A stretch of 64,000 nucleotides of DNA, from positions 1-64,000 of the forward strand of contig JAFDMF010000002.1 of the NCBI GenBank assembly GCA_019306065.1. Reading direction: 5' to 3'. The stretch is from Deltaproteobacteria bacterium (GTDB taxonomy: Bacteria > Desulfobacterota > Desulfobacteria > Desulfobacterales > JAFDMD01). How positions within the stretch are numbered: the stretch's first letter is position 1; each line of letters begins with the position of its first letter. This document shows, piece by piece, positions 1 to 64,000 of the stretch. Under the pieces are notes generated by a model. It saw nothing but the letters and a program-made list of their open reading frames with translations, made no database searches and was not told the origin of the DNA. Both the position numbers and the translations under genes were made by a program.

Positions 1-2827
1 GAACGCCGCTGTCTCTTATTTCAATTGATACGGGAGAAGCGTCCATATTTCTTAACTCTATATTACCTCCGCCGATAGTTTTAAATTCCGCGCCAAGACT
101 TATAGGCTTGCCGCTTATTTTGTATACTGTCGCAGCTCCGTCCTGCGCCAAATCAATATCTCCGCTTACCTCGCGGTTAAACCATTTTTGATTGGAAGCA
201 TCCCATACCAGTATATCGCCGGAAGCTATTGTATCGTTAATATTGGTATCAATAAGGTTAGATAACAAAGCGGTAGCGTTTGCCGCTATCATATAGGCTT
301 CCACATCCTCTATTCTTGCCAGCCTTCCGCTTTCGGGCAATGTTAAAACCGTCGCCCCTTCGGCATTAAAAGTAATATCTCCGCCGGTTGTAATGAATTT
401 CCCGGAGGTGATAAGTTCTCCGCCTAAAGCAATAGATTTACCGCCTATACGTTTTATTGTAACGCCGCCGTCCCGCGCCATCGCAATATCCCCGCTTACC
501 TCGCGGTTAAACCATTTTTGATTGGAAGCATCCCATATTAATAAATCTCCTCCGTTGGCAGAAGTAACTTCCGTATCCACCAAATCTTTTAGCGCGGCGG
601 CATCGCCTGCGGCTACGATATAATCGTTAATATCTGCAATAGTAGCCAATACTCCGCCTCTGTTTATTTCAACGGATACTGGAGAAGTTGCATTGAATTC
701 TATGTTTCCCGCGCCGGTAGTTTTAAATCCCGCTTCCAAACTTATAGACTTGCCGCTTATGCTTTTAACTGTAACTTTACCGCCCTTTTCCAAACTAATA
801 TCTTGCGAAACTTTTCTGTTAATCCATTTTTTGTTTATGGAATCCCATATTATTATATCGCCGGAAGTATCGGAGGCGGTTATATCGGTATCCTTAAGGT
901 TTTCCAACTCAGACGATATATTGGAACCTTCTATCTGACCGGCGACATAAGTCTGGGTGGCAAGAGTTCCGCTCTCTTCTATTTTAACGGTTACATCCTT
1001 TGAAGCGTCTAATTCTATCGAATTGGTAGTTGTAAAAACGCCGCCTAAAGTTATAGGTTTGCCGTCTATACTATTAACCGTAGCATTGCCGTATTGATTT
1101 ACCGATACGTCTCTTGTTAAAGCTCTGCTTTGCAATATTCCGCTGTTATCCCATATTAACATGTTGCCTGCAGTATCGGGCAGAGTATCGGCTACATCTT
1201 CTAAATTAGATAAGACCATATCCGCAGATAGATTCTGTTCAAGCACCCACGCGCGGGTAGCCAAAGTTCCTATTACGGGAAGGGTAATTTCCGCTGTTCC
1301 GCCGCCTATAACATCAAGCATTATATCGCCTGTAGTTACAAAATCTCCTCCGAGTTTAAGTTTGCCCGGAATGCCGGATATGTTTGCAACTTTTTCTTGA
1401 ACATATCTTGTGATTGCGGTTTCGGAAGCAAGTTTGGTATTGCTCGGATTATTTTCGTCAATAACGGTTTTAACGCCTGTGCCGGAAATATCGCCGTTTA
1501 AAACCGCTCCTTCAGAGCTTAGCACTTTTATTCCGTCCATATAAAGCGAAGAGCCTGAAATATATAAATGATCAAAATATCCCGCTTTAAAAGAGCGTTC
1601 GGAAGAGCCTATGATATATTTGCTTGATACCGCAGGAATTATATCGCCTACAAGCGCTCCTGTTCCCGCCACAGATATTGCATAATCTTCTATATTTGTT
1701 TCAGTCATAAGTTTTTCATCTCTATTTATAATGCCGAATAACTCTTCGGAGTTAATTAACACTCTGAGCCCTTCAAAAAGTTTGGAAGTATCTTCACCGT
1801 TTATTGTTTTATTTATTTTGATATTATCTGCGGTAATATTGCCGGAATTAAGATTGAAAGCGTTAATATTAAAAGTGCTTAAATTCTCTTCGTCTATAAT
1901 TACGCGCGGGGAATTGTTTACAAGCATGGTTACCGGGTGTTTTGATATGGAGCCTAACTGAAAGCCTTCCGGAATTACCTCTTTTTTATCATTTTTGTAT
2001 GTGTCTCCGATTCTTAATGCGGCTTTATATTTATTATTGACGCCAGCCATCTCTATAAGAGAGGTTCCCTCGTTTTCAATATTTTTTAATCGGATTGTAT
2101 TTGAAACCGCACTTAAATTTCCTTTTACTTCTACATCTCCTTTCTGTTTTACCGTAACATTCGGGAGTTTTTCATTGCTTAACACAACCAACTCTCCGTT
2201 TTTATTCATAATAAAAACAGATAAAGAATTATTGGCATCTGATAAGTTTGCGTCTGACAAATTGCCCTCCGATAAATTTGTATCTTCCAACTGTAACGCG
2301 GGCGAATCTTTGCTTATAATTATGTCTTGTTCAAATAATCTGGCGTCGTCTCTGATTTTAATTGAATCGGGAGGGGAAATATGTATATTAACCTTCCCCG
2401 TTTTTTTATCTTTTTCAATTCTTCCTAATCCACTAAAAGCCTCATGTAAATTATCCGGCGCCTCGTTAGATATTACAAACTCTCCGTTTTCCACATAAAA
2501 GCTTATCGGCGTTCCCCAAGAGCTGTTGCCGTCCCATTCTTTAAGACCGAAAGCTTTAAGTCTTTCGGCATCAAGAGGCCATGCTCCTGTTTCTTCATAG
2601 TAGACTATAGCGGCTTTTTTCAATGCCGCTATTTCAAGAGAAGTTTTTTTAAAAATTTTTAATTTTAAGGGTTTGACTTTAACCAAATACGGCAGATCGG
2701 ATTTCTGCTTATCCGTTTCGGATTGAATTGTTTTATTTCCATTCTTATTTTTTGCAGCTCGAGCCAATATGTTAAACGACGAGAATACAAACAGCAGACT
2801 TATAAAATATATGAATGGCTTTTTCAT
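1..2827 (-). CDS. Large exported repeat protein with pilin-like N-terminal region (partial, C-terminus outside window)
   Basis: Reading leftward from an ATG at 2827 the frame stays open for 942 codons to the window edge, so the stop is not seen. Residues 1-25 form a signal peptide (MKKPFIYFISLLFVFSSFNI...). Residues ~65-130 resemble the globular part of type IV pilins and type II secretion pseudopilins: 'LEIAALKKAAIVYYEETGAW', then 'WGTPISFYVENGEFVIS'. From about residue 560 on there are four degenerate repeats of ~100-110 residues built on 'WDASNQKWFNREVSGDI', 'GGVTI..IGGKSIALGGE' and 'LPESGRLA', like the shaft repeats of phage tail fibres and some surface adhesins. A GGAG Shine-Dalgarno lies ~7 nt before the ATG. 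Likely an extracytoplasmic adhesin or pilus-associated tip protein; that role is inferred. Confidence 0.75.
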   Translation of the reverse strand, partial: MKKPFIYFISLLFVFSSFNILARAAKNKNGNKTIQSETDKQKSDLPYLVKVKPLKLKIFKKTSLEIAALKKAAIVYYEETGAWPLDAERLKAFGLKEWDGNSSWGTPISFYVENGEFVISNEAPDNLHEAFSGLGRIEKDKKTGKVNIHISPPDSIKIRDDARLFEQDIIISKDSPALQLEDTNLSEGNLSDANLSDANNSLSVFIMNKNGELVVLSNEKLPNVTVKQKGDVEVKGNLSAVSNTIRLKNIENEGTSLIEMAGVNNKYKAALRIGDTYKNDKKEVIPEGFQLGSISKHPVTMLVNNSPRVIIDEENLSTFNINAFNLNSGNITADNIKINKTINGEDTSKLFEGLRVLINSEELFGIINRDEKLMTETNIEDYAISVAGTGALVGDIIPAVSSKYIIGSSERSFKAGYFDHLYISGSSLYMDGIKVLSSEGAVLNGDISGTGVKTVIDENNPSNTKLASETAITRYVQEKVANISGIPGKLKLGGDFVTTGDIMLDVIGGGTAEITLPVIGTLATRAWVLEQNLSADMVLSNLEDVADTLPDTAGNMLIWDNSGILQSRALTRDVSVNQYGNATVNSIDGKPITLGGVFTTTNSIELDASKDVTVKIEESGTLATQTYVAGQIEGSNISSELENLKDTDITASDTSGDIIIWDSINKKWINRKVSQDISLEKGGKVTVKSISGKSISLEAGFKTTGAGNIEFNATSPVSVEINRGGVLATIADINDYIVAAGDAAALKDLVDTEVTSANGGDLLIWDASNQKWFNREVSGDIAMARDGGVTIKRIGGKSIALGGELITSGKFITTGGDITFNAEGATVLTLPESGRLARIEDVEAYMIAANATALLSNLIDTNINDTIASGDILVWDASNQKWFNREVSGDIDLAQDGAATVYKISGKPISLGAEFKTIGGGNIELRNMDASPVSIEIRDSGV
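130..1165 (-). repeat. Tandem ~110-codon repeats inside the surface-protein gene
   Basis: Four units are recognised by the WD..NQKWFNREVSGDI-type segment, centred near 180, 510, 820 and 1118. The first two are exactly 330 bp apart and share a 45-nt stretch identical in both (163-207 and 493-537). The next spacings are ~312 and ~300 bp and similarity falls with distance, so the 3'-proximal copies are the most recent duplications. Confidence 0.75.
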
Positions 2828-2951
2828 AATATACTCCAATCCTTAAAAAAGCTTAATGCAAATTCAACAAGTTAAATAAAACAACTCCGCTTCAAGATTA
2901 AAAGCGGCATCTCAAAAAAGGATAAGCGAAAAATTTATTTTCTTCAGTATA

Positions 2952-2980
2952 ATTATCAAATAATTTTAATTTATTGTCAA
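2952..2980 (-). promoter_or_regulatory. Sigma-70-like promoter for the surface-protein gene
   Basis: On the minus strand TTGACA (2980-2975) is followed after exactly 17 bp by GATAAT (2957-2952), one mismatch from TATAAT. It lies ~125 bp upstream of the ATG at 2827. No experimental start is known. Confidence 0.55.
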
Positions 2981-3020
2981 ACTAATTTTATATTGATGCG
3001 TTGAATATAACCTGTTTTTT

Positions 3021-3080
3021 TTACTTGTCATCTCGACGAAATAATTGAGGCGAAATCTCATAATAAAAATATAAACAGAG
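3021..3080. repeat. Dispersed palindromic repeat, family A, right half
   Basis: Matches the right arm of the family: 'acttgtcatctcgacga', then 'gaaatctcataata', then 'aaatataaacagagaaa'. The left arm is missing or too diverged to see. Confidence 0.6.
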
Positions 3081-3211
3081 AAAAACCCCATGACTATGTT
3101 ATAGACGCCAAAAAAAATGATTACGAAAGGAGATAAGCAAATTTTTTTTTGCAGAGCGGCTCTTGTCAGTGATAATTATATCATTTGTTAATTGACAATT
3201 AGCTTGTAATT

Positions 3212-3940
3212 ATGTCAATTATTCGTTTTATGAGCCCTATAGTAAAAAAAATAAAAACGGAACTTAAAAAAACGGGGGATAAAAAAATCGCCGCTCATTC
3301 CCTAAAATTTTTCAAAACAAAAAAAGGAGAATACGGGGAAGGAGATAAATTTCTCGGCATAAGAGTTCCCGTATTGAGAAAAATCGCCAAAACATATCAG
3401 GATATTGCCATTAACGATATATCGGAACTTATTAAGTCAAAGTGGCACGAACAACGTCTTCTTTCCGTTTTAATGATGATAAACGCTTTTAAAAAAGGTG
3501 ACCAAAATATAAAAAAAGCTATATATGAACTTTATCTTGAAAATACCGAATTTATAAATAACTGGGATATAGTAGATATATCCGCTTCTAATATAGCCGG
3601 CGCTTATTTGGAGAATAAAGACAAAAAACCGATTTATGATCTTGCGTTATCAAAAAATTTATGGGAGCGAAGAATTTCAATAATATCAACACACCATTTT
3701 ATTAAAAACAACGATTTTAAAAACGCGTTAAATATATCGGATATACTAATCAAGGATAAAGAGGACCTTATCCATAAAGCCGTAGGATGGACGCTAAGAG
3801 AAGTAGGCAAACGAAGCCTTAAAACCGAAGAAGAGTTTGTGAAAAACCGATACAAAAATATGCCTCGAACAATGCTCCGTTATGCCATAGAAAGATTTGA
3901 AGAGAATAAAAGAAAAAAATATTTGAAAGGCGAAATATAA
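3212..3940 (+). CDS. DNA alkylation repair protein (AlkD family)
   Basis: A 242-residue, all-helical HEAT-like protein of the AlkD/COG4912 family, which excises alkylated purines from DNA without base flipping. Family landmarks seen: 'GDKFLGIRVPVLRKIAK' near residue 50, 'SKWHEQRLLSVLMM', 'NNWDIVDISASNIAG' and 'KAVGWTLREVGKR'. The length fits the family (~220-240). Neither the ATG at 3212 nor the in-frame ATG at 3230 (MSPIVKK) has a good Shine-Dalgarno, so the start is uncertain. It overlaps argJ by one base (TAATG), suggesting translational coupling. Confidence 0.85.
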   Translation: MSIIRFMSPIVKKIKTELKKTGDKKIAAHSLKFFKTKKGEYGEGDKFLGIRVPVLRKIAKTYQDIAINDISELIKSKWHEQRLLSVLMMINAFKKGDQNIKKAIYELYLENTEFINNWDIVDISASNIAGAYLENKDKKPIYDLALSKNLWERRISIISTHHFIKNNDFKNALNISDILIKDKEDLIHKAVGWTLREVGKRSLKTEEEFVKNRYKNMPRTMLRYAIERFEENKRKKYLKGEI

Positions 3941-5124
3941 TGAGTAAATTTTGTCCGGGATTTTTAACCGCCGGAATAAACGCGGGGCTTAAAGAAGACG
4001 GCAAAAAGGATTTGGGCTTAATATATAGCCAGACTCCCGCATCTGTTGCGGGAGTCTTTACAAAAAATATTATAAAAGCTGCTCCTGTAATTATTGATAT
4101 TGAAAAAATAAAAAAGGGTTATGCTCAAGCGGTTATTATAAATAGTAAAAATGCCAACTGCTGCACAGGCAAAAAAGGGATCGAAGACGCTTATGAGGTT
4201 ATAAATTCTCTTGCCTTGCAGCTGCAAATTGACCGAAGTTTAGTTTTTATATCTTCAACAGGAATAATAGGGCAGCCCTTTCCCAAAGAAAAAATCAAAT
4301 TCGCAATACCGAAACTTATAGCAAATTCAAACGATTCCAAAGGCAAAGAGCTTGCGGAAGCTATAATGACTACAGATACGGTTTTCAAACTGGCATCCGT
4401 ATCAAAAAAGATAAACGGCATCTCTTTTACCGTTTCCGGCGTAGCAAAAGGAGCCGGAATGATACATCCGGATATGGCTACGATGCTCTGCTTTGTATGT
4501 ACAGATATTAAAGCTGATCAGGATAAACTTCAAACAATCTTAAATGATGCCATAGCAAATTCTTTCCATAAAATTACGATAGACGGTGATACAAGCACAA
4601 ACGACACGGTTTTACTTCTTGCAAACGGAGCTTCCGGGTTAAGCATAGATAAGAACGAAGTAAAAAAGGCTTTTGAAAAAAGCCTTAACGAAATCTTATT
4701 AACCCTTGCAAAAAAAATCGTTAAAGACGGGGAAGGCGCTACAAAACTAGTCCAAATAAAAGTAATCGGCGCGCTTACAAGAGATGACGCAAAAAAAATA
4801 GCCGACGTAATAGCAAGCTCTCCTTTGGTTAAAACCGCTATTTTCGGAGAAGATGCAAACTGGGGACGAATACTTGCCGCAGCGGGAAGAGCCGGAGTAA
4901 ATTTTAACCCCAACCGTATCAACCTGTTTTTCGACGAGGTTATGATAATGGAAAACTCCCGGCCTTGCGGAGAGAAGGCTGAGAAAAAAGCCTCCGCAAT
5001 TATTAAAAAAGATGAGTTTGTTATCCTTCTTGATATAAACATGGGAGGCGAAGCCTCGGCAACCGTATATACCTGCGATCTTTCGGTTGATTATGTAAAA
5101 ATAAATGCGGATTACAGAACATAA
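3940..5124 (+). CDS. argJ: Bifunctional glutamate N-acetyltransferase/amino-acid acetyltransferase (ArgJ)
   Basis: 394 residues, normal for ArgJ, the cytoplasmic enzyme that moves acetyl from N-acetylornithine to glutamate in the cyclic arginine pathway (and, in bifunctional forms, uses acetyl-CoA). The self-cleavage site is clear: 'GAGMIHPDMATMLCF' with Thr181 as the nucleophile that separates alpha and beta chains. 'STGIIGQPFP', 'DGDTSTNDTVLLLANG' and 'FGEDANWGRILAAAGRAG' are further signatures. The ATG overlaps the stop of the alkD-like gene. No other arg genes are nearby. Confidence 0.97.
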   Translation: MSKFCPGFLTAGINAGLKEDGKKDLGLIYSQTPASVAGVFTKNIIKAAPVIIDIEKIKKGYAQAVIINSKNANCCTGKKGIEDAYEVINSLALQLQIDRSLVFISSTGIIGQPFPKEKIKFAIPKLIANSNDSKGKELAEAIMTTDTVFKLASVSKKINGISFTVSGVAKGAGMIHPDMATMLCFVCTDIKADQDKLQTILNDAIANSFHKITIDGDTSTNDTVLLLANGASGLSIDKNEVKKAFEKSLNEILLTLAKKIVKDGEGATKLVQIKVIGALTRDDAKKIADVIASSPLVKTAIFGEDANWGRILAAAGRAGVNFNPNRINLFFDEVMIMENSRPCGEKAEKKASAIIKKDEFVILLDINMGGEASATVYTCDLSVDYVKINADYRT

Positions 5125-5258
5125 TAACAGAGAAAAATCTAAAAAATTTTAAAATATTTTTAGAAAACTTTGCCGATAAAATAATTGACGGCAATCTGAA
5201 CTGGAACGATTACGACCTAATCTTTCCCGTATGGAATTTATATAACGGGAAAATTTAA
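5124..5258 (+). other. Possible coding remnant between argJ and rel
   Basis: A frame without ATG/GTG/TTG start reads 44 codons with protein-like composition, ending in ...NWNDYDLIFPVWNLYNGKI, and then TAA. It follows argJ directly and may be the C-terminal scrap of a lost gene. No family is recognised. Confidence 0.2.
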
Positions 5259-5272
5259 GCGCAACAAAACCA

Positions 5273-5322
5273 TTAGTTCCCGTAGAAACGAGTTTTATTT
5301 TGCTTGATTCTACGGGAACTAA
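5273..5322. terminator. Perfect inverted repeat at the convergent argJ/rel boundary
   Basis: Arms 5273-5287 and 5308-5322 (TTAGTTCCCGTAGAA and its complement) pair over 15 bp around a 20-nt loop. The right arm contains the rel stop codon (5319-5321). There is no long T-run, so it may be a repeat-derived hairpin rather than a classical terminator. A related hairpin is at 51753-51848. Confidence 0.5.
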
Positions 5323-7484
5323 AGTCTTTGAATAAACTGAACCGTCTTAACCCTTTTAAGATCCGATATTATCTCCTTTAAATGCTCGTTATCTCTAACC
5401 GTTATAAAAAAAATACAGTCCGCGGTTTTATTAGGATGCTTATCTATCTTAATATCCTCTATAGAAGAATCATTTTTTTTCATACAAGCCGTAAGGTCTG
5501 CAAGAAGCCCTACTCTGTCGTAAGATACAATCTTTAATTTTGCAGGATACCTTCCCTGCTTATCCTCTTTGCCCCAGTCCGCTTCGATTCTTCTTTCCGG
5601 ATTCATATTCAAGGCATGGGTACAATCGGTTCTGTGTATTGTAACCCCGTATCCGCGCGTAATATAGCCTACAATATGCTCTCCAGGAACAGGCTGACAG
5701 CAATTGCCAAATCTAATAAGAATATCGTCTAATCCTTTTACGATTATTCCGCTTTTATCCTTTCTTTTTTTAGGACGCTCCGCTATTTTGCTTAAAATAG
5801 CCTCCTGTTTATCTTCATCCTTTGCTTCGTCAAAGGCTTGAAGCTTCCCTATTATCTGAGCCGGAGTGGTTTTGCCGTAACCTACGCTTGCTATTAAATC
5901 ATCTAAAGTTTTAAACCCCAAAGCTTCAATTACCTTTTCCATATCTTCCGATTTGGCAAAAGAATTAAAGTTAAGCTTATTTTTCCTAAAAAGCTTTTCG
6001 CACATCTCTCTGCCAAGAGTAATGCTTCTTTTTCTTTCCTCGGTTTTAATACTCTGTCTTATTTTAGAACGAGCTCTTACGGTTTTTACAAACCCAAGCC
6101 AGTCCTTACTCGGCCTGCCGCCCTTTTTTGTTAAGACAGTAACAATATCTCCGATATTAAGCTGATATTTTAAAGGAATCATTCTGCCGTTTACTTTAGC
6201 GCCTACGCATTCATTACCTACTTCCGTATGAATCGAATAGGCAAAGTCAATAGGAGTAGCCCCTTTTGGAAAAGATTTTATCTCGCCCAAAGGAGTAAAA
6301 ATATAGACCTCGTCCGGAAAAAGATCTATCTTTATATTCTCCATAAACTCCTTAGAATCTTTTATATTCTTCTGGTTTTCTATAATCTCTTGCAGCCACG
6401 CATAAATTTTTTCGGTTTTTTCATCCGCTTTTATTCCTTCTTTATAACTCCAATGAGCTGCAATGCCGAGCCTTGCGGTTTCGTCCATCTCCCATGTTCT
6501 TATCTGTATTTCCACTCTTTCTCCGTAAGGACTTACAACCGTAGTATGAAGAGACTGATACATATTAGGCTTGGGAGAACCTATATAATCTTTAAACTTT
6601 TTAGGAATAGGCTTCCAAAGAGAATGAATAATACCCAACGCTTCATAGCACTGATGAACCGTATCCAATATAATTCTGAAAGCTATTATATCATACACCT
6701 CTTCAAATTCGAGATTCTGCTGCCTCATCTTATTATATATACTGTAAAAATATTTAAATCTGCCCAAAACCTCACATTTCAAACCTGCCGCTTTTATTTC
6801 ATTTTTAATTAACAATTTTACCTTTTCTACATATTCGCTTCTTTCCTCTTTACTTTTAGCGACCATATTTTTAATCATCGTATATTCTGCCGGCTGAAGA
6901 TATTTAAAAGCAGTATCTTCCAACTCTATTTTCATCCATTTAATACCGAGCCTTGCCGTAATAGGAGCATAAATATCAAGAGTCTCCTTGGCTATTTTCC
7001 TTTTTTTCTTCTCCGTAGGATGATAACCCAAAGTTCTCATGTTATGAATACGATCTGCAAGCTTAATCAATATAACCCTTATATCGTCAGCCATTGCAAG
7101 AATCATCTTTCTTATGCTTTCCGCTTCTCTTTCCTGATCACTTCTGAAATTAAGTTCGCTTAATTTTGTAACCCCTTCTACAATATGCGCTGTTTCGGCT
7201 CCGAAAACCTCGGCTATCTCCTTCTTTTCGGCTTTGGAATCCTCTATAACGTCGTGAAGAAGACCTGCTGCTATACTAACCGTATCAAGCTTCATATCCG
7301 CAAGAATACCCGCCACCTCCAATGGATGAGAAAGATAAGGTTCGCCGGAAAGTCTTACCTGCCCGGCATGAGAGCGTGCAGAAAAAATATAGGCTTTATC
7401 TATAATATTAAAATCCGCTTCAGGGTTATATTGTTGAACTTTATCCAATATGTCAGTTATTCTAATCATAAAAGAATCTTTCAT
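5319..7484 (-). CDS. rel: RelA/SpoT-family (p)ppGpp synthetase/hydrolase
   Basis: A 721-residue long Rel protein that makes and degrades the alarmone (p)ppGpp. Domains in order: HD hydrolase ('LLHDVIED' near residue 75, with 'HAGQVRLSGEPYLSHP' before it), nucleotidyltransferase synthetase ('VYDIIAFRIIL', 'KKFKDYIGSPKPNMYQSLHT' near 295), TGS ('VYIFTPLGEIKSFPKGATPI'), a zinc-finger-like region ('FGNCCQPVPGE') and a C-terminal ACT domain. The basic KFKD motif, rather than the acidic ExDD of RelA, suggests the bifunctional SpoT-like class, and the HD residues are intact. An in-frame ATG at 7469 (MIRITDI) is an alternative start; neither has a strong Shine-Dalgarno. Confidence 0.96.
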   Translation of the reverse strand: MKDSFMIRITDILDKVQQYNPEADFNIIDKAYIFSARSHAGQVRLSGEPYLSHPLEVAGILADMKLDTVSIAAGLLHDVIEDSKAEKKEIAEVFGAETAHIVEGVTKLSELNFRSDQEREAESIRKMILAMADDIRVILIKLADRIHNMRTLGYHPTEKKKRKIAKETLDIYAPITARLGIKWMKIELEDTAFKYLQPAEYTMIKNMVAKSKEERSEYVEKVKLLIKNEIKAAGLKCEVLGRFKYFYSIYNKMRQQNLEFEEVYDIIAFRIILDTVHQCYEALGIIHSLWKPIPKKFKDYIGSPKPNMYQSLHTTVVSPYGERVEIQIRTWEMDETARLGIAAHWSYKEGIKADEKTEKIYAWLQEIIENQKNIKDSKEFMENIKIDLFPDEVYIFTPLGEIKSFPKGATPIDFAYSIHTEVGNECVGAKVNGRMIPLKYQLNIGDIVTVLTKKGGRPSKDWLGFVKTVRARSKIRQSIKTEERKRSITLGREMCEKLFRKNKLNFNSFAKSEDMEKVIEALGFKTLDDLIASVGYGKTTPAQIIGKLQAFDEAKDEDKQEAILSKIAERPKKRKDKSGIIVKGLDDILIRFGNCCQPVPGEHIVGYITRGYGVTIHRTDCTHALNMNPERRIEADWGKEDKQGRYPAKLKIVSYDRVGLLADLTACMKKNDSSIEDIKIDKHPNKTADCIFFITVRDNEHLKEIISDLKRVKTVQFIQRL

Positions 7485-7545
7485 TATGGGGTTAAAAAAT
7501 ACAGCAAATTTTTTTGTTATTTTTCACATAATAACAGACATAGTC

Positions 7546-7588
7546 AATATAGATTTTTATTTTTTTAAAAAAAATAAAAATCTATATT
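7546..7588. repeat. 43-bp AT-only-core perfect palindrome
   Basis: Arms 7546-7566 and 7568-7588 are perfectly complementary (21 bp each) around one base. It sits between the divergent rel and ygeY genes, ~60 bp from the rel start and ~110 bp from the ygeY start. It could be an operator, a cruciform-forming site or a hairpin in either leader. Confidence 0.7.
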
Positions 7589-7695
7589 TGCAATCCTATA
7601 AATTTTGTAATAAAATGCTTTGTAAAAAAAATGTTAGACTATAATAATAAATTCTTAAAACAATATTAAAATGGAACCTAATTCGGAGGTGGTAA

Positions 7696-8907
7696 TTGCT
7701 GAATTTCAATAAAATCAAACAAAAAGCCGAGGCATATAAAGAAGATATATCCCGCTTTTTAAGAGATATGATAAGCATTCCCAGCGAAAGCGGAAATGAA
7801 AAAAAAGTGGTTTTACGCATCAAAGAAGAGATGGAAAAAGTCGGCTTCGATAAAACCGAAATAGACAACATGGGAAACATCCACGGAACCATAGGAAACG
7901 GCAAAAGAATAATAGCCTACGACGCCCATATTGATACGGTAGGGACAGGAAATATCGCAAATTGGAAATATGATCCTTATAAAGGATACGAAGATGATGA
8001 CATTATAATAGGCAGAGGCGCCAGCGATCAGGAAGGCGGTATGGCGTCAATGGTTTATGCAGGCAAAATAATAAAAGATCTCGGACTTCAAGATGATTAC
8101 ACCCTAATTATGGTAGGCTCTGTTCAAGAGGAAGACTGCGACGGGCTTTGCTGGCAGTATATTATTAAAGAGCTCGGACTAAAACCGGAATTTGTTATCT
8201 CAACAGAACCTACGGACGGCGCCGTCTATAGAGGACAAAGAGGAAGAATGGAAATAAAAGTTTCGACTTCCGGAATAAGCGCTCATGGCTCCGCGCCGGA
8301 ACGAGGAGACAACGCTATATTTAAAATGGCGCCTATACTTATTGAACTGCAAAAACTTCATACAAGACTGATGGAGGATAAGTTTCTGGGAAAAGGTTCC
8401 CTTACGGTATCCGAAATATTTTTCTCCTCTCCGTCCAGATGCGCGGTTGCAGACGAATGTAGCATATCAATAGACAGACGCCTTACAAAAGGAGAGAATG
8501 AAGAATCGGCTTTAAATCAAATAAAAAAATTAACCTCCGTAAAAAATTCCGAAGCAAAAGTTGAATTATATAAATATCAAAAACCGTCATATACAGGTTT
8601 TGTTTATCCTACGAAGTGCTATTTTCCTTCGTGGGTAGTGGAAGAAAATAATCCGGCTTGCGCCGCGGTAGTTAAAACGTATAAAAACCTATTTAATAAA
8701 GAGCCGAAAATAGACAAATGGACATTTTCTACAAACGGAGTTTCCATAACAGGCATGTTCGGCATCCCTACCATAGGTTTTGGACCCGGAAAAGAGGCGG
8801 AAGCGCATGCCCCGAATGAAAAAACTTGGAAAAAAGACCTCGTAAAATGCGCGGCTCTTTATGCGGCTTTGCCCGGCGTTTATTTAATTGCACCGAATGC
8901 TCCTTGA
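7696..8907 (+). CDS. ygeY: YgeY-family selenium-metabolism-linked hydrolase (M20 metallopeptidase fold)
   Basis: 403 residues, M20/ArgE/DapE superfamily. Metal-site motifs are complete: '[12 protein letters not shown]', '[14 protein letters not shown]', 'SVQEEDCDG', '[15 protein letters not shown]' and a C-terminal 'EAHAPNEKT'. The dimerisation-domain segment '[17 protein letters not shown]' is also typical. The subfamily is named for its co-occurrence with selenium-dependent enzymes; its substrate is unknown to me. The start is TTG at 7696, preceded by a strong GGAGGTGG (7685-7692); no nearby ATG is better placed. The stop is TGA. The selenoprotein candidate at 59.4 kb fits a selenium-using host. 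Confidence 0.9.
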
Positions 8908-8921
8908 ATAAGCCGCAACCC

Positions 8922-8950
8922 AAAAAGCAGAATATGAAACTGCCTTTTTT
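8922..8950 (+). terminator. Weak hairpin plus T-run after ygeY
   Basis: An A-rich strand and GCAG (8927-8930) pair with CTGC (8940-8943), followed by a six-T run. Short stem, so only a possible terminator between ygeY and dctP. Confidence 0.35.
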
Positions 8951-8982
8951 ATACGGAAACAAAACAATCGGGAGATAATATA

Positions 8983-10011
8983 ATGAAAAACTTAAAAACA
9001 ATCTTTACATTTTTATTCGGTCTGTTTTTTATAACCGGCTTTTTTGCAGTCGGTTCAACTGCCGCATCGGCAGAAACCTTCACCTTTACATACAGTAATT
9101 TTTTCCCTCCGACTCACATTCAATCCCAACTTGCTGAACAATGGTGCAAAGAGGTTGAAAAAAGAACAAACGGACAGGTTAAAATCCAATACTATCCCGG
9201 ACAAACCCTTACAAAAGCCAACCAATGCTATGACGGAGTAGTAGAAGGGCTTTCGGATATAGGATTTTCGGTTCTTGCATATTCAAAAGGCAGGTTTCCC
9301 GTTTTGGGAACAGTTGATCTTCCGCTCGGCTATACAAGCGGAGTTGCCGCTACCAAAGTTGCAAATGATGTCTATAAAAAATTTCAGCCCAAAGAGTTTG
9401 ACGATACCAAAGTTTTATACTTCCATGCTCACGGCCCCGGGCTTATCCATACCAAAAAAAAGCCGATAAAAAAACTTGAAGACTTAAAAGGCATCAAATT
9501 AAGAGCCACAGGCAACAGCGCGGCGGTTGTTCGAGCGCTTGGCGCAACCCCAGTTGCCACTCCAATGCCAGAAGCATATCAAAGCATACAAAAAGGAACC
9601 GTTGACGGAGGCATGTATCCTTTGGAATCAAATAAAGGATGGAAACTCGGAGAGGTAACCGATTATGCTACCGCCGCATTTGCATCCGCATATACCACCG
9701 TATTTTTTGTAGTTATAAATAAAGATAAATGGAACTCTTTGCCAGATAATGCTAAAAAAATAATAGAAGAAATTAATAACGAATGGGCGCAAAAACATGG
9801 CGAGGCATGGGATGCAAGCGATGTTGAAGGCATAAAATTCTTTTTAAACGAAGGAAATCAAATAATAGGAATAGACAAAAAAGAAGCCGAAAAATGGAGA
9901 AAAGCGGTTCTTCCCATCATAGAGGCTTATCAAAAAGAATTGGATCAAAAACAGCTTAAAGGAAAAGAGATAATTGATTTTACCCAAAAAACATTAAAAA
10001 GCCTGCAATAA
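8983..10011 (+). CDS. dctP: TRAP transporter periplasmic substrate-binding protein (DctP)
   Basis: 342 residues with a signal peptide (cleavage near 'STAASAETF'). It is a DctP-family binding protein that delivers an organic acid, typically a dicarboxylate or related carboxylate, to a DctQM permease. The conserved carboxylate-binding arginine region is 'GIKLRATGNSAAVVRALGA', followed by 'PEAYQSIQKGTVDGG'. 'WCKEVEKRTNGQVKIQYYPG' near the N-terminus is typical. dctQ and dctM follow on the same strand with unusually long gaps (~230 and ~190 bp) filled by repeats. A GGGAGA Shine-Dalgarno precedes the ATG. Confidence 0.95.
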   Translation: MKNLKTIFTFLFGLFFITGFFAVGSTAASAETFTFTYSNFFPPTHIQSQLAEQWCKEVEKRTNGQVKIQYYPGQTLTKANQCYDGVVEGLSDIGFSVLAYSKGRFPVLGTVDLPLGYTSGVAATKVANDVYKKFQPKEFDDTKVLYFHAHGPGLIHTKKKPIKKLEDLKGIKLRATGNSAAVVRALGATPVATPMPEAYQSIQKGTVDGGMYPLESNKGWKLGEVTDYATAAFASAYTTVFFVVINKDKWNSLPDNAKKIIEEINNEWAQKHGEAWDASDVEGIKFFLNEGNQIIGIDKKEAEKWRKAVLPIIEAYQKELDQKQLKGKEIIDFTQKTLKSLQ

Positions 10012-10054
10012 TACTATACACAAATACAGATAATTATAAAAAGGCAAACAAAAT

Positions 10055-10147
10055 AATGAAGGGATTTCTCGCTTCGCTCGAAATGACGAGAAGCAATTTT
10101 TTTTACTTGTCATTTCGACAAGCGAGGCGAGGAGAAATCTCATAATT
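10055..10147. repeat. Dispersed palindromic repeat, family A, full copy
   Basis: The best copy in the window: 'atttctcgcttcgctcgaaa' (left arm), spacer, then 'cttgtcatttcgacaagcga' and 'gaggagaaatctcataat' (right arm). It lies in the dctP-dctQ gap. Confidence 0.8.
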
Positions 10148-10243
10148 ATCCGAACTGTGATTTATTATGATTAAAAATTCTAGCCACAGAAACATTGCAT
10201 GCAACGTCTTCTACTTTCCAATAATTATAATAAAGATAAAACA

Positions 10244-10720
10244 ATGACTAAATTTTGGCAAATTCTTGAATATATACAAGATAAAATGAAAATAATCAGC
10301 GCGGTATGCCTTTTGGCAATGGTATTTCTTACCTGCATAAATGCAACCGGTAGATTTTTCGATCATCCGATCTTCGGAACCGAAGAAATAGTCGGTTTCC
10401 TTGCCGCTTTTGTTGTAGCTATGAGCCTTCCTTACGCTCGCAAAGAGGATGCTCATATAGGAGTGGAGATACTTGTAAGACTTTTTACGGCAAAAACACA
10501 GGCAATCATAAAAGTAATAACAAATATTCTATCCTTTATCCTGTTTATAATCGCGACATGGAGAATAGCTGTTTATGCTTATACAATGCGGCAATCCGGC
10601 GAAGTCTCTATGAATCTTCAGCTTCCGGAATATTATGTTATCTACATACTCTCCTTATGTTTTTTAATATTTTCTCTTTTTATTTTTAAAGACATCCTAA
10701 ACTTTTTTAAAAAAGAATGA
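10244..10720 (+). CDS. dctQ: TRAP transporter small permease (DctQ)
   Basis: 158 residues with four predicted membrane helices, the DctQ size and topology. The family motif region 'GTEEIVGFLAAFVVAMSLPY' is followed by 'AHIGVEI'. DctQ pairs with DctM in the Na+-driven TRAP permease. The start is taken as ATG 10244 (MTKFWQILE); an upstream in-frame ATG at 10199 would add 15 hydrophilic residues and has no Shine-Dalgarno. It lies between dctP and dctM. Confidence 0.92.
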   Translation: MTKFWQILEYIQDKMKIISAVCLLAMVFLTCINATGRFFDHPIFGTEEIVGFLAAFVVAMSLPYARKEDAHIGVEILVRLFTAKTQAIIKVITNILSFILFIIATWRIAVYAYTMRQSGEVSMNLQLPEYYVIYILSLCFLIFSLFIFKDILNFFKKE

Positions 10721-10797
10721 TTATAAAATGGAAACGGGTTAAAAGAGGAGAAATCTCGTAATTAAAATCTAATCACAAAAAAAAATGATGAAACTTC

Positions 10798-10885
10798 GCC
10801 GGATAACAAAATGGTTTGTTCAAGTTCAAGGCGGTTAAAATTTTTATCCAACGCCGAAATCGTGCAAACTACAAAGTTATCCGGC
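10798..10885. repeat. Hairpin repeat, family B, upstream of dctM
   Basis: GCCGGATAAC (10798-10807) pairs with GTTATCCGGC (10876-10885). The interior holds 'ttaaaatttttatccaacg', which recurs near 62490 and inverted near 51790. The dctM ribosome-binding site follows within 20 bp. See also 31011, 49840 and 63377. Confidence 0.6.
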
Positions 10886-10910
10886 AAAATTTAAATAGAG
10901 GAAAAACACA

Positions 10911-12227
10911 ATGGACCCCACATTACTCGGCATAATCGGCATAATTATAATGATTGCCATATTTATGACCAAAATGCCAGTAGCCTACGTTATGGCTTTA
11001 ATAGGCTTTATAGGTTTCAGCCTGTTAATATCTTTTAAAGGCGGATTAAATCTGCTTTCAAGAGAAATATACTCCACATTTTCATCTTACAATCTTACTA
11101 CAATCCCCCTTTTTATACTCATGGGACAATTTGCATTCAACGGCGGCATAAGCCGAAGACTCTACGACACGGCTTATAAATTTCTCGGAGCAATCAGAGG
11201 CGGGCTTGCTATGGCTACGGTATGTTCTTGTACCGCATTTGGCGCAGTATGCGGCTCAAGCCCCGCTACCGCGGCTACAATGGCTACGGTAGGAATGCCC
11301 GAAATGAAACGCTACAATTACACAAACAGACTTGCGGCAGGATCCGTTTCCGCCGGCGGAGGACTCGGAATGATCATGCCGCCCAGCGTAGTATTAATAG
11401 TCTATGGAATACTAACCGAGCAATCAATAGGCGCTTTATTCGTTTCGGGAATACTTCCCGCTCTGCTGCTAACAACCCTTTTTATTATATGCATATACAT
11501 CACCTGTTCGGTATCTCCGAAACAAGGACCAAAAGGAGAAAAATTCACTTTAAAACAAAAACTAATCTCTTTAAAAAATCTGGCAGATACACTTCTGGTT
11601 TTTATTCTGGTTATGGGCGGGCTTTTTAAAGGATTATTTACCCCAACCGAAGCCGCCGGAGTAGGAGCGTTCGGAGTTTTGGCAATATCCGTAATCAAAC
11701 GTCAAATTACATGGAAAGGATTTGTAAAATCATTATATGAAACTATAAGAACATCATGTATGGTATTATTTTTAGTGGCAGGGGCAGTTATATTCGGAAA
11801 ATTTTTGGCGGTTACAAGAATACCTTTTAACATAGCAAGCTGGGTAAGCGGCTTTGATCTTCCCTCTTATATGATAATCGGATTAATAATAATAATATAC
11901 TTTTTAGGCGGCTGTTTTATGGATTCGCTTGCTTTAATAATGCTTACAATTCCGATCTTTTTCCCCATAGTGCAAAATCTGGGTTATGATCCTATCTGGT
12001 TCGGAGTAATTATAGTTTTGGTAACCGAAATGGGAGTAATAACCCCGCCTGTAGGCATAAACGTTTATGTGGTTTACGGCGTATCTCAAAACGTAATAAA
12101 AGGAGGGGTTCCGTTAGAATCTATATTTAAAGGAATCATCCCCTTTTTATTCGCCGTAATTGCGGGTATAATACTGCTTATGATATTTCCGAGCATAGTT
12201 TTATGGCTGCCCAATCTTATATATTGA
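10911..12227 (+). CDS. dctM: TRAP transporter large permease (DctM)
   Basis: 438 residues, about 12 membrane helices, the transport subunit of the TRAP system. Signature stretches: 'GLAMATVCSCTAFGAVCGSS', 'PEMKRYNYTNRLAAGSVSAG', 'LGMIMPPSVVLIVYGILTEQ', 'TPTEAAGVGA' and 'TEMGVITPPVGINVYVV'. ATG 10911 is preceded by 'atagaggaaa'. The stop is TGA. Together with dctP and dctQ this makes a complete carboxylate uptake system. Confidence 0.97.
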   Translation: MDPTLLGIIGIIIMIAIFMTKMPVAYVMALIGFIGFSLLISFKGGLNLLSREIYSTFSSYNLTTIPLFILMGQFAFNGGISRRLYDTAYKFLGAIRGGLAMATVCSCTAFGAVCGSSPATAATMATVGMPEMKRYNYTNRLAAGSVSAGGGLGMIMPPSVVLIVYGILTEQSIGALFVSGILPALLLTTLFIICIYITCSVSPKQGPKGEKFTLKQKLISLKNLADTLLVFILVMGGLFKGLFTPTEAAGVGAFGVLAISVIKRQITWKGFVKSLYETIRTSCMVLFLVAGAVIFGKFLAVTRIPFNIASWVSGFDLPSYMIIGLIIIIYFLGGCFMDSLALIMLTIPIFFPIVQNLGYDPIWFGVIIVLVTEMGVITPPVGINVYVVYGVSQNVIKGGVPLESIFKGIIPFLFAVIAGIILLMIFPSIVLWLPNLIY

Positions 12228-12491
12228 ACCAAACGCAATGCGATAGATTTATCTTTACGCCTCCGCCCCTTTGTTGTTTTTAAACAACTTAATATTGTAG
12301 GGATGTTGCATTGTAACCTATCTATTCCTCAAATTAATTCGATAAAAATAAAGTTTTAATTTATTAATCTTGCATTTAAGCTTTAAATTTGCTTAATAAC
12401 AAGCCACTATTACTATATTTTAGATACAAAAAAAATTATAAAAAGATAGAAAAAACATCTCATAAAATTAAAATTTTTGAAAGGAATTGAA

Positions 12492-12905
12492 ATGGAAAAA
12501 ACATTATCTATCATTAAACCGGACGGGGTTAAAAAAGGTTTGATAGGCGAAGTTATCAAACGTTTTGAAACAAACGGCATAAAAATAGCCGCTATGAAAT
12601 TAATCGAAATGACAAAAGAAAAAGCAAAAGGCTTTTACACGGTTCATAGCAAGCGCCCTTTTTTTGAAAGCCTTACAGATTTTATGTCTTCCGGCCCCTG
12701 TGTCGTAATGATTTTGGAAGGGGAAAATGTTATAGAAAAAAACCGTAAACTTATGGGCGCCACCAATTATAAAGAGGCTGAACAAGGAACCATAAGATAC
12801 GATTTTGCAACCGATATAGAAAAAAATGTAGTGCATGGCTCGGACGCTCCCGATACGGCGGCGTTTGAGATGGGATATTTCTTTGCAGACATTGATCTTT
12901 TATAA
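12492..12905 (+). CDS. ndk: Nucleoside diphosphate kinase
   Basis: 137 residues, the standard Ndk length. It transfers gamma-phosphate from ATP to NDPs through a phosphohistidine. 'TLSIIKPDGVKKGLIGE' is the N-terminal signature and 'NVVHGSDAPDTAAFEMGYFF' carries the catalytic His115 (usual form NxxHGSD). ATG 12492 is chosen because AAAGGA lies 7-12 bp upstream; a longer form from TTG 12477 would swallow that site. The preceding ~260 bp hold no gene. Confidence 0.98.
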   Translation: MEKTLSIIKPDGVKKGLIGEVIKRFETNGIKIAAMKLIEMTKEKAKGFYTVHSKRPFFESLTDFMSSGPCVVMILEGENVIEKNRKLMGATNYKEAEQGTIRYDFATDIEKNVVHGSDAPDTAAFEMGYFFADIDLL

Positions 12906-13002
12906 TAAGTTTAAATCCCATCTTTTTAAAAAAAATTGTAATAACCAAACAAAAGAAGGCTTTTTTCTACAAAACTAATTAAAGATTGGAGATTGCCGAA
13001 TA

Positions 13003-14652
13003 ATGAAGATAGCATTAGCTCAGATTAATCCTATAATAGGAAATTTCGAGTATAATTTTAATAAAATAACGGAGTTTGCAAATAAAGCAAAATCTTTGGG
13101 AGCGGATATTGTAGCGTTTCCGGAACTGGCGGTTTCCGGGTATCCGCCAAAAGATTTTTTGGAAAAGCAAGCTTTTATAAATGAAAATCTTAATACATTA
13201 ACAAGGCTTGTAGAATCTATAAAAGGTATAGGAGTAGTATGCGGTTATGCGGATATAAACCGTATAAAAGGAGAAAAACCTCTTTTTAACGCTGCGGCTT
13301 TATTTGAAAATGGAAAAATTATTCATAAAGCTTATAAACGGCTTTTGCCTTCTTACGACGTGTTTGACGAAACAAGATATTTTGAAGAAGGCAAAACTTC
13401 CGAAGCATTTTTATATAAAGGGGAAAAAATCGGGCTTACTATTTGCGAAGATTTTTGGAATGATAAAAGCGTAATATCAGACAGATATTATAAAAATGAT
13501 CCCGTAGCAGATATTGCAGACAACGGAGCAAAAATTATCATTAATATATCCGCCTCCCCTTTTGAAGCAAAAAAAAATAATTTTAGGGCGTCTTTAATAT
13601 CTTCTACCGCAAGAAATAACGGCATAGATTTTATATATGTAAATCAGGCGGGAGCAAATGACAGCCTTATTTTCGACGGGTTAAGCGCCGTATGCGATTC
13701 GCGCGGCAATTTTTGCGTAATGGCAACAGAATTCAAAGAGGAGCTAATTACTTATGATACTACCCCTTCCCAAATTTATAATCCTTTAACCTTAAATTTT
13801 GCCCACGAAAATGAATCAATTTTAAATGCTCTTATTACCGGCGTAAGAGATTATATTATTAAGTCAGGCTTTTCAAAAGCGGTAATAGGACTAAGCGGAG
13901 GCATAGATTCCGCCTTAACTGCCGCTATTGCGGTTGAAGCTTTAGGCGCACGAAATGTAACCGGAATATTTATGCCTTCTTTATATACAAGCAAAGAAAA
14001 CTACAAAGATACCCGCTCTCTTGCCGAAAATTTAAATATAAAATTGGAAGTAATCCACATAGATAAAATTTATAAAAAATTTTTAAACGGGCTTTTTTTT
14101 GTATCCAATTCGGATAAGCCGGAAATAACCGAACAAAATATTCAGGCAAGAATAAGAGGAACAATTCTTATGGCTTATTCCAATAAAACTGGCGCATTGG
14201 TTTTGACTACAGGAAACAAATCGGAGCTTGCGATAGGATATTGCACCCTTTATGGAGATATGGCGGGCGCTCTTGCGGTAATAGCCGATGTTCCGAAAAC
14301 TACAGTTTACGAGTTAAGCTATATAATTAATAAAGATTACCCCAAAATACCACTTAATATCATACGAAAAGCGCCGAGCGCAGAATTGGCGCCTTTGCAA
14401 AAAGATGAAGATGAACTTCCGCCTTACAAAATTTTAGATGCCGTTTTAAAAGGCTTTATAGAAGAGGATAAAGATATTAACAGCCTTGTTAAACAAGGTT
14501 TTGACAAAAGGCTTATAGAAGATATTATAAAGCGCATATCAAAAAACGAATATAAAAGACATCAAGCGCCTCTGGGTCTTAAAGTTACATCTAAGGCTTT
14601 CGGCTACGGCAGACGGTATCCTATAGCCTGCGATACAGAGTTTAACTTTTAA
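13003..14652 (+). CDS. nadE: Glutamine-dependent NAD+ synthetase
   Basis: 549 residues, two domains. Residues 1-~265 are a nitrilase-type glutaminase with the Glu-Lys-Cys triad visible as Glu41 ('AFPELAVSGYPP'), Lys112 ('KAYKRLLPSYDVFDE') and Cys148 ('GLTICEDFWND'). The C-terminal part is the synthetase, with the PP-loop 'GLSGGIDSALTAA' (298-303) and 'TTGNKSELAIGYCTLYGDMA'. It amidates deamido-NAD, the last step of NAD synthesis. nadD lies at 62.6 kb. The ATG has a GGAGA site upstream. Its end overlaps the convergent fmdE-like gene by 11 bp. Confidence 0.97.
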   Translation: MKIALAQINPIIGNFEYNFNKITEFANKAKSLGADIVAFPELAVSGYPPKDFLEKQAFINENLNTLTRLVESIKGIGVVCGYADINRIKGEKPLFNAAALFENGKIIHKAYKRLLPSYDVFDETRYFEEGKTSEAFLYKGEKIGLTICEDFWNDKSVISDRYYKNDPVADIADNGAKIIINISASPFEAKKNNFRASLISSTARNNGIDFIYVNQAGANDSLIFDGLSAVCDSRGNFCVMATEFKEELITYDTTPSQIYNPLTLNFAHENESILNALITGVRDYIIKSGFSKAVIGLSGGIDSALTAAIAVEALGARNVTGIFMPSLYTSKENYKDTRSLAENLNIKLEVIHIDKIYKKFLNGLFFVSNSDKPEITEQNIQARIRGTILMAYSNKTGALVLTTGNKSELAIGYCTLYGDMAGALAVIADVPKTTVYELSYIINKDYPKIPLNIIRKAPSAELAPLQKDEDELPPYKILDAVLKGFIEEDKDINSLVKQGFDKRLIEDIIKRISKNEYKRHQAPLGLKVTSKAFGYGRRYPIACDTEFNF

Positions 14653-15250
14653 CCGCGCAACCTCTGCATATTTTTTTGTTATTAATACTTTCAAGTTTCG
14701 AACTCATTACCGCTTCTTTGCATTCGTCGCAGATTTCCGAATTTTCGATTCTCGCCTTAGGAGGCGGGTTTTGAGATGTTCTTTTTATTATGAAAAGCTC
14801 TTCGTAAGGTTTTTCCAGTATATCGCAGGTTTTTTGAAAATGAAGCTGTTTGAATCTTTTTGTTTCCTTTTCGTTCGCCTCCCCTTTTCTTATTTTTCCC
14901 GACAGATTAGTATGTTCTCGGTTAGGAGCAAAAGCGTCGGGACGAGCCGAAACTCTAACCCCTTTACCGTAATTTCTGCTTATAAGAGTAAGCGCCATTT
15001 TGCCGTAGTCTTTATAAAAGAAGTTTCCTTTTCCGAATGTGCAGCCTGTTAATACCTGAACCGCATCCGCAGAGCATGCGTCTGTTTCTACTATTGCTAC
15101 AAGCTCTTCATCTTCGGATTTTATCTCTTTTATGGCTTCCATACATGCTTTTGCGGCTTTATAGCCGATTGACAGACCAGGGCATATATGCCCGTGAAAA
15201 TTTACGCATTTTTTAAAATCTTCGGATTCTAATATCTCTTGAGCATTCAT
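14642..15250 (-). CDS. FmdE-family protein with C-terminal zinc finger
   Basis: 202 residues. The N-terminal FmdE domain shows 'FHGHICPGLSIGYKAA' (metal-site His/Cys), 'VETDACSADAVQVLTGCTFG' and 'GKGNFFYKDYGKMA'. The C-terminus carries a small treble-clef-like zinc finger (CDEC...CRGC). FmdE proteins were named for co-expression with molybdenum formylmethanofuran dehydrogenase; in bacteria they are standalone and their activity is not established. It follows the fecB-type, ATPase and trmO genes on the same strand, hinting at a molybdenum or tungsten link. The Shine-Dalgarno is AAGGAGA. The stop overlaps nadE. Confidence 0.88.
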   Translation of the reverse strand: MNAQEILESEDFKKCVNFHGHICPGLSIGYKAAKACMEAIKEIKSEDEELVAIVETDACSADAVQVLTGCTFGKGNFFYKDYGKMALTLISRNYGKGVRVSARPDAFAPNREHTNLSGKIRKGEANEKETKRFKQLHFQKTCDILEKPYEELFIIKRTSQNPPPKARIENSEICDECKEAVMSSKLESINNKKICRGCAVKS

Positions 15251-15284
15251 AATTTTTTATTCTCCTTATTCATATTATTATATT

Positions 15285-15412
15285 TTTATTATGAGATTTC
15301 TCCTCGCTACACTCGTCGAAATGACGCTGTAAAAAAACGCTCATCGAAATTGACAGGTAAAAAAAATTGCTTTCTGTCATTTCGAGCAAAGCGAGAAATC
15401 CCTTAATTATTT
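15285..15412. repeat. Dispersed palindromic repeat, family A, full copy (reverse orientation)
   Basis: 'tattatgagatttctcctcg' and 'cactcgtcgaaatgac' at the left; 'tgtcatttcgagcaaagcga' then 'gaaatccctta' at the right. It lies between fmdE-like and trmO, followed by an inverted 'ataatcatccttttttgtgt' extension shared with other copies. Confidence 0.8.
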
Positions 15413-15473
15413 CTTTTACCTTTTAACCCGTCTCTGTTCTCCGTTTTATAATCATCCTTTTTTGTGTTTAATA

Positions 15474-16016
15474 CTAATTATGGGCGGTTTCTTTTAATTT
15501 TTTATGTATTTTTTGCATCCATTCCGGCGTTTTCGGATTTTTTGCTTGGTGATAGCTTGTAGAATACGGTTTTATATCTACAATGGGACTATTATCAAAG
15601 GCTTCTAATCCTTGAACCTTTAATATATTATCCTTTTTTCCTATAAGTTTTACGGTTGTTATAAGTATAGGATTCGGTCTTGCTTGGCTACAGGTTGCAA
15701 AGATTCCTTTTTCCGGCAGATCTTCTATTCCCATAGGATGAACCTTTTTGATTTCTCTTGCCTTATCCGAAACTTTATCTCCCCAGTATAAAATCATAAC
15801 ATGAGAATGATCCTCTATGCCGTCTAACAGATCGGTTTTATCCGGTTCGATTATTATTTCCGCAATCGTTTCTTTTACTTTTTTTCTTTCCGCTTTTATT
15901 TTTTCTATTTTTTCGGATAAGGATATTTTTGTTTTCTCCGAACGAGCAGGAGGCTCTTTGATTTCGCTTTTTACTATTCCGACCGATTTTAAAATTATTT
16001 CGATATTATTTTTCAT
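15474..16016 (-). CDS. trmO: TrmO-family tRNA t6A37 methyltransferase (TsaA/YaeB-like)
   Basis: 180 residues, a single TsaA/TrmO domain: 'GIEDHSHVMILYWGDK', 'VHPMGIEDLPEKGIFATCSQ', 'ARPNPILITTVKLI' and 'VQGLEAFDNSPIVDIKPY'. E. coli TrmO N-methylates t6A37 in tRNA-Thr with SAM; E. coli's protein is longer, with a C-terminal extension absent here. Short forms are common in archaea and Desulfobacterota, often beside transporter or FmdE genes, so a tRNA role is not certain. ATG 16016 directly abuts the fecB stop, so it is part of the transporter operon. Confidence 0.85.
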   Translation of the reverse strand: MKNNIEIILKSVGIVKSEIKEPPARSEKTKISLSEKIEKIKAERKKVKETIAEIIIEPDKTDLLDGIEDHSHVMILYWGDKVSDKAREIKKVHPMGIEDLPEKGIFATCSQARPNPILITTVKLIGKKDNILKVQGLEAFDNSPIVDIKPYSTSYHQAKNPKTPEWMQKIHKKLKETAHN

Positions 16017-17105
16017 TTATTTCTCTTTAGGTATTTTATATGCTTCGCCTATTTTGCCGTATTTTTTTTTCATATCTTTATATACGGGGCTTCCGGTTAA
16101 AAAGGTATAGATTTCATCCGCTTTTTTTTCGGGATTAATATCGTAAAATTTTTTCGAGTATAAAATTTTTCCGATGGTATAAGCGTTTGCAATTGCCGTG
16201 CCTATATTTGTTACATAAAAATTGAATGGAAAAAGTATATATACTTTTTTATTGGCAAATGCTTTTAATCCTTTGTAGTAATCCGGTTTTTTTATTATAT
16301 CTTGTTCGATTAAAGCTTTTCCGCCTCCGTCTATAAATATAATATCCGGGTTTAATAACAAAAGTTTTTCTTTGTTTATAAATATATGGCTTCCTTTGAC
16401 ATTCGGAATTTTTTCCGCAATATTTTTTGCGTTAATCCATTTAAGCGGAATATAGTTTTTGTCGGAGCTTTCAATTCCTTTCGTTCCTCTGTATCCTATG
16501 CCGCAAGGATAGACGTAAGGTTTTTTATCATCGGTTATATTTAATGTCCTTTTTTGCAGATCTTTGCGAGCGGATTCGATATAATTTATTACTTGGGATG
16601 CTCTTAATCGGACGTTTAAAATTTTTCCTATAAGCGCAATTGATTTGTAAACGGTTTCGTCAAATGTGGCAAACATTCCGTAACTTATTATAACCACCGG
16701 TATATTAAGGCTTTTTTCTATTTCATCCGCTTTGAAAGGAGCAAGATATGAGGCAAATATAATGTCCGGCGCGGCTTTTAATACGGCTTCCATATTCGGT
16801 TTTTTATTAATTGCCGCGGGTCCGCCGGGACCTATGGTCGGCAGTTTTACAAAATTAGGATTTGCAAGCCGATATGGTCTTCCTTCCGGTCTTATCTTTT
16901 CCATCTCTTCTATGCCTACCGCTCTATGTTGAACATTAAGATACGATACTAACCTGAGGGTTCCCGGACCTATGCAGATGATTTTTGCGGGATTGTTCGG
17001 AACCGAAACTTGCCTGCCCGCCATGTCTGTAATCGAAATGTTTTCGGCAACGGCGTTTGAGTAAAAAAAAATTGAAATTACTACGGCTAAAATTACTTTT
17101 TTCAT
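16017..17105 (-). CDS. Periplasmic binding protein of a BtuF/FecB-type ABC importer
   Basis: 362 residues with signal peptide 'MKKVILAVVISIFFYSNAVA'. It is a cluster A-II binding protein: 'ITDMAGRQVSVPNNPAKIIC', 'LVSYLNVQHRAVGIEEMEK', 'LKAAPDIIFASYL' and the C-terminal 'YILFPFNFYVTNIGTAIANA'. The family binds ferric siderophores, haem, cobalamin or, in the HI1470-1472 type, molybdate/tungstate; the sequence alone does not decide. It is 12 bp downstream of the ATPase gene and directly upstream of trmO. Confidence 0.9.
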   Translation of the reverse strand: MKKVILAVVISIFFYSNAVAENISITDMAGRQVSVPNNPAKIICIGPGTLRLVSYLNVQHRAVGIEEMEKIRPEGRPYRLANPNFVKLPTIGPGGPAAINKKPNMEAVLKAAPDIIFASYLAPFKADEIEKSLNIPVVIISYGMFATFDETVYKSIALIGKILNVRLRASQVINYIESARKDLQKRTLNITDDKKPYVYPCGIGYRGTKGIESSDKNYIPLKWINAKNIAEKIPNVKGSHIFINKEKLLLLNPDIIFIDGGGKALIEQDIIKKPDYYKGLKAFANKKVYILFPFNFYVTNIGTAIANAYTIGKILYSKKFYDINPEKKADEIYTFLTGSPVYKDMKKKYGKIGEAYKIPKEK

Positions 17106-17117
17106 TCCGGTATCCTT

Positions 17118-17870
17118 TTATATCGGCGTTACTATGGTATATTCGTTTATTCTGGCAAGCTTAACTTTTATATCGTAAACCTCTTTTATAATCGCAGCTG
17201 TCACCGCCTCTTTGCTTGTAAAGCTATAAACCGTATTGTTTTTTATTGTTAAAAATTTATCCGCAAAGCGAAAGGCAAGGTTTAGATCGTGAATAGCCAT
17301 AACTGCCGCTATTTTTTCTTTTTTTATAATTTTGTAAAGAAGTTTCATAACTTCAATCTGATTTTTTATATCCAAACTGCTTGTAGGTTCGTCTAATATT
17401 AATATTTTCGGTTCTTGAGCCAATGCTCTTGCAATTATGACTTTTTGCATTTCCCCGCCGCTTAATGTATGCAAAAGTCTAAATGCCAGATTATCAAGCT
17501 TCATTGTTTTTAATATTTTTTCCACTATATCAAAATCTTTTTTTCCGACAGACCATTTTATATACGGTTTTCTGCCGAGCAAAACCGCATCGAATACGCT
17601 TTGATGCCGTTTTTCGTATTTTTGAGGGACATAGCCTATTTTTTTTGCAATCAAGGCGCTTCTCATTTTCGATATATTTTTATTTTCAATAGATATGCAT
17701 CCTTTATTAGGACGCAGGATGTTATTGAGGCATTTTAGCAGCGTAGATTTTCCAGCGCCGTTTGTTCCCAATACGCCCACTATCTCTCCTTCTTTTAATT
17801 CAAAGCTTATATTTTTTATTACCGAACGACTGTTGTAAGAAAATGCGATTCCATTTACCGATAAAATCAT
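17118..17870 (-). CDS. ABC transporter ATP-binding protein (FecE/BtuD type)
   Basis: 250 residues with Walker A 'GTNGAGKSTLLKCL', signature 'LSGGEMQKVIIARALAQEPK', Walker B 'ILILDEPTSSLD' and H-loop 'AVMAIHDLNLAF'. It energises the adjacent FecCD-type permease. The start is ATG 17870 (MILSVNGIAFSYN), which overlaps the permease TGA as ATGA; a longer frame upstream merely reads through the permease gene. The overlap predicts translational coupling. Confidence 0.95.
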   Translation of the reverse strand: MILSVNGIAFSYNSRSVIKNISFELKEGEIVGVLGTNGAGKSTLLKCLNNILRPNKGCISIENKNISKMRSALIAKKIGYVPQKYEKRHQSVFDAVLLGRKPYIKWSVGKKDFDIVEKILKTMKLDNLAFRLLHTLSGGEMQKVIIARALAQEPKILILDEPTSSLDIKNQIEVMKLLYKIIKKEKIAAVMAIHDLNLAFRFADKFLTIKNNTVYSFTSKEAVTAAIIKEVYDIKVKLARINEYTIVTPI

Positions 17871-18889
17871 TTTTTGTATCCTTTTATTAATAAGTATAAA
17901 AATAAAGGCGCTCCCATAAACGAGGTTAATACCCCTACCGGAAGCGCTCCGGATCCTATTATAAGTCTTCCCGACGTATCTGCGCCAACCAGCAGCAAAG
18001 CGCCTATTATACAAGAAAAAGGTATAAGCAGCCTATAATCTTCTCCGGTTAACATCTTGGCAATATGCGGCGAAAGAAGCCCTAAAAACGATATAACTCC
18101 ATGAAATGCGGTAATTAAAGCGGCAAGAAAAGCGGCTATTATCATTCCCGTAAAACGTATTTTTTCAACTGATACTCCGAGACCTTTTGCGGTTTCTTCG
18201 CCCGCAGATATTGCGTTGAGATTCCATTTGTTAAAAAAAAGCCACAAGGTAGCGGTTAAAGTTATTATTGTTAATATGCCTGTTTCTTTTATGTTTGAAC
18301 GAGCTACGTCTCCGAATATCCAAAAAACCGAAGCGGCAAGTTCCGTTTCGTCCGCAAAATAACGAATTAGGATTGTGCCGGAGTTAAATAAAGAGGATAA
18401 AGCCACTCCCGCCAGTATTATGGCTTCGTAAGATAATTTTTTTATTTTTACCAAAGCCAGTATAATAAATATTGTTCCGAGCGCTCCGATAAAAGCGAAT
18501 ATGCCTGTATAATATGCGCCGTCTAAGTTTTGGGTTCCGAAAATAACTATCGCCAAAGATACTCCAAAAGCCGCTCCCTGACTGATTCCCAAAGTAGAAG
18601 GGGAACCAAGAGGATTTTTTAGCAAAGCTTGGATTATAACTCCGGCAGCTGCGAGCCCCCATCCCGATATAACCGCCGCCAAGACACGCGGCATTCTTAT
18701 ATTTAATATTATTATTCGTATATTATTTTCGCTTTTTCCGCATAAAACCTTTATAATATCGGATACGGAAATATCATATACTCCGCTGGTTACCGAGAAC
18801 ATGCAAAGCAGTAAAAGAGCCGCAAAAAGACTCCAGAATAATAATATTCTTTTTTTGATTTTATCTTTATATAGTTTTGTTAATTTCAT
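17867..18889 (-). CDS. FecCD/BtuC-family ABC transporter permease
   Basis: 340 residues, about ten membrane helices. Family motifs: 'IRMPRVLAAVISGWGLAAAG', 'QALLKNPLGSPSTLGISQGA', 'GEETAKGLGVSVEKIR', 'FLGLLSPHIAKMLTG' and 'LPVGVLTSFMGAPLFLYLL'. The ATG at 18889 is preferred over the in-frame TTG at 18898. Unusually there is no Shine-Dalgarno; instead a hairpin with a nine-base U-run ends a few bases before the ATG, which may attenuate expression. First gene of the permease-ATPase-binding protein-trmO-fmdE series. Confidence 0.94.
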   Translation of the reverse strand: MKLTKLYKDKIKKRILLFWSLFAALLLLCMFSVTSGVYDISVSDIIKVLCGKSENNIRIIILNIRMPRVLAAVISGWGLAAAGVIIQALLKNPLGSPSTLGISQGAAFGVSLAIVIFGTQNLDGAYYTGIFAFIGALGTIFIILALVKIKKLSYEAIILAGVALSSLFNSGTILIRYFADETELAASVFWIFGDVARSNIKETGILTIITLTATLWLFFNKWNLNAISAGEETAKGLGVSVEKIRFTGMIIAAFLAALITAFHGVISFLGLLSPHIAKMLTGEDYRLLIPFSCIIGALLLVGADTSGRLIIGSGALPVGVLTSFMGAPLFLYLLIKGYKK

Positions 18890-18898
18890 TCGTTGCAA

Positions 18899-18977
18899 AA
18901 AAAAAGCCGCGAAAACAGGACGGATAACAGATATTTTTATATTATCTGTTATCTGCCGCAGCCTTCGTGGCTTTTTT
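18899..18977. promoter_or_regulatory. Two-tier hairpin with T-runs on both sides, abutting the permease start
   Basis: Inner stem GATAACAGATA (18923-18933) pairs perfectly with 18943-18953. Outer arms 18903-18913 and 18964-18974 pair with one wobble (plus strand) or one mismatch (minus strand). Nine A/T at 18897-18905 and six T at 18972-18977 make it terminator-like in both directions. On the minus strand it lies after gcvT and just before the permease ATG, so it may be the gcvT terminator, an attenuator, or both. It does not match the cobalamin or Moco riboswitch cores that I know. Confidence 0.6.
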
Positions 18978-19136
18978 GATTATGGAAGAATATATAGACT
19001 CTGTTGATTTTACAATTTTATATATTCCGCTCTTTTTAACGGGATATTGTTTCCAAATTCGTTTGGAATTTTTAACTTTTGATATTCTTTAGTTTTGTAT
19101 CTGTCAATATTTTTTTATAATTGCTCGAAATAGTAA

Positions 19137-20372
19137 TTATAAAAAATTTTTTATATTAATTCTTGCGGTTCTGTTCGGTCTTATATCTTTAACTATTTCG
19201 GCTTCTATTTCTCTTTTGTTATCCGATAATACAACCTTATCTCCGTAATTTAATTTCTTATTTACCTTCACAAAACCACAGCTTAATCCTTTCGGAAAAA
19301 ATTTTTCGGAAGCTATACTAAGTATTTCCCCCTCTTTTCTATCTATTGCAATGTCCGTAGCGCAGGTTAAAACCGTTCCCGTCTTTTCTTTGCTTTTATC
19401 ATAAACGTCAGATAAAGCAGGAACCTTTCTTAAATTATATCCGGCAAAAGGATAAGTATATTCTTGACTTGCAATATCTAACAAAGCTTCTTTCCCTATA
19501 AAATCTTTTGTAAATCCAGTTTTTTCTTTATTATAAGGAAGAGCGAATATCCAAGGATTATTAATAAATTTCCACACTCCTATATCTTGATGAGACAACG
19601 GCAGAAGCGCGCCTGCGCGCAAAGAATCTCTTGCAGCCAATCCGCAAGGCATAAGGTCAAACTGTTCGCCGGCTTCAAGCAGCATATCCCATACCTTTAC
19701 AAGATTTTCGCTTTGCATAAACAGTTCAAATCCTAACTCGCCGGTATATCCGGTACGGGACAACAAAACCGAAGAGCCGTCTTTTAAACGAACCGAAAAT
19801 TCCGGCAAAAAAGAGCCTTTGAAAGTAAAATATTTCAGATTATCAAAAACCTTATTTTCGTTATTTAAAACAGCAGAAAGAATCTTTGCGGAATTTATAC
19901 CTTGAATATCTATTTTACCTATTTTATCGGTTAAATCTTTGATGTTGCAGTCCAAACCGTTTAAATTATCTTTAAGATGATTTGAAATCAAAGAGCCCAT
20001 TCCGGCATTTACCACTATCATAAATTCCTCTTTTTCAAATCTATAAACCACCGCATCGTCTATGGTTTCACCTTTTTCATTTAAAAAAATTCCATATAAG
20101 CATTGTCCGTTTTTAAGAGGCTCTTTTTGCTTATTTGCGCATAATAACAAGTTTTTTGTAAAGGTTTTTTGAAGCAGCTCGAATGCGCCGGCTCCGTTAA
20201 GAGTTATAACCGCCATATGGCTTGTATCGAACATTCCTGCTTTTGTTATAACCGACAAATGTTCCCTTTTAACTCCCGTAGGATACCATAAAGGCATTTC
20301 ATAGCCTCCGAATTGGGCAATGTTTGCCTTTGCCGATTTATGCCAATTATAAAGAAGAGTTCTTTTACTCAT
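19137..20372 (-). CDS. gcvT: Aminomethyltransferase (GcvT family)
   Basis: 411 residues, somewhat longer than typical GcvT (~360-370). It shows 'FGGYEMPLWYPTGVKREH', 'GMFDTSHMAVITLNGAGAFE', 'GQCLYGIFLNEKGETIDDAV', 'SRTGYTGELGFELFMQ' and 'GLAARDSLRAGALLPL'. GcvT releases NH3 and forms methylene-THF from the aminomethyl-lipoyl H protein; no gcvH or gcvP is in the window, so a different folate-dependent demethylation is possible. AAGGAA precedes the ATG. Confidence 0.88.
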   Translation of the reverse strand: MSKRTLLYNWHKSAKANIAQFGGYEMPLWYPTGVKREHLSVITKAGMFDTSHMAVITLNGAGAFELLQKTFTKNLLLCANKQKEPLKNGQCLYGIFLNEKGETIDDAVVYRFEKEEFMIVVNAGMGSLISNHLKDNLNGLDCNIKDLTDKIGKIDIQGINSAKILSAVLNNENKVFDNLKYFTFKGSFLPEFSVRLKDGSSVLLSRTGYTGELGFELFMQSENLVKVWDMLLEAGEQFDLMPCGLAARDSLRAGALLPLSHQDIGVWKFINNPWIFALPYNKEKTGFTKDFIGKEALLDIASQEYTYPFAGYNLRKVPALSDVYDKSKEKTGTVLTCATDIAIDRKEGEILSIASEKFFPKGLSCGFVKVNKKLNYGDKVVLSDNKREIEAEIVKDIRPNRTARINIKNFL

Positions 20373-20400
20373 TTTACAAATTCCTTATTTTATAGCTTTC

Positions 20401-20454
20401 CTCTGTTTATATTTTTATTATGATATTTCTACTCATTTTGAGAGTCAAAATGAC
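20401..20454. repeat. Dispersed palindromic repeat, family A, left part, degraded
   Basis: 'ctctgtttatatttttatta' followed by 'tgatatttctactca' and 'gtcaaaatgac' match the family's end and arm with substitutions. Confidence 0.5.
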
Positions 20455-20762
20455 AAAAAAAAAAAATTATTTTTTATTGCCATTACTCCATTTCCCATCT
20501 TCAGTCTCATTTTTAAAAAGATATTACATAGAAATAATCAAAAATTCAATCAAAATTTAAAAAGGCACATCCTATTTCTACCCTGCTGTTTTCGGGTTCC
20601 AATCCTTGTTTTAATAACTTTTGTTTAAAAACCGAATTTATAATCAGCATTTATAATCAGCCGGCTCTGCAGAGAGGCGGTTTTAACCGCAAAATTTTTT
20701 AAGGTTTTTGGCTTTGTAACAGCTTATATTTTTTTAAAAAAAAGCGCTAATATTTGACCGGT

Positions 20763-20793
20763 TTGACCGATTGGAAAAGGTTTGTTATATAAT
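20763..20793 (+). promoter_or_regulatory. Candidate promoter for the methyltransferase gene
   Basis: TTGACC (20763-20768) and a perfect TATAAT (20788-20793), with a 19-bp spacer that is longer than ideal. The -35 lies in a direct repeat, TTTGACCGG/TTTGACCGA, that could be an operator. Confidence 0.35.
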
Positions 20794-20874
20794 AAAAGTT
20801 AATTTTCGACTCGTTGTTGAAAAATTGTAATAAGGATAACCGATTTTAATAAAAAATTAATAAGAAGGAGGCAA

Positions 20875-21651
20875 ATGCCAAGACACCATATACAATTCCC
20901 AAGGAGCCAGAAACGCAATTTAGAACAGGACGAAGTCTATTTTTTTCTAACGGATTCCGACGAAAAAAAAAAAATACGATTTCATGATTATAAAGAAATA
21001 TATAAAATACCCGGATTATACGAGCAAATTTTTTATGATCGTCTTAAATGTAAATCGCCTGTTAAGGTTACGGAAATATTGCAAAAAGCCTTATTGCAAT
21101 CAAATGATAACATGACAGAGCTTAGGGTTTTAGATCTCGGAGCCGGCAACGGAATGATGGGCGAAGAATTAAAAAAATACGGAGTCGCAAGGCTTGTAGG
21201 GGTAGATATTATACCGGAGGCTTACGAGGCTTTGGAAAGAGACAGACCCGGTTATTATGACGATTATGATGTAGCCGATTTTTGCAATTTAAATGATAAT
21301 CAAAAAGAAAAAATGAAAGCTTGGAGCTTTGACTGCTTGGTAACCGTAGCGGCTTTGGGTTTCGGAGATATACCGCCTATGGCTTTTATAGAAGCCTTTA
21401 ATTTGCTTCAAAAAGAGGCTTGGGTTGCTTTTAATATTAAAGAAACCTTTCTTGACAAAAGAGATACTACCGGATTTTCCAATACTATTAGAGAGCTGAT
21501 ATTTTCAAAATATATGGACATTTATCATTTGGAACGTTACCGCCACAGATTATCAATAGAAGGCGAGCCTTTATATTATTTTGCGGTTGCGGGACGAAAA
21601 ACAGCGGATATTTCGGACGATTTTATAAAATCTCTTAATTTGGAACAATAG
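20875..21651 (+). CDS. Class I SAM-dependent methyltransferase, substrate unknown
   Basis: 258 residues. SAM-binding motif I is 'LRVLDLGAGNGMMGEELKKY', followed by the acidic-loop 'RLVGVDIIPEAYEALERDRP' and 'DCLVTVAALGFGDIPPMAF'. There is no DPPY/NPPY motif, so it is not an N6-adenine or N4-cytosine DNA methyltransferase. The N-terminal 70 residues (charged, aromatic) are not recognised. A strong GAAGGAGG precedes the ATG. It is ~170 bp upstream of the Type ISP-like gene, but nothing ties the two functionally. Confidence 0.8.
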   Translation: MPRHHIQFPRSQKRNLEQDEVYFFLTDSDEKKKIRFHDYKEIYKIPGLYEQIFYDRLKCKSPVKVTEILQKALLQSNDNMTELRVLDLGAGNGMMGEELKKYGVARLVGVDIIPEAYEALERDRPGYYDDYDVADFCNLNDNQKEKMKAWSFDCLVTVAALGFGDIPPMAFIEAFNLLQKEAWVAFNIKETFLDKRDTTGFSNTIRELIFSKYMDIYHLERYRHRLSIEGEPLYYFAVAGRKTADISDDFIKSLNLEQ

Positions 21652-21820
21652 GCTTAATATTTTAATAATTAAGATACGAAGTTGCAAAGATGAACAATTT
21701 ATTTATAAAATTTTTTCTTGCTAGAAATCGTCAAAATAACAGGCAACCCCAGGCGTAAATCGGCTTGTTAAAAAAACGGCTTATATTGCATTAAAGCAAC
21801 GGTTAAAAGGGATAAAACCC

Positions 21821-23065
21821 GTGAAAAAAATATTGGAAGAATATCTTAAAAACATTTGCGATACAACGAATCGCGGCGATGCAAGAGAAGAGAGCTATTA
21901 TAAGCATCTGGACAGATTAATCAAAGAGTATACAGGTATTGCAAATATCAAAAATATAGATATAACAATTCTGCCTAAAAAAACCGAAAGCGGCAATCCC
22001 GATTTTAGAATATGTGACGGAAAAACTCATATAACCGGCTATATAGAAGCAAAAGCGCCTTCGGTTACAAACCTTGACCATATAGAAAATACCGAGCAGA
22101 TAAAAAGATACCTTTCGACATTTCCGAACTTCATACTTACAAACTTTTATGAATTTCGATTATACAGAGACAGCGGCGAAATTGCCCGCTCAGCAATCGG
22201 ACGCCCTTTTATAGCTGACAGACTGCAAAAAAACCCTCCTCTTGAAAATACGAACGAATTTACAAAACTAATCCAACTCTTCTTTTCCTTTTCTTTGCCT
22301 AAAATAAATACCGCCTCTTTATTAGCGGTTGAACTGACAAAAAGAACTCGTTTTTTACGAGATGAAGTTATATCTGCGGAACTTGCGAATAATCAAGGCA
22401 GCAAGCAGATTATAGGTTTTTTTGAAGCTTTTAAAGAATATCTTATAGGAAGCTTAAACAAAAAACAGTTTGCGGATATTTACGCTCAAACCGTAACATA
22501 TGGAATGTTTGCGGCGAGAGCCAGAGCATCCGGCGAATTTAACAGGCGGGCGGCTTTCGATTATATTCCGCATACAATAGGAATATTGCGCAATATATTT
22601 CGTTTTATATCTTTTGAAGAGCCGCCTCTATCTATGCAAAGCATAGTAGATGACATTGCCGAAGTTTTAAATGCGGCGGATGTTGATAAAATATTACATG
22701 AATATGAAAGCGCCGGCAAAGAGCTGGCGAATCTTCACCTTTTAAAAAGCCCTGCGCTTAATCCGCCGGTTGCAAAATATCAGGGAATAGGCGATAATAA
22801 CAGAATCGAAAAAATTCTATATAAAGAAAAGCGAATTTATATAAATGCAGATAAATACTTCGAGAAAATCTTGCCAGAGGTTTGGAATTACAAAATAGGC
22901 GGTTATCAGGTTTTGAAAAAATATTTAAAAGACCGTAAAAACAGAAACATTGAAAACGCGCCACATTACTGCCGCATTGTTACGGCATTGAGTAAAACCA
23001 TTGAAATACAAAAAGAAATAGATAAAATATATCCCCAAGCGGAAAAACAGGACATCTGTTTTTAA
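21821..23065 (+). CDS. Shortened Type ISP-like restriction protein (nuclease and specificity parts, methyltransferase core missing)
   Basis: 414 residues. Residues ~1-295 match the N-terminal part of large single-chain restriction-modification enzymes, with a PD-(D/E)xK-like core ('GNPDFRI...GYIEAKAPS') and 'YAQTVTYGMFAARARA'. From about residue 305 ('ANLHLLKSPALNPPVAKYQG') to the end it matches their extreme C-terminal region ('EVWNYKIGGYQVLKKYLKDR', 'HYCRIVTALSKTIEIQKEID'). Full-length relatives are ~1000 residues or more and have the N6-adenine methyltransferase between these parts; neither 'GVYYTP' nor NPPY is present here. The join is in frame near 22690-22720. It could be a relic or a functional reduced nuclease. 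Start GTG/ATG choice: 'gtgaaaaaa' at 21821. Confidence 0.7.
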   Translation: MKKILEEYLKNICDTTNRGDAREESYYKHLDRLIKEYTGIANIKNIDITILPKKTESGNPDFRICDGKTHITGYIEAKAPSVTNLDHIENTEQIKRYLSTFPNFILTNFYEFRLYRDSGEIARSAIGRPFIADRLQKNPPLENTNEFTKLIQLFFSFSLPKINTASLLAVELTKRTRFLRDEVISAELANNQGSKQIIGFFEAFKEYLIGSLNKKQFADIYAQTVTYGMFAARARASGEFNRRAAFDYIPHTIGILRNIFRFISFEEPPLSMQSIVDDIAEVLNAADVDKILHEYESAGKELANLHLLKSPALNPPVAKYQGIGDNNRIEKILYKEKRIYINADKYFEKILPEVWNYKIGGYQVLKKYLKDRKNRNIENAPHYCRIVTALSKTIEIQKEIDKIYPQAEKQDICF

Positions 23066-23272
23066 ATTTTAAACACACTTAACATTATGATAACTTGTAT
23101 AAAAAGGGCTCTATTCGGTATTTTTTTTGCAGCTCAAATATAAAATTATGAAGCATATAACCGAATTTGCTTTATTTTATATAAGGATTTAACGCTTGAC
23201 GCTAATTATAAAATATAATAATGCTTTTAGAAAAAAAATAACATTCATTTCATCTTATTAACGGAGGTAACC

Positions 23273-24094
23273 TTGTCATTACAGTCTGAACAAAAAACCG
23301 AAGAGATTTTGTTGGAGCTGCAAGACATTCACATGCACTTCGGAAAAGTCAAAGCATTATCGGGAATCAATCTTAAAATTAAAAAAGGGGAAATACATTC
23401 GGTTATAGGACCAAATGGAGCCGGTAAAACCGTAATGATGAACTGCATCAACGGGTTATACAAACCGCAAAAAGGAAAAATACTTTTTAAAAACAACGAA
23501 ATAACCCCCTTAAAACCCTACGAGCGAGCCAAAATCGGCATGGCAAGAACCTTTCAAAAAGTTGAAGTGTTCGGCGGAATGACGGTTTTGGATAATATCA
23601 GACTCGGAAGGCATATACATTATAAATCCGGCATTCTAAACGGAGCGCTTTATCTTGGGAAAGCGGCAAAAGAAGAAATAGAACACAGAACCTTTATAGA
23701 AGAACAAATTATAGACCTGCTCGAAATAGAGCATATAAGACATAAGCCCGTAGAAATGCTTCCTTACGGACTTCAAAAAAGAGTGGAGCTTGGCAGAGCG
23801 CTGGCTTTGGAGCCCAATCTGCTTATATTGGACGAGCCTTTGGCGGGTCTTAATCTCGAAGAGGTGGAAGATATGGCTCGTTTTATATTAGACATAAATG
23901 AGGAAAAGCGTTGGAAAGTTACATGTCTGCTTGTAGAGCATGATATGGGGGTTGTAATGGATCTTTCCAATAATATTTTTGTATTGAACTTCGGCAATAT
24001 GATTATGGACGGAACTCCGGAAGAAGTCCAGAAGAATCCCGAAGTTATTAAGGCTTATCTCGGCGAAGAGGACTTATATGCAACAAGAAAATAA
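23273..24094 (+). CDS. livG: Branched-chain amino acid-type ABC transporter ATPase (LivG)
   Basis: 273 residues. Walker A 'GPNGAGKTVMMNCINGLY', signature region 'LPYGLQKRVELGRALALEPN', Walker B 'LLILDEPLAGLN', H-loop 'LLVEHDMGVVMDL'. 'MARTFQKVEVFGGMTVLDNI' is LivG-specific. The start is TTG 23273 with GGAGGT upstream. First gene of a livG-ligase-livH-livM-livK-livF operon; its end overlaps the ligase gene by 17 bp. In Desulfobacterota such operons carry aromatic or fatty acids rather than amino acids; the ligase supports that reading here. Confidence 0.95.
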   Translation: MSLQSEQKTEEILLELQDIHMHFGKVKALSGINLKIKKGEIHSVIGPNGAGKTVMMNCINGLYKPQKGKILFKNNEITPLKPYERAKIGMARTFQKVEVFGGMTVLDNIRLGRHIHYKSGILNGALYLGKAAKEEIEHRTFIEEQIIDLLEIEHIRHKPVEMLPYGLQKRVELGRALALEPNLLILDEPLAGLNLEEVEDMARFILDINEEKRWKVTCLLVEHDMGVVMDLSNNIFVLNFGNMIMDGTPEEVQKNPEVIKAYLGEEDLYATRK

Positions 24095-26003
24095 TATAAA
24101 AATAACAAAAAATTTTACAATTCCGAAACTTTTTTTAATGCAAGCGGAAAAATTCGGAGACGGCAAAGTTGCAATGCGGGAAAAAGAGTTCGGAATATGG
24201 CGGACTATTACATGGAGCGACTATCTTAAAAATGTAAAACATATAGCTTTGGGTCTTATAAGCCTCGGTCTGAAAAAAGACGATAAAGTTTCTATGATCG
24301 GAGACAACAGACCCGAAGGGCTTATGGCCGAAGTGGGCGCTATATGCGCAGGCGGAACAGCAGTATGGCTTTTTCGAGATTCTCTTAACGAAGAGGTAAA
24401 ATATATAATCGATCATTCGGATACAAAATTTTTAATAGCCGAAACTCAGGAAGAGGTTGATAAAGCTATTTTAATTCTTAAAGAATGTCCGAAACTAAAA
24501 AAGATTATCTGGGACAATCCAAAAGGTATGCGTAATTACCGGCAGGATTATCTGATAAGTCTTAAAGAAGTGAAAGCTTTGGGAGAAAAATTAGATAAAG
24601 AGAAGCCGCAGCTTTTTAAAGAAATTGTATCAAAAGGAAACGGGGATGATACGGCTTTTCTTTTTTATACTTCCGGCACCACCTCGCTTCCGAAAGGAGC
24701 GCTTTTAACCCATTATAACATGCTTACTATGGGTAACAATCTTATGTCTATTGATCCTTGCTATGAGAATGACGATTATGTATCTTTTTTGCCTTTTGCA
24801 TGGATAGGCGAACAAATGATGTCAATCTCTTGCGGTATGCTGCGCGGATTTACAATCAATTTTCCCGAAGAGCCGGATACTATAAGCGAGAATATAAGAG
24901 AGATAGGACCTCATGTTATGTTTGCGCCTCCGAGAATGTATGAGCAGATGACAAGAGATGTTCAGGTAAAATATCTTGATTCCGCATGGATCAAAAGAAA
25001 ATTTTACAAATTTGCCAACAAAGTCGGTTACAATGTTGCAAGCTTAAAATTCGATAAAAAACCTGTTCCTTGGTATATGACCCTTCTTGATAAAATTGCA
25101 TACATTACGGTTCAAAAAAAATTAAAAGACAGGCTGGGGCTTTCAAACATAAGAAACGCCTATACCGGCGGCGCGGCTATGGGACCCGATCATTTTAAAT
25201 TCTTTCATGCGCTCGGCGTAAATTTAAAGCAGATATACGGGCAGACCGAAGTATCCGGCATATCGGCAGTTCATAGAAACGGCGATATTAAATTCGACAC
25301 CGTAGGAATACCGCTTCCCGGAACAGAAATAAAAATAGCCGAAGACGGAGAGATATTGACAAAAAGTCCTTCCGTATTTGTAGGCTACTATAAAAATCCG
25401 GAAGCGACCGTAAAAACGGTTAAAAACGAATGGCTCCATTCGGACGATAAAGGTTTTATAGACGACGACGGGCATCTTGTGGTTTTTGACAGAACAAAGG
25501 ATGTTTTTATTTTAAAAGACGGAAGTCCGTTTGCTCCTCAATATCTTGAAACCCGCCTTAAATTCAGCCCTTACGTGTTAGACGCTTGGGTTGTAGGAGA
25601 TCAGAAAGATTATATAACCGCAGTAATATGTATAGATTACTCGGTAGTAGGAAAATGGGCTGATGAAAAAAAACTCGCATATACAAGTTATCAGGAATTA
25701 TCTCAAAAATCGGAAGTTTATAATCTGATTAAAAAACAAATAATAACCGCTAACAAAGACCTGCCGGATCCTGCGAAAGTTATAAAATTTGTAAATCTTT
25801 ATAAAGAATTCGACGCGGACGACGATGAACTTACAAGAACCCGCAAATTAAGAAGAGCTTTTGTAACAAAAAGATATGAAGATATAATAAAGTCTTTATA
25901 TTCGGATACGGATAAAGTCCATATTGATACTACAATAAAATATGAAGACGGACGCCAAAGTAATATTAACATTGATCTTTGCATATGCGAAACATGCAAA
26001 TAA
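24078..26003 (+). CDS. AMP-dependent acyl-CoA synthetase (long-chain/aromatic acid type)
   Basis: 641 residues, an ANL-family ligase making acyl-CoA from a carboxylic acid, CoA and ATP. The phosphate-binding motif 'YTSGTTSLPKGALLTH' is at 197-212; 'YGQTEVSGISAVHRNGD', 'GIPLPGTEIKIAEDGEI' and 'WLHSDDKGFIDDDGHLVVFD' are the later core motifs. Length and 'PDTISENIREIGPHVMFAPP' fit the long-chain FadD15-like group. It sits inside a LivGHMKF operon, so it probably activates the acid that the transporter imports. It ends in an unusual Cys-rich tail (DLCICETCK). Confidence 0.93.
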   Translation: MQQENNIKITKNFTIPKLFLMQAEKFGDGKVAMREKEFGIWRTITWSDYLKNVKHIALGLISLGLKKDDKVSMIGDNRPEGLMAEVGAICAGGTAVWLFRDSLNEEVKYIIDHSDTKFLIAETQEEVDKAILILKECPKLKKIIWDNPKGMRNYRQDYLISLKEVKALGEKLDKEKPQLFKEIVSKGNGDDTAFLFYTSGTTSLPKGALLTHYNMLTMGNNLMSIDPCYENDDYVSFLPFAWIGEQMMSISCGMLRGFTINFPEEPDTISENIREIGPHVMFAPPRMYEQMTRDVQVKYLDSAWIKRKFYKFANKVGYNVASLKFDKKPVPWYMTLLDKIAYITVQKKLKDRLGLSNIRNAYTGGAAMGPDHFKFFHALGVNLKQIYGQTEVSGISAVHRNGDIKFDTVGIPLPGTEIKIAEDGEILTKSPSVFVGYYKNPEATVKTVKNEWLHSDDKGFIDDDGHLVVFDRTKDVFILKDGSPFAPQYLETRLKFSPYVLDAWVVGDQKDYITAVICIDYSVVGKWADEKKLAYTSYQELSQKSEVYNLIKKQIITANKDLPDPAKVIKFVNLYKEFDADDDELTRTRKLRRAFVTKRYEDIIKSLYSDTDKVHIDTTIKYEDGRQSNINIDLCICETCK

Positions 26004-26020
26004 AGAAGGGGTAAATTAGT

Positions 26021-26905
26021 ATGGAACTTTTTTTAATGACCATCGTTACAGGCATAATGGTAGGAGGCATTTACGCGCTGGTGGCTCTCGGTTGGGTGCT
26101 TATATATAAATGCTCCGGCGTATTAAATCTTGCAATGGGCGAAATGACCCTTATAGGCGCTTATATCTCCATAACCTTCTATTCTATGGGCATCCCCTTT
26201 CTTTTGGCATTGCTCTTATCCTTAATCATAGGCCTAATATTGGGCATCCTTACGGAAAGAATATTTTTAGACAAACTTATAGGAGAGCCTGTTCTTTCCG
26301 TAATTATGGTAACCGTAGGACTTTCTTTCTTTTTTAAAGGAAGCCTCGAATTGATATGGGGAACGGATACAAAAGTATTTACGCCTCCCGTTTTTCCGTT
26401 AGAGCCTATCGAAATAGGTCCCATAGTTATAGGGCAGGCTTATCTATGGAGTTTTATAGCCGCTATAATACTGCTTATAGCATTCGTATGCTTTTTTAAA
26501 TATACAAGATGGGGGCTTGCAATGCAGGCTACCGCAGATGACGAAATGGCGGCTTTGTCGCTTGGAATAAGCGCCCGTTTCGTTTATGCGGCTGCATGGT
26601 CAATAGCTTTTATATCCGCCGGAGTAGGAGGCACGCTTTTGGGAAACATCAACGGGCTTAATATTTCGGTTGCTCATCTGGGACTATTAGTGCTTCCCGT
26701 TGTTGTTTTGGGAGGACTCAACTCCGTTCCGGGGGCTATAGTAGGCGGCATTATAATAGGAATACTGCAAAATCTTTGCGGCGCTTATCTTGATCAATAT
26801 TTTCCCGGAGGCGTAAAAGAGATTGCTCCCTTTGCATTTATGGTGATATTTTTACTCTTTAAGCCTTACGGATTATGGGGCTGGGAACGTATAGAACGAG
26901 TATAG
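26021..26905 (+). CDS. livH: Branched-chain amino acid-type ABC transporter permease (LivH)
   Basis: 294 residues, about eight membrane helices. 'GGIYALVALGWVLIYKCSGV', 'LNLAMGEMTLIGAY', 'GLAMQATADDEMAALSLGIS' and 'VVVLGGLNSVPGAIVGGIII' are LivH hallmarks. 17 bp after the ligase gene and 23 bp before livM, so clearly co-transcribed. Confidence 0.96.
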   Translation: MELFLMTIVTGIMVGGIYALVALGWVLIYKCSGVLNLAMGEMTLIGAYISITFYSMGIPFLLALLLSLIIGLILGILTERIFLDKLIGEPVLSVIMVTVGLSFFFKGSLELIWGTDTKVFTPPVFPLEPIEIGPIVIGQAYLWSFIAAIILLIAFVCFFKYTRWGLAMQATADDEMAALSLGISARFVYAAAWSIAFISAGVGGTLLGNINGLNISVAHLGLLVLPVVVLGGLNSVPGAIVGGIIIGILQNLCGAYLDQYFPGGVKEIAPFAFMVIFLLFKPYGLWGWERIERV

Positions 26906-26928
26906 CAAAAAATTAGGAGAAATATTTT

Positions 26929-28029
26929 ATGTCAACCACTTTTCTTCCTTGCGGAATATATCATCAGGAATATGCCAAAGAGCATGCTTGGTGGCAGACC
27001 CCCTTTATAAAAGGAAAAATGATTCTACTTCTTATAGTTCTTTTTTTTATAATACCCTTTTTTGCCGATTCCTACGAATTAAGTCTTTGTAATCAAATAG
27101 GTTATACAATACTCGGCGCAATAGGAGTGCAGCTTCTTATAGGTTTTTGCGGACAAATAACATTAGGACACGCCGCGTTTCTCGCTGTTGGCGCATATAC
27201 AAGCACCCTTTTAATATTAGAATTTCCGTGGCCAGCGTTTATGATAGACTGGGGGCTTGCATATCCTGCCAGCATAATCATAGCGGCTTTTATGGCGGGT
27301 ATATGGAGCGTGATATTCGGGCTGCCCTCTGCCAGAGTAAAAGGTTTTTATTTAATCCTTACAACTATGGCGGCGCAGTTTATAATAGTCGATTTTATAA
27401 TAACCCAGTATGTAAGTCAGATCGGCGGAAGAGGTCAGGCTTTTTCAATACCTCCAGAAACAATCAAAATAGGCCCCGTCGCCATAGACAGCGATCTTAA
27501 AGTATATTTTATGATACTTTTTTTCGTTATAATCTGCGTAGTCGTATTAGCAAATCTAATTCGTTCCAAAGTCGGTAGAGCATGGATTGCCATTCGAGAT
27601 AATGATATTTCCGCAGACGTTATGGGAATAAACGTAATAAAATATAAATTAATGGCATTCTTTGTAGCCGGTTGTATCGGAGGCATAGCAGGCTCATGCT
27701 GGATAAGCAACATTGCGGCTATAAGCCCCGAACATTTTCCGTGGAGCTGGTCGTTATGGCTTGTAGGCGTTGTTTTAATCGGAGGAGTAGGCTCCATTCA
27801 CGGAACCATATTCGGCTCAATATTTATGGTTTTGGTAATGGAAGGGCTGCAGCTTTTGGTAATACCTCTTGTAGACATCTATCCGAAACTGCTTATGGAC
27901 TTTCTTTTTATAAAAGAGGCGGCGTTTGGTCTTGCAATATGTATATTTATGATATTCGAACCTTACGGACTTTCTTACAGATGGTGGCAGCTTAAAAACT
28001 ATTTTAATCTATGGCCGTTTTCTTACTAA
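26929..28029 (+). CDS. livM: Branched-chain amino acid-type ABC transporter permease (LivM)
   Basis: 366 residues, ~9-10 membrane helices. 'LIGFCGQITLGHAAFLAVGA', 'LPSARVKGFYLILTTMAAQF', 'GRAWIAIRDNDISADVMGIN' and 'LVGVVLIGGVGSIHGTIFGS' identify LivM. The Shine-Dalgarno is TAGGAGA. The hydrophilic N-terminal ~35 residues (CGIYHQEYAKEHAWWQTPF) recur in this Desulfobacterota operon type. Confidence 0.96.
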   Translation: MSTTFLPCGIYHQEYAKEHAWWQTPFIKGKMILLLIVLFFIIPFFADSYELSLCNQIGYTILGAIGVQLLIGFCGQITLGHAAFLAVGAYTSTLLILEFPWPAFMIDWGLAYPASIIIAAFMAGIWSVIFGLPSARVKGFYLILTTMAAQFIIVDFIITQYVSQIGGRGQAFSIPPETIKIGPVAIDSDLKVYFMILFFVIICVVVLANLIRSKVGRAWIAIRDNDISADVMGINVIKYKLMAFFVAGCIGGIAGSCWISNIAAISPEHFPWSWSLWLVGVVLIGGVGSIHGTIFGSIFMVLVMEGLQLLVIPLVDIYPKLLMDFLFIKEAAFGLAICIFMIFEPYGLSYRWWQLKNYFNLWPFSY

Positions 28030-28060
28030 TTTTTTAATTTCCAAATTAAAAGGAGGAGTT

Positions 28061-29302
28061 ATGTTAAAGAAAAAATGGCAAAAGTTTTTTATTTCGGTTA
28101 TTTCGATTACTTTTCTCTTCGGCTTGCCTTCAGCCTTTGCCGAAGACAAAATCAATATAGGCTCGCTTAACGACATGACCGGAGCAACTTCGGATGTAGG
28201 CAAAGATTATGCGCTCGGCATAAGCGAAGCTATACATTATGTAAACGACATGGGCGGCATAAACGGAAAAAAAATAAAATTATATCAATTCGATTACGGA
28301 TACAGAATTCCGGAAGCTCTTACAAAATATAAACTTTTTACAAGATTAGGCTGTAAGGCGATACTCGGATGGGGCACAGGAGATACCGAAGCCTTATCTC
28401 CTACCATTACAAGAGATAAAATACCTTATATTTCGGCTTCATATTCGGGACATCTTACCAACCCCGATAAGACTCCTTACAACATATTTTCCGGAACCGA
28501 TTATTCCTCAAATGCAAGAGCTACTCTTACCGCATGGTTTGATACAAAATGGAAAAATCACCCGGATTTCGGAAAAAGAAAACCGAAATTAATATGTTCT
28601 TATATGACTTCTCACCCGTATTGTAGCGCTCCTATAAAAGCAATAAAAGATCAGGCGAAAATACTCGGTTTTGAAGTGGGAAACGATCAGGACGTTTCCT
28701 TATTTGCCATAGATACCAAAAGTCAAATTCTTGCTATGAAAAAATTTAAACCGGACGTAGTTTGGCATGGCAATACTACAATGAGCGTCGCCGCTACCCT
28801 AAAAGACGCTTATGCAATGAAACTTGGCGCAACCCATCTTATAAATGTATGGGGATATGATAAAAACCTTATAAAACTTGCAGGAAAAGCCGCAGACGGA
28901 GCTATGGGCGCTACAGTATGCGCATTCGTAGGCGAAGATGTTCCTTTAATGGATAAGGTTGTAGAATATGCGAAAAAATATAACCCTTCCATACCGATTG
29001 AAGATCGTCTTATACGAACCGTTCAAGCTTGGGGAAATGTTATGGTTTTATGGGAAGCTATGAAACGCGCGGATAAAGCCGGCGATTTAAGCGGAGAGAG
29101 CATTCGTCAAAACGGCTTTGAAACTATGGCAAATTTTGACGTCGGATTAGGCATCGCTCCGGTAACATATAGCGCATCTGATCATAGACCGGGTAAAATA
29201 GTTACCGTTTATGAAATAAACGACGGAAAATTCAATTTAATTGACAAAGTGAATCTCGGTCAACGATGGGCAGACAAATGGAATTCATGGTTAGGCTGGT
29301 AA
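28061..29302 (+). CDS. livK: ABC transporter substrate-binding protein (LivK type)
   Basis: 413 residues with a signal peptide ending 'FLFGLPSAFAEDK'. Periplasmic-binding fold type I: 'INIGSLNDMTGATSDVGKDY', 'VNDMGGINGKKIKLYQFDYG' and 'KFKPDVVWHGNTTMSVAATL'. It captures the ligand for the LivHM channel. The ligand is unknown; many aromatic side chains and the ligase neighbour would suit an aromatic or medium-chain acid (inference). AGGAGG precedes the ATG. Confidence 0.94.
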   Translation: MLKKKWQKFFISVISITFLFGLPSAFAEDKINIGSLNDMTGATSDVGKDYALGISEAIHYVNDMGGINGKKIKLYQFDYGYRIPEALTKYKLFTRLGCKAILGWGTGDTEALSPTITRDKIPYISASYSGHLTNPDKTPYNIFSGTDYSSNARATLTAWFDTKWKNHPDFGKRKPKLICSYMTSHPYCSAPIKAIKDQAKILGFEVGNDQDVSLFAIDTKSQILAMKKFKPDVVWHGNTTMSVAATLKDAYAMKLGATHLINVWGYDKNLIKLAGKAADGAMGATVCAFVGEDVPLMDKVVEYAKKYNPSIPIEDRLIRTVQAWGNVMVLWEAMKRADKAGDLSGESIRQNGFETMANFDVGLGIAPVTYSASDHRPGKIVTVYEINDGKFNLIDKVNLGQRWADKWNSWLGW

Positions 29303-29344
29303 TTTTTTAAAAAACAGATTTCAAAATACGGAGGCATAACGGCT

Positions 29345-30157
29345 TTGTCTGACAAAGAGATGATCTTAAAAATCAATAATATAGAGGTCAAATATCACGA
29401 GGTAATGCTTGTGATAAAGGGAGTATCCATCAAAGTTCCCAAAGGGGAAATCGTAGCTCTTTTGGGCGCAAACGGAGCGGGAAAAAGCACTACCCTAAAA
29501 GCTGTATCCGGCCTCTTAACGCCGGATAACGGCAAAGTTACGGACGGTTCCATAGAGTTCAGAGGCGAAAGAATCGATAAAATGCCGGCTGAAAAAATAG
29601 CTAAAAAAGGGATTGTGCAGGTAATAGAAGGAAGAAGAGTATTCGAGCATCTTACAGTGGAACAAAATCTAAAAGTAGGGGCTCATCTTCGCAAAACAAG
29701 CGGCAGAGCCGTTAAAGAGGGTTTGGAGCTCGTTTATAATTACTTTCCGCGTCTTAAAATAAAACGGAACGAAATTGCCGGATTTATCAGCGGCGGAGAG
29801 CAGCAAATGACGGTTGTAGGCAGAGCTTTAATGACCGAACCTGAGCTTATCCTGTTAGACGAACCTTCTATGGGGCTTGCTCCTCTTCTTATACAAGAAA
29901 TCTTTAACATTATAACTCGACTTAATAAAGAGGAGAAAATCTCAATACTTCTCGTCGAGCAGAATGCAAAACTTGCTCTTAATGTAGCTCCTTATGCTTA
30001 TATAATGGAAAACGGACGTATTGTTATGGATGACACGTCCGAAAAACTGCTTGAAAATCCTGATATTAAGGATTTTTATCTCGGCATGGGCGGAACAGGG
30101 AGAAAAAATTTCAGAGACGTTAAGCATTATAGAAGAAGAAAACGATGGCTTACTTAA
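29345..30157 (+). CDS. livF: Branched-chain amino acid-type ABC transporter ATPase (LivF)
   Basis: 270 residues. Walker A 'GANGAGKSTTLKAVSGLL', signature 'ISGGEQQMTVVGRALMTEPE', Walker B 'LILLDEPSMGLAPLLIQEIF', H-loop 'LLVEQNAKLAL'. The basic tail 'FRDVKHYRRRKRWL' is common in this operon type. The start is TTG 29345 with GGAGG ~10 bp before it. It ends the six-gene operon. Confidence 0.95.
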   Translation: MSDKEMILKINNIEVKYHEVMLVIKGVSIKVPKGEIVALLGANGAGKSTTLKAVSGLLTPDNGKVTDGSIEFRGERIDKMPAEKIAKKGIVQVIEGRRVFEHLTVEQNLKVGAHLRKTSGRAVKEGLELVYNYFPRLKIKRNEIAGFISGGEQQMTVVGRALMTEPELILLDEPSMGLAPLLIQEIFNIITRLNKEEKISILLVEQNAKLALNVAPYAYIMENGRIVMDDTSEKLLENPDIKDFYLGMGGTGRKNFRDVKHYRRRKRWLT

Positions 30158-30231
30158 TTAGCAAAATAAAACTCGTTTCTACAGGAAATATCTATAATTA
30201 ATAGACACAAAAAAAAATAATTATAAAAATA

Positions 30232-30323
30232 ATAAAGAGATTTCTCAATTAGCTCGAAATGACAGACAGAAAGCTTTGTTGCCATATCATTTCGACGAGT
30301 GCAGCAAAGAAAAATCTCATAAT
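30232..30323. repeat. Dispersed palindromic repeat, family A, full copy, diverged
   Basis: 'gagatttctcaattagctcg' then 'aaatgaca' on the left; 'catttcgacgagtgcagcaa' then 'gaaaaatctcataata' on the right, followed at once by the lipoprotein ribosome-binding site. Confidence 0.7.
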
Positions 30324-30335
30324 AGGGGGTAATAA

Positions 30336-30962
30336 ATGTATAAAAAAAATAAAATATTAGCATTAACGGCAATAATCTTTGCCGCCTTCTTTATTACGTC
30401 ATGCGTTGCAACGGATGTTAAAATAAACATTGCGCCTACTCAAGAAAACTTTCAGGCTCCAGTCGTTAGCCTTGATTATGTTGACGTAGCCCATTATTGG
30501 GGATGGTGGTATTTTTCCAAAAAAGTAAAACCTACTATGGGAACACAAGGAGACTACGGCGCGCCGCTTGATCTGGCATTTATCTTTAACATCGAAAACC
30601 CGAATCCTTATCCCGTAAAAATGGACAGTATAAAATTTACCATAGGATTTGAAGATTTTGATCTTAATACCGTAGAAAACAAAGAAATCCAATGGATACC
30701 GGCGGAAAAAACCAATCAGGTAAGAGTTCATGCAATGTTTGACGGCAGACAGTCCCTTTTAAGCCTGCTTGTTACTGGCGGATTCAAACTTAAAGAAAAA
30801 GGATTGGGAACAGGCGCGGGAGCCGCCTTAAAACAGCTTGGGCAATGGTGGGAGACAATTCCCGGATTTGAATTCCCCATACATGTAAAACAAGGCGCTG
30901 CGGTATTTTCTACCGAAGAAGGCATAATCAAAGTTACGGCTTTTGAAAAAACCTTTCCTTAA
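30336..30962 (+). CDS. Lipoprotein with LEA14-like (WHy) domain
   Basis: 208 residues. The N-terminus is a lipoprotein signal with lipobox ITSC (cysteine near residue 23). The body resembles LEA-type-2/WHy domains: 'DLAFIFNIENPNPYPVKMDS' followed by 'IKFTIGFEDFDLNTVE'. Such proteins are beta-sandwich envelope lipoproteins linked to desiccation or envelope stress; no enzymatic role is known. AGGGGG precedes the ATG. It lies alone between repeats. Confidence 0.75.
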   Translation: MYKKNKILALTAIIFAAFFITSCVATDVKINIAPTQENFQAPVVSLDYVDVAHYWGWWYFSKKVKPTMGTQGDYGAPLDLAFIFNIENPNPYPVKMDSIKFTIGFEDFDLNTVENKEIQWIPAEKTNQVRVHAMFDGRQSLLSLLVTGGFKLKEKGLGTGAGAALKQLGQWWETIPGFEFPIHVKQGAAVFSTEEGIIKVTAFEKTFP

Positions 30963-30965
30963 TAG

Positions 30966-31012
30966 ATAAGAGATTTCCCTTAAAAGAGCAAAGCGAGGAG
31001 AAATCTCATAAT
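30966..31012. repeat. Dispersed palindromic repeat, family A, collapsed copy
   Basis: Left arm 'gagatttcccttaa' and right arm 'gagcaaagcgaggagaaatc' are joined with most of the centre missing. Confidence 0.6.
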
Positions 31013-31086
31013 TAAAAGTCAAAAAAAAAGTTCGTTGTATAACAAAATACGAAGTTATACAGCGAACTTTTTTTTTGACTTTTAAT
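31011..31086. repeat. 76-bp near-perfect palindrome (hairpin repeat, family B)
   Basis: Arms 31011-31043 and 31054-31086 are complementary over 33 bp with one mismatch that is a G-U pair in RNA; the loop is 10 nt. It includes nine-A/nine-T runs and the family core 'tataacaaaatacgaagtta'. It lies 26 bp before the bestrophin-like ATG and could terminate the lipoprotein transcript in either direction. Confidence 0.8.
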
Positions 31087-31111
31087 GACGGTTTATATAA
31101 GCTGATAAATT

Positions 31112-31894
31112 ATGAATATTTTTAAACATTTTTTTAAAATCGTTAATTGTCAAACCGTTATAGTTACAATTCTATCCGTATTAGGAACATTTATATGCTG
31201 CAAATACGAATTTTATGCGGATCTTCCTTCAGGTCTCATAGGAATTGCAATCATATTTCCGATAGTATTTTCAATCAACGCCGCTTACAAAAGAAGAGAA
31301 GAGGCGTTAAAATACCTTTCTTCCCTTAAAGCCTCCGCCATAGCAATATATTACGCTCATAGAGACTGGATAGACAGCGCGGATCCGAAACTTCAAAAAG
31401 AGGCAGTCCTGTTGATACAACAACTTTTTAAGGCTATAAAAGAATATTTTTCTGCACATCCGACAAAAGAAGAGGCAAAAAAATTCTATGCGGTATATGA
31501 TCTATTTTCGCAATTTTCTTTATTCAACGAAAAATTAAGAAGCATGGGAGTTTCCGCAGGCGAAATATCTCGGCTTAATCAGTACTTGCGAGCTATGATT
31601 ATAGATTTTGAAAAAATGAGAAACATCTTTTTATATAAAACTCCAATATCGCTCCGCGCTTACAGTCAAGTTTTTCTTAATCTGTTTCCCGTGTTATACG
31701 CTCCCTATTTTGCCGAAATCTGCAGAACCTCCTTTACAATAATAGGATACATTGTTGCCATAATCTACAGCATAGTTTTGGTTAGCTTAGATAATATTCA
31801 AGAAGATCTGGAAAACCCTTATGATCAAATAGGAGTAGACGATATTAATCTGAATATAGCCAATCAATATAAACAGGTTTTTAAAACAAAGTAA
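31112..31894 (+). CDS. Bestrophin-like membrane protein
   Basis: 260 residues with two hydrophobic hairpins near the N-terminus (residues ~15-55) and two near 195-245, and a helical cytoplasmic centre. The end 'LVSLDNIQEDLENPYDQIGV' resembles the bestrophin signature in which an acidic 'ENPFG..DDI' follows the last membrane segment. Bestrophins are pentameric anion channels. The match is by pattern only. No good Shine-Dalgarno; a long hairpin ends 25 bp before the ATG. Confidence 0.5.
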   Translation: MNIFKHFFKIVNCQTVIVTILSVLGTFICCKYEFYADLPSGLIGIAIIFPIVFSINAAYKRREEALKYLSSLKASAIAIYYAHRDWIDSADPKLQKEAVLLIQQLFKAIKEYFSAHPTKEEAKKFYAVYDLFSQFSLFNEKLRSMGVSAGEISRLNQYLRAMIIDFEKMRNIFLYKTPISLRAYSQVFLNLFPVLYAPYFAEICRTSFTIIGYIVAIIYSIVLVSLDNIQEDLENPYDQIGVDDINLNIANQYKQVFKTK

Positions 31895-31916
31895 TTTCGG
31901 GCAGGCAAATTATAAT

Positions 31917-31950
31917 CCTGTCATTTCGACCAAAAGGAGAAATCCCGGTA
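31917..31950. repeat. Dispersed palindromic repeat, family A, fragment
   Basis: 'cctgtcatttcgacc' and 'ggagaaatcccgg' are the right-arm core only. Confidence 0.45.
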
Positions 31951-31986
31951 TTTCAACCGGAATTCAAAACTAATAAAAAGGATATT

Positions 31987-33504
31987 ATGAAAATATACGA
32001 TTTTACAATATACAATCTTATGGAAAGAAACGCTTTTTGCTATGCGAATAAAACCGCATGGATAGAATCCGAAACAGATAAAAAAATCACATTTGCCGAA
32101 TACAAACAAAAATCAACCGCATTAGCCGTCGAACTTAAAAAAACCGGGCTTAAAAAAGGGGATAGAATAGGAATCATAGGCAAAAACAGCCTTGAGTTCT
32201 TTTTGCTTTATGGCGCGGCAGCGGCTTTGGGAGCAATAATTCTGCCTATAAACTGGAGATTATCCGCAGACGAAATATGCTTCAATTTTATAGACTGTGA
32301 GCCCAGCCTCATTTTTGCAGATAACGAATATCACGGCTTAATAGATTCCATTAAAGATAAGCTTACCTTTGTAAAAAAGTATTTTTCCTTAAACGAAGCC
32401 TCTGTAGGCTATCCATCCATAGAAAAATTATTGAAAAATAGAAATCCGGATTTTACTCCCGAACAGGTTACGGGAGAAGACGGCTTTATTATAATCCATA
32501 CCGCTGCAATTCACGGAAGACCAAGAGGAGCGCTTTTAACCCATAGCAACATATTGACAGGCAACCTTAATTATACCTCTGTATTACATCTGACATCTGA
32601 AGATGTTCATTTAAATTTTCTTCCTCTGTTTCACATAGGCGGTTTGTCAATGGCTTACGCAGCTTTTCATGCAGGCGCTGCAAATATCAACATGACAAAA
32701 TTCGACGCTGAAAAAGCGGTTGATATTATAGAAAAACATAAAGTTTCTTTTGCTTTTGATTTTTCTCCCATACTATCTTCTTTAATAGAAGCGGCGGAAA
32801 AATTTAATAAAAATATAATCTCTCTTAAAGCCGTAGCCGGACTTGATACTCCCGAAATAATCGAAAAATATCAAAAATCAACCGGAGGCTCCTTTTATTC
32901 CCTTTACGGACAAACAGAAACATCCTGCCTTGCCACATTCGGCAAATACGACGAGAAACCCGGCTCCGCCGGGAAAACGGTTCCTCTTGCAGAGGTTAAA
33001 ATAGTTGACGAGCAGGATAATATTTTAGGAATAAATCAGGCGGGCGAAATAACGGTAAAAGGACCCGTAGTATTTAAAGGGTACTGGAACCTACCGGAAG
33101 ATAATGAATTTACCTTCAGAGCAGGCATGCATCATACCGGAGATACGGGACGTTTTGACGAAGAAGGCTTTCTATGGTATGCGGGCAGAAAAGCCGAAAA
33201 AGAACTCATTAAACCCGGAGGCGAAAACGTATATCCGGCGGAAGTGGAAAAAGTTATTTTAAAACATCCTAACGTAGAAAAAACGGTTGTATTCGGAGTG
33301 CCGGATCCTAAATGGAAAGAAGGCATCAAGGCGGTATGCAAACTTAAAGAAGGAAGAAGCCTTGATAAAAACCAACTGATAAAATTTGTAGGCGAACGTA
33401 TAGCGAGCTATAAAAAACCGCAGTATGTGGAATTTATAAATGATATGCCGCTTAACAAAGACGGATCGCCTGACAGAGAAAAGGTAAAAAAAATATATGG
33501 TTAA
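31987..33504 (+). CDS. Acyl-CoA synthetase-like AMP-binding protein with variant phosphate loop
   Basis: 505 residues, ANL superfamily. 'KKGDRIGIIGKNSLEFFLLY' and 'PINWRLSADEI' are N-terminal landmarks; 'LYGQTETSCLATFG', 'HHTGDTGRFDEEGFLWYAGR' and 'PGGENVYPAEVEKVI' are the C-terminal ones, and a catalytic Lys is present near the end ('PLNKDGSPDREKVKK'). The phosphate-binding loop reads 'HTAAIHGRPRGALLTH' (171-186) where TSGTTGxPKG is usual, which may alter activity; I recall similar variants in other Desulfobacterota ligases. It overlaps the ACT gene by 8 bp, as many aryl- or acyl-CoA ligase genes do. Confidence 0.88.
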   Translation: MKIYDFTIYNLMERNAFCYANKTAWIESETDKKITFAEYKQKSTALAVELKKTGLKKGDRIGIIGKNSLEFFLLYGAAAALGAIILPINWRLSADEICFNFIDCEPSLIFADNEYHGLIDSIKDKLTFVKKYFSLNEASVGYPSIEKLLKNRNPDFTPEQVTGEDGFIIIHTAAIHGRPRGALLTHSNILTGNLNYTSVLHLTSEDVHLNFLPLFHIGGLSMAYAAFHAGAANINMTKFDAEKAVDIIEKHKVSFAFDFSPILSSLIEAAEKFNKNIISLKAVAGLDTPEIIEKYQKSTGGSFYSLYGQTETSCLATFGKYDEKPGSAGKTVPLAEVKIVDEQDNILGINQAGEITVKGPVVFKGYWNLPEDNEFTFRAGMHHTGDTGRFDEEGFLWYAGRKAEKELIKPGGENVYPAEVEKVILKHPNVEKTVVFGVPDPKWKEGIKAVCKLKEGRSLDKNQLIKFVGERIASYKKPQYVEFINDMPLNKDGSPDREKVKKIYG

Positions 33505-33976
33505 AACAGAAATATCACTTTTTTTAAAAAATGTTCCGGGGGAGCTTGCAAATTTAACAAAGCTTATAGGCGAGGCAAACATCAATATAGAAGCTATGAC
33601 CATCCAAGACGCTTCAAGCTACGTTCAGGAGCTGTTTAAAGCAAGAGGCAAATCCTTAAAAAGAATCGCTTCCGTTGCAAGCTATAATTCAATGAGAAAA
33701 GATTCCGCTCAGTTTGCTCTTATAAGAGTTATTGTGGATAATACCGATAAAGCCATAGATCTGCTTGCAAAACAGGATTATCTGTTTGACGTTAATACCG
33801 TTCTAACCATAGAGTTAGAAAACAGACCCGGCGAACTTGCAAAAATAGCCGTAAAATTCGGAGAAGCAAATATTAATATAAACTACGTGTATGGATCAGC
33901 GGTAGGACAAGACGCAAAATGGCTCTTTGTTTTTTCAACAGACGAGGTGGAAGAAGCGGCGAGAATTATATTTTAA
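33497..33976 (+). CDS. Tandem ACT-domain protein
   Basis: 159 residues. Two ACT domains: residues 1-~70 ('VKTEISLFLKNVPGELANLT', 'GEANINIEAM') and ~100-159 ('TVLTIELENRPGELAKIAVK', 'GEANININYVYG'). ACT domains bind amino acids or related ligands; as a partner of ligases they probably sense a ligand. A longer than usual linker (~35 residues) joins the domains. It starts inside the ligase gene end, so it is translationally coupled. Confidence 0.85.
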   Translation: MVKTEISLFLKNVPGELANLTKLIGEANINIEAMTIQDASSYVQELFKARGKSLKRIASVASYNSMRKDSAQFALIRVIVDNTDKAIDLLAKQDYLFDVNTVLTIELENRPGELAKIAVKFGEANININYVYGSAVGQDAKWLFVFSTDEVEEAARIIF

Positions 33977-34134
33977 CGGATACGAAGCGGAAGCTTCATC
34001 CTCGCTTTGATACTCGAAATAAGCTTCTTATCGGCTATCTGAAAAAACGGAAAGTATGGAATAAGGATAAAAGAATGAATATAGACGCAAATACCGGCGA
34101 AGTTAAATCTATGAAAATCAGAACAATCAAATAA
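33919..34134 (+). other. Small ORF upstream of a PIN-domain gene (possible antitoxin or fragment)
   Basis: 71 codons from ATG 33919, but the first 19 lie inside the ACT gene in another frame, so the true start is doubtful. The rest reads as a basic protein, '...DTRNKLLIGYLKKRKVWNKD', ending in 'NIDANTGEVKSMKIRTIK'. It ends 5 bp before the PIN gene, the usual position of an antitoxin. I do not recognise a DNA-binding fold; it could be the tail of a truncated antitoxin. Confidence 0.35.
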
Positions 34135-34139
34135 TATCA

Positions 34140-34625
34140 ATGTTAGAAAAGCTGATTGGCAAATATAAAAGAGCAGGAATATTATTAGATACCAATCTGC
34201 TTTTGCTTTATTTGGTCGGGTTATATGATTTTAATTTTATTCGGCAATTTAAGCGAACATGCATGTATGATAAAAACGATTTTTTATGGATGCGCAAATT
34301 TTTAACGAGATTTGACAATATCTTTATAACTCCTCAGGTATTAGGGGAAGTATGGAATTTTGCAGAAAAAATACATGGTAAACGTTTGAACGCATTTATT
34401 GAAACGGCAGTTGCAAAGCTTCTTGTTGTTACGGAAAATTATGTTGAAAAGAATATCTTATTGCAAGAAGAATGCTTTTTTTATGTAGGCGTTACGGATA
34501 CATCTATAATCTATTCTGCAAAAGAGTTAAATTGTCTTGTTATAACGGACGATTTAAGGGCGTATGCTTACTATGCCGCAAATGGCGTTGATACGATAAA
34601 CATTAATCATTTGAGAAAAATATAA
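34140..34625 (+). CDS. PIN-domain protein (possible toxin ribonuclease)
   Basis: 161 residues. Acidic PIN positions are visible: 'GILLDTNLLLLYLVGLYD' (first Asp), 'TPQVLGEVWNFAE' (Glu), 'GVTDTSIIYSAKELNC' (Asp) and 'LVITDDLRAYAY' (Asp). PIN toxins cleave RNA. The 60-residue insertion after the first motif makes it longer than VapC (~130). No Shine-Dalgarno is visible; the small ORF just upstream may be its partner. Confidence 0.7.
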   Translation: MLEKLIGKYKRAGILLDTNLLLLYLVGLYDFNFIRQFKRTCMYDKNDFLWMRKFLTRFDNIFITPQVLGEVWNFAEKIHGKRLNAFIETAVAKLLVVTENYVEKNILLQEECFFYVGVTDTSIIYSAKELNCLVITDDLRAYAYYAANGVDTININHLRKI

Positions 34626-34663
34626 AAAATTGCATAATTTAAAAAGGGAATAAGGCGGAGATA

Positions 34664-34927
34664 ATGAATCCTTTTGCCTACGATTTAGATGAAGCCGATA
34701 TAAAAAAAGAAAAAAGCAAAGCAAGAGATTTAAAAAATTCCGAGTGGTGGAAGCGTAAAAAAGCAAAAGGAGTTTGCAGTTATTGCGGCAAAAATGTTAC
34801 GGCGGAAAACCTTACTATGGATCATATTATGCCGATCTCACGCGGAGGAAAAAGCGTAAAAGGAAATGTTACGGCGGTATGCAAAGAATGCAATAATAAA
34901 AAAAAGCATAAACTTCCTTGGGAATAG
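34664..34927 (+). CDS. Small HNH endonuclease-like protein
   Basis: 87 residues with zinc cysteines 'GVCSYCGKNV' and 'AVCKECNNKKKHKLPW' around the HNH core 'LTMDHIMPISRGGKSVKGN'. Single-domain HNH proteins cut DNA; in this size class they are often mobile or accessory, though some are core. It lies 38 bp after the PIN gene; GGCGGAG precedes the ATG. Confidence 0.85.
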   Translation: MNPFAYDLDEADIKKEKSKARDLKNSEWWKRKKAKGVCSYCGKNVTAENLTMDHIMPISRGGKSVKGNVTAVCKECNNKKKHKLPWE

Positions 34928-34941
34928 ACAATTTTACTTTT

Positions 34942-35346
34942 ATGAATAAACTATTATTTGAAATTCTATATATAGGTTCCGGCGGTTTGATAGGCGCTCT
35001 TGCCAGATATTTTTCCTATCATTTAATAGGAAAAATTTTTAATCTTCAACGCTTCCCTTATGCGACTTTTATTATTAATATAATCGGCTGTTTTTTTATA
35101 GGAATAATTGCAGGATTATTAAACTCTCTTTTAAAATCCAACGAAATAGTAAAAGCCTTTTTTATATTGGGATTTTTGGGAAGCTATACCACCTTTTCAA
35201 CCTTTGCTTACGAAACCTACAAGTTACTCGAAGCCGGAAGAATTATAGCATCCTTTGCAAACATCTTTCTTCAGGCTTTAATCGGGATAATTGGAGTATG
35301 GTTAGGGATTTCATTAACAAAATTCTTTGCTATACAAACGCCTTAA
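34942..35346 (+). CDS. crcB: Fluoride ion exporter FluC/CrcB
   Basis: 134 residues, four membrane helices. 'GGLIGALARYFSYHLIG', 'FPYATFIINIIGCFFIGIIA' and 'GFLGSYTTFSTFAYET' are FluC hallmarks (Asn and Phe-box residues and the Na+ break). Dual-topology dimers export fluoride. ATG 34942 is chosen over an in-frame TTG at 34918 that overlaps the HNH gene. I saw no fluoride riboswitch upstream. Confidence 0.95.
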   Translation: MNKLLFEILYIGSGGLIGALARYFSYHLIGKIFNLQRFPYATFIINIIGCFFIGIIAGLLNSLLKSNEIVKAFFILGFLGSYTTFSTFAYETYKLLEAGRIIASFANIFLQALIGIIGVWLGISLTKFFAIQTP

Positions 35347-35364
35347 AAATAGGAAAAAACTATT

Positions 35365-36165
35365 ATGTCCGAGTTTACAAATGCTATGGAAATATTTAAA
35401 CTTCTTAATAAATCCAACTGCAAAAAATGTAATGAAAAAACGTGTCTTGCATTTGCGGGAGCGGTATATACAGGAAAAAAACATATCTCCGAATGCCCCG
35501 AGCTTTCCAAAGAAATAATTGGAAAGTATGCGGATAAAAAAGGAAGAGGAGTAGCTGGCGTAGCTGACGCAAAGGCTATTATAGAGGAAACAAGAAAAAA
35601 AATATCCGGCGTAAATCTTGAAGACGCCGCAAAAAAGCTTAAAGCGCCCTTTAAAAACGGTAAAATTACGATAAAATGTTTGGGTAAAGATTTTACAGTT
35701 GATTCAAAGGGCAATATTTATACGGATCTTCATATTAATCAATGGATATGCCTTCCTGTATTTAATTATATAATAAAAGCTTCCGAAATTCCAATTTTCG
35801 GCAAATGGATTCCTTTTAGGGAATTAAAAAGCGGAAAAAAATGGCGGCATCTTTTCGGGCAAAGATTTGAAAAATCGCTTAAAAATATTGCAGATAGATA
35901 TACGCGGTTTTTTGAATATATTATTGAGGTTTTTAACGGAAAACAGGTTGAAAATCATTATAAAGTCGATATTTCTCTGGTTTTGCATCCGCTTAATAAA
36001 GTTCCGATTTTGATATGCTATTGGAAAGCGGAACAAGGGTTTGATTCGGAGCTTAACCTTTTTTTTGATTCCACAGCGGAAGATATTATAGGCATAGAAT
36101 CGGTTTATATGCTCGGAGGCGGGCTTATAACAATGTTTGAAAAACTTGCGTTAAGACACGGTTAA
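35365..36165 (+). CDS. Fe-S cluster-binding DUF3786 protein
   Basis: 266 residues. N-terminal 4Fe-4S motif like that of the corrinoid/CODH gamma subunit: 'LNKSNCKKCNEKTCLAFAGA' with a fourth Cys in 'SECPEL' (cysteines near 19, 22, 27, 44). The remainder is DUF3786 ('FTVDSKGNIYTDLHINQWIC', 'HPLNKVPILICYWKAE', 'LYML/YMLGGGL'). The family is nearly confined to anaerobes; its role is unknown to me. It is 18 bp after crcB, on the same strand. Confidence 0.82.
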   Translation: MSEFTNAMEIFKLLNKSNCKKCNEKTCLAFAGAVYTGKKHISECPELSKEIIGKYADKKGRGVAGVADAKAIIEETRKKISGVNLEDAAKKLKAPFKNGKITIKCLGKDFTVDSKGNIYTDLHINQWICLPVFNYIIKASEIPIFGKWIPFRELKSGKKWRHLFGQRFEKSLKNIADRYTRFFEYIIEVFNGKQVENHYKVDISLVLHPLNKVPILICYWKAEQGFDSELNLFFDSTAEDIIGIESVYMLGGGLITMFEKLALRHG

Positions 36166-36192
36166 GACTGTTTTCCTTGTTTTGCTTACCTC

Positions 36193-37113
36193 TTATAATA
36201 ACAACCCTAATATATATTTGCCTCCTACAAACAGAATTGATAAACATAATATCAGTTTTATAATATAAGAAGGAAAATATTTTTGACATCTTGCGCCAAG
36301 ATACATACCGAAAAATCCGCCTATCCCAAAAGAGATTCCCAAAAACCAGTCCGGCGCTACGCTCATATTAGTATAAAAAACAGATAATACATGATAAATA
36401 GCTACTCCGGCTATAGAGGTTACAAAAGTTCCCATTAAAGCCGCGCCTGCTACTATGTAAATCGGCAAATTAAAAAAGGTTACAAAAAACGGAGCAATTA
36501 TTGCGCCTCCGCCTATTCCGTAAATACCGCCTAATATACCGACTATAAAGCATAAAAGAAAAATCGTAGGAACCGAAAAAGAAAAACTTTCGCCCTGAAA
36601 TTTAAATTCGACTCTTTTTAAAGAAAAACGGGTATCGGTTACTATAAATTCGCCTTGTATATTGTTTTTTTCTTTGTTTTTAACAGATGTTTTTTTTCTA
36701 TTTTTAATTATATCTTTTAAAAGTCCACCGCCTATATAGAGTAAAACCAACCCTGCGAAAAATTTAAAATTACGTGAATCGGGAAGATATGTAAGTCTTA
36801 TCCATGCGCCTATAAAAACTCCCGGCATAGTTCCTATTATTACCGCCCATGCCAAAGGCCATACCATTCTTTTTTCTTTAATATAGAACCATACTCCGCT
36901 TGGGATTGCTACAATATTATATAATTGATTTGTAGCGCTGACCGAAGGCGCTGTATAATTTAATATGCTTACCTGAAAAGGCAGAAGCATAAAAGCGCCG
37001 GATACTCCGCCCATAGAAGTAAAAAAAGATATAAAAAAAGCGGTAAAAGCCGGAACAAATATATAAGTTGTAACGCCTGATACCTGAAAAGTTATATATA
37101 AAAAATCAAACAT
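36193..37113 (-). CDS. TauE/SafE-family sulfite exporter-like permease
   Basis: 306 residues, ~8 membrane helices in two similar halves, each opening with a glycine-rich motif ('TSMGGVSGAFMLLPFQ' and 'VGILGGIYGIGGGAIIAPFF'). The 306-residue form has a ~45-residue charged loop between halves (residues ~145-180). Substrates of the family include sulfite, sulfonates and organic sulfur anions; which one here is unknown. Convergent with the DUF3786 gene. Confidence 0.88.
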   Translation of the reverse strand: MFDFLYITFQVSGVTTYIFVPAFTAFFISFFTSMGGVSGAFMLLPFQVSILNYTAPSVSATNQLYNIVAIPSGVWFYIKEKRMVWPLAWAVIIGTMPGVFIGAWIRLTYLPDSRNFKFFAGLVLLYIGGGLLKDIIKNRKKTSVKNKEKNNIQGEFIVTDTRFSLKRVEFKFQGESFSFSVPTIFLLCFIVGILGGIYGIGGGAIIAPFFVTFFNLPIYIVAGAALMGTFVTSIAGVAIYHVLSVFYTNMSVAPDWFLGISFGIGGFFGMYLGARCQKYFPSYIIKLILCLSILFVGGKYILGLLL

Positions 37114-37125
37114 ATTTTCATCTGG

Positions 37126-37222
37126 TTATATTTTTATTATGAGATTTCTCCTCGCCGCGATCATTGATAATGACGCGGAAAAAATTTGCTTTCTATCCTG
37201 TCAAGCAAAGCGAGAAATCCAC
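37126..37222. repeat. Dispersed palindromic repeat, family A, full copy (reverse orientation)
   Basis: 'tattatgagatttctcctcg' opens it and 'aagcaaagcgagaaatccac' closes it, with a degraded 'atgacgcgga' centre. Lies between the TauE-like and recB-like genes. Confidence 0.7.
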
Positions 37223-37322
37223 TTATTATTTCCTCTTAATTCCCCAACACAGAAAGGATTATAATCATATCTATAATATAGTTATGTAGCCTGAAACGGG
37301 GCTTGCCTAAAAAGCAAGTATT

Positions 37323-40300
37323 TTAACCAAAGTAAAAATCGTTTAATTTTGTTATAACCTGTTTAGACGGTCTGTCGCTAAAGATTCCAAATTCGGGCGA
37401 GCTGTCTTTGTTTATTCCGCGCAAAAATACATAAAAAACCTTTCCGAAATATTTTTCGTAATCGTAATCTTTTATTTTTGTTTTTAAATACCTACTTAAC
37501 GCCGCGGCATATATATGATACTGAAGTATATAATCATGTTCTATCATTGCGGATAACATAGCGCTTTGGTTATAATCAATTATATTATCTCCAAGCCAGC
37601 TTGATTTCCAGTCTATTATATAAAATTTATCTTCATACATAAATACCATATCTATAAAGCCTCTAATAAATCCTTTTATGGTATTTTTATCCATTTTTTT
37701 AATCTTTTTATCATATCCCAATCCGTTTTCAAATAATACCGAAAGATCGCTCCATAAAACAGGCTTTATAGGAAAATAAAACTCAAATTCCTTTATTATT
37801 TTTTCATTATCAATATTTGACAAAACAAAATTCTTATTTTGTAAATCAAGCAAAGTATGCGCCAGATGCTTTATCATATCGGAGACGGCAGCTTCCATTG
37901 AGACGGAATATCCATACTCCGAAAGTTTTTCGGTAATAGACGGAGATACGGTTTCGATTGAAAAATCGGTATGTTCAAGAATATCATGTATAAATATTCC
38001 AAAGCCCGAGCCTCTTTCGGATTCAAAAAAAGCGGTTTTTTCATCCTCTTTCTCATTATTTTTATAAAAGTCAAAAAAATCAGTCTGTTCTCCTATATTT
38101 GAAGTAACCGAACTAAAACTGTTTATTGCCCAGTCTCTGCCTATTTTGCCAGAAAATATTTTTCGGCTCGGCTCGAAATCGTAGACATCTTCAACAGGCT
38201 CTAATATTTCGGTTTTATAATATTCTTTCGGCTCTTTTATTTCTAAAATTTTAATGCTTTTTTTAGATATTTTTTCAAGTTTTTTTAATTGATTATATGT
38301 ATAACTTCGATCTTTTTTATCAGATGCCTCTTCTGATTTTTGTATAATATTATCAGAAGATAACAGCTCCTTATCGTTTAATAAATAAGCCGTAGCCGAA
38401 GATGGGGAGATTTCCGAAGGCTGCCATCCCAAATAGCAAAGATATTTTGAGCGTGTAACCGCAACGTATAGTAATCTTATGTTTTCGGCAAGCGCCTCTT
38501 TTTCTGCGGTTATTTTATTTTTTTCAAAATCATTAGAGCCTATATCAAGAGATAACCATAAGTTTTGGTTGTGAAATTTTAAAGGTCTGTTTTTTGCTTT
38601 AATTTGGGCATCCGCAGATATAAAAGGAGCAAAAATAACCGGATATTCAAGCCCCTTGCTTTTATGAATAGTAACTATCACAACCGCGTTTTCGTCGCTT
38701 TCCAAACGTAAAAGCGCCTCCTCTTCCAGAGCGTTTTCTTTTGCGCCGGCTATTTTATCTTCTAACAGTTTTGTCAATTCAAACATATCCGCTTTGTTTT
38801 CTATATAAATATTGTTTAACAGTTCTGTAAGATGAATTAAATTAGTTATTCTTCTTTCTCCGTTCTCTCTTATTATAAGATTAGAAAAAAATTCTTCTTT
38901 TTGCGCAATGAAATTAAACATCTTTATAAAGCCTCGATTTTTCCATATTCTATTATATTCCCGAAAGCTTTCTTTTTTTTCGTCCCACAAAATCTCATCT
39001 TCCCAAAAGTTATAAATATCTCTGTGGGTTAACCCGAACATTTTACAGACAAGCGCGGATTTTACTGCCGCGGGGTTTTCATAATCTATAATTCCGGAAA
39101 GGAGCAAGGCTGTTTCATAAGCCTCTTGGGTTTCAAAAATATTGCCCGTATTATATAATAGGCTTTTTATATTAAACGCGCGCAAAGCGTTTTGAATTAC
39201 AAGCGCTTCTTTATTTGTTCTCACCAATACGGCTATATCCTTTGGCTCAAGCGGGCTATCTTTTATCAAAGCCTTTTTTTCTTTTCCAAGCTTTATTAAA
39301 TTTGTAATCTCTTTTGCAAAATATTGGCTGACAATCTCTTGTATATTTTCCTGATTTGGCTTTGTTTCGCCGGTTTTAAAAAGGCATATTTTTATTCCCG
39401 ATTCCTCTATATTATTTACGGTAAAGGTTTTATCTTCAATCTTATCATTAGGATAAGAAGAAGGGATAAAAGATATATCTTTATACAAAAACGGGTTAGG
39501 ATTATTTTGAAATATTGAATTTACCGCTTCTATTAACAAAAAAGAGCTTCGTCTGTTCTTTTTTAGCGTATATTTTTTATCTGTTTTTTTTGCGGCTTTT
39601 ATATAAGTAAAAATATCCGCTCCTCTAAACCCGTAAATAGCCTGCTTTGGATCTCCTATTAAAAAAAGCGGATAATTTCGGCTTCCGCCGAATATTTTGG
39701 AAAAAATCTCGTATTGAAACCTATCCGTATCCTGAAATTCGTCTATCATAGCGGCTTTAAACTGCTTTTTTATTTTATAGGCAAGCTTTTCGCCGGATTT
39801 GCCGCTCAAAGCGTTATAAAACTCTGTAATAAGATCGTCGAAAAAACGAATATTAAATTTTTTTTTACGCTTTTTATGCTCATACTTAAAATAGGATATA
39901 CAATTAAGTTTTAATCTCATAAGTTTGGCGTCAAAAAGCCGTAAGAGGTTTTTATTTTCAAAAAAAAGTTTATCGCATAATGTAAAAAAAGGATGGGATA
40001 CAGGCGTAAAGCCTTTTTTTGTAGCTCTTTCAATCTCTGCGGAGGTAAACTTGATAAACTTATCAAATAAAAAAGGATTACTCGGCATTAACATTAAATC
40101 TTCCATAGCCGCTATCCAATAGGGTATGCTTTTGTGTCTATATTTATTTCTATTTAAGCCTTTTTCGTTTTCTAAAATGTCTTTTATATTATCTTTTTCT
40201 TCTTTCCATAACAATTTAGTATCTCTTAAAATTTTATTATAATCTGCTTCCGTTAATCTTTCTTCTTCCGTTTCTATCTTTTCAACATCTTTATAATCCG

Positions 40301-40922
40301 GTAAAATTTTTACAAATCCGCCGGTTTTAATATCTTTTATCAGCTCGTATAAATATTTAACCGATATATTATTTTTCAAATAACCGGCATATAAGGGAGT
40401 AAGCTTATATGTATTTTTTCTCCAAAAATCTTCGACTATCTCAATTAAAAACGAGTCCGCCTCCGTAACCAGCGTCGTATCAAATAACGCTCCGCTTTCA
40501 AAGCTGTTTTCGTCTAATACACGGCGGCAAAAACCGTGTATTGTAAATATAGATGCCGTATCAAAATCTGTTAACGCCGCATTTAAAAGTTTAAAAGCCC
40601 TTTTTTTATCTGGCTGTTTTTCATACAATCCTAATAAAAAAGGGTCGTTTATATGCAGTTCTTTTTTTATCTTATCGGGAAGTTTTATATTATAAGAAAA
40701 TATTTTTGCGGCTTCATATATTTTTTGACGTATTCTTTCTTTAAGTTCATAAGCCGCCGCATTAGTAAAGGTAACGGCAAGTATATTATCCGGGTCAAGT
40801 CCGCGTTCTAACAAAAGCCTTAAAAAAAGCGCTGTTATAGTATAAGTTTTGCCTGTTCCGGCATTTGCTTCTATAAGATTTGTTCCGTAAATAGGACTTT
40901 TTAATAAATCAAACTCTTTCAA
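37323..40922 (-). CDS. recB: RecB-like helicase-nuclease
   Basis: 1199 residues, in the size range of RecB. UvrD-type helicase motifs: Walker A 'EANAGTGKTYTITALFL' (18-34), 'ILAVTFTNAAAYELKERIRQ', motif II 'AAMIDEFQDTDRFQYEIF', 'PKQAIYGFRGADIFTYI', 'VTIHKSKGLEYPVIFAPF' and 'LLYVAVTRSKYLCYLGW'. The C-terminal RecB nuclease is intact ('GFIRGFIDMVFMY', 'YIIDWKSSWLG', then 'QYHIYAAALSRYL'). It processes DNA ends for recombination. Neither recC nor recD is next to it: upstream is ~325 bp without a gene and downstream is a convergently unrelated permease. Confidence 0.93.
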   Translation of the reverse strand: MKEFDLLKSPIYGTNLIEANAGTGKTYTITALFLRLLLERGLDPDNILAVTFTNAAAYELKERIRQKIYEAAKIFSYNIKLPDKIKKELHINDPFLLGLYEKQPDKKRAFKLLNAALTDFDTASIFTIHGFCRRVLDENSFESGALFDTTLVTEADSFLIEIVEDFWRKNTYKLTPLYAGYLKNNISVKYLYELIKDIKTGGFVKILPDYKDVEKIETEEERLTEADYNKILRDTKLLWKEEKDNIKDILENEKGLNRNKYRHKSIPYWIAAMEDLMLMPSNPFLFDKFIKFTSAEIERATKKGFTPVSHPFFTLCDKLFFENKNLLRLFDAKLMRLKLNCISYFKYEHKKRKKKFNIRFFDDLITEFYNALSGKSGEKLAYKIKKQFKAAMIDEFQDTDRFQYEIFSKIFGGSRNYPLFLIGDPKQAIYGFRGADIFTYIKAAKKTDKKYTLKKNRRSSFLLIEAVNSIFQNNPNPFLYKDISFIPSSYPNDKIEDKTFTVNNIEESGIKICLFKTGETKPNQENIQEIVSQYFAKEITNLIKLGKEKKALIKDSPLEPKDIAVLVRTNKEALVIQNALRAFNIKSLLYNTGNIFETQEAYETALLLSGIIDYENPAAVKSALVCKMFGLTHRDIYNFWEDEILWDEKKESFREYNRIWKNRGFIKMFNFIAQKEEFFSNLIIRENGERRITNLIHLTELLNNIYIENKADMFELTKLLEDKIAGAKENALEEEALLRLESDENAVVIVTIHKSKGLEYPVIFAPFISADAQIKAKNRPLKFHNQNLWLSLDIGSNDFEKNKITAEKEALAENIRLLYVAVTRSKYLCYLGWQPSEISPSSATAYLLNDKELLSSDNIIQKSEEASDKKDRSYTYNQLKKLEKISKKSIKILEIKEPKEYYKTEILEPVEDVYDFEPSRKIFSGKIGRDWAINSFSSVTSNIGEQTDFFDFYKNNEKEDEKTAFFESERGSGFGIFIHDILEHTDFSIETVSPSITEKLSEYGYSVSMEAAVSDMIKHLAHTLLDLQNKNFVLSNIDNEKIIKEFEFYFPIKPVLWSDLSVLFENGLGYDKKIKKMDKNTIKGFIRGFIDMVFMYEDKFYIIDWKSSWLGDNIIDYNQSAMLSAMIEHDYILQYHIYAAALSRYLKTKIKDYDYEKYFGKVFYVFLRGINKDSSPEFGIFSDRPSKQVITKLNDFYFG

Positions 40923-41268
40923 TTTTGTTTTTTATCCGTTTATAATTAATATGCAAGGCAATAGTAAAGAGGTCGTATTGCAGCCTCTTTTGCCTCATTT
41001 ATATCTTACAATTAAAAAATTAAAAACCAATTTTTTTATACCTTTGCCTTTTTGTTACTTTTTTTAATCATAGCTTATTCTATAATCGTATAACTCGTAG
41101 TTTATACAATTAAAACAGTTTTTTCTATATCTACGCTTCGTTATCCTTTTGTTACTCTGTTATTTTTTTTTTGACATCTTACCCCCCCTTTTGTTTATCT
41201 TAATATGTATTCCTTCTCTTTACCTACTTTTTTGGGGGAAGTTCAAAGAGTATTATAGAATTAAACTT
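40923..41268. other. Intergenic region upstream of recB
   Basis: AT-rich; a short hairpin AAAGAGG (40966-40972) with CCTCTTT (40984-40990) lies near the recB start. No gene found. A poly-T/C stretch ends near 41200. Confidence 0.5.
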
Positions 41269-41763
41269 TAAAAAACAAAAGCTTTTAAAAACGGCAATGT
41301 AATAGAAGCAAAAGGAAACATGATCGGCGGAGCATTCGGAACGGATAAAAAAAGTTTTATATTGCTTGCAGATAAATTAAATATAGGCGGTTTTGTTATA
41401 ACCGGCGCTCCTTTATTCTCCAATAATACAGAAGATGATAAAAGCAATACATTTAAAAAGGACTTATATTCTTTTGGAATAGCTTTTAATAAACTTGAAG
41501 GTAAAACCTTTGTTATGGGAATATGGCGCAACTCTGCGGCGGATAATGCCCAAATTAAAGTTGGAGACGAGGTTGTAAAAATAAATTCAATAAAAACAGA
41601 AGAGTTGTCAATAATAGATATAGTTAATATAGTGTGAAACAACACCGAACTTAATTTAAAATATTTAAGCGATAATCAACTTAAAAATATAACCCTTAAA
41701 AAAAAAAGCTTTTTTCGGGTTCATAAACCGGGGATTAATATCAAACATCTATTAGCCTCTTAA
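41269..41763 (+). pseudogene. C-terminal remnant of a PDZ-type (aspartic protease-like) protein
   Basis: The frame is open from just after a TAA near 41266 and lacks a start; ATG 41320 is probably internal. 'GIWRNSAADNAQIKVGDEVV' and 'KINSIKTEELSIIDIV' are a PDZ domain of the kind found at the C-terminus of retropepsin-like proteases. An in-frame TGA (41635-41637) interrupts a reading that continues 'NNTELNLKYLSDNQLKNITL' to TAA at 41761. The N-terminal catalytic part is missing, so this is a fragment. Confidence 0.6.
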
Positions 41764-41821
41764 AAAAAGAAGCGGTTGATAAATATGTATATTATATAAA
41801 TAGTTATAATTATGGAATATT

Positions 41822-42703
41822 ATGAAAAATACAGAAGCAAATCTATATGTAGTATATGATGGCAGCGCGTTAAAAAATAACAAAATGGATATACGGGAGC
41901 TTGCTCCTGCATTATTAGCTATTGCTGATGTATTTGAAGAGGCAAATCGTATACTAAATAAAAAGGATACAAAAATATCTGTAAAAGTAAAAGCCTCATT
42001 CGAACATGGAAGCTTTGGAATAGATTTATCTACAGCACAAACTTTCCAAATTTTTTCGAATTTTAATTTTATATTTGATGATGAAAATATACTTAAAACT
42101 GCTGCTATAATGTCCATGCTGGGTTTTAATATTAAAGATGGAGTTAAAGGTCTTTTACATGTTATTAAATGGTTAAAAAATAGAAAGATAAAAAAAATCG
42201 AAATCAAAAAGAATAGCGCAAAAATAATCACAGATGATAATGATTATATAAAAAATGTTGAACCAAAAACAGTTGAGTTTTTTAACAATGTTAAAATTAG
42301 GAAGTCGTTAGAACAAGCTATTGCAAAACCTTTAAAAAGCGAAGGAATAGAATCTTTTGCTTTTACAGACAGTATAGACAAAAATAATCCAAATTATTTT
42401 ATTATCAATAAAAATGAAGGTAATTATTTTATTTTTCAAGAAGAAGAAAAAATAATTAGTGAGAAGAGATATGAAGCTATATTAAAGATAGTTAGTATAT
42501 CATTTATAGAAAAATATAAATGACGGTTTAAGGAGGAAAATGATATTTTTTATGCCGAAATACAAGATAATGAATTTATACAAAAAATAAAAAATAGAAG
42601 AGTATCTTTTAAAGAAGGAGACGTGTTAAAAGTTAATCTTTATATTTGTCAAAAACAAATGAATGACAATCAAATAAAAAAAAATATTATATTGAAAAAG
42701 TAA
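41822..42703 (+). pseudogene. Conserved protein of unknown function, interrupted by one in-frame TGA
   Basis: ATG 41822 gives 233 residues to TGA 42521-42523; the same frame continues 59 more codons to TAA at 42703 with family-like sequence ('RFKEENDIFYAEIQDNEFIQ', 'KGEGDVL'-like 'FKEGDVLKVNLYICQKQ'). The N-terminus 'YDGSALKNNKMDIRELAPAL' and 'ADVFEEANRILN' and 'SVKVKASFEHGSFGIDL' match a widespread family that I recognise but cannot name functionally. A hydrophobic pair of segments lies at ~95-125. The TGA falls where relatives have Trp (KWRF), as far as I recall. Either a nonsense mutation or UGA readthrough. Confidence 0.6.
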
Positions 42704-42766
42704 TCAAACATCAAACAAGCTTCTCTCGATTAAATCTATTTGCCGAATAATTAAAGTTAATTATAA

Positions 42767-43795
42767 GCCAGCCTTTTTTCCTTTAATGAATTAAATACTC
42801 TTTTAAAAAAAAACTCGATAAAACGCGTATTTATGGTTGGAAATATAATGCCTAATCAGTATTTTAAATCCTTATTACCGGATTTAGCTGATAATCTGCC
42901 GGATTTAAAAATATCTTCCGAAGTAAGATTCAATTTATCTTTGGAAAAACTAATATTGTTAAAAAAAGCAGGATTTACAAGACTTCAGGCAGGCATAGAA
43001 TCTTTATCTGCGGGGCTGTTAAAAAAAATGAAAAAAGAAGTTTCGGCAGTTCAAAATATTAGATTTTTAAAACATGCAAAAATGTTAAATATATATGTTG
43101 ATTGGAATATGTTATATGCTTTTCCTAATGACTCCGAAAAAGATTATGCGGATATGTATAAAATTCTGCCCTTTATTTACCATTTAATACCTCCTGTATC
43201 TCAAACCCCTTTTGTAATACAAAAATTTAGTCCTTATTTCGACTTTCCCGATAAGTTTAATATAAAAAATATCATTCCTTTCCCTGTATATAAGGAATTT
43301 ATACCTTCATCGGTTAATCTTAACAAAATAGCTTATAATTTTTTAGGAGAATTTAATACTGCTTGGAATAAAGAAGCTACCCATTATTGGAAAACACTTG
43401 AAAAAAACGGGGCGCACAACATATTAAAAACAGATAATATTATTAGTAAAGTATTTAACGAAGTAATAGCTTGGCAAAAAGCTTGGCATCACAAAAAACC
43501 GCCGAAACTTGAACTAAAATCAATAGGCAATAATCGATATATGCTTATTGACACTCGCAATATATACGAAAATAAAGACATTCGGATAATAGATTCAAAA
43601 AAGGCTATAGCCGCTACAATTGATTTTTCCAAAACTTCAAAAGAAAAATATCTATTTAAAAATGAAATGGAATGGGCAATTAAACAAAAACTGATTTTAA
43701 AAGTAGATAGCTCGGTTATCTCTATAGTTACAACTAACATTGAAACTTTTAAGCAATTACAAGGCGCATTAAACAATTTTATAAAAAACGATTAA
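42767..43795 (+). pseudogene. N-terminally truncated RiPP-maturation radical SAM protein
   Basis: A frame open from 42767 (after TAA 42764-42766), with the first ATG at 42833. It matches the C-terminal two-thirds of RiPP maturation radical SAM protein 1: 'KRVFMVGNIMPNQYFKSLLP', 'EVRFNLSLEKLILLKKAGFT', 'LQAGIESLSAGLLKKMKKEV', 'DWNMLYAFPNDSEKDYADM' and 'PPVSQTPFVIQKFSPYFDFP'. The CxxxCxxC cluster motif and cobalamin-binding N-terminus that should precede it are absent, so it cannot be a radical SAM enzyme as it stands. The next gene is an M50 protease 2 bp downstream. Confidence 0.68.
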
Positions 43796-43797
43796 TT

Positions 43798-44499
43798 ATG
43801 GATGCCTATATAATAATTGCCTATATAATAATCATACTTCTTACAGGCTTATCCCTTCTAATTCATGAAATAGGACATTTGGCTGCCGCAAAATTTTTTG
43901 ATATAAAAGTCAAACTGTTTTCAATCGGAATATGTCCCTCATTGGCAAGTTATAATTATAAAGATATAAAAGTTAAAATCTGCGCTTTTCCCGTAATGTT
44001 TTATGTAACCCTTAATTACGATACCAATTCATATTTCAATATACCCTTATATAAAAGAGTATTATTTTCTATTTTCGGGAGTTTGGCAAACCTGCTTTTT
44101 TTAATATTCATATATCTTTTTTGTATTGCAATAAATAAAACCTTTTTAGTAAGCGAATTTTATAAAATCTATACTTTGATGTATAACATTAATTATATAC
44201 CCGGAATACTTTATTTAATAAATGGTTTTGCAAAATTAATTTATCAAAACCTTTACAGTTGTATATCTTTTCTTCTTATCATAAATATAATCATAACGGC
44301 GGTTAACCTATTGCCGATTATTGAACATGACGGCGGAAAAATCATATTCAACATACTAAATCAAAAAAAGCCGAATATCCTAAAATATTATGTGGCATTT
44401 TCAAAAATATTAAAATTTTCTATCGGAAGCCTCGTAATATATTTTACAATAATGGATAGTTGGCGGCTTTTTATAAAATTTTTTAGGAATACTTTATGA
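43798..44499 (+). CDS. M50-family (site-2-type) membrane metalloprotease
   Basis: 233 residues, about six membrane helices. Zinc motif HExxH in 'LLIHEIGHLAAAKFFDIKVK' (residues ~23-30) and the third ligand region 'NLLPIIEHDGGKIIFNIL', a variant of NxxPxPxxDGG in which 'IEHDGG' replaces 'PPLDGG'. M50 enzymes cut within or near membranes. It follows a RiPP radical SAM remnant and overlaps (ATGA) a condensation-domain gene, so it may once have processed or matured a peptide product (inference). Confidence 0.75.
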   Translation: MDAYIIIAYIIIILLTGLSLLIHEIGHLAAAKFFDIKVKLFSIGICPSLASYNYKDIKVKICAFPVMFYVTLNYDTNSYFNIPLYKRVLFSIFGSLANLLFLIFIYLFCIAINKTFLVSEFYKIYTLMYNINYIPGILYLINGFAKLIYQNLYSCISFLLIINIIITAVNLLPIIEHDGGKIIFNILNQKKPNILKYYVAFSKILKFSIGSLVIYFTIMDSWRLFIKFFRNTL

Positions 44500-45703
44500 A
44501 ATCGGTTTATAAAAGAAAACTATCTCCGTATGAAAGACTTTTTCTGGCAAAAACAGACGACAAACAATTTTTTAGCAATCAAGGAATAATAGAAGGCGAA
44601 GGCGTTTTAGATAAAAAATTATGAGAAAAAGCGGTTGATAAAGCAACAGAGGCAAATCCGGGCGACAGAGTAATATTACGAGGCAAATTAATGGCAAGCA
44701 AATGGGTCGATTCTCAAAAAACGCTGAGAGTAAGAGAGATTGAAGATACAAAATGGGACGGTTTAAATTCTAATAACATACCGTATCTTCCGGACAAATT
44801 ATGTCCTATAAACGGTCCCGTATGCGAGGTCATATTAATTCATGGGAAGAAAAACGAGTCGTCATAAATTCTTTACATTCCGCTATGGACGGACAAGGCG
44901 CTATAGCATGGGCATTAGACATCTTTCGGGCATTACGAGAAGAAGCGCCGATAGGTTCAAATTCAAAATTAACAGATATAGAATTATCCAAATCCTTAAT
45001 TAATAAAAGCCTACCCGAAATATCAAATAAATATATTGCGCCTACAGGAAAACCGGATAATTATGAAAAAGGGGCGATATGGATCAGAAAAACCGTAAAA
45101 GGATTTATAAATAAAGCTATACCTCAAATCGGTATTATACTTGCAAAAGAGGCATGGAAACTTTCAAACGGTAAATTTTGTATTATGATACCTGTAGATT
45201 TAAGACGTAGAAACAAAAAAATAACTTCAGTCGGCAATCTAACCGGCAACCTGTTTATTGAAATTGATAAAAATTCTACAATTAAAGATATACAAAAAAA
45301 AATTATCTATCAGTTAAGGCATTATTACGAATGTATGCTTCCCAAAAATATTAATATTGTCAAATACATTCCGATTAAACTTTTACATTCAAGCTTAAAA
45401 AAAGTAGCCGAACAAAAAAATAAAACGGGTCTATTTACATATTCGAGTATGATAACCCATCTTGGAAGAATTCCTGTTAATGCTTTATGCGGCAGAGGGT
45501 TTGTAGGAAAAACATGGTATGGCGCAAATTCAATGTCCGGCGACGATCTACCGCCTTTGCTTGTATCAATTTCCGAAACGGAATCGATTAATAATCATAC
45601 GAATATTCTTATAGGCATATCAAAACCATTAGCTTCAAAAGGCAGATTGGAAAAAATTGTAACTGCTATTATTAACGAAATAGGACTTCCCTTACTACAA
45701 TAA
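44496..45703 (+). pseudogene. Condensation/acyltransferase-domain protein broken by a TGA and a frameshift
   Basis: ATG 44496 overlaps the M50 stop. It reads 'SPYERLFLAKTDDKQFF' to an in-frame TGA (44622-44624, 'LDKKL*EKAVDKATEANPG', where relatives have Trp), then continues to ~44865, where the frame moves by -1 (one base short in 'aagaaaaacgag'). The second part shows the condensation motif 'LHSAMDGQGAIAWALDIFRA' (HxxxDG) and 'PVDLRRRNKKITSVGNLTGN' to TAA 45703. The fold is shared by NRPS condensation domains and WS/DGAT-type acyltransferases. Read together the parts make a ~400-residue protein. Confidence 0.65.
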
Positions 45704-45862
45704 AAATAAGACTAAATAATAAAAGTAAAAATTCATCTCTTTTTCCTGCATTGCCTGTTTCGATAGGATAGTTTAAAAACGCAATTGCAAACTGCGCTCT
45801 TAAAAGGTAGGGACATGGCAGAAGTCGGAAGCGCTAATAATGGATGATTATAAAAATTAACC

Positions 45863-45880
45863 CCCCCTCAAACGAGGGGG
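45863..45880 (+). terminator. GC-rich hairpin terminator after the condensation-domain gene
   Basis: CCCCCTC (45863-45869), loop AAAC, GAGGGGG (45874-45880), then an AT-rich tail 'atttaatttt'. The most GC-rich stem in the window; it ends the 41.8-45.7 kb island. Confidence 0.65.
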
Positions 45881-45995
45881 ATTTAATTTTGAAATACTTT
45901 TTTATAAAAATTTTGCAAATAGTTTAAAGATACAAAAACATAATATTATATTCCGTGGATAGATGTCGTCCGCAATTTCTGTATCTTTTATATCT

Positions 45996-47588
45996 CTATT
46001 CTATTATATTTCCCTTATTATCTATCTGCTTACCGAATTTCATTACTATAAACCAAAGCAATACAATACCGGCTATTAAGCTTATCCAAGAGGCTATTCC
46101 CAAACCTGCAGGTATAAATCCTAATACAATTGCAAGCAGAGCGGCTGTTACTGCGTAAGGTATCTGAGTTCTTACATGGTCTGTATGATCCGAGCCTGCC
46201 GCCATAGAAGATAAAATTGTAGTATCGGAAATAGGCGAGCAGTGATCTCCGAATACCGCTCCTGTTAACACCGCTCCCATAGTAGCGGTCATTATGGATG
46301 TAACCTCTCCGGGAGCGCTTGATAACGCTGCCGCTATCGGAATAACTATAGGCATTAAAATAGAATTTGTTCCCCAAGAAGTTCCTGTGGCAAACGCTAT
46401 AATACACGCTATTATAAAGGTAATTAAAGGCAGCCATTGTCCCGAAAGCACGCCCCGCGTTCCCTCTATAAGCCATCCCGCAAGTTGCATTTCGCTTATA
46501 ACCGCTTTTAATGCAAAAGCAAGGGCTAATATAATAACTGCGGTCATCATGGTCTTTACTCCTGCAACCCATGAATCTACCGTAGCTTTAAGAGAGAGTT
46601 TTCCTTTTAAAATAGCCATTGAGCCGGCTATCATCGAACCGATAAATGCAGCCCATGTTAAAACTACCGAAGCGTCCGCATCGCCGTAGGCGTCTTTTAT
46701 GGATTTGCCCGCCTCCATGCCGCCGCCATTATACCATAGCCCTATAATCGTAATCATAACAAATCCCAAAATAGGAATTAAAGCGTCGGATATTGAGTAA
46801 GGAATGCCTTTTACCGGTTCCAGATCAGGGTCGTCCGCTACAAGAGGCTCGGAGTCGGACGCATATACCGCTCCTGTTTTTCTCGCTCTTATTTCAGCTT
46901 TTAACATAGCGCCGTAATCTTTTTTTTGAAAAATAAGAAAAAATACTAATAGTATCGCAAAAATTGAATAGAATCTAAAAGGGATTGTCTGAAAAAATAC
47001 AAGCATTGAGTTTGCTTCTATATTTGCGGCTTCAAGACCGGAGGCTATAAGCCCCAGTTCCATAGCTATCCATGTTGACAAAGGCGCCATAGAAGATATC
47101 GGCGCCGCGGTAGAATCTATAATATAAGCAAGTTTTTCTCTCGATATTTTTTGCTTATCAGTTATAGGTCTCATAGTATTTCCGACAATCATAGAGTTTG
47201 CGTAATCGTCAAAAAATATTGCAACCCCCATCATTGCGGTGGCAACCATTGTAGATTTAATTCCCGTGGCTTTTTTTATTAAAGCGTCTGCAATAGCGCG
47301 GGTGCCGCCCATTTTCCCTATAATCCCTATCATGCCTCCTATTGCCAGACAAAAGGTTAATATTCCAATATTCCATGAGTCCGCAAGAGATTTTTCAACT
47401 ATAAAGGTTGAAAAAGTCTCCGTAAGCCCTTTGAGCGGATTATAGTCGTTAATAATTGTAGCCCCTACAAATACGCCGAAAAGCAGGGAAACAATAACCT
47501 GCCTTTTCCATATAGCCAGAGCAATGGCTAATATTGCAGGCAGCAACGCCAAAGGTCCGTAAATCAAGTCAGTCGTTTGGGTTTCCAT
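45996..47588 (-). CDS. nhaC: NhaC-family Na+/H+ antiporter
   Basis: 530 residues, ~12 membrane helices. 'PLALLPAILAIALAIWKRQV', 'FDDYANSMIVGNTMRPITDK', 'DSTAAPISSMAPLSTWIAME', 'GTSWGTNSILMPIVIPIAAA' and 'VFGDHCSPISDTTILSSMAA' are NhaC landmarks; the acidic 'FFDDYAN' probably lines the ion path. Exchanges Na+ for H+ across the inner membrane; such genes also include amino acid antiporters. AAGGAGA precedes the ATG. Monocistronic. Confidence 0.93.
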   Translation of the reverse strand: METQTTDLIYGPLALLPAILAIALAIWKRQVIVSLLFGVFVGATIINDYNPLKGLTETFSTFIVEKSLADSWNIGILTFCLAIGGMIGIIGKMGGTRAIADALIKKATGIKSTMVATAMMGVAIFFDDYANSMIVGNTMRPITDKQKISREKLAYIIDSTAAPISSMAPLSTWIAMELGLIASGLEAANIEANSMLVFFQTIPFRFYSIFAILLVFFLIFQKKDYGAMLKAEIRARKTGAVYASDSEPLVADDPDLEPVKGIPYSISDALIPILGFVMITIIGLWYNGGGMEAGKSIKDAYGDADASVVLTWAAFIGSMIAGSMAILKGKLSLKATVDSWVAGVKTMMTAVIILALAFALKAVISEMQLAGWLIEGTRGVLSGQWLPLITFIIACIIAFATGTSWGTNSILMPIVIPIAAALSSAPGEVTSIMTATMGAVLTGAVFGDHCSPISDTTILSSMAAGSDHTDHVRTQIPYAVTAALLAIVLGFIPAGLGIASWISLIAGIVLLWFIVMKFGKQIDNKGNIIE

Positions 47589-48042
47589 TATGAGTTCTCC
47601 TTATCAAAAAAAAATTAAAGTTAAAAAAACAGTGGCAATCTTTTATACTTAATTGCAGTCTGTTTTCGAATTAAAATGGCGGTATTATAATACATTATAA
47701 AGCGATATAAAAAAAGAAGGGAAGTCTGCAATTGTTTCTTTATTATTATATTGAAAATATTAATATTTTCAATATATATTGTCTTATAAAAGTTCATACT
47801 TTTTAATATTATTGAGGTATAATAATTTTTTTATAATATATAATAATAACTTATTGATAAAACATAACTTTATTTCTTGTCAAGTCTAAACTCCTTTTAA
47901 ACCTATTTTCACCTGTTTTTTTATTAGCTTGACAGAGGCGGTAAAAGCGCATATCTGCTTTTTATCCGTCTTGCAAACTCTTGGGTTTTCCGGTTTCGAA
48001 GGATAGATCGCGTCAACTTTATATCTCAAATATAATAAAAAT
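47589..48042. other. Intergenic region between divergent nhaC and pilY1-like genes
   Basis: AT-rich; contains a 30-bp perfect palindrome at 47747-47776 and no credible coding frame. Presumably the promoters of both flanking genes. Confidence 0.55.
47747..47776. repeat. 30-bp perfect palindrome in a divergent promoter region
   Basis: A 15-bp half (TATATTGAAAATATT) is followed with no spacer by its exact complement. Zero-loop symmetry suits a dimeric protein-binding site better than an RNA hairpin. Confidence 0.65.
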
Positions 48043-49608
48043 ATGATAAAAATCCAAAACGAGCTATATAAAAGATTAGTCATAGTTACGATTTTAATAA
48101 TATTCGGATATAAAACCGCAGATGCCGTAAATAATGCCGAAAGAAAAATATATACTTATACCGAGAAAACAACCGATCTTACCGATGCTTCTAACCGATT
48201 TGAAAATTCCAATACTTTTCTTACTCCGGCTATGCTGAACGTTATTACCCAAGAAGAAAAAGAAAACCTAATAAAAAAAATTCAGGCAAAAAATAAAGCC
48301 ATTATGCCAAAATCTATTATAAATTCGGAACAGATAGCGGAGTATGAAGATAAACAATTGGTTTTTGCGCTGGCAGACGGGATACTCCGCTGCTTTGACC
48401 TTAATAGTTCTGAAGAATTATGGGCTTTTATTCCTCCGGATCAATTAATCCGTTTATACTTATTAATTAACCAACCGACTAATTATCTTACAAACTCGCC
48501 TTATGTTATATTTGAAAACCAAACTTACAAAATAATTTTATTCGGAGAAGGCGGCAAAGGAAAAAAATATTATGCACTTGATATAACATCTTGGCGGCGT
48601 CCGGTATTTCTTTATGATATAAATGAAAAGCATATTGCTTATGCAAAAGAAAAACAGGGCGAATCCCGCGGCGCTGCCGATACATGTAAAATCAAAACAA
48701 GCCAAGATACCGCGGAAGATATATTTCTTATACCCGGCGGCTACGATGCTAATAATTCGCGGGGCAGAGCCCTTTTTACCGTAAAAGTATCGGATGGAAT
48801 CTTATCCGGTTTTAATTTTAATCATAGTAATTACGTTAAGATAGATCGTTCCATAATTAACGCCTCCTGCTTTGACCATGACGGGGACAGAATCTCCGAT
48901 ATAATTTATGCCGGAGATTCTGGAGGAAATCTTTTTGCAATAAACGACAAAAATACAGACGGAAATTGGCAAATAACAAAGCTTTTTTCCGCTCCCATAG
49001 AAGACGGATTTGAAAAAAAAATATTTTATGCCCCTAAAGCAAGCGCTGCAAGCTGGGGAGAATATATTTTTTTCGGCACGGGAGACATGACAGAGCCTTA
49101 TGATACGGAGGTTGCAAACCGTTTTTATGCTATAAAAAACAGCCGGGACGAGGATTGCATGGAAATAACCGAAGATGATCTTGTAAATCTTACGGATAAG
49201 CTTATTTTATCTCAAAATAAAATCGAAATACTCAAACAGATTGAAAATAAAAAAGGATGGTATATAAAACTTACCGAAAAAGGAGAAAAACTTGCCGGTT
49301 CTCCGATACTTTTTGCAGGCAGTTTATATTTTACAACATATACCCCGAATCCGAATTTTAAATCGGAGCGTTATGGCAAAGCCAGACTTTATACCCTTAA
49401 TTATAAAAATGGACCAACCGCCGCATATTCGGAAGAACAAGCGCGTCCTTTATCCGAAATAATAGGAGAAGGGATGCCGTCTGCGCCTACAATAAAAATA
49501 TTAAAAAACTCTTCCGAGTTACATATAAAAACCGGAGATAAAGTTATTACAAAACAGCCTGCTAACATTCCGAATTTAAGCGTCTATTTTTGGAGACAAA
49601 TTGATTAA
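48043..49608 (+). CDS. Short PilY1-like beta-propeller protein
   Basis: 521 residues with a signal anchor or signal peptide at residues ~12-28 ('LVIVTILIIFGYKTADA'). The body is a PilC/PilY1 beta-propeller: 'LWAFIPPDQLIRLY' (typical FIP motif), 'IILFGEGGKGKKYYALDIT', the Ca2+-binding loop 'FDHDGDRISDIIYAGDSGGN' and 'FFGTGDMTEPYDTEV'. Full PilY1 is ~1000 residues with an N-terminal von Willebrand-type domain; that part is absent here. PilY1 proteins sit at type IV pilus tips. It may work with the pilin-like exported protein at 1-2827 (speculative). Confidence 0.75.
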   Translation: MIKIQNELYKRLVIVTILIIFGYKTADAVNNAERKIYTYTEKTTDLTDASNRFENSNTFLTPAMLNVITQEEKENLIKKIQAKNKAIMPKSIINSEQIAEYEDKQLVFALADGILRCFDLNSSEELWAFIPPDQLIRLYLLINQPTNYLTNSPYVIFENQTYKIILFGEGGKGKKYYALDITSWRRPVFLYDINEKHIAYAKEKQGESRGAADTCKIKTSQDTAEDIFLIPGGYDANNSRGRALFTVKVSDGILSGFNFNHSNYVKIDRSIINASCFDHDGDRISDIIYAGDSGGNLFAINDKNTDGNWQITKLFSAPIEDGFEKKIFYAPKASAASWGEYIFFGTGDMTEPYDTEVANRFYAIKNSRDEDCMEITEDDLVNLTDKLILSQNKIEILKQIENKKGWYIKLTEKGEKLAGSPILFAGSLYFTTYTPNPNFKSERYGKARLYTLNYKNGPTAAYSEEQARPLSEIIGEGMPSAPTIKILKNSSELHIKTGDKVITKQPANIPNLSVYFWRQID

Positions 49609-49651
49609 AGGAAAAACGAAGGCAGGTGAACGGAAGAACAGTTAAAAAAAA

Positions 49652-49795
49652 TAATAAAGGGATTTCTCGCTTCGCTCGACAGGACAGGCTTCTTATTTTG
49701 GCAGACTTTTAATATAACATAACGGCTTTTTACTTGTCATTTCAACAGCGCAGCGAGAAAAAATTTCATAATAAAAATATAAACAGAGAAACAAC
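49652..49795. repeat. Dispersed palindromic repeat, family A, full copy with enlarged centre
   Basis: 'gggatttctcgcttcgctcg' at the left and 'cttgtcatttcaacagcgca' then 'gcgagaaaaaatttcataat' at the right, with ~70 bp between, then the shared 'aaatataaacagagaaa' tail. Confidence 0.75.
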
Positions 49796-49839
49796 TATTA
49801 TTAAAGATAGTTAAACACAAGAAATGATGATAATCTCCA

Positions 49840-49883
49840 AAAGCCCTCTGTCCAACAAAGTATCTTATTGGACAGAGGGCTTT
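49840..49883. repeat. Hairpin repeat, family B, upstream of a TPM gene
   Basis: Arms 49840-49855 (AAAGCCCTCTGTCCAA) and 49868-49883 pair perfectly over 16 bp; the loop 'caaagtatctta' shares AACAAAGTAT with the copy at 63388. The gene's ribosome-binding site follows 4 bp later. Confidence 0.75.
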
Positions 49884-49897
49884 AAATAGAGGAACTT

Positions 49898-50572
49898 ATG
49901 CCAAAATTTAAAATAACAGATAAAAAAAAAGATATAATCAAAAACGCCGTAACACAGGCAGAGAGTAAAACATCCGGAGAAATTGCAGTAGCTTTTATAA
50001 AAGAAAGCTCAAACTACGCTCTTTATGAACTTATTTTTGCCGTTATTGCCGGTTTTATATATTTTGTAACAATAACCCTTTTTGCTCACAATATACAAAG
50101 CTGGCTTCAAAGCAAATTTTGGGATTATAACACAGCTTACCTGCTTTCTTTTTACGGCTTTTCCACCTTTCTATTTATTTCCGCAGTCTATTTCATAGCA
50201 AATATATCTTATATAGACAGATTAATAACACCGAAAAAAGTTATGAAAAAAAAGGTTCGTCAAAGGGCGTTACGCTATTTTATAGAATCCGGCGTATGTT
50301 ATACAAAAAAAAAAACAGGGATTCTTATATTTATATCCATTTTAGAACATAGAGTCGAACTGATAGCAGACAAAGGAATATCCCAAAAAATAGAGGCTGC
50401 AAAGTGGAACAGAATAGTTAATCATATTATCGAAGGAATTAAAAAAGATAAAATCGCTCAACATCTGTCTAATGCCGTATCGGAATGCGGCGATCTGCTG
50501 GCAAAACATTTTCCTATAAAAAAAGATGATATAAACGAGCTTTCAGACGACATCAAAGTTTTGGAGAAATAA
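49898..50572 (+). CDS. Membrane-anchored TPM-domain protein
   Basis: 224 residues. An N-terminal TPM start ('AVTQAESKTSGEIAVAFIKE') is followed by two membrane segments inserted at ~45-65 and ~85-108 and then the rest of the TPM fold ('ALRYFIESGVCYTKKKTGIL', 'VELIADKGISQKIEAAKWNR'). TPM proteins have phosphatase or chaperone roles in plants; the bacterial role is unclear. Two bp upstream of a second TPM gene, the usual pair arrangement; the LemA gene often found with them is missing here. Confidence 0.85.
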   Translation: MPKFKITDKKKDIIKNAVTQAESKTSGEIAVAFIKESSNYALYELIFAVIAGFIYFVTITLFAHNIQSWLQSKFWDYNTAYLLSFYGFSTFLFISAVYFIANISYIDRLITPKKVMKKKVRQRALRYFIESGVCYTKKKTGILIFISILEHRVELIADKGISQKIEAAKWNRIVNHIIEGIKKDKIAQHLSNAVSECGDLLAKHFPIKKDDINELSDDIKVLEK

Positions 50573-50573
50573 A

Positions 50574-51329
50574 ATGTATAAAAAAATAATCTTTGCGCTT
50601 ACATTCCTTTTATTAACTAATACTGCCTTTGCTTTGGAGGTTCCTAAACTTAAAGAAAGAATAAACGATTATGCCGAAATACTTGCCCCAAACCAAGAAG
50701 CCGAACTGGAAAATCTTTTAAAAAATGCCGAAACTCGCACATCTTCTCAAATTGCGCTGCTTACAATTACGAGTTTAGAAAAAGAAAACCTCGAAGATTT
50801 CTCATTAAAAGTTATAGAAACGTGGAAACTCGGACAAAAAAATAAAGATAACGGCGTTCTTCTGCTTATAGCTTTAAAAGAAAAAAAAATCCGTATAGAA
50901 GTCGGCTACGGATTAGAAGCGGTTTTAACAGACGCTAAAAGCGGATTTATAATAAGAAACATTATTGCGCCCCATTTTAAAAAAAAAAAATTTTATACGG
51001 GAATAAAAGAAGGGCTTGCCGCAATATACGGCTTTGCGTCAAAAGAATATCAGGTATCGGACCAAGAATTGGCACAGTATGAAAAAACCGAAAAACAAAA
51101 AGAAACATCCCATCTTCCCGGCGCCGTATTAGTGTTGATAGTTATGCTTTTATTCGGAGGATTAGGAAGAAGAAGCGGAAAAGGCGGCGGAATACTTCCA
51201 TGGCTTGTAGTAGGAAGCATGTTGGGAAGCGGAAGAAGAAGCTCTAGCGGATTTGGCGGCGGATTCGGAGGAGGATTTTCCGGAGGAGGAGGCGGATTCG
51301 GAGGAGGAGGCGCTTCCGGCGGATGGTAA
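50574..51329 (+). CDS. Secreted or membrane TPM-domain protein with glycine-rich tail (YgcG family)
   Basis: 251 residues: signal peptide ('FLLLTNTAFALEVP'), TPM domain ('RINDYAEILAPNQEAELENL', 'EVGYGLEAVLTDAKSGFIIR'), a membrane helix at ~180-197 and a C-terminal tail almost wholly Gly/Ser/Phe ending 'GGGGFGGGGASGGW'. This layout is characteristic of YgcG-like proteins. Paired with the preceding gene. Confidence 0.9.
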   Translation: MYKKIIFALTFLLLTNTAFALEVPKLKERINDYAEILAPNQEAELENLLKNAETRTSSQIALLTITSLEKENLEDFSLKVIETWKLGQKNKDNGVLLLIALKEKKIRIEVGYGLEAVLTDAKSGFIIRNIIAPHFKKKKFYTGIKEGLAAIYGFASKEYQVSDQELAQYEKTEKQKETSHLPGAVLVLIVMLLFGGLGRRSGKGGGILPWLVVGSMLGSGRRSSSGFGGGFGGGFSGGGGGFGGGGASGGW

Positions 51330-51503
51330 AAAATTTCTTTTTATTCAAAAAACTTTTTTATCCCGTATCTATTAATGTATACGCTGTTTACCACAACATA
51401 TTGTATAAAATTTCTTGACACACACAATATATAGGATTATATCCTTCGCAAAAAATAATGCTAATTCTATAAAATAGTATAGCATAACATGAAAGGAGAT
51501 TCT

Positions 51504-51701
51504 ATGAGTAAACCGAGAAATATAAATAAATATCATTTTAAAGTAGGTAACAAAGTTATGCATGGAGGTATAACTAACAATTTGGAACGACGTGAAAATG
51601 AGCATAAACAAAAATGGCCAAAAGGTCATATCTTAAAAGTTGGTAATATAACGACAGAAGAAGGCGCTCGCTCTTGGGAAAAAACAGAAGGCTTCTCTTA
51701 A
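51504..51701 (+). CDS. Small GIY-YIG-like protein
   Basis: 65 residues. 'NKVMHGGITNNLERRENEHK' resembles the GIY-YIG/URI start (a 'hGGITN.LERR..EH' version), followed by 'HILKVGNITTEEGARSWEK'. The start ATG 51504 is set by AAAGGAGA at 51491-51498; an in-frame ATG at 51489 would precede that site. Lone small genes of this type occur widely; function unknown. A broken gene of a similar class is at 62042. Confidence 0.6.
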   Translation: MSKPRNINKYHFKVGNKVMHGGITNNLERRENEHKQKWPKGHILKVGNITTEEGARSWEKTEGFS

Positions 51702-51752
51702 TTCGTTGAGGTTAGCGTTAATATAATAGTTTTACATCTTCCTTTAGTTAGT

Positions 51753-51848
51753 TTCTGTAGAAACGATCCATTTTTTGCTTGGTATTGGCGTTGGATAAAA
51801 ACTTTAATCCGCCTTAATTAAAAAAAAATAAAACATTTTTCTACAGAA
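51753..51848. repeat. Hairpin repeat with 'TTCnGTAGAAACGA' end, upstream of nrdD
   Basis: TTCTGTAGAAA (51753-51763) pairs with 51838-51848. The element at 5273-5322 begins with the same 'GTAGAAACGA' next to a different, still complementary stem, and a half copy lies at 30166-30180 ('ctcgtttctacagg'). The interior carries 'gcgttggataaaaactttaa', the inverse of the family B interior. Confidence 0.55.
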
Positions 51849-51923
51849 GCCGGAAAGGTTTTATATATAACGCTCATCTTTTTTAATAAAAAATTCTAAA
51901 ACATCTTAATCGGAGAAAGCCAA

Positions 51924-54020
51924 GTGTTTAAAAAAATAAAAAAAAGAGACGGAAGAATAGTTGAATTTGATTCCAAAAAAATTACAAACGCCATAAACGA
52001 AGCAGGAAAAGCCTCCAAAGAATTCAACGAAAAAGAGGCAGTAAAACTTACCATAAAAGTTCTTAATCTTGCTGATCAGCTAAAACTGGGAGAAACGCCT
52101 GAAGTTGAAGAAATACAAGATATTGTAGAGCGCGTTCTTCTTGATTCTCCTTATCATAAAAGCGCGAAAGCGTACATACTTTACAGAGAACAGCATGCCC
52201 AGATCAGAAATATAACCGCTGCCGCAAATGTAAGCCTTATAGAAAGCTATATTAAAAAAATGGATTGGAAAATAAAAGAAAACAGCAATATGTGCTATTC
52301 TTTACAAGGCTTAAACAATTACATATCTTCTAACATAACCACCGAATACTGGCTTAACAAAATATATCCGCCGGAAATAAGAAAGGCTCATAAAAACGGA
52401 GATATTCATATACACGATCTTAGCTTACTTTCCGTATATTGCGTAGGATGGGACCTTTACGACCTGTTAAAACAAGGATTTAAAGGAGTTGCCGGAAAAG
52501 TTGAAAGCGCTCCGCCAAAACATCTTCGTTCCGCTTTAGGGCAGATAGTAAACTTTTTCTATACTCTGCAAGGAGAAGCCGCCGGCGCGCAGGCAGTATC
52601 AAATTTCGATACATTTCTATCTCCTTTTATAAGAAACGACAACCTTAGTTATAAAGAAGTAAAACAGGCGCTTCAAGAATTTGTATTTAACATAAACATA
52701 CCTACGCGGGTAGGCTTTCAAACCCCTTTTACAAATATTACTATGGATCTGTATCCTCCGAACACCTTAAAAAATATGCCTGTTATAATAGGCGGAAAAG
52801 AACAAGATAGCGTTTACGGAGATTATCAGGAAGAGATAAATACATTCAATAAAGCCTTTGCAAACGTTATGATGGAAGGAGACGCAAAAGGAAGAGTATT
52901 CACATTTCCGATACCTACCTATAACATAACAAAAAATTTTAACTGGGATAATCCTAATCTTGAAATGATCTGGAAAATGACCGGCAAATACGGAATACCC
53001 TATTTTTCCAATTTCGTAAATTCGGATATGTCTCCCGAAGATGCCCGCTCAATGTGCTGCCGTCTTCGTCTTGATAACAGAGAACTTCAAAAAAGAGGCG
53101 GCGGATTATTCGGAGCAAATCCTTTAACAGGATCCATAGGCGTAGTAACCATCAACCTTCCGAGAATAGGCTATATGGCAGAAAATGAACAAGACTTTTT
53201 AAACAGACTTGAACGACTCATATTAATCGGAAAAAAAAGCCTTGAAATCAAAAGAAAAATTTTGGAAACGTTTACCGAAAAACATTTATACCCTTACGCA
53301 AAATTTTATCTCAGAGATATAAAAGCAAAAACAGGCTCGTATTGGAAAAATCATTTTTCCACAATAGGCATAATAGGAATGAACGAAGCCTGTTTGAATT
53401 TTATAAAAGAAGACATAGCAAGCCAAAAAGGAAAAAATTTTGCGTTAAAAATAATGGATTTTATAAGAGATAAAATCGCCCAAATACAAAACCAAACAGA
53501 TTCTCTTTTTAATCTTGAAGCAACCCCCGCGGAAGGAGCTACATACAGATTTGCAAAAACAGATAAAAAACTATATCCGGATATAATATGCGCAAACGAA
53601 GATGATCTTAAAAAAGGGGCAGAGCCGTATTATACAAATTCGTCCCAACTTCCCGTGTCATACACCGAAGATATATTTACCGCCTTAAAACATCAAGACG
53701 ATCTTCAAACAAAATATACCGGCGGAACCGTTTTACATATATTTTTGGGAGAAGAGACTACAGATATAAACGTAATAAAAAACATCATAAAAAAGGTTAC
53801 CGATAATTTTAGACTTCCTTATTTTACCCTTACTCCTACTTTCAGCGTCTGCCCCACCCACGGATATATAAGCGGAAAAATGAAAAAATGCAAAGAATGC
53901 GGCGAAGAAACAGAGGTATATTCCAGAATAGTAGGATACTTAAGACCATTAAATCAATGGAACGACGGAAAAAGAGCCGAGTTTATACAAAGAAGCGCTT
54001 TCAATACATCTGTTTATTAA
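51924..54020 (+). CDS. nrdD: Anaerobic (class III) ribonucleoside-triphosphate reductase
   Basis: 698 residues. N-terminal ATP-cone ('IKKRDGRIVEFDSKKITNAI', to residue ~95), the 10-stranded barrel, a zinc site 'CPTHGYISGKMKKCKECGEE' and the C-terminal glycyl-radical loop 'RIVGYLRPLNQWNDGKRAEF' with Gly671. It makes dNTPs anaerobically after activation by NrdG, which is not adjacent. The start is GTG 51924 with CGGAGA upstream. Its oxygen-labile radical supports a strictly or facultatively anaerobic host. No NrdR box was recognised. Confidence 0.97.
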   Translation: MFKKIKKRDGRIVEFDSKKITNAINEAGKASKEFNEKEAVKLTIKVLNLADQLKLGETPEVEEIQDIVERVLLDSPYHKSAKAYILYREQHAQIRNITAAANVSLIESYIKKMDWKIKENSNMCYSLQGLNNYISSNITTEYWLNKIYPPEIRKAHKNGDIHIHDLSLLSVYCVGWDLYDLLKQGFKGVAGKVESAPPKHLRSALGQIVNFFYTLQGEAAGAQAVSNFDTFLSPFIRNDNLSYKEVKQALQEFVFNINIPTRVGFQTPFTNITMDLYPPNTLKNMPVIIGGKEQDSVYGDYQEEINTFNKAFANVMMEGDAKGRVFTFPIPTYNITKNFNWDNPNLEMIWKMTGKYGIPYFSNFVNSDMSPEDARSMCCRLRLDNRELQKRGGGLFGANPLTGSIGVVTINLPRIGYMAENEQDFLNRLERLILIGKKSLEIKRKILETFTEKHLYPYAKFYLRDIKAKTGSYWKNHFSTIGIIGMNEACLNFIKEDIASQKGKNFALKIMDFIRDKIAQIQNQTDSLFNLEATPAEGATYRFAKTDKKLYPDIICANEDDLKKGAEPYYTNSSQLPVSYTEDIFTALKHQDDLQTKYTGGTVLHIFLGEETTDINVIKNIIKKVTDNFRLPYFTLTPTFSVCPTHGYISGKMKKCKECGEETEVYSRIVGYLRPLNQWNDGKRAEFIQRSAFNTSVY

Positions 54021-54040
54021 TCAAGTTACGGAGATAACTT

Positions 54041-54925
54041 GTGGACTACTTTATAAATACATCCGAATATATCAGCATATCGCCGGTGCTTTTAAAAAAA
54101 CTGACAACCTCTGCGGTTATATTTATAATTTTATTTCTGTTAAAATATATAGCATGCAACATAGTAAAAGTAAGAATAAAAGATGTTAAAAAAGCTTATA
54201 TATGGCGCAAATCAATATTATATGTATATACCTTTTTAATAATAATAATACTCGGCAGAGTTTGGATAAAAGGCATCGATTCTTTAGCTACATTTTTAGG
54301 GCTTACAAGCGCGGGATTAGCTATTGCAATGAAAGATACCGTAACAGATATTATAGGCTGGCTTTTTATTATATGGAATAAGCCCTTTGTTCCAGGAGAC
54401 CGTATCCAGCTAAAAGATATTACCGGAGACGTAATAAGAATCAGTTTTTTTAAATTCAGCGTAGTGGAAGTGGGCAAGTGGGTTGACGGAGACCAGAGCA
54501 CAGGTAGAATCATTCATATTCCCAATAACTTGGCTATCAAGGAAACCCTTACCAATTATCATACGGGTTTTGAATATATATGGAACGAAATTCCTGTGCT
54601 TATAACCTTTGAAAGCGACTGGAAAAAAGCAAAAAAAATACTTCTTAAAATAGCCGTAAACAAAACGGAACATCTTACCAAAGATGCGGAAAAACAGATT
54701 ATAAAAGCCGCAAGACAATATATGATATTTTTTAATATTCTTACCCCTACGGTTTATACCTCAATAAAGGAAAGCGGGGTTTGTTTAACCATCCGTTATA
54801 TAGTAAAACCCCGTATGAGAAGAATTAGCGAGCATCAAATATGCGAAGATATTATAGCAAATTTCGATAAACATTCGGATATAGATTTTGCATATCCTAC
54901 CACTCGTTTTTATCACAAAAAATAA
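54041..54925 (+). CDS. MscS-family mechanosensitive channel
   Basis: 294 residues. Three membrane segments, the third being the pore helix 'LATFLGLTSAGLAIAMKDTV', then the MscS beta domain 'NKPFVPGDRIQLKDITGDVI' and 'IIHIPNNLAIKETLTNYHTG'. It opens on membrane tension to release solutes. The start is GTG 54041, 20 bp after nrdD, with GGAGATAAC before it, so probably co-transcribed. Confidence 0.92.
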   Translation: MDYFINTSEYISISPVLLKKLTTSAVIFIILFLLKYIACNIVKVRIKDVKKAYIWRKSILYVYTFLIIIILGRVWIKGIDSLATFLGLTSAGLAIAMKDTVTDIIGWLFIIWNKPFVPGDRIQLKDITGDVIRISFFKFSVVEVGKWVDGDQSTGRIIHIPNNLAIKETLTNYHTGFEYIWNEIPVLITFESDWKKAKKILLKIAVNKTEHLTKDAEKQIIKAARQYMIFFNILTPTVYTSIKESGVCLTIRYIVKPRMRRISEHQICEDIIANFDKHSDIDFAYPTTRFYHKK

Positions 54926-54991
54926 AGCCCGTTGCATAACTTCGTCTTTTCCGCATTATGCTCAAATTTTAACCCTCGAAATACAAACTTA

Positions 54992-55037
54992 TCTCTGTCA
55001 TCTCGACGAGCGCAACGAAAAAAAATCTTACAATTAT
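54992..55037. repeat. Dispersed palindromic repeat, family A, fragment
   Basis: 'ctgtcatctcgacgagcgca' and 'gaaaaaaaatcttacaatta' are the right arm. The preceding 54930-54985 ('gcccgttgcataacttcg', 'ctcaaattttaaccct') is a half copy of family B. Confidence 0.55.
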
Positions 55038-55167
55038 CTAAATGTAATTTTAACTTACTAAATGAAAAACTATAGTAAGAATTACGATAAAACGCTTTGT
55101 ATTTCTGTATCTTAATTATAACCTTAATGTGTCTTTCTCCCTTAAATCGCAAAATAGACAAAATATA

Positions 55168-55662
55168 TTATTCACCTATTTTAATCTTATTATCTTTTAA
55201 AAGAGCGTCATAAGATTGCTGTATTTTTTTCAAAATATCATCGAAGATTGAAAGACTTAACGCCATATAAGGAGTAGGCTGGAAAAAAGGCAAAATGGCA
55301 ACCACTTCATTCGGATTGAAACCTGATTTTTTAATTATGTCTATAATGATTACTGGCTACTACTATCAAATCAACTTCGCCGTCAAATTTTTTTTTATCA
55401 CCTCTTCTAATTCTACCGGAGATACAAAATCCGTAAAACCTTGACCCCGTAGTTCTGCGGCATCTTTTTGAGCTATGTCATAAGCCTCTACCCATTTATA
55501 AACTTTTATGCCGTAAGGGATTTACGCATTATCAAAAACAACTTTTACAATTTCTGTAGAACTTCCTTTTATCTCTCCGTTGTCTTCATAGTTATAAGGC
55601 TTCCAGTTTTCGGTTACGACTTTAAGTTCTGTCGCAAATGCCGTAATGAAAAAATTTTTATC
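55168..55662 (-). pseudogene. Degraded family 3 solute-binding protein (amino acid ABC type)
   Basis: The minus strand reads 'TELKVVTENWKPYNYEDNGE' and 'IKGSSTEIVKVVFDNA', a TAA stop, 'IPYGIKVYKWVEAYDIAQKD', then frame changes and further stops before '...KDNKIKIGE' and TAA at 55168. These are the opening segments of SBP_bac_3 proteins. At least one nonsense codon and one frameshift, so not functional. It lies just downstream of the DUF4416 gene. Confidence 0.65.
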
Positions 55663-56233
55663 TTTTCAAATCAAGCATATATTTTTTTCTGACAATGCCT
55701 AAAAAATCAATTAGTTCTGGAGATTTATAATCCGGATATGTCCATGGCAAAAAAGAAAAACCGTCCTTTTGGTAAATAAGAGTAAGATCTGCATAGATTT
55801 TTTTACCAATATAGATTCTGTGAGAAAAATTTTTTCCTGTGGCAAGCACAAAACGCTCGGCAAGCATATATCCTGGATCTATATTTACCCTCCGCTTATT
55901 GCGATAAGCCTCCTCTTTTTCCAAATTATTTACGGCAAGTTTAATATCTGTGATGTCATTTTGTTTTATCAGTTTTTTAAATACGACCATTCTTCTGAAT
56001 AAAGGGGAGCTCATTTCGATTTCATAATAATTTGTAAAATCAAAATCAAACCATGAACTTATTATATCTATATCGCCGAACAAATTTTGAAGCCTATTAA
56101 TAATATATCCTGCAATACTTTTATTATTTAGAAAAAAACCGATAATGAGTTTTGCCAAAGCGGGCTCTTTTAAAACGCTCATATAAGCTGGCTCTCTAAT
56201 TTTATAAGTTAATATATAAGTGTCATTAAACAA
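55658..56233 (-). CDS. DUF4416-family protein
   Basis: 191 residues. Conserved segments: 'FGDIDIISSWFDFDFTNYYE', 'RRVNIDPGYMLAERFVLATG', 'NFSHRIYIGKKIYADLTLIY' and 'FLPWTYPDYKSPELIDFLGI'. The family occurs mainly in Desulfobacterota and thermophiles, has an intact-looking charged pocket, and has no known function. Confidence 0.85.
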   Translation of the reverse strand: MFNDTYILTYKIREPAYMSVLKEPALAKLIIGFFLNNKSIAGYIINRLQNLFGDIDIISSWFDFDFTNYYEIEMSSPLFRRMVVFKKLIKQNDITDIKLAVNNLEKEEAYRNKRRVNIDPGYMLAERFVLATGKNFSHRIYIGKKIYADLTLIYQKDGFSFLPWTYPDYKSPELIDFLGIVRKKYMLDLKR

Positions 56234-56553
56234 AAGCGTTTTTACTGTTGCAATATATTAAACTCGAAGCTTCTGTTTGTCAAACTAATATTATTATTTT
56301 TTGTAGAAAATTATCCTTTTTTTATTTAATATACAGGCAGTTATGCATTGGAAATCTTTTTTCTTTTTTGCGTTATACTCAAATTTCAATAATCGGCATT
56401 ATTCGTTATACAAAAAATTTTATATATTATTTCTTGCATTTTTTTATCCGTATATATATATTTTTTTTATTTATATTTTTATCCAACGCTTAAAATCCAA
56501 TAAAAAAAGGCTTTTTTTGCAGATACTAAAAAAATCTAGAAAGTTATAATACA
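56234..56553. other. Intergenic region upstream of the HdrA-like gene
   Basis: Very AT-rich. Contains a degraded family B copy ('gttatgcattgga' to 'gcgttatactcaaatttcaa', 56339-56395; 'tttatccaacgctt' near 56476). No coding frame or clear promoter recognised. Confidence 0.5.
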
Positions 56554-57567
56554 ATGAGCGATAAAAAAGTTCTTATAATAGGCGCCGGCGTAGCAGGGCT
56601 TTCCGCGGCGGTTGCGCTTTCAAAAAATAACGTCAAAATAACAATTATAGAAAAATCCTCTTTTACCGGAGGGCATGCCGCCTCTTTTACCTGCAAAGCT
56701 GCAGAAAAATGCGTAAAATGCGGAGCCTGCATTGCTGAAGACAAATTAAAAAAAGCAAAAGCGGATACCAACATAAGAATCTTTACAAACTCCGTTATAA
56801 AAAAAATATCTGCCGCGCCCCCTTTTAATGCGGTAGTAAAAAATAAAGCCAAACAGTTTGATATTACCTGCAATGCCGTTATAATGGCTACAGGTTTTAC
56901 CCTTTTTAATCCCATATCAAAACCTTATGGATATAAAAAATTCGATAATGTAATAACCAATTTTGAACTTGAAAAAATGATTAGAGAAACAAATCAGATC
57001 CAAAAGCCTACCGACAAAAAAATTCCGAATAAAATCGCTTTTATTCAATGCGTAGGCAGCAGAGACGCTTCGCTTAATCATCTATGGTGTTCAAAAGTAT
57101 GCTGCGGTTCGGCTGTTAGAATAGCGATGCTCATAAAATCTAAAAATCCTACGACAGAAATACTATTTTTTTATATAGATATTCAAAACTTCGGCAAAGA
57201 TTTTACGTCCTATTATGAACAAGCAAAAAATAACATAAAAATGATAAGAGCTATTCCTGCGGATATTTTTCAAACCGAACAAGGTTTGCTTATTACATAT
57301 TTCGATAAAAAAATCGACAAGCCCATAGAGGAGCCGGTTGATATGGCGGTTCTTTCCGTAGGAATTACACCTAATAAATCAGAAACTGCAAAAATGCTTA
57401 ATCTTAAAATAGAAGATACAGGATTTATAAACAAACCGAACATCAATGAGGCGATAAAAAGCGGAATCTTTGCGGCAGGAACAGCATTAGGTCCTATGCA
57501 TATAGAAGAAGCTGCTGCAAGCGGAGCATCCGCCGCGTTAGGCGTTATAAAATATCTCGGCGTTTGA
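56554..57567 (+). CDS. HdrA/QmoA-like FAD protein
   Basis: 337 residues. FAD-binding 'VLIIGAGVAGLSAAVALSKN' and the HdrA cysteine set 'GGHAASFTCKAAEKCVKCGA'; later 'IAFIQCVGSRDASLNHLWCS' and 'FFYIDIQNFGKDFTSYYEQA', and the FAD-closing 'GIFAAGTALGPMHIEEAAAS'. Shorter than methanogen HdrA (~650), close to QmoA. It should accept or split electrons within a cytoplasmic or quinone-linked complex. First of three same-strand genes (HdrA-like, QmoB/MvhD-like, HdrD-like). No Shine-Dalgarno visible. Confidence 0.88.
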   Translation: MSDKKVLIIGAGVAGLSAAVALSKNNVKITIIEKSSFTGGHAASFTCKAAEKCVKCGACIAEDKLKKAKADTNIRIFTNSVIKKISAAPPFNAVVKNKAKQFDITCNAVIMATGFTLFNPISKPYGYKKFDNVITNFELEKMIRETNQIQKPTDKKIPNKIAFIQCVGSRDASLNHLWCSKVCCGSAVRIAMLIKSKNPTTEILFFYIDIQNFGKDFTSYYEQAKNNIKMIRAIPADIFQTEQGLLITYFDKKIDKPIEEPVDMAVLSVGITPNKSETAKMLNLKIEDTGFINKPNINEAIKSGIFAAGTALGPMHIEEAAASGASAALGVIKYLGV

Positions 57568-57687
57568 ACAAACAAAATCTTTTGTTATTCAACGGCTTTT
57601 AATCAAAACATAAACTCCAAATATAAACAGATGAAACGCTCATTATTAAAAAAAATTAATCACAAAAAAGAATAATAAAATTTTATT

Positions 57688-59199
57688 ATGAATAAATCAT
57701 CAAATAGAAAAAAAACTCTGATAATAGGAAGCGGAAAATATGCCGTAAAGGTTGCGGAAAATCTTGCGTCAGAAAACATTGAAACCGTAATAATATCTTC
57801 AAAAAAAAATAATCGACTTATTGAATCCGAAAAAATCAAAATAATATCGGAAGCCGAAATCTTTGCGTGTAAAGGGACAGTCGGAAATTTCCAACTATCT
57901 GCAAAAATAAAAGATAAAGAAAAAATTTTTGAGGCATCCGAAATAATCATTGCCGAAGATACCATCCGAAAGCCGAATTTTGCAGATTACGGATTATCGA
58001 AAACCTCTGCTATTATATCTTTATCCGAATTAAAAAATCAAAATTCTTTTGAAAAAATACAGACTGCAGTTTTTGTTACAGGTATAAAAGAAGATTCCAA
58101 CCCCATTATTTTAAAAGAAATAATGCAGGCTTCCTTATCAATGGCAAAAGACAAAGTTAAAAAAATATATATACTTGCCAAAAATCTAAAAGTTGCCGCA
58201 AACAACCTCGAAGCTTTATATAGTAAAACAAAAAAAGCCGGAGTTATATATTTTAAATTTACAGACACAACCCCAGAAATAGTCCAATCCGATAACAAAA
58301 AAAGCATAATAAACTGCACAGATGAAATATCAATGCAAAATTTTACAATAACCCCTGATATTATCATAACAGACGAAAAAATCCTGCCCTCCCAAAACAT
58401 AAAAAAAATAACTTCAATATTACGGCTTGATACAGATGAAAACGGTTTTGCGCAGGCGGATAATGTTTGTCGCTTTCCGGTATTTACAAACCGAAAAGGA
58501 ATCTTTGCCATAGGAACTTCAAGAAAAACCGCAGACGAAAAAAATAAAACCGAAGATATACATTCGGTTATTTTGGAAATCTTAAACCTGCGAAACCTTG
58601 ATATAAATGTAAATGATAAAGCCGAAATAAATACAGACAACTGCATATACTGCCTTACATGCTATCGTTTATGCAATCATAAAGCGGTAGTAACAAAACC
58701 AAGACCCCAAATAATAAAAGAAGCCTGCGAAGAATGCGGATTATGTATTGCGGAATGTCCGAAACAAGCAATACAATTTGTCAATTGTAGTAAAACATCT
58801 TCCATTATAAAAGGCGCCGCAAAAAAACCTTTTATTACAGCTTTTTGCTGCACCCGCTCCGCAGGTTCGGCTATCAAAGAGCTTTTTGCCGGCGGAACAA
58901 AACTTCCCCAACAATTAAAAAGCATAGAAGTTCCATGCGCCGGAAGCGTATCAATAGATAAAATATATTCCGAATTTAAAAAAGGGGCATCCGGAGTAAT
59001 ACTGCTTACATGCTATGAAGGAAACTGTTATTCGGAAATAGGAAACATCTACGCTAACAAAAGAGTTCAATACATATCCGAGTTTTTTAATAAAGCCGGA
59101 ATAGGAAAAGAGAAAATAGCCCTTTTTGCAATGGCTTCCAACATGTCAAGCGCGTTAATCGAAAACATAAACAAATTCATAAAAAAAATATCGGCATAA
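57688..59199 (+). CDS. QmoB-like FAD/Fe-S protein with MvhD domain
   Basis: 503 residues. An N-terminal Rossmann FAD-type part (weakened GxGxxG as 'LIIGSGKYAVKVAENLA'), two 4Fe-4S motifs ('NCIYCLTCYRLCNHKA', 'ACEECGLCIAECPKQA') near residues 318-365, then a C-terminal MvhD-type domain ('TAFCCTRSAGSAIKELF', 'SIEVPCAGSVSIDKIYSEFK', 'GVILLTCYEGNCYSEIGN'). MvhD links hydrogenase or other donors to Hdr. The N-terminal half is poorly conserved. It follows the HdrA-like gene by 120 bp and all MvhD cysteines are Cys, not Sec. Confidence 0.85.
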   Translation: MNKSSNRKKTLIIGSGKYAVKVAENLASENIETVIISSKKNNRLIESEKIKIISEAEIFACKGTVGNFQLSAKIKDKEKIFEASEIIIAEDTIRKPNFADYGLSKTSAIISLSELKNQNSFEKIQTAVFVTGIKEDSNPIILKEIMQASLSMAKDKVKKIYILAKNLKVAANNLEALYSKTKKAGVIYFKFTDTTPEIVQSDNKKSIINCTDEISMQNFTITPDIIITDEKILPSQNIKKITSILRLDTDENGFAQADNVCRFPVFTNRKGIFAIGTSRKTADEKNKTEDIHSVILEILNLRNLDINVNDKAEINTDNCIYCLTCYRLCNHKAVVTKPRPQIIKEACEECGLCIAECPKQAIQFVNCSKTSSIIKGAAKKPFITAFCCTRSAGSAIKELFAGGTKLPQQLKSIEVPCAGSVSIDKIYSEFKKGASGVILLTCYEGNCYSEIGNIYANKRVQYISEFFNKAGIGKEKIALFAMASNMSSALIENINKFIKKISA

Positions 59200-59203
59200 A
59201 CAA

Positions 59204-59286
59204 CGCTTTTTTACTATGCCATTTCGACGAACGAAACGAGGAAAAATCTTATAATTGTCTAATAGCCAAATATAAACAGAGAAAAT
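59204..59286. repeat. Dispersed palindromic repeat, family A, right half
   Basis: 'actatgccatttcgacgaac' then 'gaaacgaggaaaaatcttat' and the tail 'aaatataaacagagaaaata'. Confidence 0.6.
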
Positions 59287-59345
59287 AAGAACATATAAAA
59301 TTCAAAAAAAAATATTAGAAAGGAGAGAGCCAAAATTTTTTGCGT

Positions 59346-59391
59346 ATCCCAAGCGATAAGCAAAAAGCGGAGCAAATAAACTTGGACATCT
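59346..59391 (+). repeat. 46-bp direct repeat, upstream copy
   Basis: Matches 60639-60684 at 44 of 46 positions ('atcccaagcgataagcaaaa' ... 'caaataaacttggacatct'). The CCAAG/CTTGG ends can pair. It lies 22 bp before the HdrD-like gene. Confidence 0.9.
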
Positions 59392-59413
59392 CATATAAAT
59401 AAAGGAAAAATCT

Positions 59414-60637
59414 ATGGGGCCGAATAATCAACCAATTGCCATATCTGAACTTAATCATCAATATTTTAATAATTACAGCCTGTTTCAACACAGATGCATT
59501 ACTTGCGGAATATGTTCCAGTGCATGTCCTGTAGCCGGAGTTGACGGCTTTGATCCGAGAAAACTTATAAGAATAATATCGTTAGGTCAAAAAGATGACG
59601 CGATAGAAACAAAGTGGAGTTGGATATGTACAATGTGCGGCAAGTGTGAAGAATTATGCCCGATGGATATACCGATTACCAAAATAGTCAAAACAATAAG
59701 AGGAATGCGCCACAGAGAAAAAGTTCCGGGCATACTCCATCAAGGATTAGAAGCCGCATTAAAAACAGGAAACAATCTCGGACTTCCAAAAGGAGATTTT
59801 GAATTTATAATTCAAGACGTAGGCGAAGAGCTTGCGGAAGAAGAAAATCTTCCAGATTTTAAAGTCTCTTTAGACAAAAAAGGGGCAAACCTTATGATGA
59901 CAATTCATAACAAACTTGTAAATACCCATACCGAAGATCTAAAACATCTATGGAAAATATTCTATGCCGCAAAAGAGGATTGGACAATACCGGCGGATAA
60001 CTGGGAAGGCACAAACTGGGGGCTTTTTACAGGCGACGACGACGCTATGAAAAAAATGACGGGGAAAATAATAGAAAACTTAAAACGCTTGGAGATAAAA
60101 AACCTTCTGTGGCCCGAATGAGGGCATGCCTACATAGCGACCAGGTTAGGTCTTGAAAAATGGTATCCCCAAGAATTAAAAAAAATCAATACATATACAG
60201 TATTCGATATTCTTTTAAAATATATAAAAGAAAAAAGAGTAAAATTAAATAAAAGTAAAAACTCTATTCCTGCAGTATATCACGACCCTTGCAATTACGG
60301 CAGGAAATCCGAAAAACTTTTCGGATATGGATATTACAAAGAGCCTCGAATAATACTTGATCATTGCTGCGAAAACTGGATTGATACATACCCTACAAAA
60401 AACCATCAGTTTTGCTGCGGAGGCGGGGGCGGAGCCCTTGTAACAGGATATAACGAAGAAAGAATATATTACGGCAGAAAAAAAATAGAGCAAATCAAAA
60501 CCTCCGGAGCTCAAATGATAATAATTCCTTGTCATAGTTGCCACGGGCAAATCAGCAGTTTAAAAAAAGAGTATTCAATGGAAAATCTACAGGTAAAATA
60601 TCTTTGGGAAATTTTTGCCGACGCTTTAGTTATATAA
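59414..60637 (+). CDS. HdrD-like Fe-S selenoprotein (two 4Fe-4S motifs and CCG domain; Sec at TGA 60119-60121)
   Basis: Read through TGA 60119-60121 this is 407 residues. HdrC-like part: 'RCITCGICSSACPVAGVDGF' and 'WICTMCGKCEELCPMDIPIT'. After 'DNWEGTNWGLFTGDDDAMKK' the text runs 'LLWPE-[TGA]-GHAYIATRLGLEKWY', then a complete CCG domain: 'YHDPCNYGR', 'DHCCENWIDTYPTKNHQFCC', 'PCHSCHGQISSL', ending TAA 60637. Relatives have Cys or Sec at the TGA position in PE(C/U)GHAY. A hairpin right after the TGA resembles a SECIS. Without readthrough the catalytic CCG part would be lost while still under obvious protein constraint. It likely exchanges electrons or thiols with the HdrA/QmoB-like neighbours. 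AAAGGA precedes ATG 59414. Confidence 0.88.
60122..60169 (+). promoter_or_regulatory. Bacterial SECIS-like hairpin directly after the UGA
   Basis: Lower stem: 60122-60130 (GGGCATGCC, one bulge) pairs with 60162-60169 (GGTATCCC). Apical stem: GACC (60139-60142) with GGTC (60149-60152), loop AGGTTA containing the GG of SelB-binding loops (E. coli fdhF has AGGTCT). The loop begins 21 nt after the UGA, within the range known for bacterial SECIS elements. Confidence 0.7.
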
Positions 60638-60638
60638 A

Positions 60639-60684
60639 ATCCCAAACGATAAGCAAAAAGCGGGGCAAATAAACTTGGACATCT
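60639..60684 (+). repeat. 46-bp direct repeat, downstream copy
   Basis: Begins one base after the stop of the HdrD-like gene and ends 41 bp before the proA ATG. Two differences from the copy at 59346-59391. Confidence 0.9.
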
Positions 60685-60725
60685 TCGAACTGAATATAAA
60701 CAGAGGAAATACAAGGAACACAATT

Positions 60726-61982
60726 ATGACTTTGGAAAAAAAAATTATATCATTGGCTGCAGCTGCAAAAGAGGCTTCCGATAAAATAGCAGTATCAAAT
60801 ACCGATATTAAAAACCTCGCATTAATAAAAATTGCCGAAAAAATAGAGGAAAAAACGGATTACATCAAAGAAGAGAATAAAAAAGACTTATCGGACGCCA
60901 AAAAAGCCAGTTTATCCGAAGCTATGATAGACAGACTTACCGTAAACGATAAAGTAATAAAAAGTATGGCAAACGGATTAAGAGAAGCCGCATCCCTTGA
61001 AGATCCCGTAGGCGCAATAACAAAAACTTGGAAAAGACCGAACGGACTTGAAGTTTCAAAAATGAGAATCCCTATAGGAGTAATCGGCATAATATACGAA
61101 TCGAGACCCAACGTTACCATAGACGCAGCCGGCTTATGCTTAAAATCCGGCAATGCAGTCATACTAAGAGGCGGTTCCGAAGCCTTTTATTCCAATCAAG
61201 CTCTTGTAAAAACATTTAAAGAAGGGCTTGACCAAGCAAACCTTCCTGTTAATGCGGTTCAGGCATTAGGAAGTAAAAACAGAGATGCCATAACCATACT
61301 TTTAAAACAGGAAGAACATATTGATCTTATAATACCACGCGGAGGCGAAGGCTTAATAAGATACGTTGTAGAAAATTCCAAAATTCCGGTTTTAAAACAT
61401 TATAAAGGAGTATGCCACACATTTATAGATAAAACCGCCGATTACCAAACAGCGGAAAAAATATGCCTAAACGCCAAAGTTCAAAGACCGGGCGTATGCA
61501 ACGCCATGGAAACAATGCTTATACACAAAAATATAGCGGATACCTTTTTGCCAAAATTACATTCCGCATTTAAAAAAGAAAAAGTAGAACTTAGAGGATG
61601 CGAAAAAACCCGCTCCATTCTGCCCGAAATAAAACCTGCAACCGAAGAAGACTGGTATGCCGAATATCTTAACCTTACGCTGGCGGTAAAAACCGTAAAC
61701 AACATTGACGAGGCAATATCTCATATAAAAAAATACGGTTCAAATCACAGCGAAGCAATAATTACTCAACACTTTAACAATGCAAGATATTTTATAAAAA
61801 AGGTTGATTCTTCCGGAGTATTTGTAAATGCTTCCACCCGTTTTAACGATGGCGGCGAACTTGGGCTTGGAGCGGAAATAGGAATAAGCACCTCAAAACT
61901 TCACGCTTTCGGACCAATGGGCCTCGAAGAGCTTACAGCCGCTAAATTTGTTATAATAGGAAACGGGCAAATAAGAACATAG
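60726..61982 (+). CDS. proA: Gamma-glutamyl phosphate reductase
   Basis: 418 residues, the usual ProA length. Reduces gamma-glutamyl phosphate with NADPH in proline synthesis. Signatures: 'RIPIGVIGIIYESRPNVTID', 'KSGNAVILRGGSEAFYSNQA', 'IPRGGEGLIRYVVENSKIPV' (with the NADP loop), the catalytic Cys in 'QRPGVCNAMETMLIH' and 'STRFNDGGELGLGAEIGIST'. ATG 60726 (MTLEKKII) is chosen; an earlier in-frame ATG at 60675 falls in the 46-bp repeat. proB is not in the window. nadD and rsfS follow, a common order in Desulfobacterota. Confidence 0.96.
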   Translation: MTLEKKIISLAAAAKEASDKIAVSNTDIKNLALIKIAEKIEEKTDYIKEENKKDLSDAKKASLSEAMIDRLTVNDKVIKSMANGLREAASLEDPVGAITKTWKRPNGLEVSKMRIPIGVIGIIYESRPNVTIDAAGLCLKSGNAVILRGGSEAFYSNQALVKTFKEGLDQANLPVNAVQALGSKNRDAITILLKQEEHIDLIIPRGGEGLIRYVVENSKIPVLKHYKGVCHTFIDKTADYQTAEKICLNAKVQRPGVCNAMETMLIHKNIADTFLPKLHSAFKKEKVELRGCEKTRSILPEIKPATEEDWYAEYLNLTLAVKTVNNIDEAISHIKKYGSNHSEAIITQHFNNARYFIKKVDSSGVFVNASTRFNDGGELGLGAEIGISTSKLHAFGPMGLEELTAAKFVIIGNGQIRT

Positions 61983-62041
61983 AATAATATAAGAATAATT
62001 CTTATATAATAATTTGTTATAAATCTTTAAGGAGAAATATT

Positions 62042-62334
62042 ATGGCTGGAAAAAAATTGACGATTTTGATAAAAGCGGTATTTAAGGATTAGCAAAAAAT
62101 AGGCCTGTTATCTACAAAATCGAAAATGCTCAAGGAAAAAATATCTATATAGAAGTGGCAAAACGGGGTCGAGTCGAAAAAAGATTGAAAGAGCATTTGC
62201 CTGGCGGTAAAGATAAAATTTGAGGCGGAGTGAAAGTTGAAATTGCACAAAAGCCAAATATTGACGAAGCTTTAAAATCTGAAGCCAGAATTATTAAGCG
62301 TCAACAACCAGCTCAAAACAAAAAAGGCAAATAA
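62042..62334 (+). pseudogene. Broken small GIY-YIG-like gene
   Basis: After a good ribosome-binding site (AAGGAGA) and ATG 62042 the family frame (62044 phase) reads 'WKKIDDFDKSGI', TAA, 'GLAKNRPVIYKIENAQGKNI', 'VAKRGRVEKRLKEHLPGG', TGA, 'GGVKVEIAQKPNIDEALKSE' and ends 'QNKKGK' TAA 62334. One frameshift and two nonsense codons, so inactive. Full relatives are ~100-residue nuclease-like proteins. Confidence 0.7.
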
Positions 62335-62414
62335 ACTTTATAAAAAATCACTCCGCCTGACTTGATAGAAGGCTCTTCAAACAAACCGATGTAATTATAC
62401 AAATAAATTACGAG

Positions 62415-62442
62415 GCGGCATTGAAGCCGTTTTATATTTTTA
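62415..62442 (+). terminator. Short hairpin and T-rich tail upstream of nadD
   Basis: CGGC (62417-62420), loop ATTGAA, GCCG (62427-62430), then TTTTATATTTTT. The stem is short; a plausible weak terminator after the proA/pseudogene region. Confidence 0.4.
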
Positions 62443-62577
62443 TAAGTTTTGCGATGGCGGATAATAATCCGCGTTATTCGATTAAGCGAGGATTAAAATT
62501 TTTATCTAACGTAGAAATAAAGCAAAAGAGATACTTATAAATATAACTAAAAACAGCCAGATACCGGTATAAAATAT

Positions 62578-63255
62578 ATGCAAAAAACAAATTTAAAAAT
62601 GGGATTATTCGGAGGAACTTTCGACCCTGTTCATATAGGACATATAAAAGGAGCGCTTCAACTTAAAAAAAAATTTGCTCTTGATAAAATAATGTTTATT
62701 CCGGCTGCAATACCTCCTCATAAACAAACGGCACAGATTAGCAACGCAAAAAAAAGGCTTGATATGCTGCGCCTTGCTGTAAAGGATTATCCTTATTTTG
62801 AAATTTCGGATATTGAAATAAAAAAAGACGGAATATCCTATTCCATAGACACCATCAATTATTTTATATCCGAATATCAAAAAGCCTCCCTTTTTTTTAT
62901 TACGGGCTATGACGCTTTTATTGAACTCCATACTTGGAAATCTTATAAAAAGCTTCTAAACATCATACAATTTATAGTAATGGCAAGACCTAACCCGTCT
63001 TGTTCGGATAGCGATGCTATGAAATCAGACATTGATAACTATTTAAAAAAAACAATAGATTCGGAATATAAATTTTCCCAAAGCAAAAACACTTATCTGC
63101 ATTCGCAAAAAAAAAGGGTATTTTTTGCAGATATTTTGCCTACCGATATTTCATCTGCAAACATTCGATTAGCAGTAAAAAAAGGAAAAGATATAACAAA
63201 TGCCGTAACAAAAAAAACAGCCGATTATATAAAAAAAAACAGGCTATATTTATAA
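62578..63255 (+). CDS. nadD: Nicotinate-nucleotide adenylyltransferase
   Basis: 225 residues. 'GLFGGTFDPVHIGHIKGAL' carries the nucleotidyltransferase (H/T)xGH motif and 'LPTDISSANIRLAVKKG' the C-terminal ISSTxIR variant (Ala-Asn in place of Thr-x). It makes deamido-NAD from nicotinate mononucleotide, the step before NadE at 13.0 kb. A ~25-residue low-conservation insertion lies at ~140-165. Typical partner of rsfS downstream. Confidence 0.94.
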   Translation: MQKTNLKMGLFGGTFDPVHIGHIKGALQLKKKFALDKIMFIPAAIPPHKQTAQISNAKKRLDMLRLAVKDYPYFEISDIEIKKDGISYSIDTINYFISEYQKASLFFITGYDAFIELHTWKSYKKLLNIIQFIVMARPNPSCSDSDAMKSDIDNYLKKTIDSEYKFSQSKNTYLHSQKKRVFFADILPTDISSANIRLAVKKGKDITNAVTKKTADYIKKNRLYL

Positions 63256-63376
63256 TGTTATAAAGAGGAAAGCCCCATGACCAAAAAGATATAGACACAA
63301 AAAAGGATGATTATCAAAATAATAAAAAAATTTATCGCTTATTAAAAACATTTAAACACAAAAAAGAATAATAAAA

Positions 63377-63514
63377 GTCCGCCGGATAACAAAGTATTTT
63401 GTTCATTTTTATGGCTTGCTCAAATTTTAACCTCATCAATACTTAAAATATTTCGAGAATTAAAACTTGAGCATAACGCAGAAAACTGGTAAATTACAAA
63501 GTTATATAGCGGAA
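63377..63514. repeat. Hairpin repeat, family B, upstream of rsfS
   Basis: 'gtccgccggataacaaagta' opens it; 'acaaagttatatagcggaac' closes it with partial complementarity. The interior 'ctcaaattttaacct' recurs near 54960. The rsfS ribosome-binding site follows at once, as at dctM and the TPM gene. Confidence 0.6.
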
Positions 63515-63530
63515 CTTCAACAGAGGAATT

Positions 63531-63872
63531 ATGGAACAAAAATTAGAACTATACTTAAAAATCCTACTAAAAAGAAAAGCCCTTGACGTAGTAACCTTAA
63601 ATATCTCCGAAATAACCTCAATAGCAGATTATTTTATTATATGCAGCGCTACTTCAAATCGTCAGGCGGAAGCTATAGCCTCGCTATTGGTAAGCGACCT
63701 AAAAGATCATAAAATAAAACCGCTTTCGGTTGAAGGCGGTAACGAAAGCGGCTGGCATCTGATAGACTACGGCGACGTTATAATACATATCTTTTATAAA
63801 CCCGTCCGCGAGTTTTATAATCTCGAAGGATTATGGACGGGCGCTCCGATAGTTGAACATCAAAACCCTTAA
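63531..63872 (+). CDS. rsfS: Ribosomal silencing factor RsfS
   Basis: 113 residues. 'ISEITSIADYFIICSATSNR', 'AEAIASLLVSDLK' and 'GGNESGWHLIDYGDVIIHIF' are the RsfS/Iojap signatures. It binds ribosomal protein L14 and blocks subunit joining when nutrients are low, which pairs logically with the Rel system. AGAGGAA precedes ATG 63531. Confidence 0.97.
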   Translation: MEQKLELYLKILLKRKALDVVTLNISEITSIADYFIICSATSNRQAEAIASLLVSDLKDHKIKPLSVEGGNESGWHLIDYGDVIIHIFYKPVREFYNLEGLWTGAPIVEHQNP

Positions 63873-63876
63873 AAAA

Positions 63877-64000
63877 TTATTCCGCAATATAACCTCTAAA
63901 ACCGTTTGAGTAATAAACCGAAAATTTATTATCATCCTTATTGCGCATAATAATCTGGCATTCTACATCTTCCATACGGTTTATAAGCTCAAGCCCCCTT
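63877..64000 (-). CDS. C-terminal end of an unidentified protein (partial)
   Basis: The last 41 codons of a minus-strand frame, '...GLELINRMEDVECQIIMRNK' to 'VYYSNGFRGYIAE' and TAA (63877-63879). Codon use and composition look protein-coding, and the stop is 4 bp from the convergent rsfS stop. No family recognised from so short a piece. Confidence 0.55.
   Translation of the reverse strand, partial: RGLELINRMEDVECQIIMRNKDDNKFSVYYSNGFRGYIAE

Follow-up and report, generated by a model that had tools for sequence, protein, structure and literature searches.

Within the window, by which we mean the whole 64,000-nt stretch of DNA analyzed, a reading frame with one in-frame TGA lies directly downstream of two genes for HdrA-like flavoproteins and appears to encode a selenocysteine (Sec)-containing Fe-S protein. 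The locus comprises the following features:

56554 to 57567, + strand: probable upstream partner, an HdrA-like FAD protein of 337 aa (Pfam/NCBIfam matches; neighborhoods in relatives)
57688 to 59199, + strand: probable upstream partner, an HdrA-like FAD protein with 2x[4Fe-4S] and a fused MvhD/FlpD domain (Pfam/NCBIfam matches; neighborhoods in relatives)
59414 to 60637, + strand: gene for the predicted Sec-containing HdrD-like Fe-S protein, 407 aa including Sec236
59492 to 59671, + strand: HdrC-like 2x[4Fe-4S] ferredoxin domain, residues 27 to 86 (Pfam Fer4_8/Fer4_17; PDB HdrC matches)
60119 to 60121, + strand: UGA codon predicted to be read as selenocysteine 236 (PE-U-GHAY); TGA in 74 Sec-form copies, TGC in four Cys homologues
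60122 to 60169, + strand: putative SECIS including the lower stem (60122 to 60130 / 60162 to 60169; z -1.96, p_full 0.002; lower stem variable in relatives)
60139 to 60152, + strand: apical (upper) hairpin of the putative bacterial SECIS, stem GACC/GGUC, loop AGGUUA (folding, shuffles, covariation)
60275 to 60553, + strand: CCG (cysteine-rich) domain, residues 288 to 380 (Pfam PF02754; alignment to EtfD and HdrB; fold search)

The frame runs over 407 codons from the ATG at 59414 to the TAA at 60635 to 60637, and its sole internal stop is the TGA at codon 236, in the context NLLWPE-TGA-GHAYIATRLG. Translation confirmed the coordinates of the frame and of the TGA, as well as the absence of other stops, all as originally predicted. 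We scanned the window for TGA codons flanked on each side by 50 or more open codons, and TGA 60119 was the only in-frame one for which both flanks exceeded 100 codons; the runner-up was at position 1959 (92/179 open codons). The ordinary ORF list contains only the 235-aa front part of the gene, and no listed ORF of at least 60 aa starts after the TGA at this gene. Because no such ORF begins 3' of the TGA, standard annotation would drop the CCG domain. Thus, the claim that a gene caller would report two broken halves does not apply here, as the C-terminal half would simply go missing; among relatives, the Sec gene does show up as two ORFs in, for example, L072 and L081.

We searched 116 related genomes in six frames and found ~50 orthologues with 44 to 100% identity, each carrying exactly one TGA. 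Scanning the contigs of GTDB genomes yielded 44 loci; wherever the record title gives so narrow a lineage, the source is a MAG of the Desulfobacterota (former Deltaproteobacteria). TGA occupied the codon-236 column in 74 of the 78 aligned proteins, a number that counts copies and not independent loci because several loci are present in both collections (68 copies are distinct in nucleotide sequence downstream of the TGA). The remaining four, two HmcF proteins of the same genome and the homologues in L091 and L110, had TGC. This bore out two parts of the original prediction, namely, that UGA stands in for the cysteine of a conserved PECGHAY motif and that related Desulfobacterota proteins carry Sec at this site, since the alignment of the read-through product placed either Sec or Cys in this column in every homologue, with TGA in all Sec-form copies. 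In a 39-sequence alignment, C236, G237, and the CCG cysteines C293, C334, C335, C373, and C376 were invariant, while H238 was nearly so. In the Cys-form relatives at L091:5977-7143 and L110:3152-4942, PDCGGGS replaces PEUGHAY, so that Sec and the following His are altered together.

The comparison with a congener gave NG86 dN/dS values of ~0.05/0.41 after the TGA and 0.07/0.41 before it. The ratio is as low downstream as upstream, which indicates that purifying selection is acting on the post-TGA part as well. A recent nonsense mutation or sequencing error in a decaying pseudogene might be suspected because any one MAG may contain an error and selB was not found in this assembly. This reading has a negligible probability and is ruled out by the conservation of the TGA column and of the downstream part: across many independently assembled genomes, 74 copies share TGA at this position, and dN/dS is low after it.

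Published rules for bacterial SECIS elements describe a hairpin just 3' of the UGA, with an apical loop ~16 to 37 nt after the UGA and a G in loop position 1 or 2. At this locus, the hairpin starts 17 nt past the UGA, and the 54-nt segment counted from the TGA has a folding energy of -15.9 kcal/mol (z -1.96). The upper hairpin was seen in every Sec copy, with the loop starting 21 to 23 nt after the UGA and a G in loop position 1 or 2 in 74/74; it thus conforms to the published rule in the Sec copies and is weak or absent in the Cys forms. In place of bSECISearch, we scored the element by family-wide folding and by synonymous-codon shuffles encoding the same peptide, and the outcome was positive: the upper hairpin energy had a median p of 0.017 versus the shuffles, with 55/74 copies below 0.05, as compared to p values of 0.16 to 0.46 for the four Cys homologues. 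Every distinct sequence formed four to five stem pairs in one of two registers. With Ser encoded by TCN and Gly by GGT, Arg AGG occurred together with TCT (14) and Arg CGG with TCG (9), while the crossed pairs never occurred. Judged from this covariation, the hairpin is maintained by compensatory, partly double-synonymous changes that go beyond coding. The two-tier hairpin with a GG apical loop that had been described at this site was therefore upheld for its upper tier, which is family-wide, but not for its lower tier as a family feature, which is strong mainly in the sequence of this locus (p 0.002 versus synonymous shuffles) and variable among relatives. The Rfam SECIS models, which cover few SECIS types, gave no match, including in a permissive scan.

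Subsequently, we evaluated the Sec machinery of the genome, a MAG of 2.0 Mb that is 93% complete. It contains selA and tRNA-Sec (selC) with a UCA anticodon. The selD gene (L018, G000:C47:82510-83433) has an in-frame TGA of its own and probably encodes a Sec-containing selenophosphate synthetase. In contrast, selB was not found in the contigs of this MAG with the TIGR00475 model and the SelB of a congener as queries, and EF-Tu was missing too, with no EF-Tu-sized frame found in the assembly. Matches of 34 aa to the start of the EF-Tu/SelB GTPase domain lie at two contig ends (G000:C1:13254-13316 and G000:C16:70616-70678) and probably represent repeated tuf genes that broke the assembly. Such breaks would explain the missing EF-Tu and warn against reading much into the missing selB. 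Both same-genus genomes carry full-length selB, with confirmed SelB winged-helix domains. Thus, of the sel genes expected for a Sec-decoding host, selA, selC, and selD were found, while selB is missing from the contigs assembled for this MAG (93% complete) yet present in both congeners. The genome also encodes dsrA with a dsrB-like neighbor, and the host is therefore probably a dissimilatory sulfate reducer.

The unassembled selB could be taken to mean that the UGA is read otherwise than by Sec insertion, either through general recoding to Trp or Gly or through readthrough with a standard residue. We regard this as very improbable, as every relative has one TGA per gene, the homologues have Cys in this column, a SECIS-like hairpin covaries downstream, and selA, selC, and selD are present. 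Together, the conserved TGA, the purifying selection, the covarying hairpin, and the sel genes argue for a selenoprotein gene as opposed to a broken gene.

Next, we compared the protein with known families. Pfam detected a [4Fe-4S] dicluster domain and a CCG domain, and C293, C334, C335, C373, and C376 are expected from the alignment to hold a noncubane [4Fe-4S] cluster. The original prediction of an intact CCG domain thus stood, whereas HCCENW proved to lie outside the CCG signature, the five residues listed being the invariant cluster cysteines. There is no Cys between C82 and residue 236, and only the C-terminal CCG motif is complete. The label HdrD-like is consequently apt for the architecture but not as an identity, since HdrD of the HdrDE heterodisulfide reductase needs two complete five-Cys CCG motifs and this protein has one cluster-binding CCG domain. 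TmcB, HmcF, and DsrK were the best NCBIfam matches and share the domain order, yet the protein scored far below their equivalog cut-offs (172/735, 171/750, and 147/400, respectively), and we therefore rejected its membership in all three families; its gene, moreover, is not beside membrane-complex genes. Two HmcF genes above the NCBIfam cut-off are present in the same genome (L052 and L053 on G000:C18 and C20); they are of the Cys form TECGHA and have the same E-C-G-H motif, with Cys where the Sec protein has Sec. Among plasmid records, we found no close relative of the Sec protein.

Fe-S oxidoreductase (GlpC) proteins with Sec were predicted by Zhang et al. in 2006 (PMC1794560), and a 2026 review tabulates an Fe-S oxidoreductase-like (GlpC) selenoprotein family with a UGH motif, PTHR43551 (PMC13188914); in this literature, the family has been treated as predicted since 2006 and is biochemically uncharacterized. 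The protein described here has Sec in the U-G-H motif of an Fe-S oxidoreductase, as that family is defined in PMC13188914, and shares with it the occurrence in Deltaproteobacteria, often beside hdrA/frhD. The operon described for the family is glpC-hdrA-frhD-frhG-frhA, whereas here the probable partners are two HdrA-like genes, one of them with a fused MvhD, and the adjacent genes include no hydrogenase. A selenoprotein has likewise been reported from Desulfobacterium autotrophicum HRM2, namely, HdrD4 (PMC2702500); going by its description alone, it resembles our protein as a soluble HdrD-like protein with Sec from a sulfate reducer rich in HdrA/MvhD loci. Thus, the protein probably falls within or close to the already published UGH group of Fe-S oxidoreductase-like (GlpC) selenoproteins, as part of a PE-Sec-GHAY subfamily. 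While Sec in a GlpC-type family was already known, our analysis adds the PE-U-GHAY subfamily with its HdrA pair and the reasoning on the cluster site.

Members of the PE-Sec-GHAY subfamily usually follow directly after an HdrA-like and HdrA/MvhD-like gene pair, and in most close relatives it is the HdrA/MvhD gene that immediately precedes the Sec gene. The partnership is not universal, because more distant Sec relatives adjoin other genes (acyl-CoA dehydrogenase-like, metVF-like).

The AlphaFold model of the protein was confident (pLDDT 91, pTM 0.89). In the fold search, the best PDB match was EtfD of Mycobacterium smegmatis (9ojn; E 1.7e-14), and the next-ranking hits were LutA (part of a LutA-LutB model) and chains of HdrB. 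The profile alignment, at ~16% identity, placed C236-G-H238 on C581-P-H583 of EtfD and the CCG cysteines on the ligands of its D2 cluster, so that the CCG ligands and a His beside the noncubane cluster are common to both proteins. In EtfD, Cys581 ligates the linear [3Fe-4S] cluster D1, while His583 ligates the noncubane [4Fe-4S] cluster D2 and makes it non-catalytic (PMC13083937). EtfD differs in being membrane-bound and in having the linear D1 cluster, whose ligands are absent from the Sec protein, and it carries Cys581 where Sec is found here. Because the other linear-cluster ligands are missing, Sec236 would be the lone chalcogen near the noncubane cluster, and we infer that it acts as a redox-active selenol or as an extra selenolate ligand beside this cluster and not as an ordinary cluster ligand.

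Alternatively, Sec236 might be a plain structural or redox-tuning (seleno)ligand of an Fe-S cluster in a protein that conducts electrons like a wire, a role proposed for EtfD, and performs no disulfide chemistry. This is a serious contender, although we lean against it. The roles of Cys581 as a D1 ligand and of His583 in rendering D2 non-catalytic (PMC13083937) speak for it, as does the near invariance of H238 here, while the loss of the other D1 ligands, with no Cys between C82 and residue 236, argues against a plain ligand. Moreover, selenocysteine is usually retained where a redox-active thiol site performs catalysis.

Our preferred reading, to which we assign a probability of about 0.88, is that 59414 to 60637 encodes one soluble Fe-S selenoprotein with the UGA read as Sec via a SECIS, which probably works in a complex with the HdrA pair and may hold Sec236 beside the noncubane cluster. 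According to this selenoprotein reading, UGA 60119 would be decoded with the help of the hairpin immediately downstream and the Sec machinery of the cell. In the product, a two-cluster ferredoxin domain of the HdrC type would be joined to one degenerate and one intact CCG domain, as in the TmcB/HmcF/DsrK/EtfD group, and the protein would most likely associate in a complex with the two flavoproteins encoded just upstream, one HdrA-like and the other HdrA/MvhD-like. Electrons could then pass between the flavin/[4Fe-4S] chain of the HdrA partners and the noncubane [4Fe-4S] cluster, the site at which a substrate or partner of the thiol/disulfide type may react; candidates include a heterodisulfide-like or DsrC-like substrate or a protein electron acceptor. 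Sec236, at the position of EtfD Cys581 and two residues from the His capping the noncubane cluster, would provide the reactive selenol or selenolate ligand.

More speculatively, the PE-Sec-GHAY branch might have lost the first CCG cluster and converted its last ligand into a selenol, which together with the noncubane [4Fe-4S] cluster would form a selenium-assisted disulfide (or trisulfide) reducing center fed by the HdrA-HdrA/MvhD pair. We consider this proposal possible but doubtful; if true, the selenol and the noncubane cluster would constitute a new kind of noncubane-cluster active site. The anatomy, with Sec two residues from the cluster His, the first-cluster ligands lost, and HdrA/MvhD partners, makes a role in the energy metabolism of sulfate reducers testable. 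At the level of the gene, the analysis, starting from the raw sequence, supports a selenoprotein that would be truncated in ordinary annotation, with the Sec site held across most of the family while the membrane-complex cousins (HmcF) use Cys.

The same genome encodes a second Sec-containing HdrD-like protein (TE-U-GHV) that is 34 to 36% identical to the PE-U-GHAY protein. Its gene is part of a second selenoprotein cluster, at L051 (G000:C27:47737-51870), which comprises hdrA, mvhD with an in-frame TGA (FCCEYUGYSAAD), an HdrD-like gene with TE-U-GH, and metV- and metF-like genes, the latter two names being assigned by eye. Last, a 46-nt direct repeat, 96% identical between its copies, is found in the window at 59346 to 59391, just before the Sec gene, and at 60639 to 60684, just before the next gene. 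When up to three mismatches are allowed, its 37-nt core occurs 12 times in the genome, as compared to 0 for the reversed control, and one frame of the 46-nt repeat reads PSDKQKAEQINLDI.
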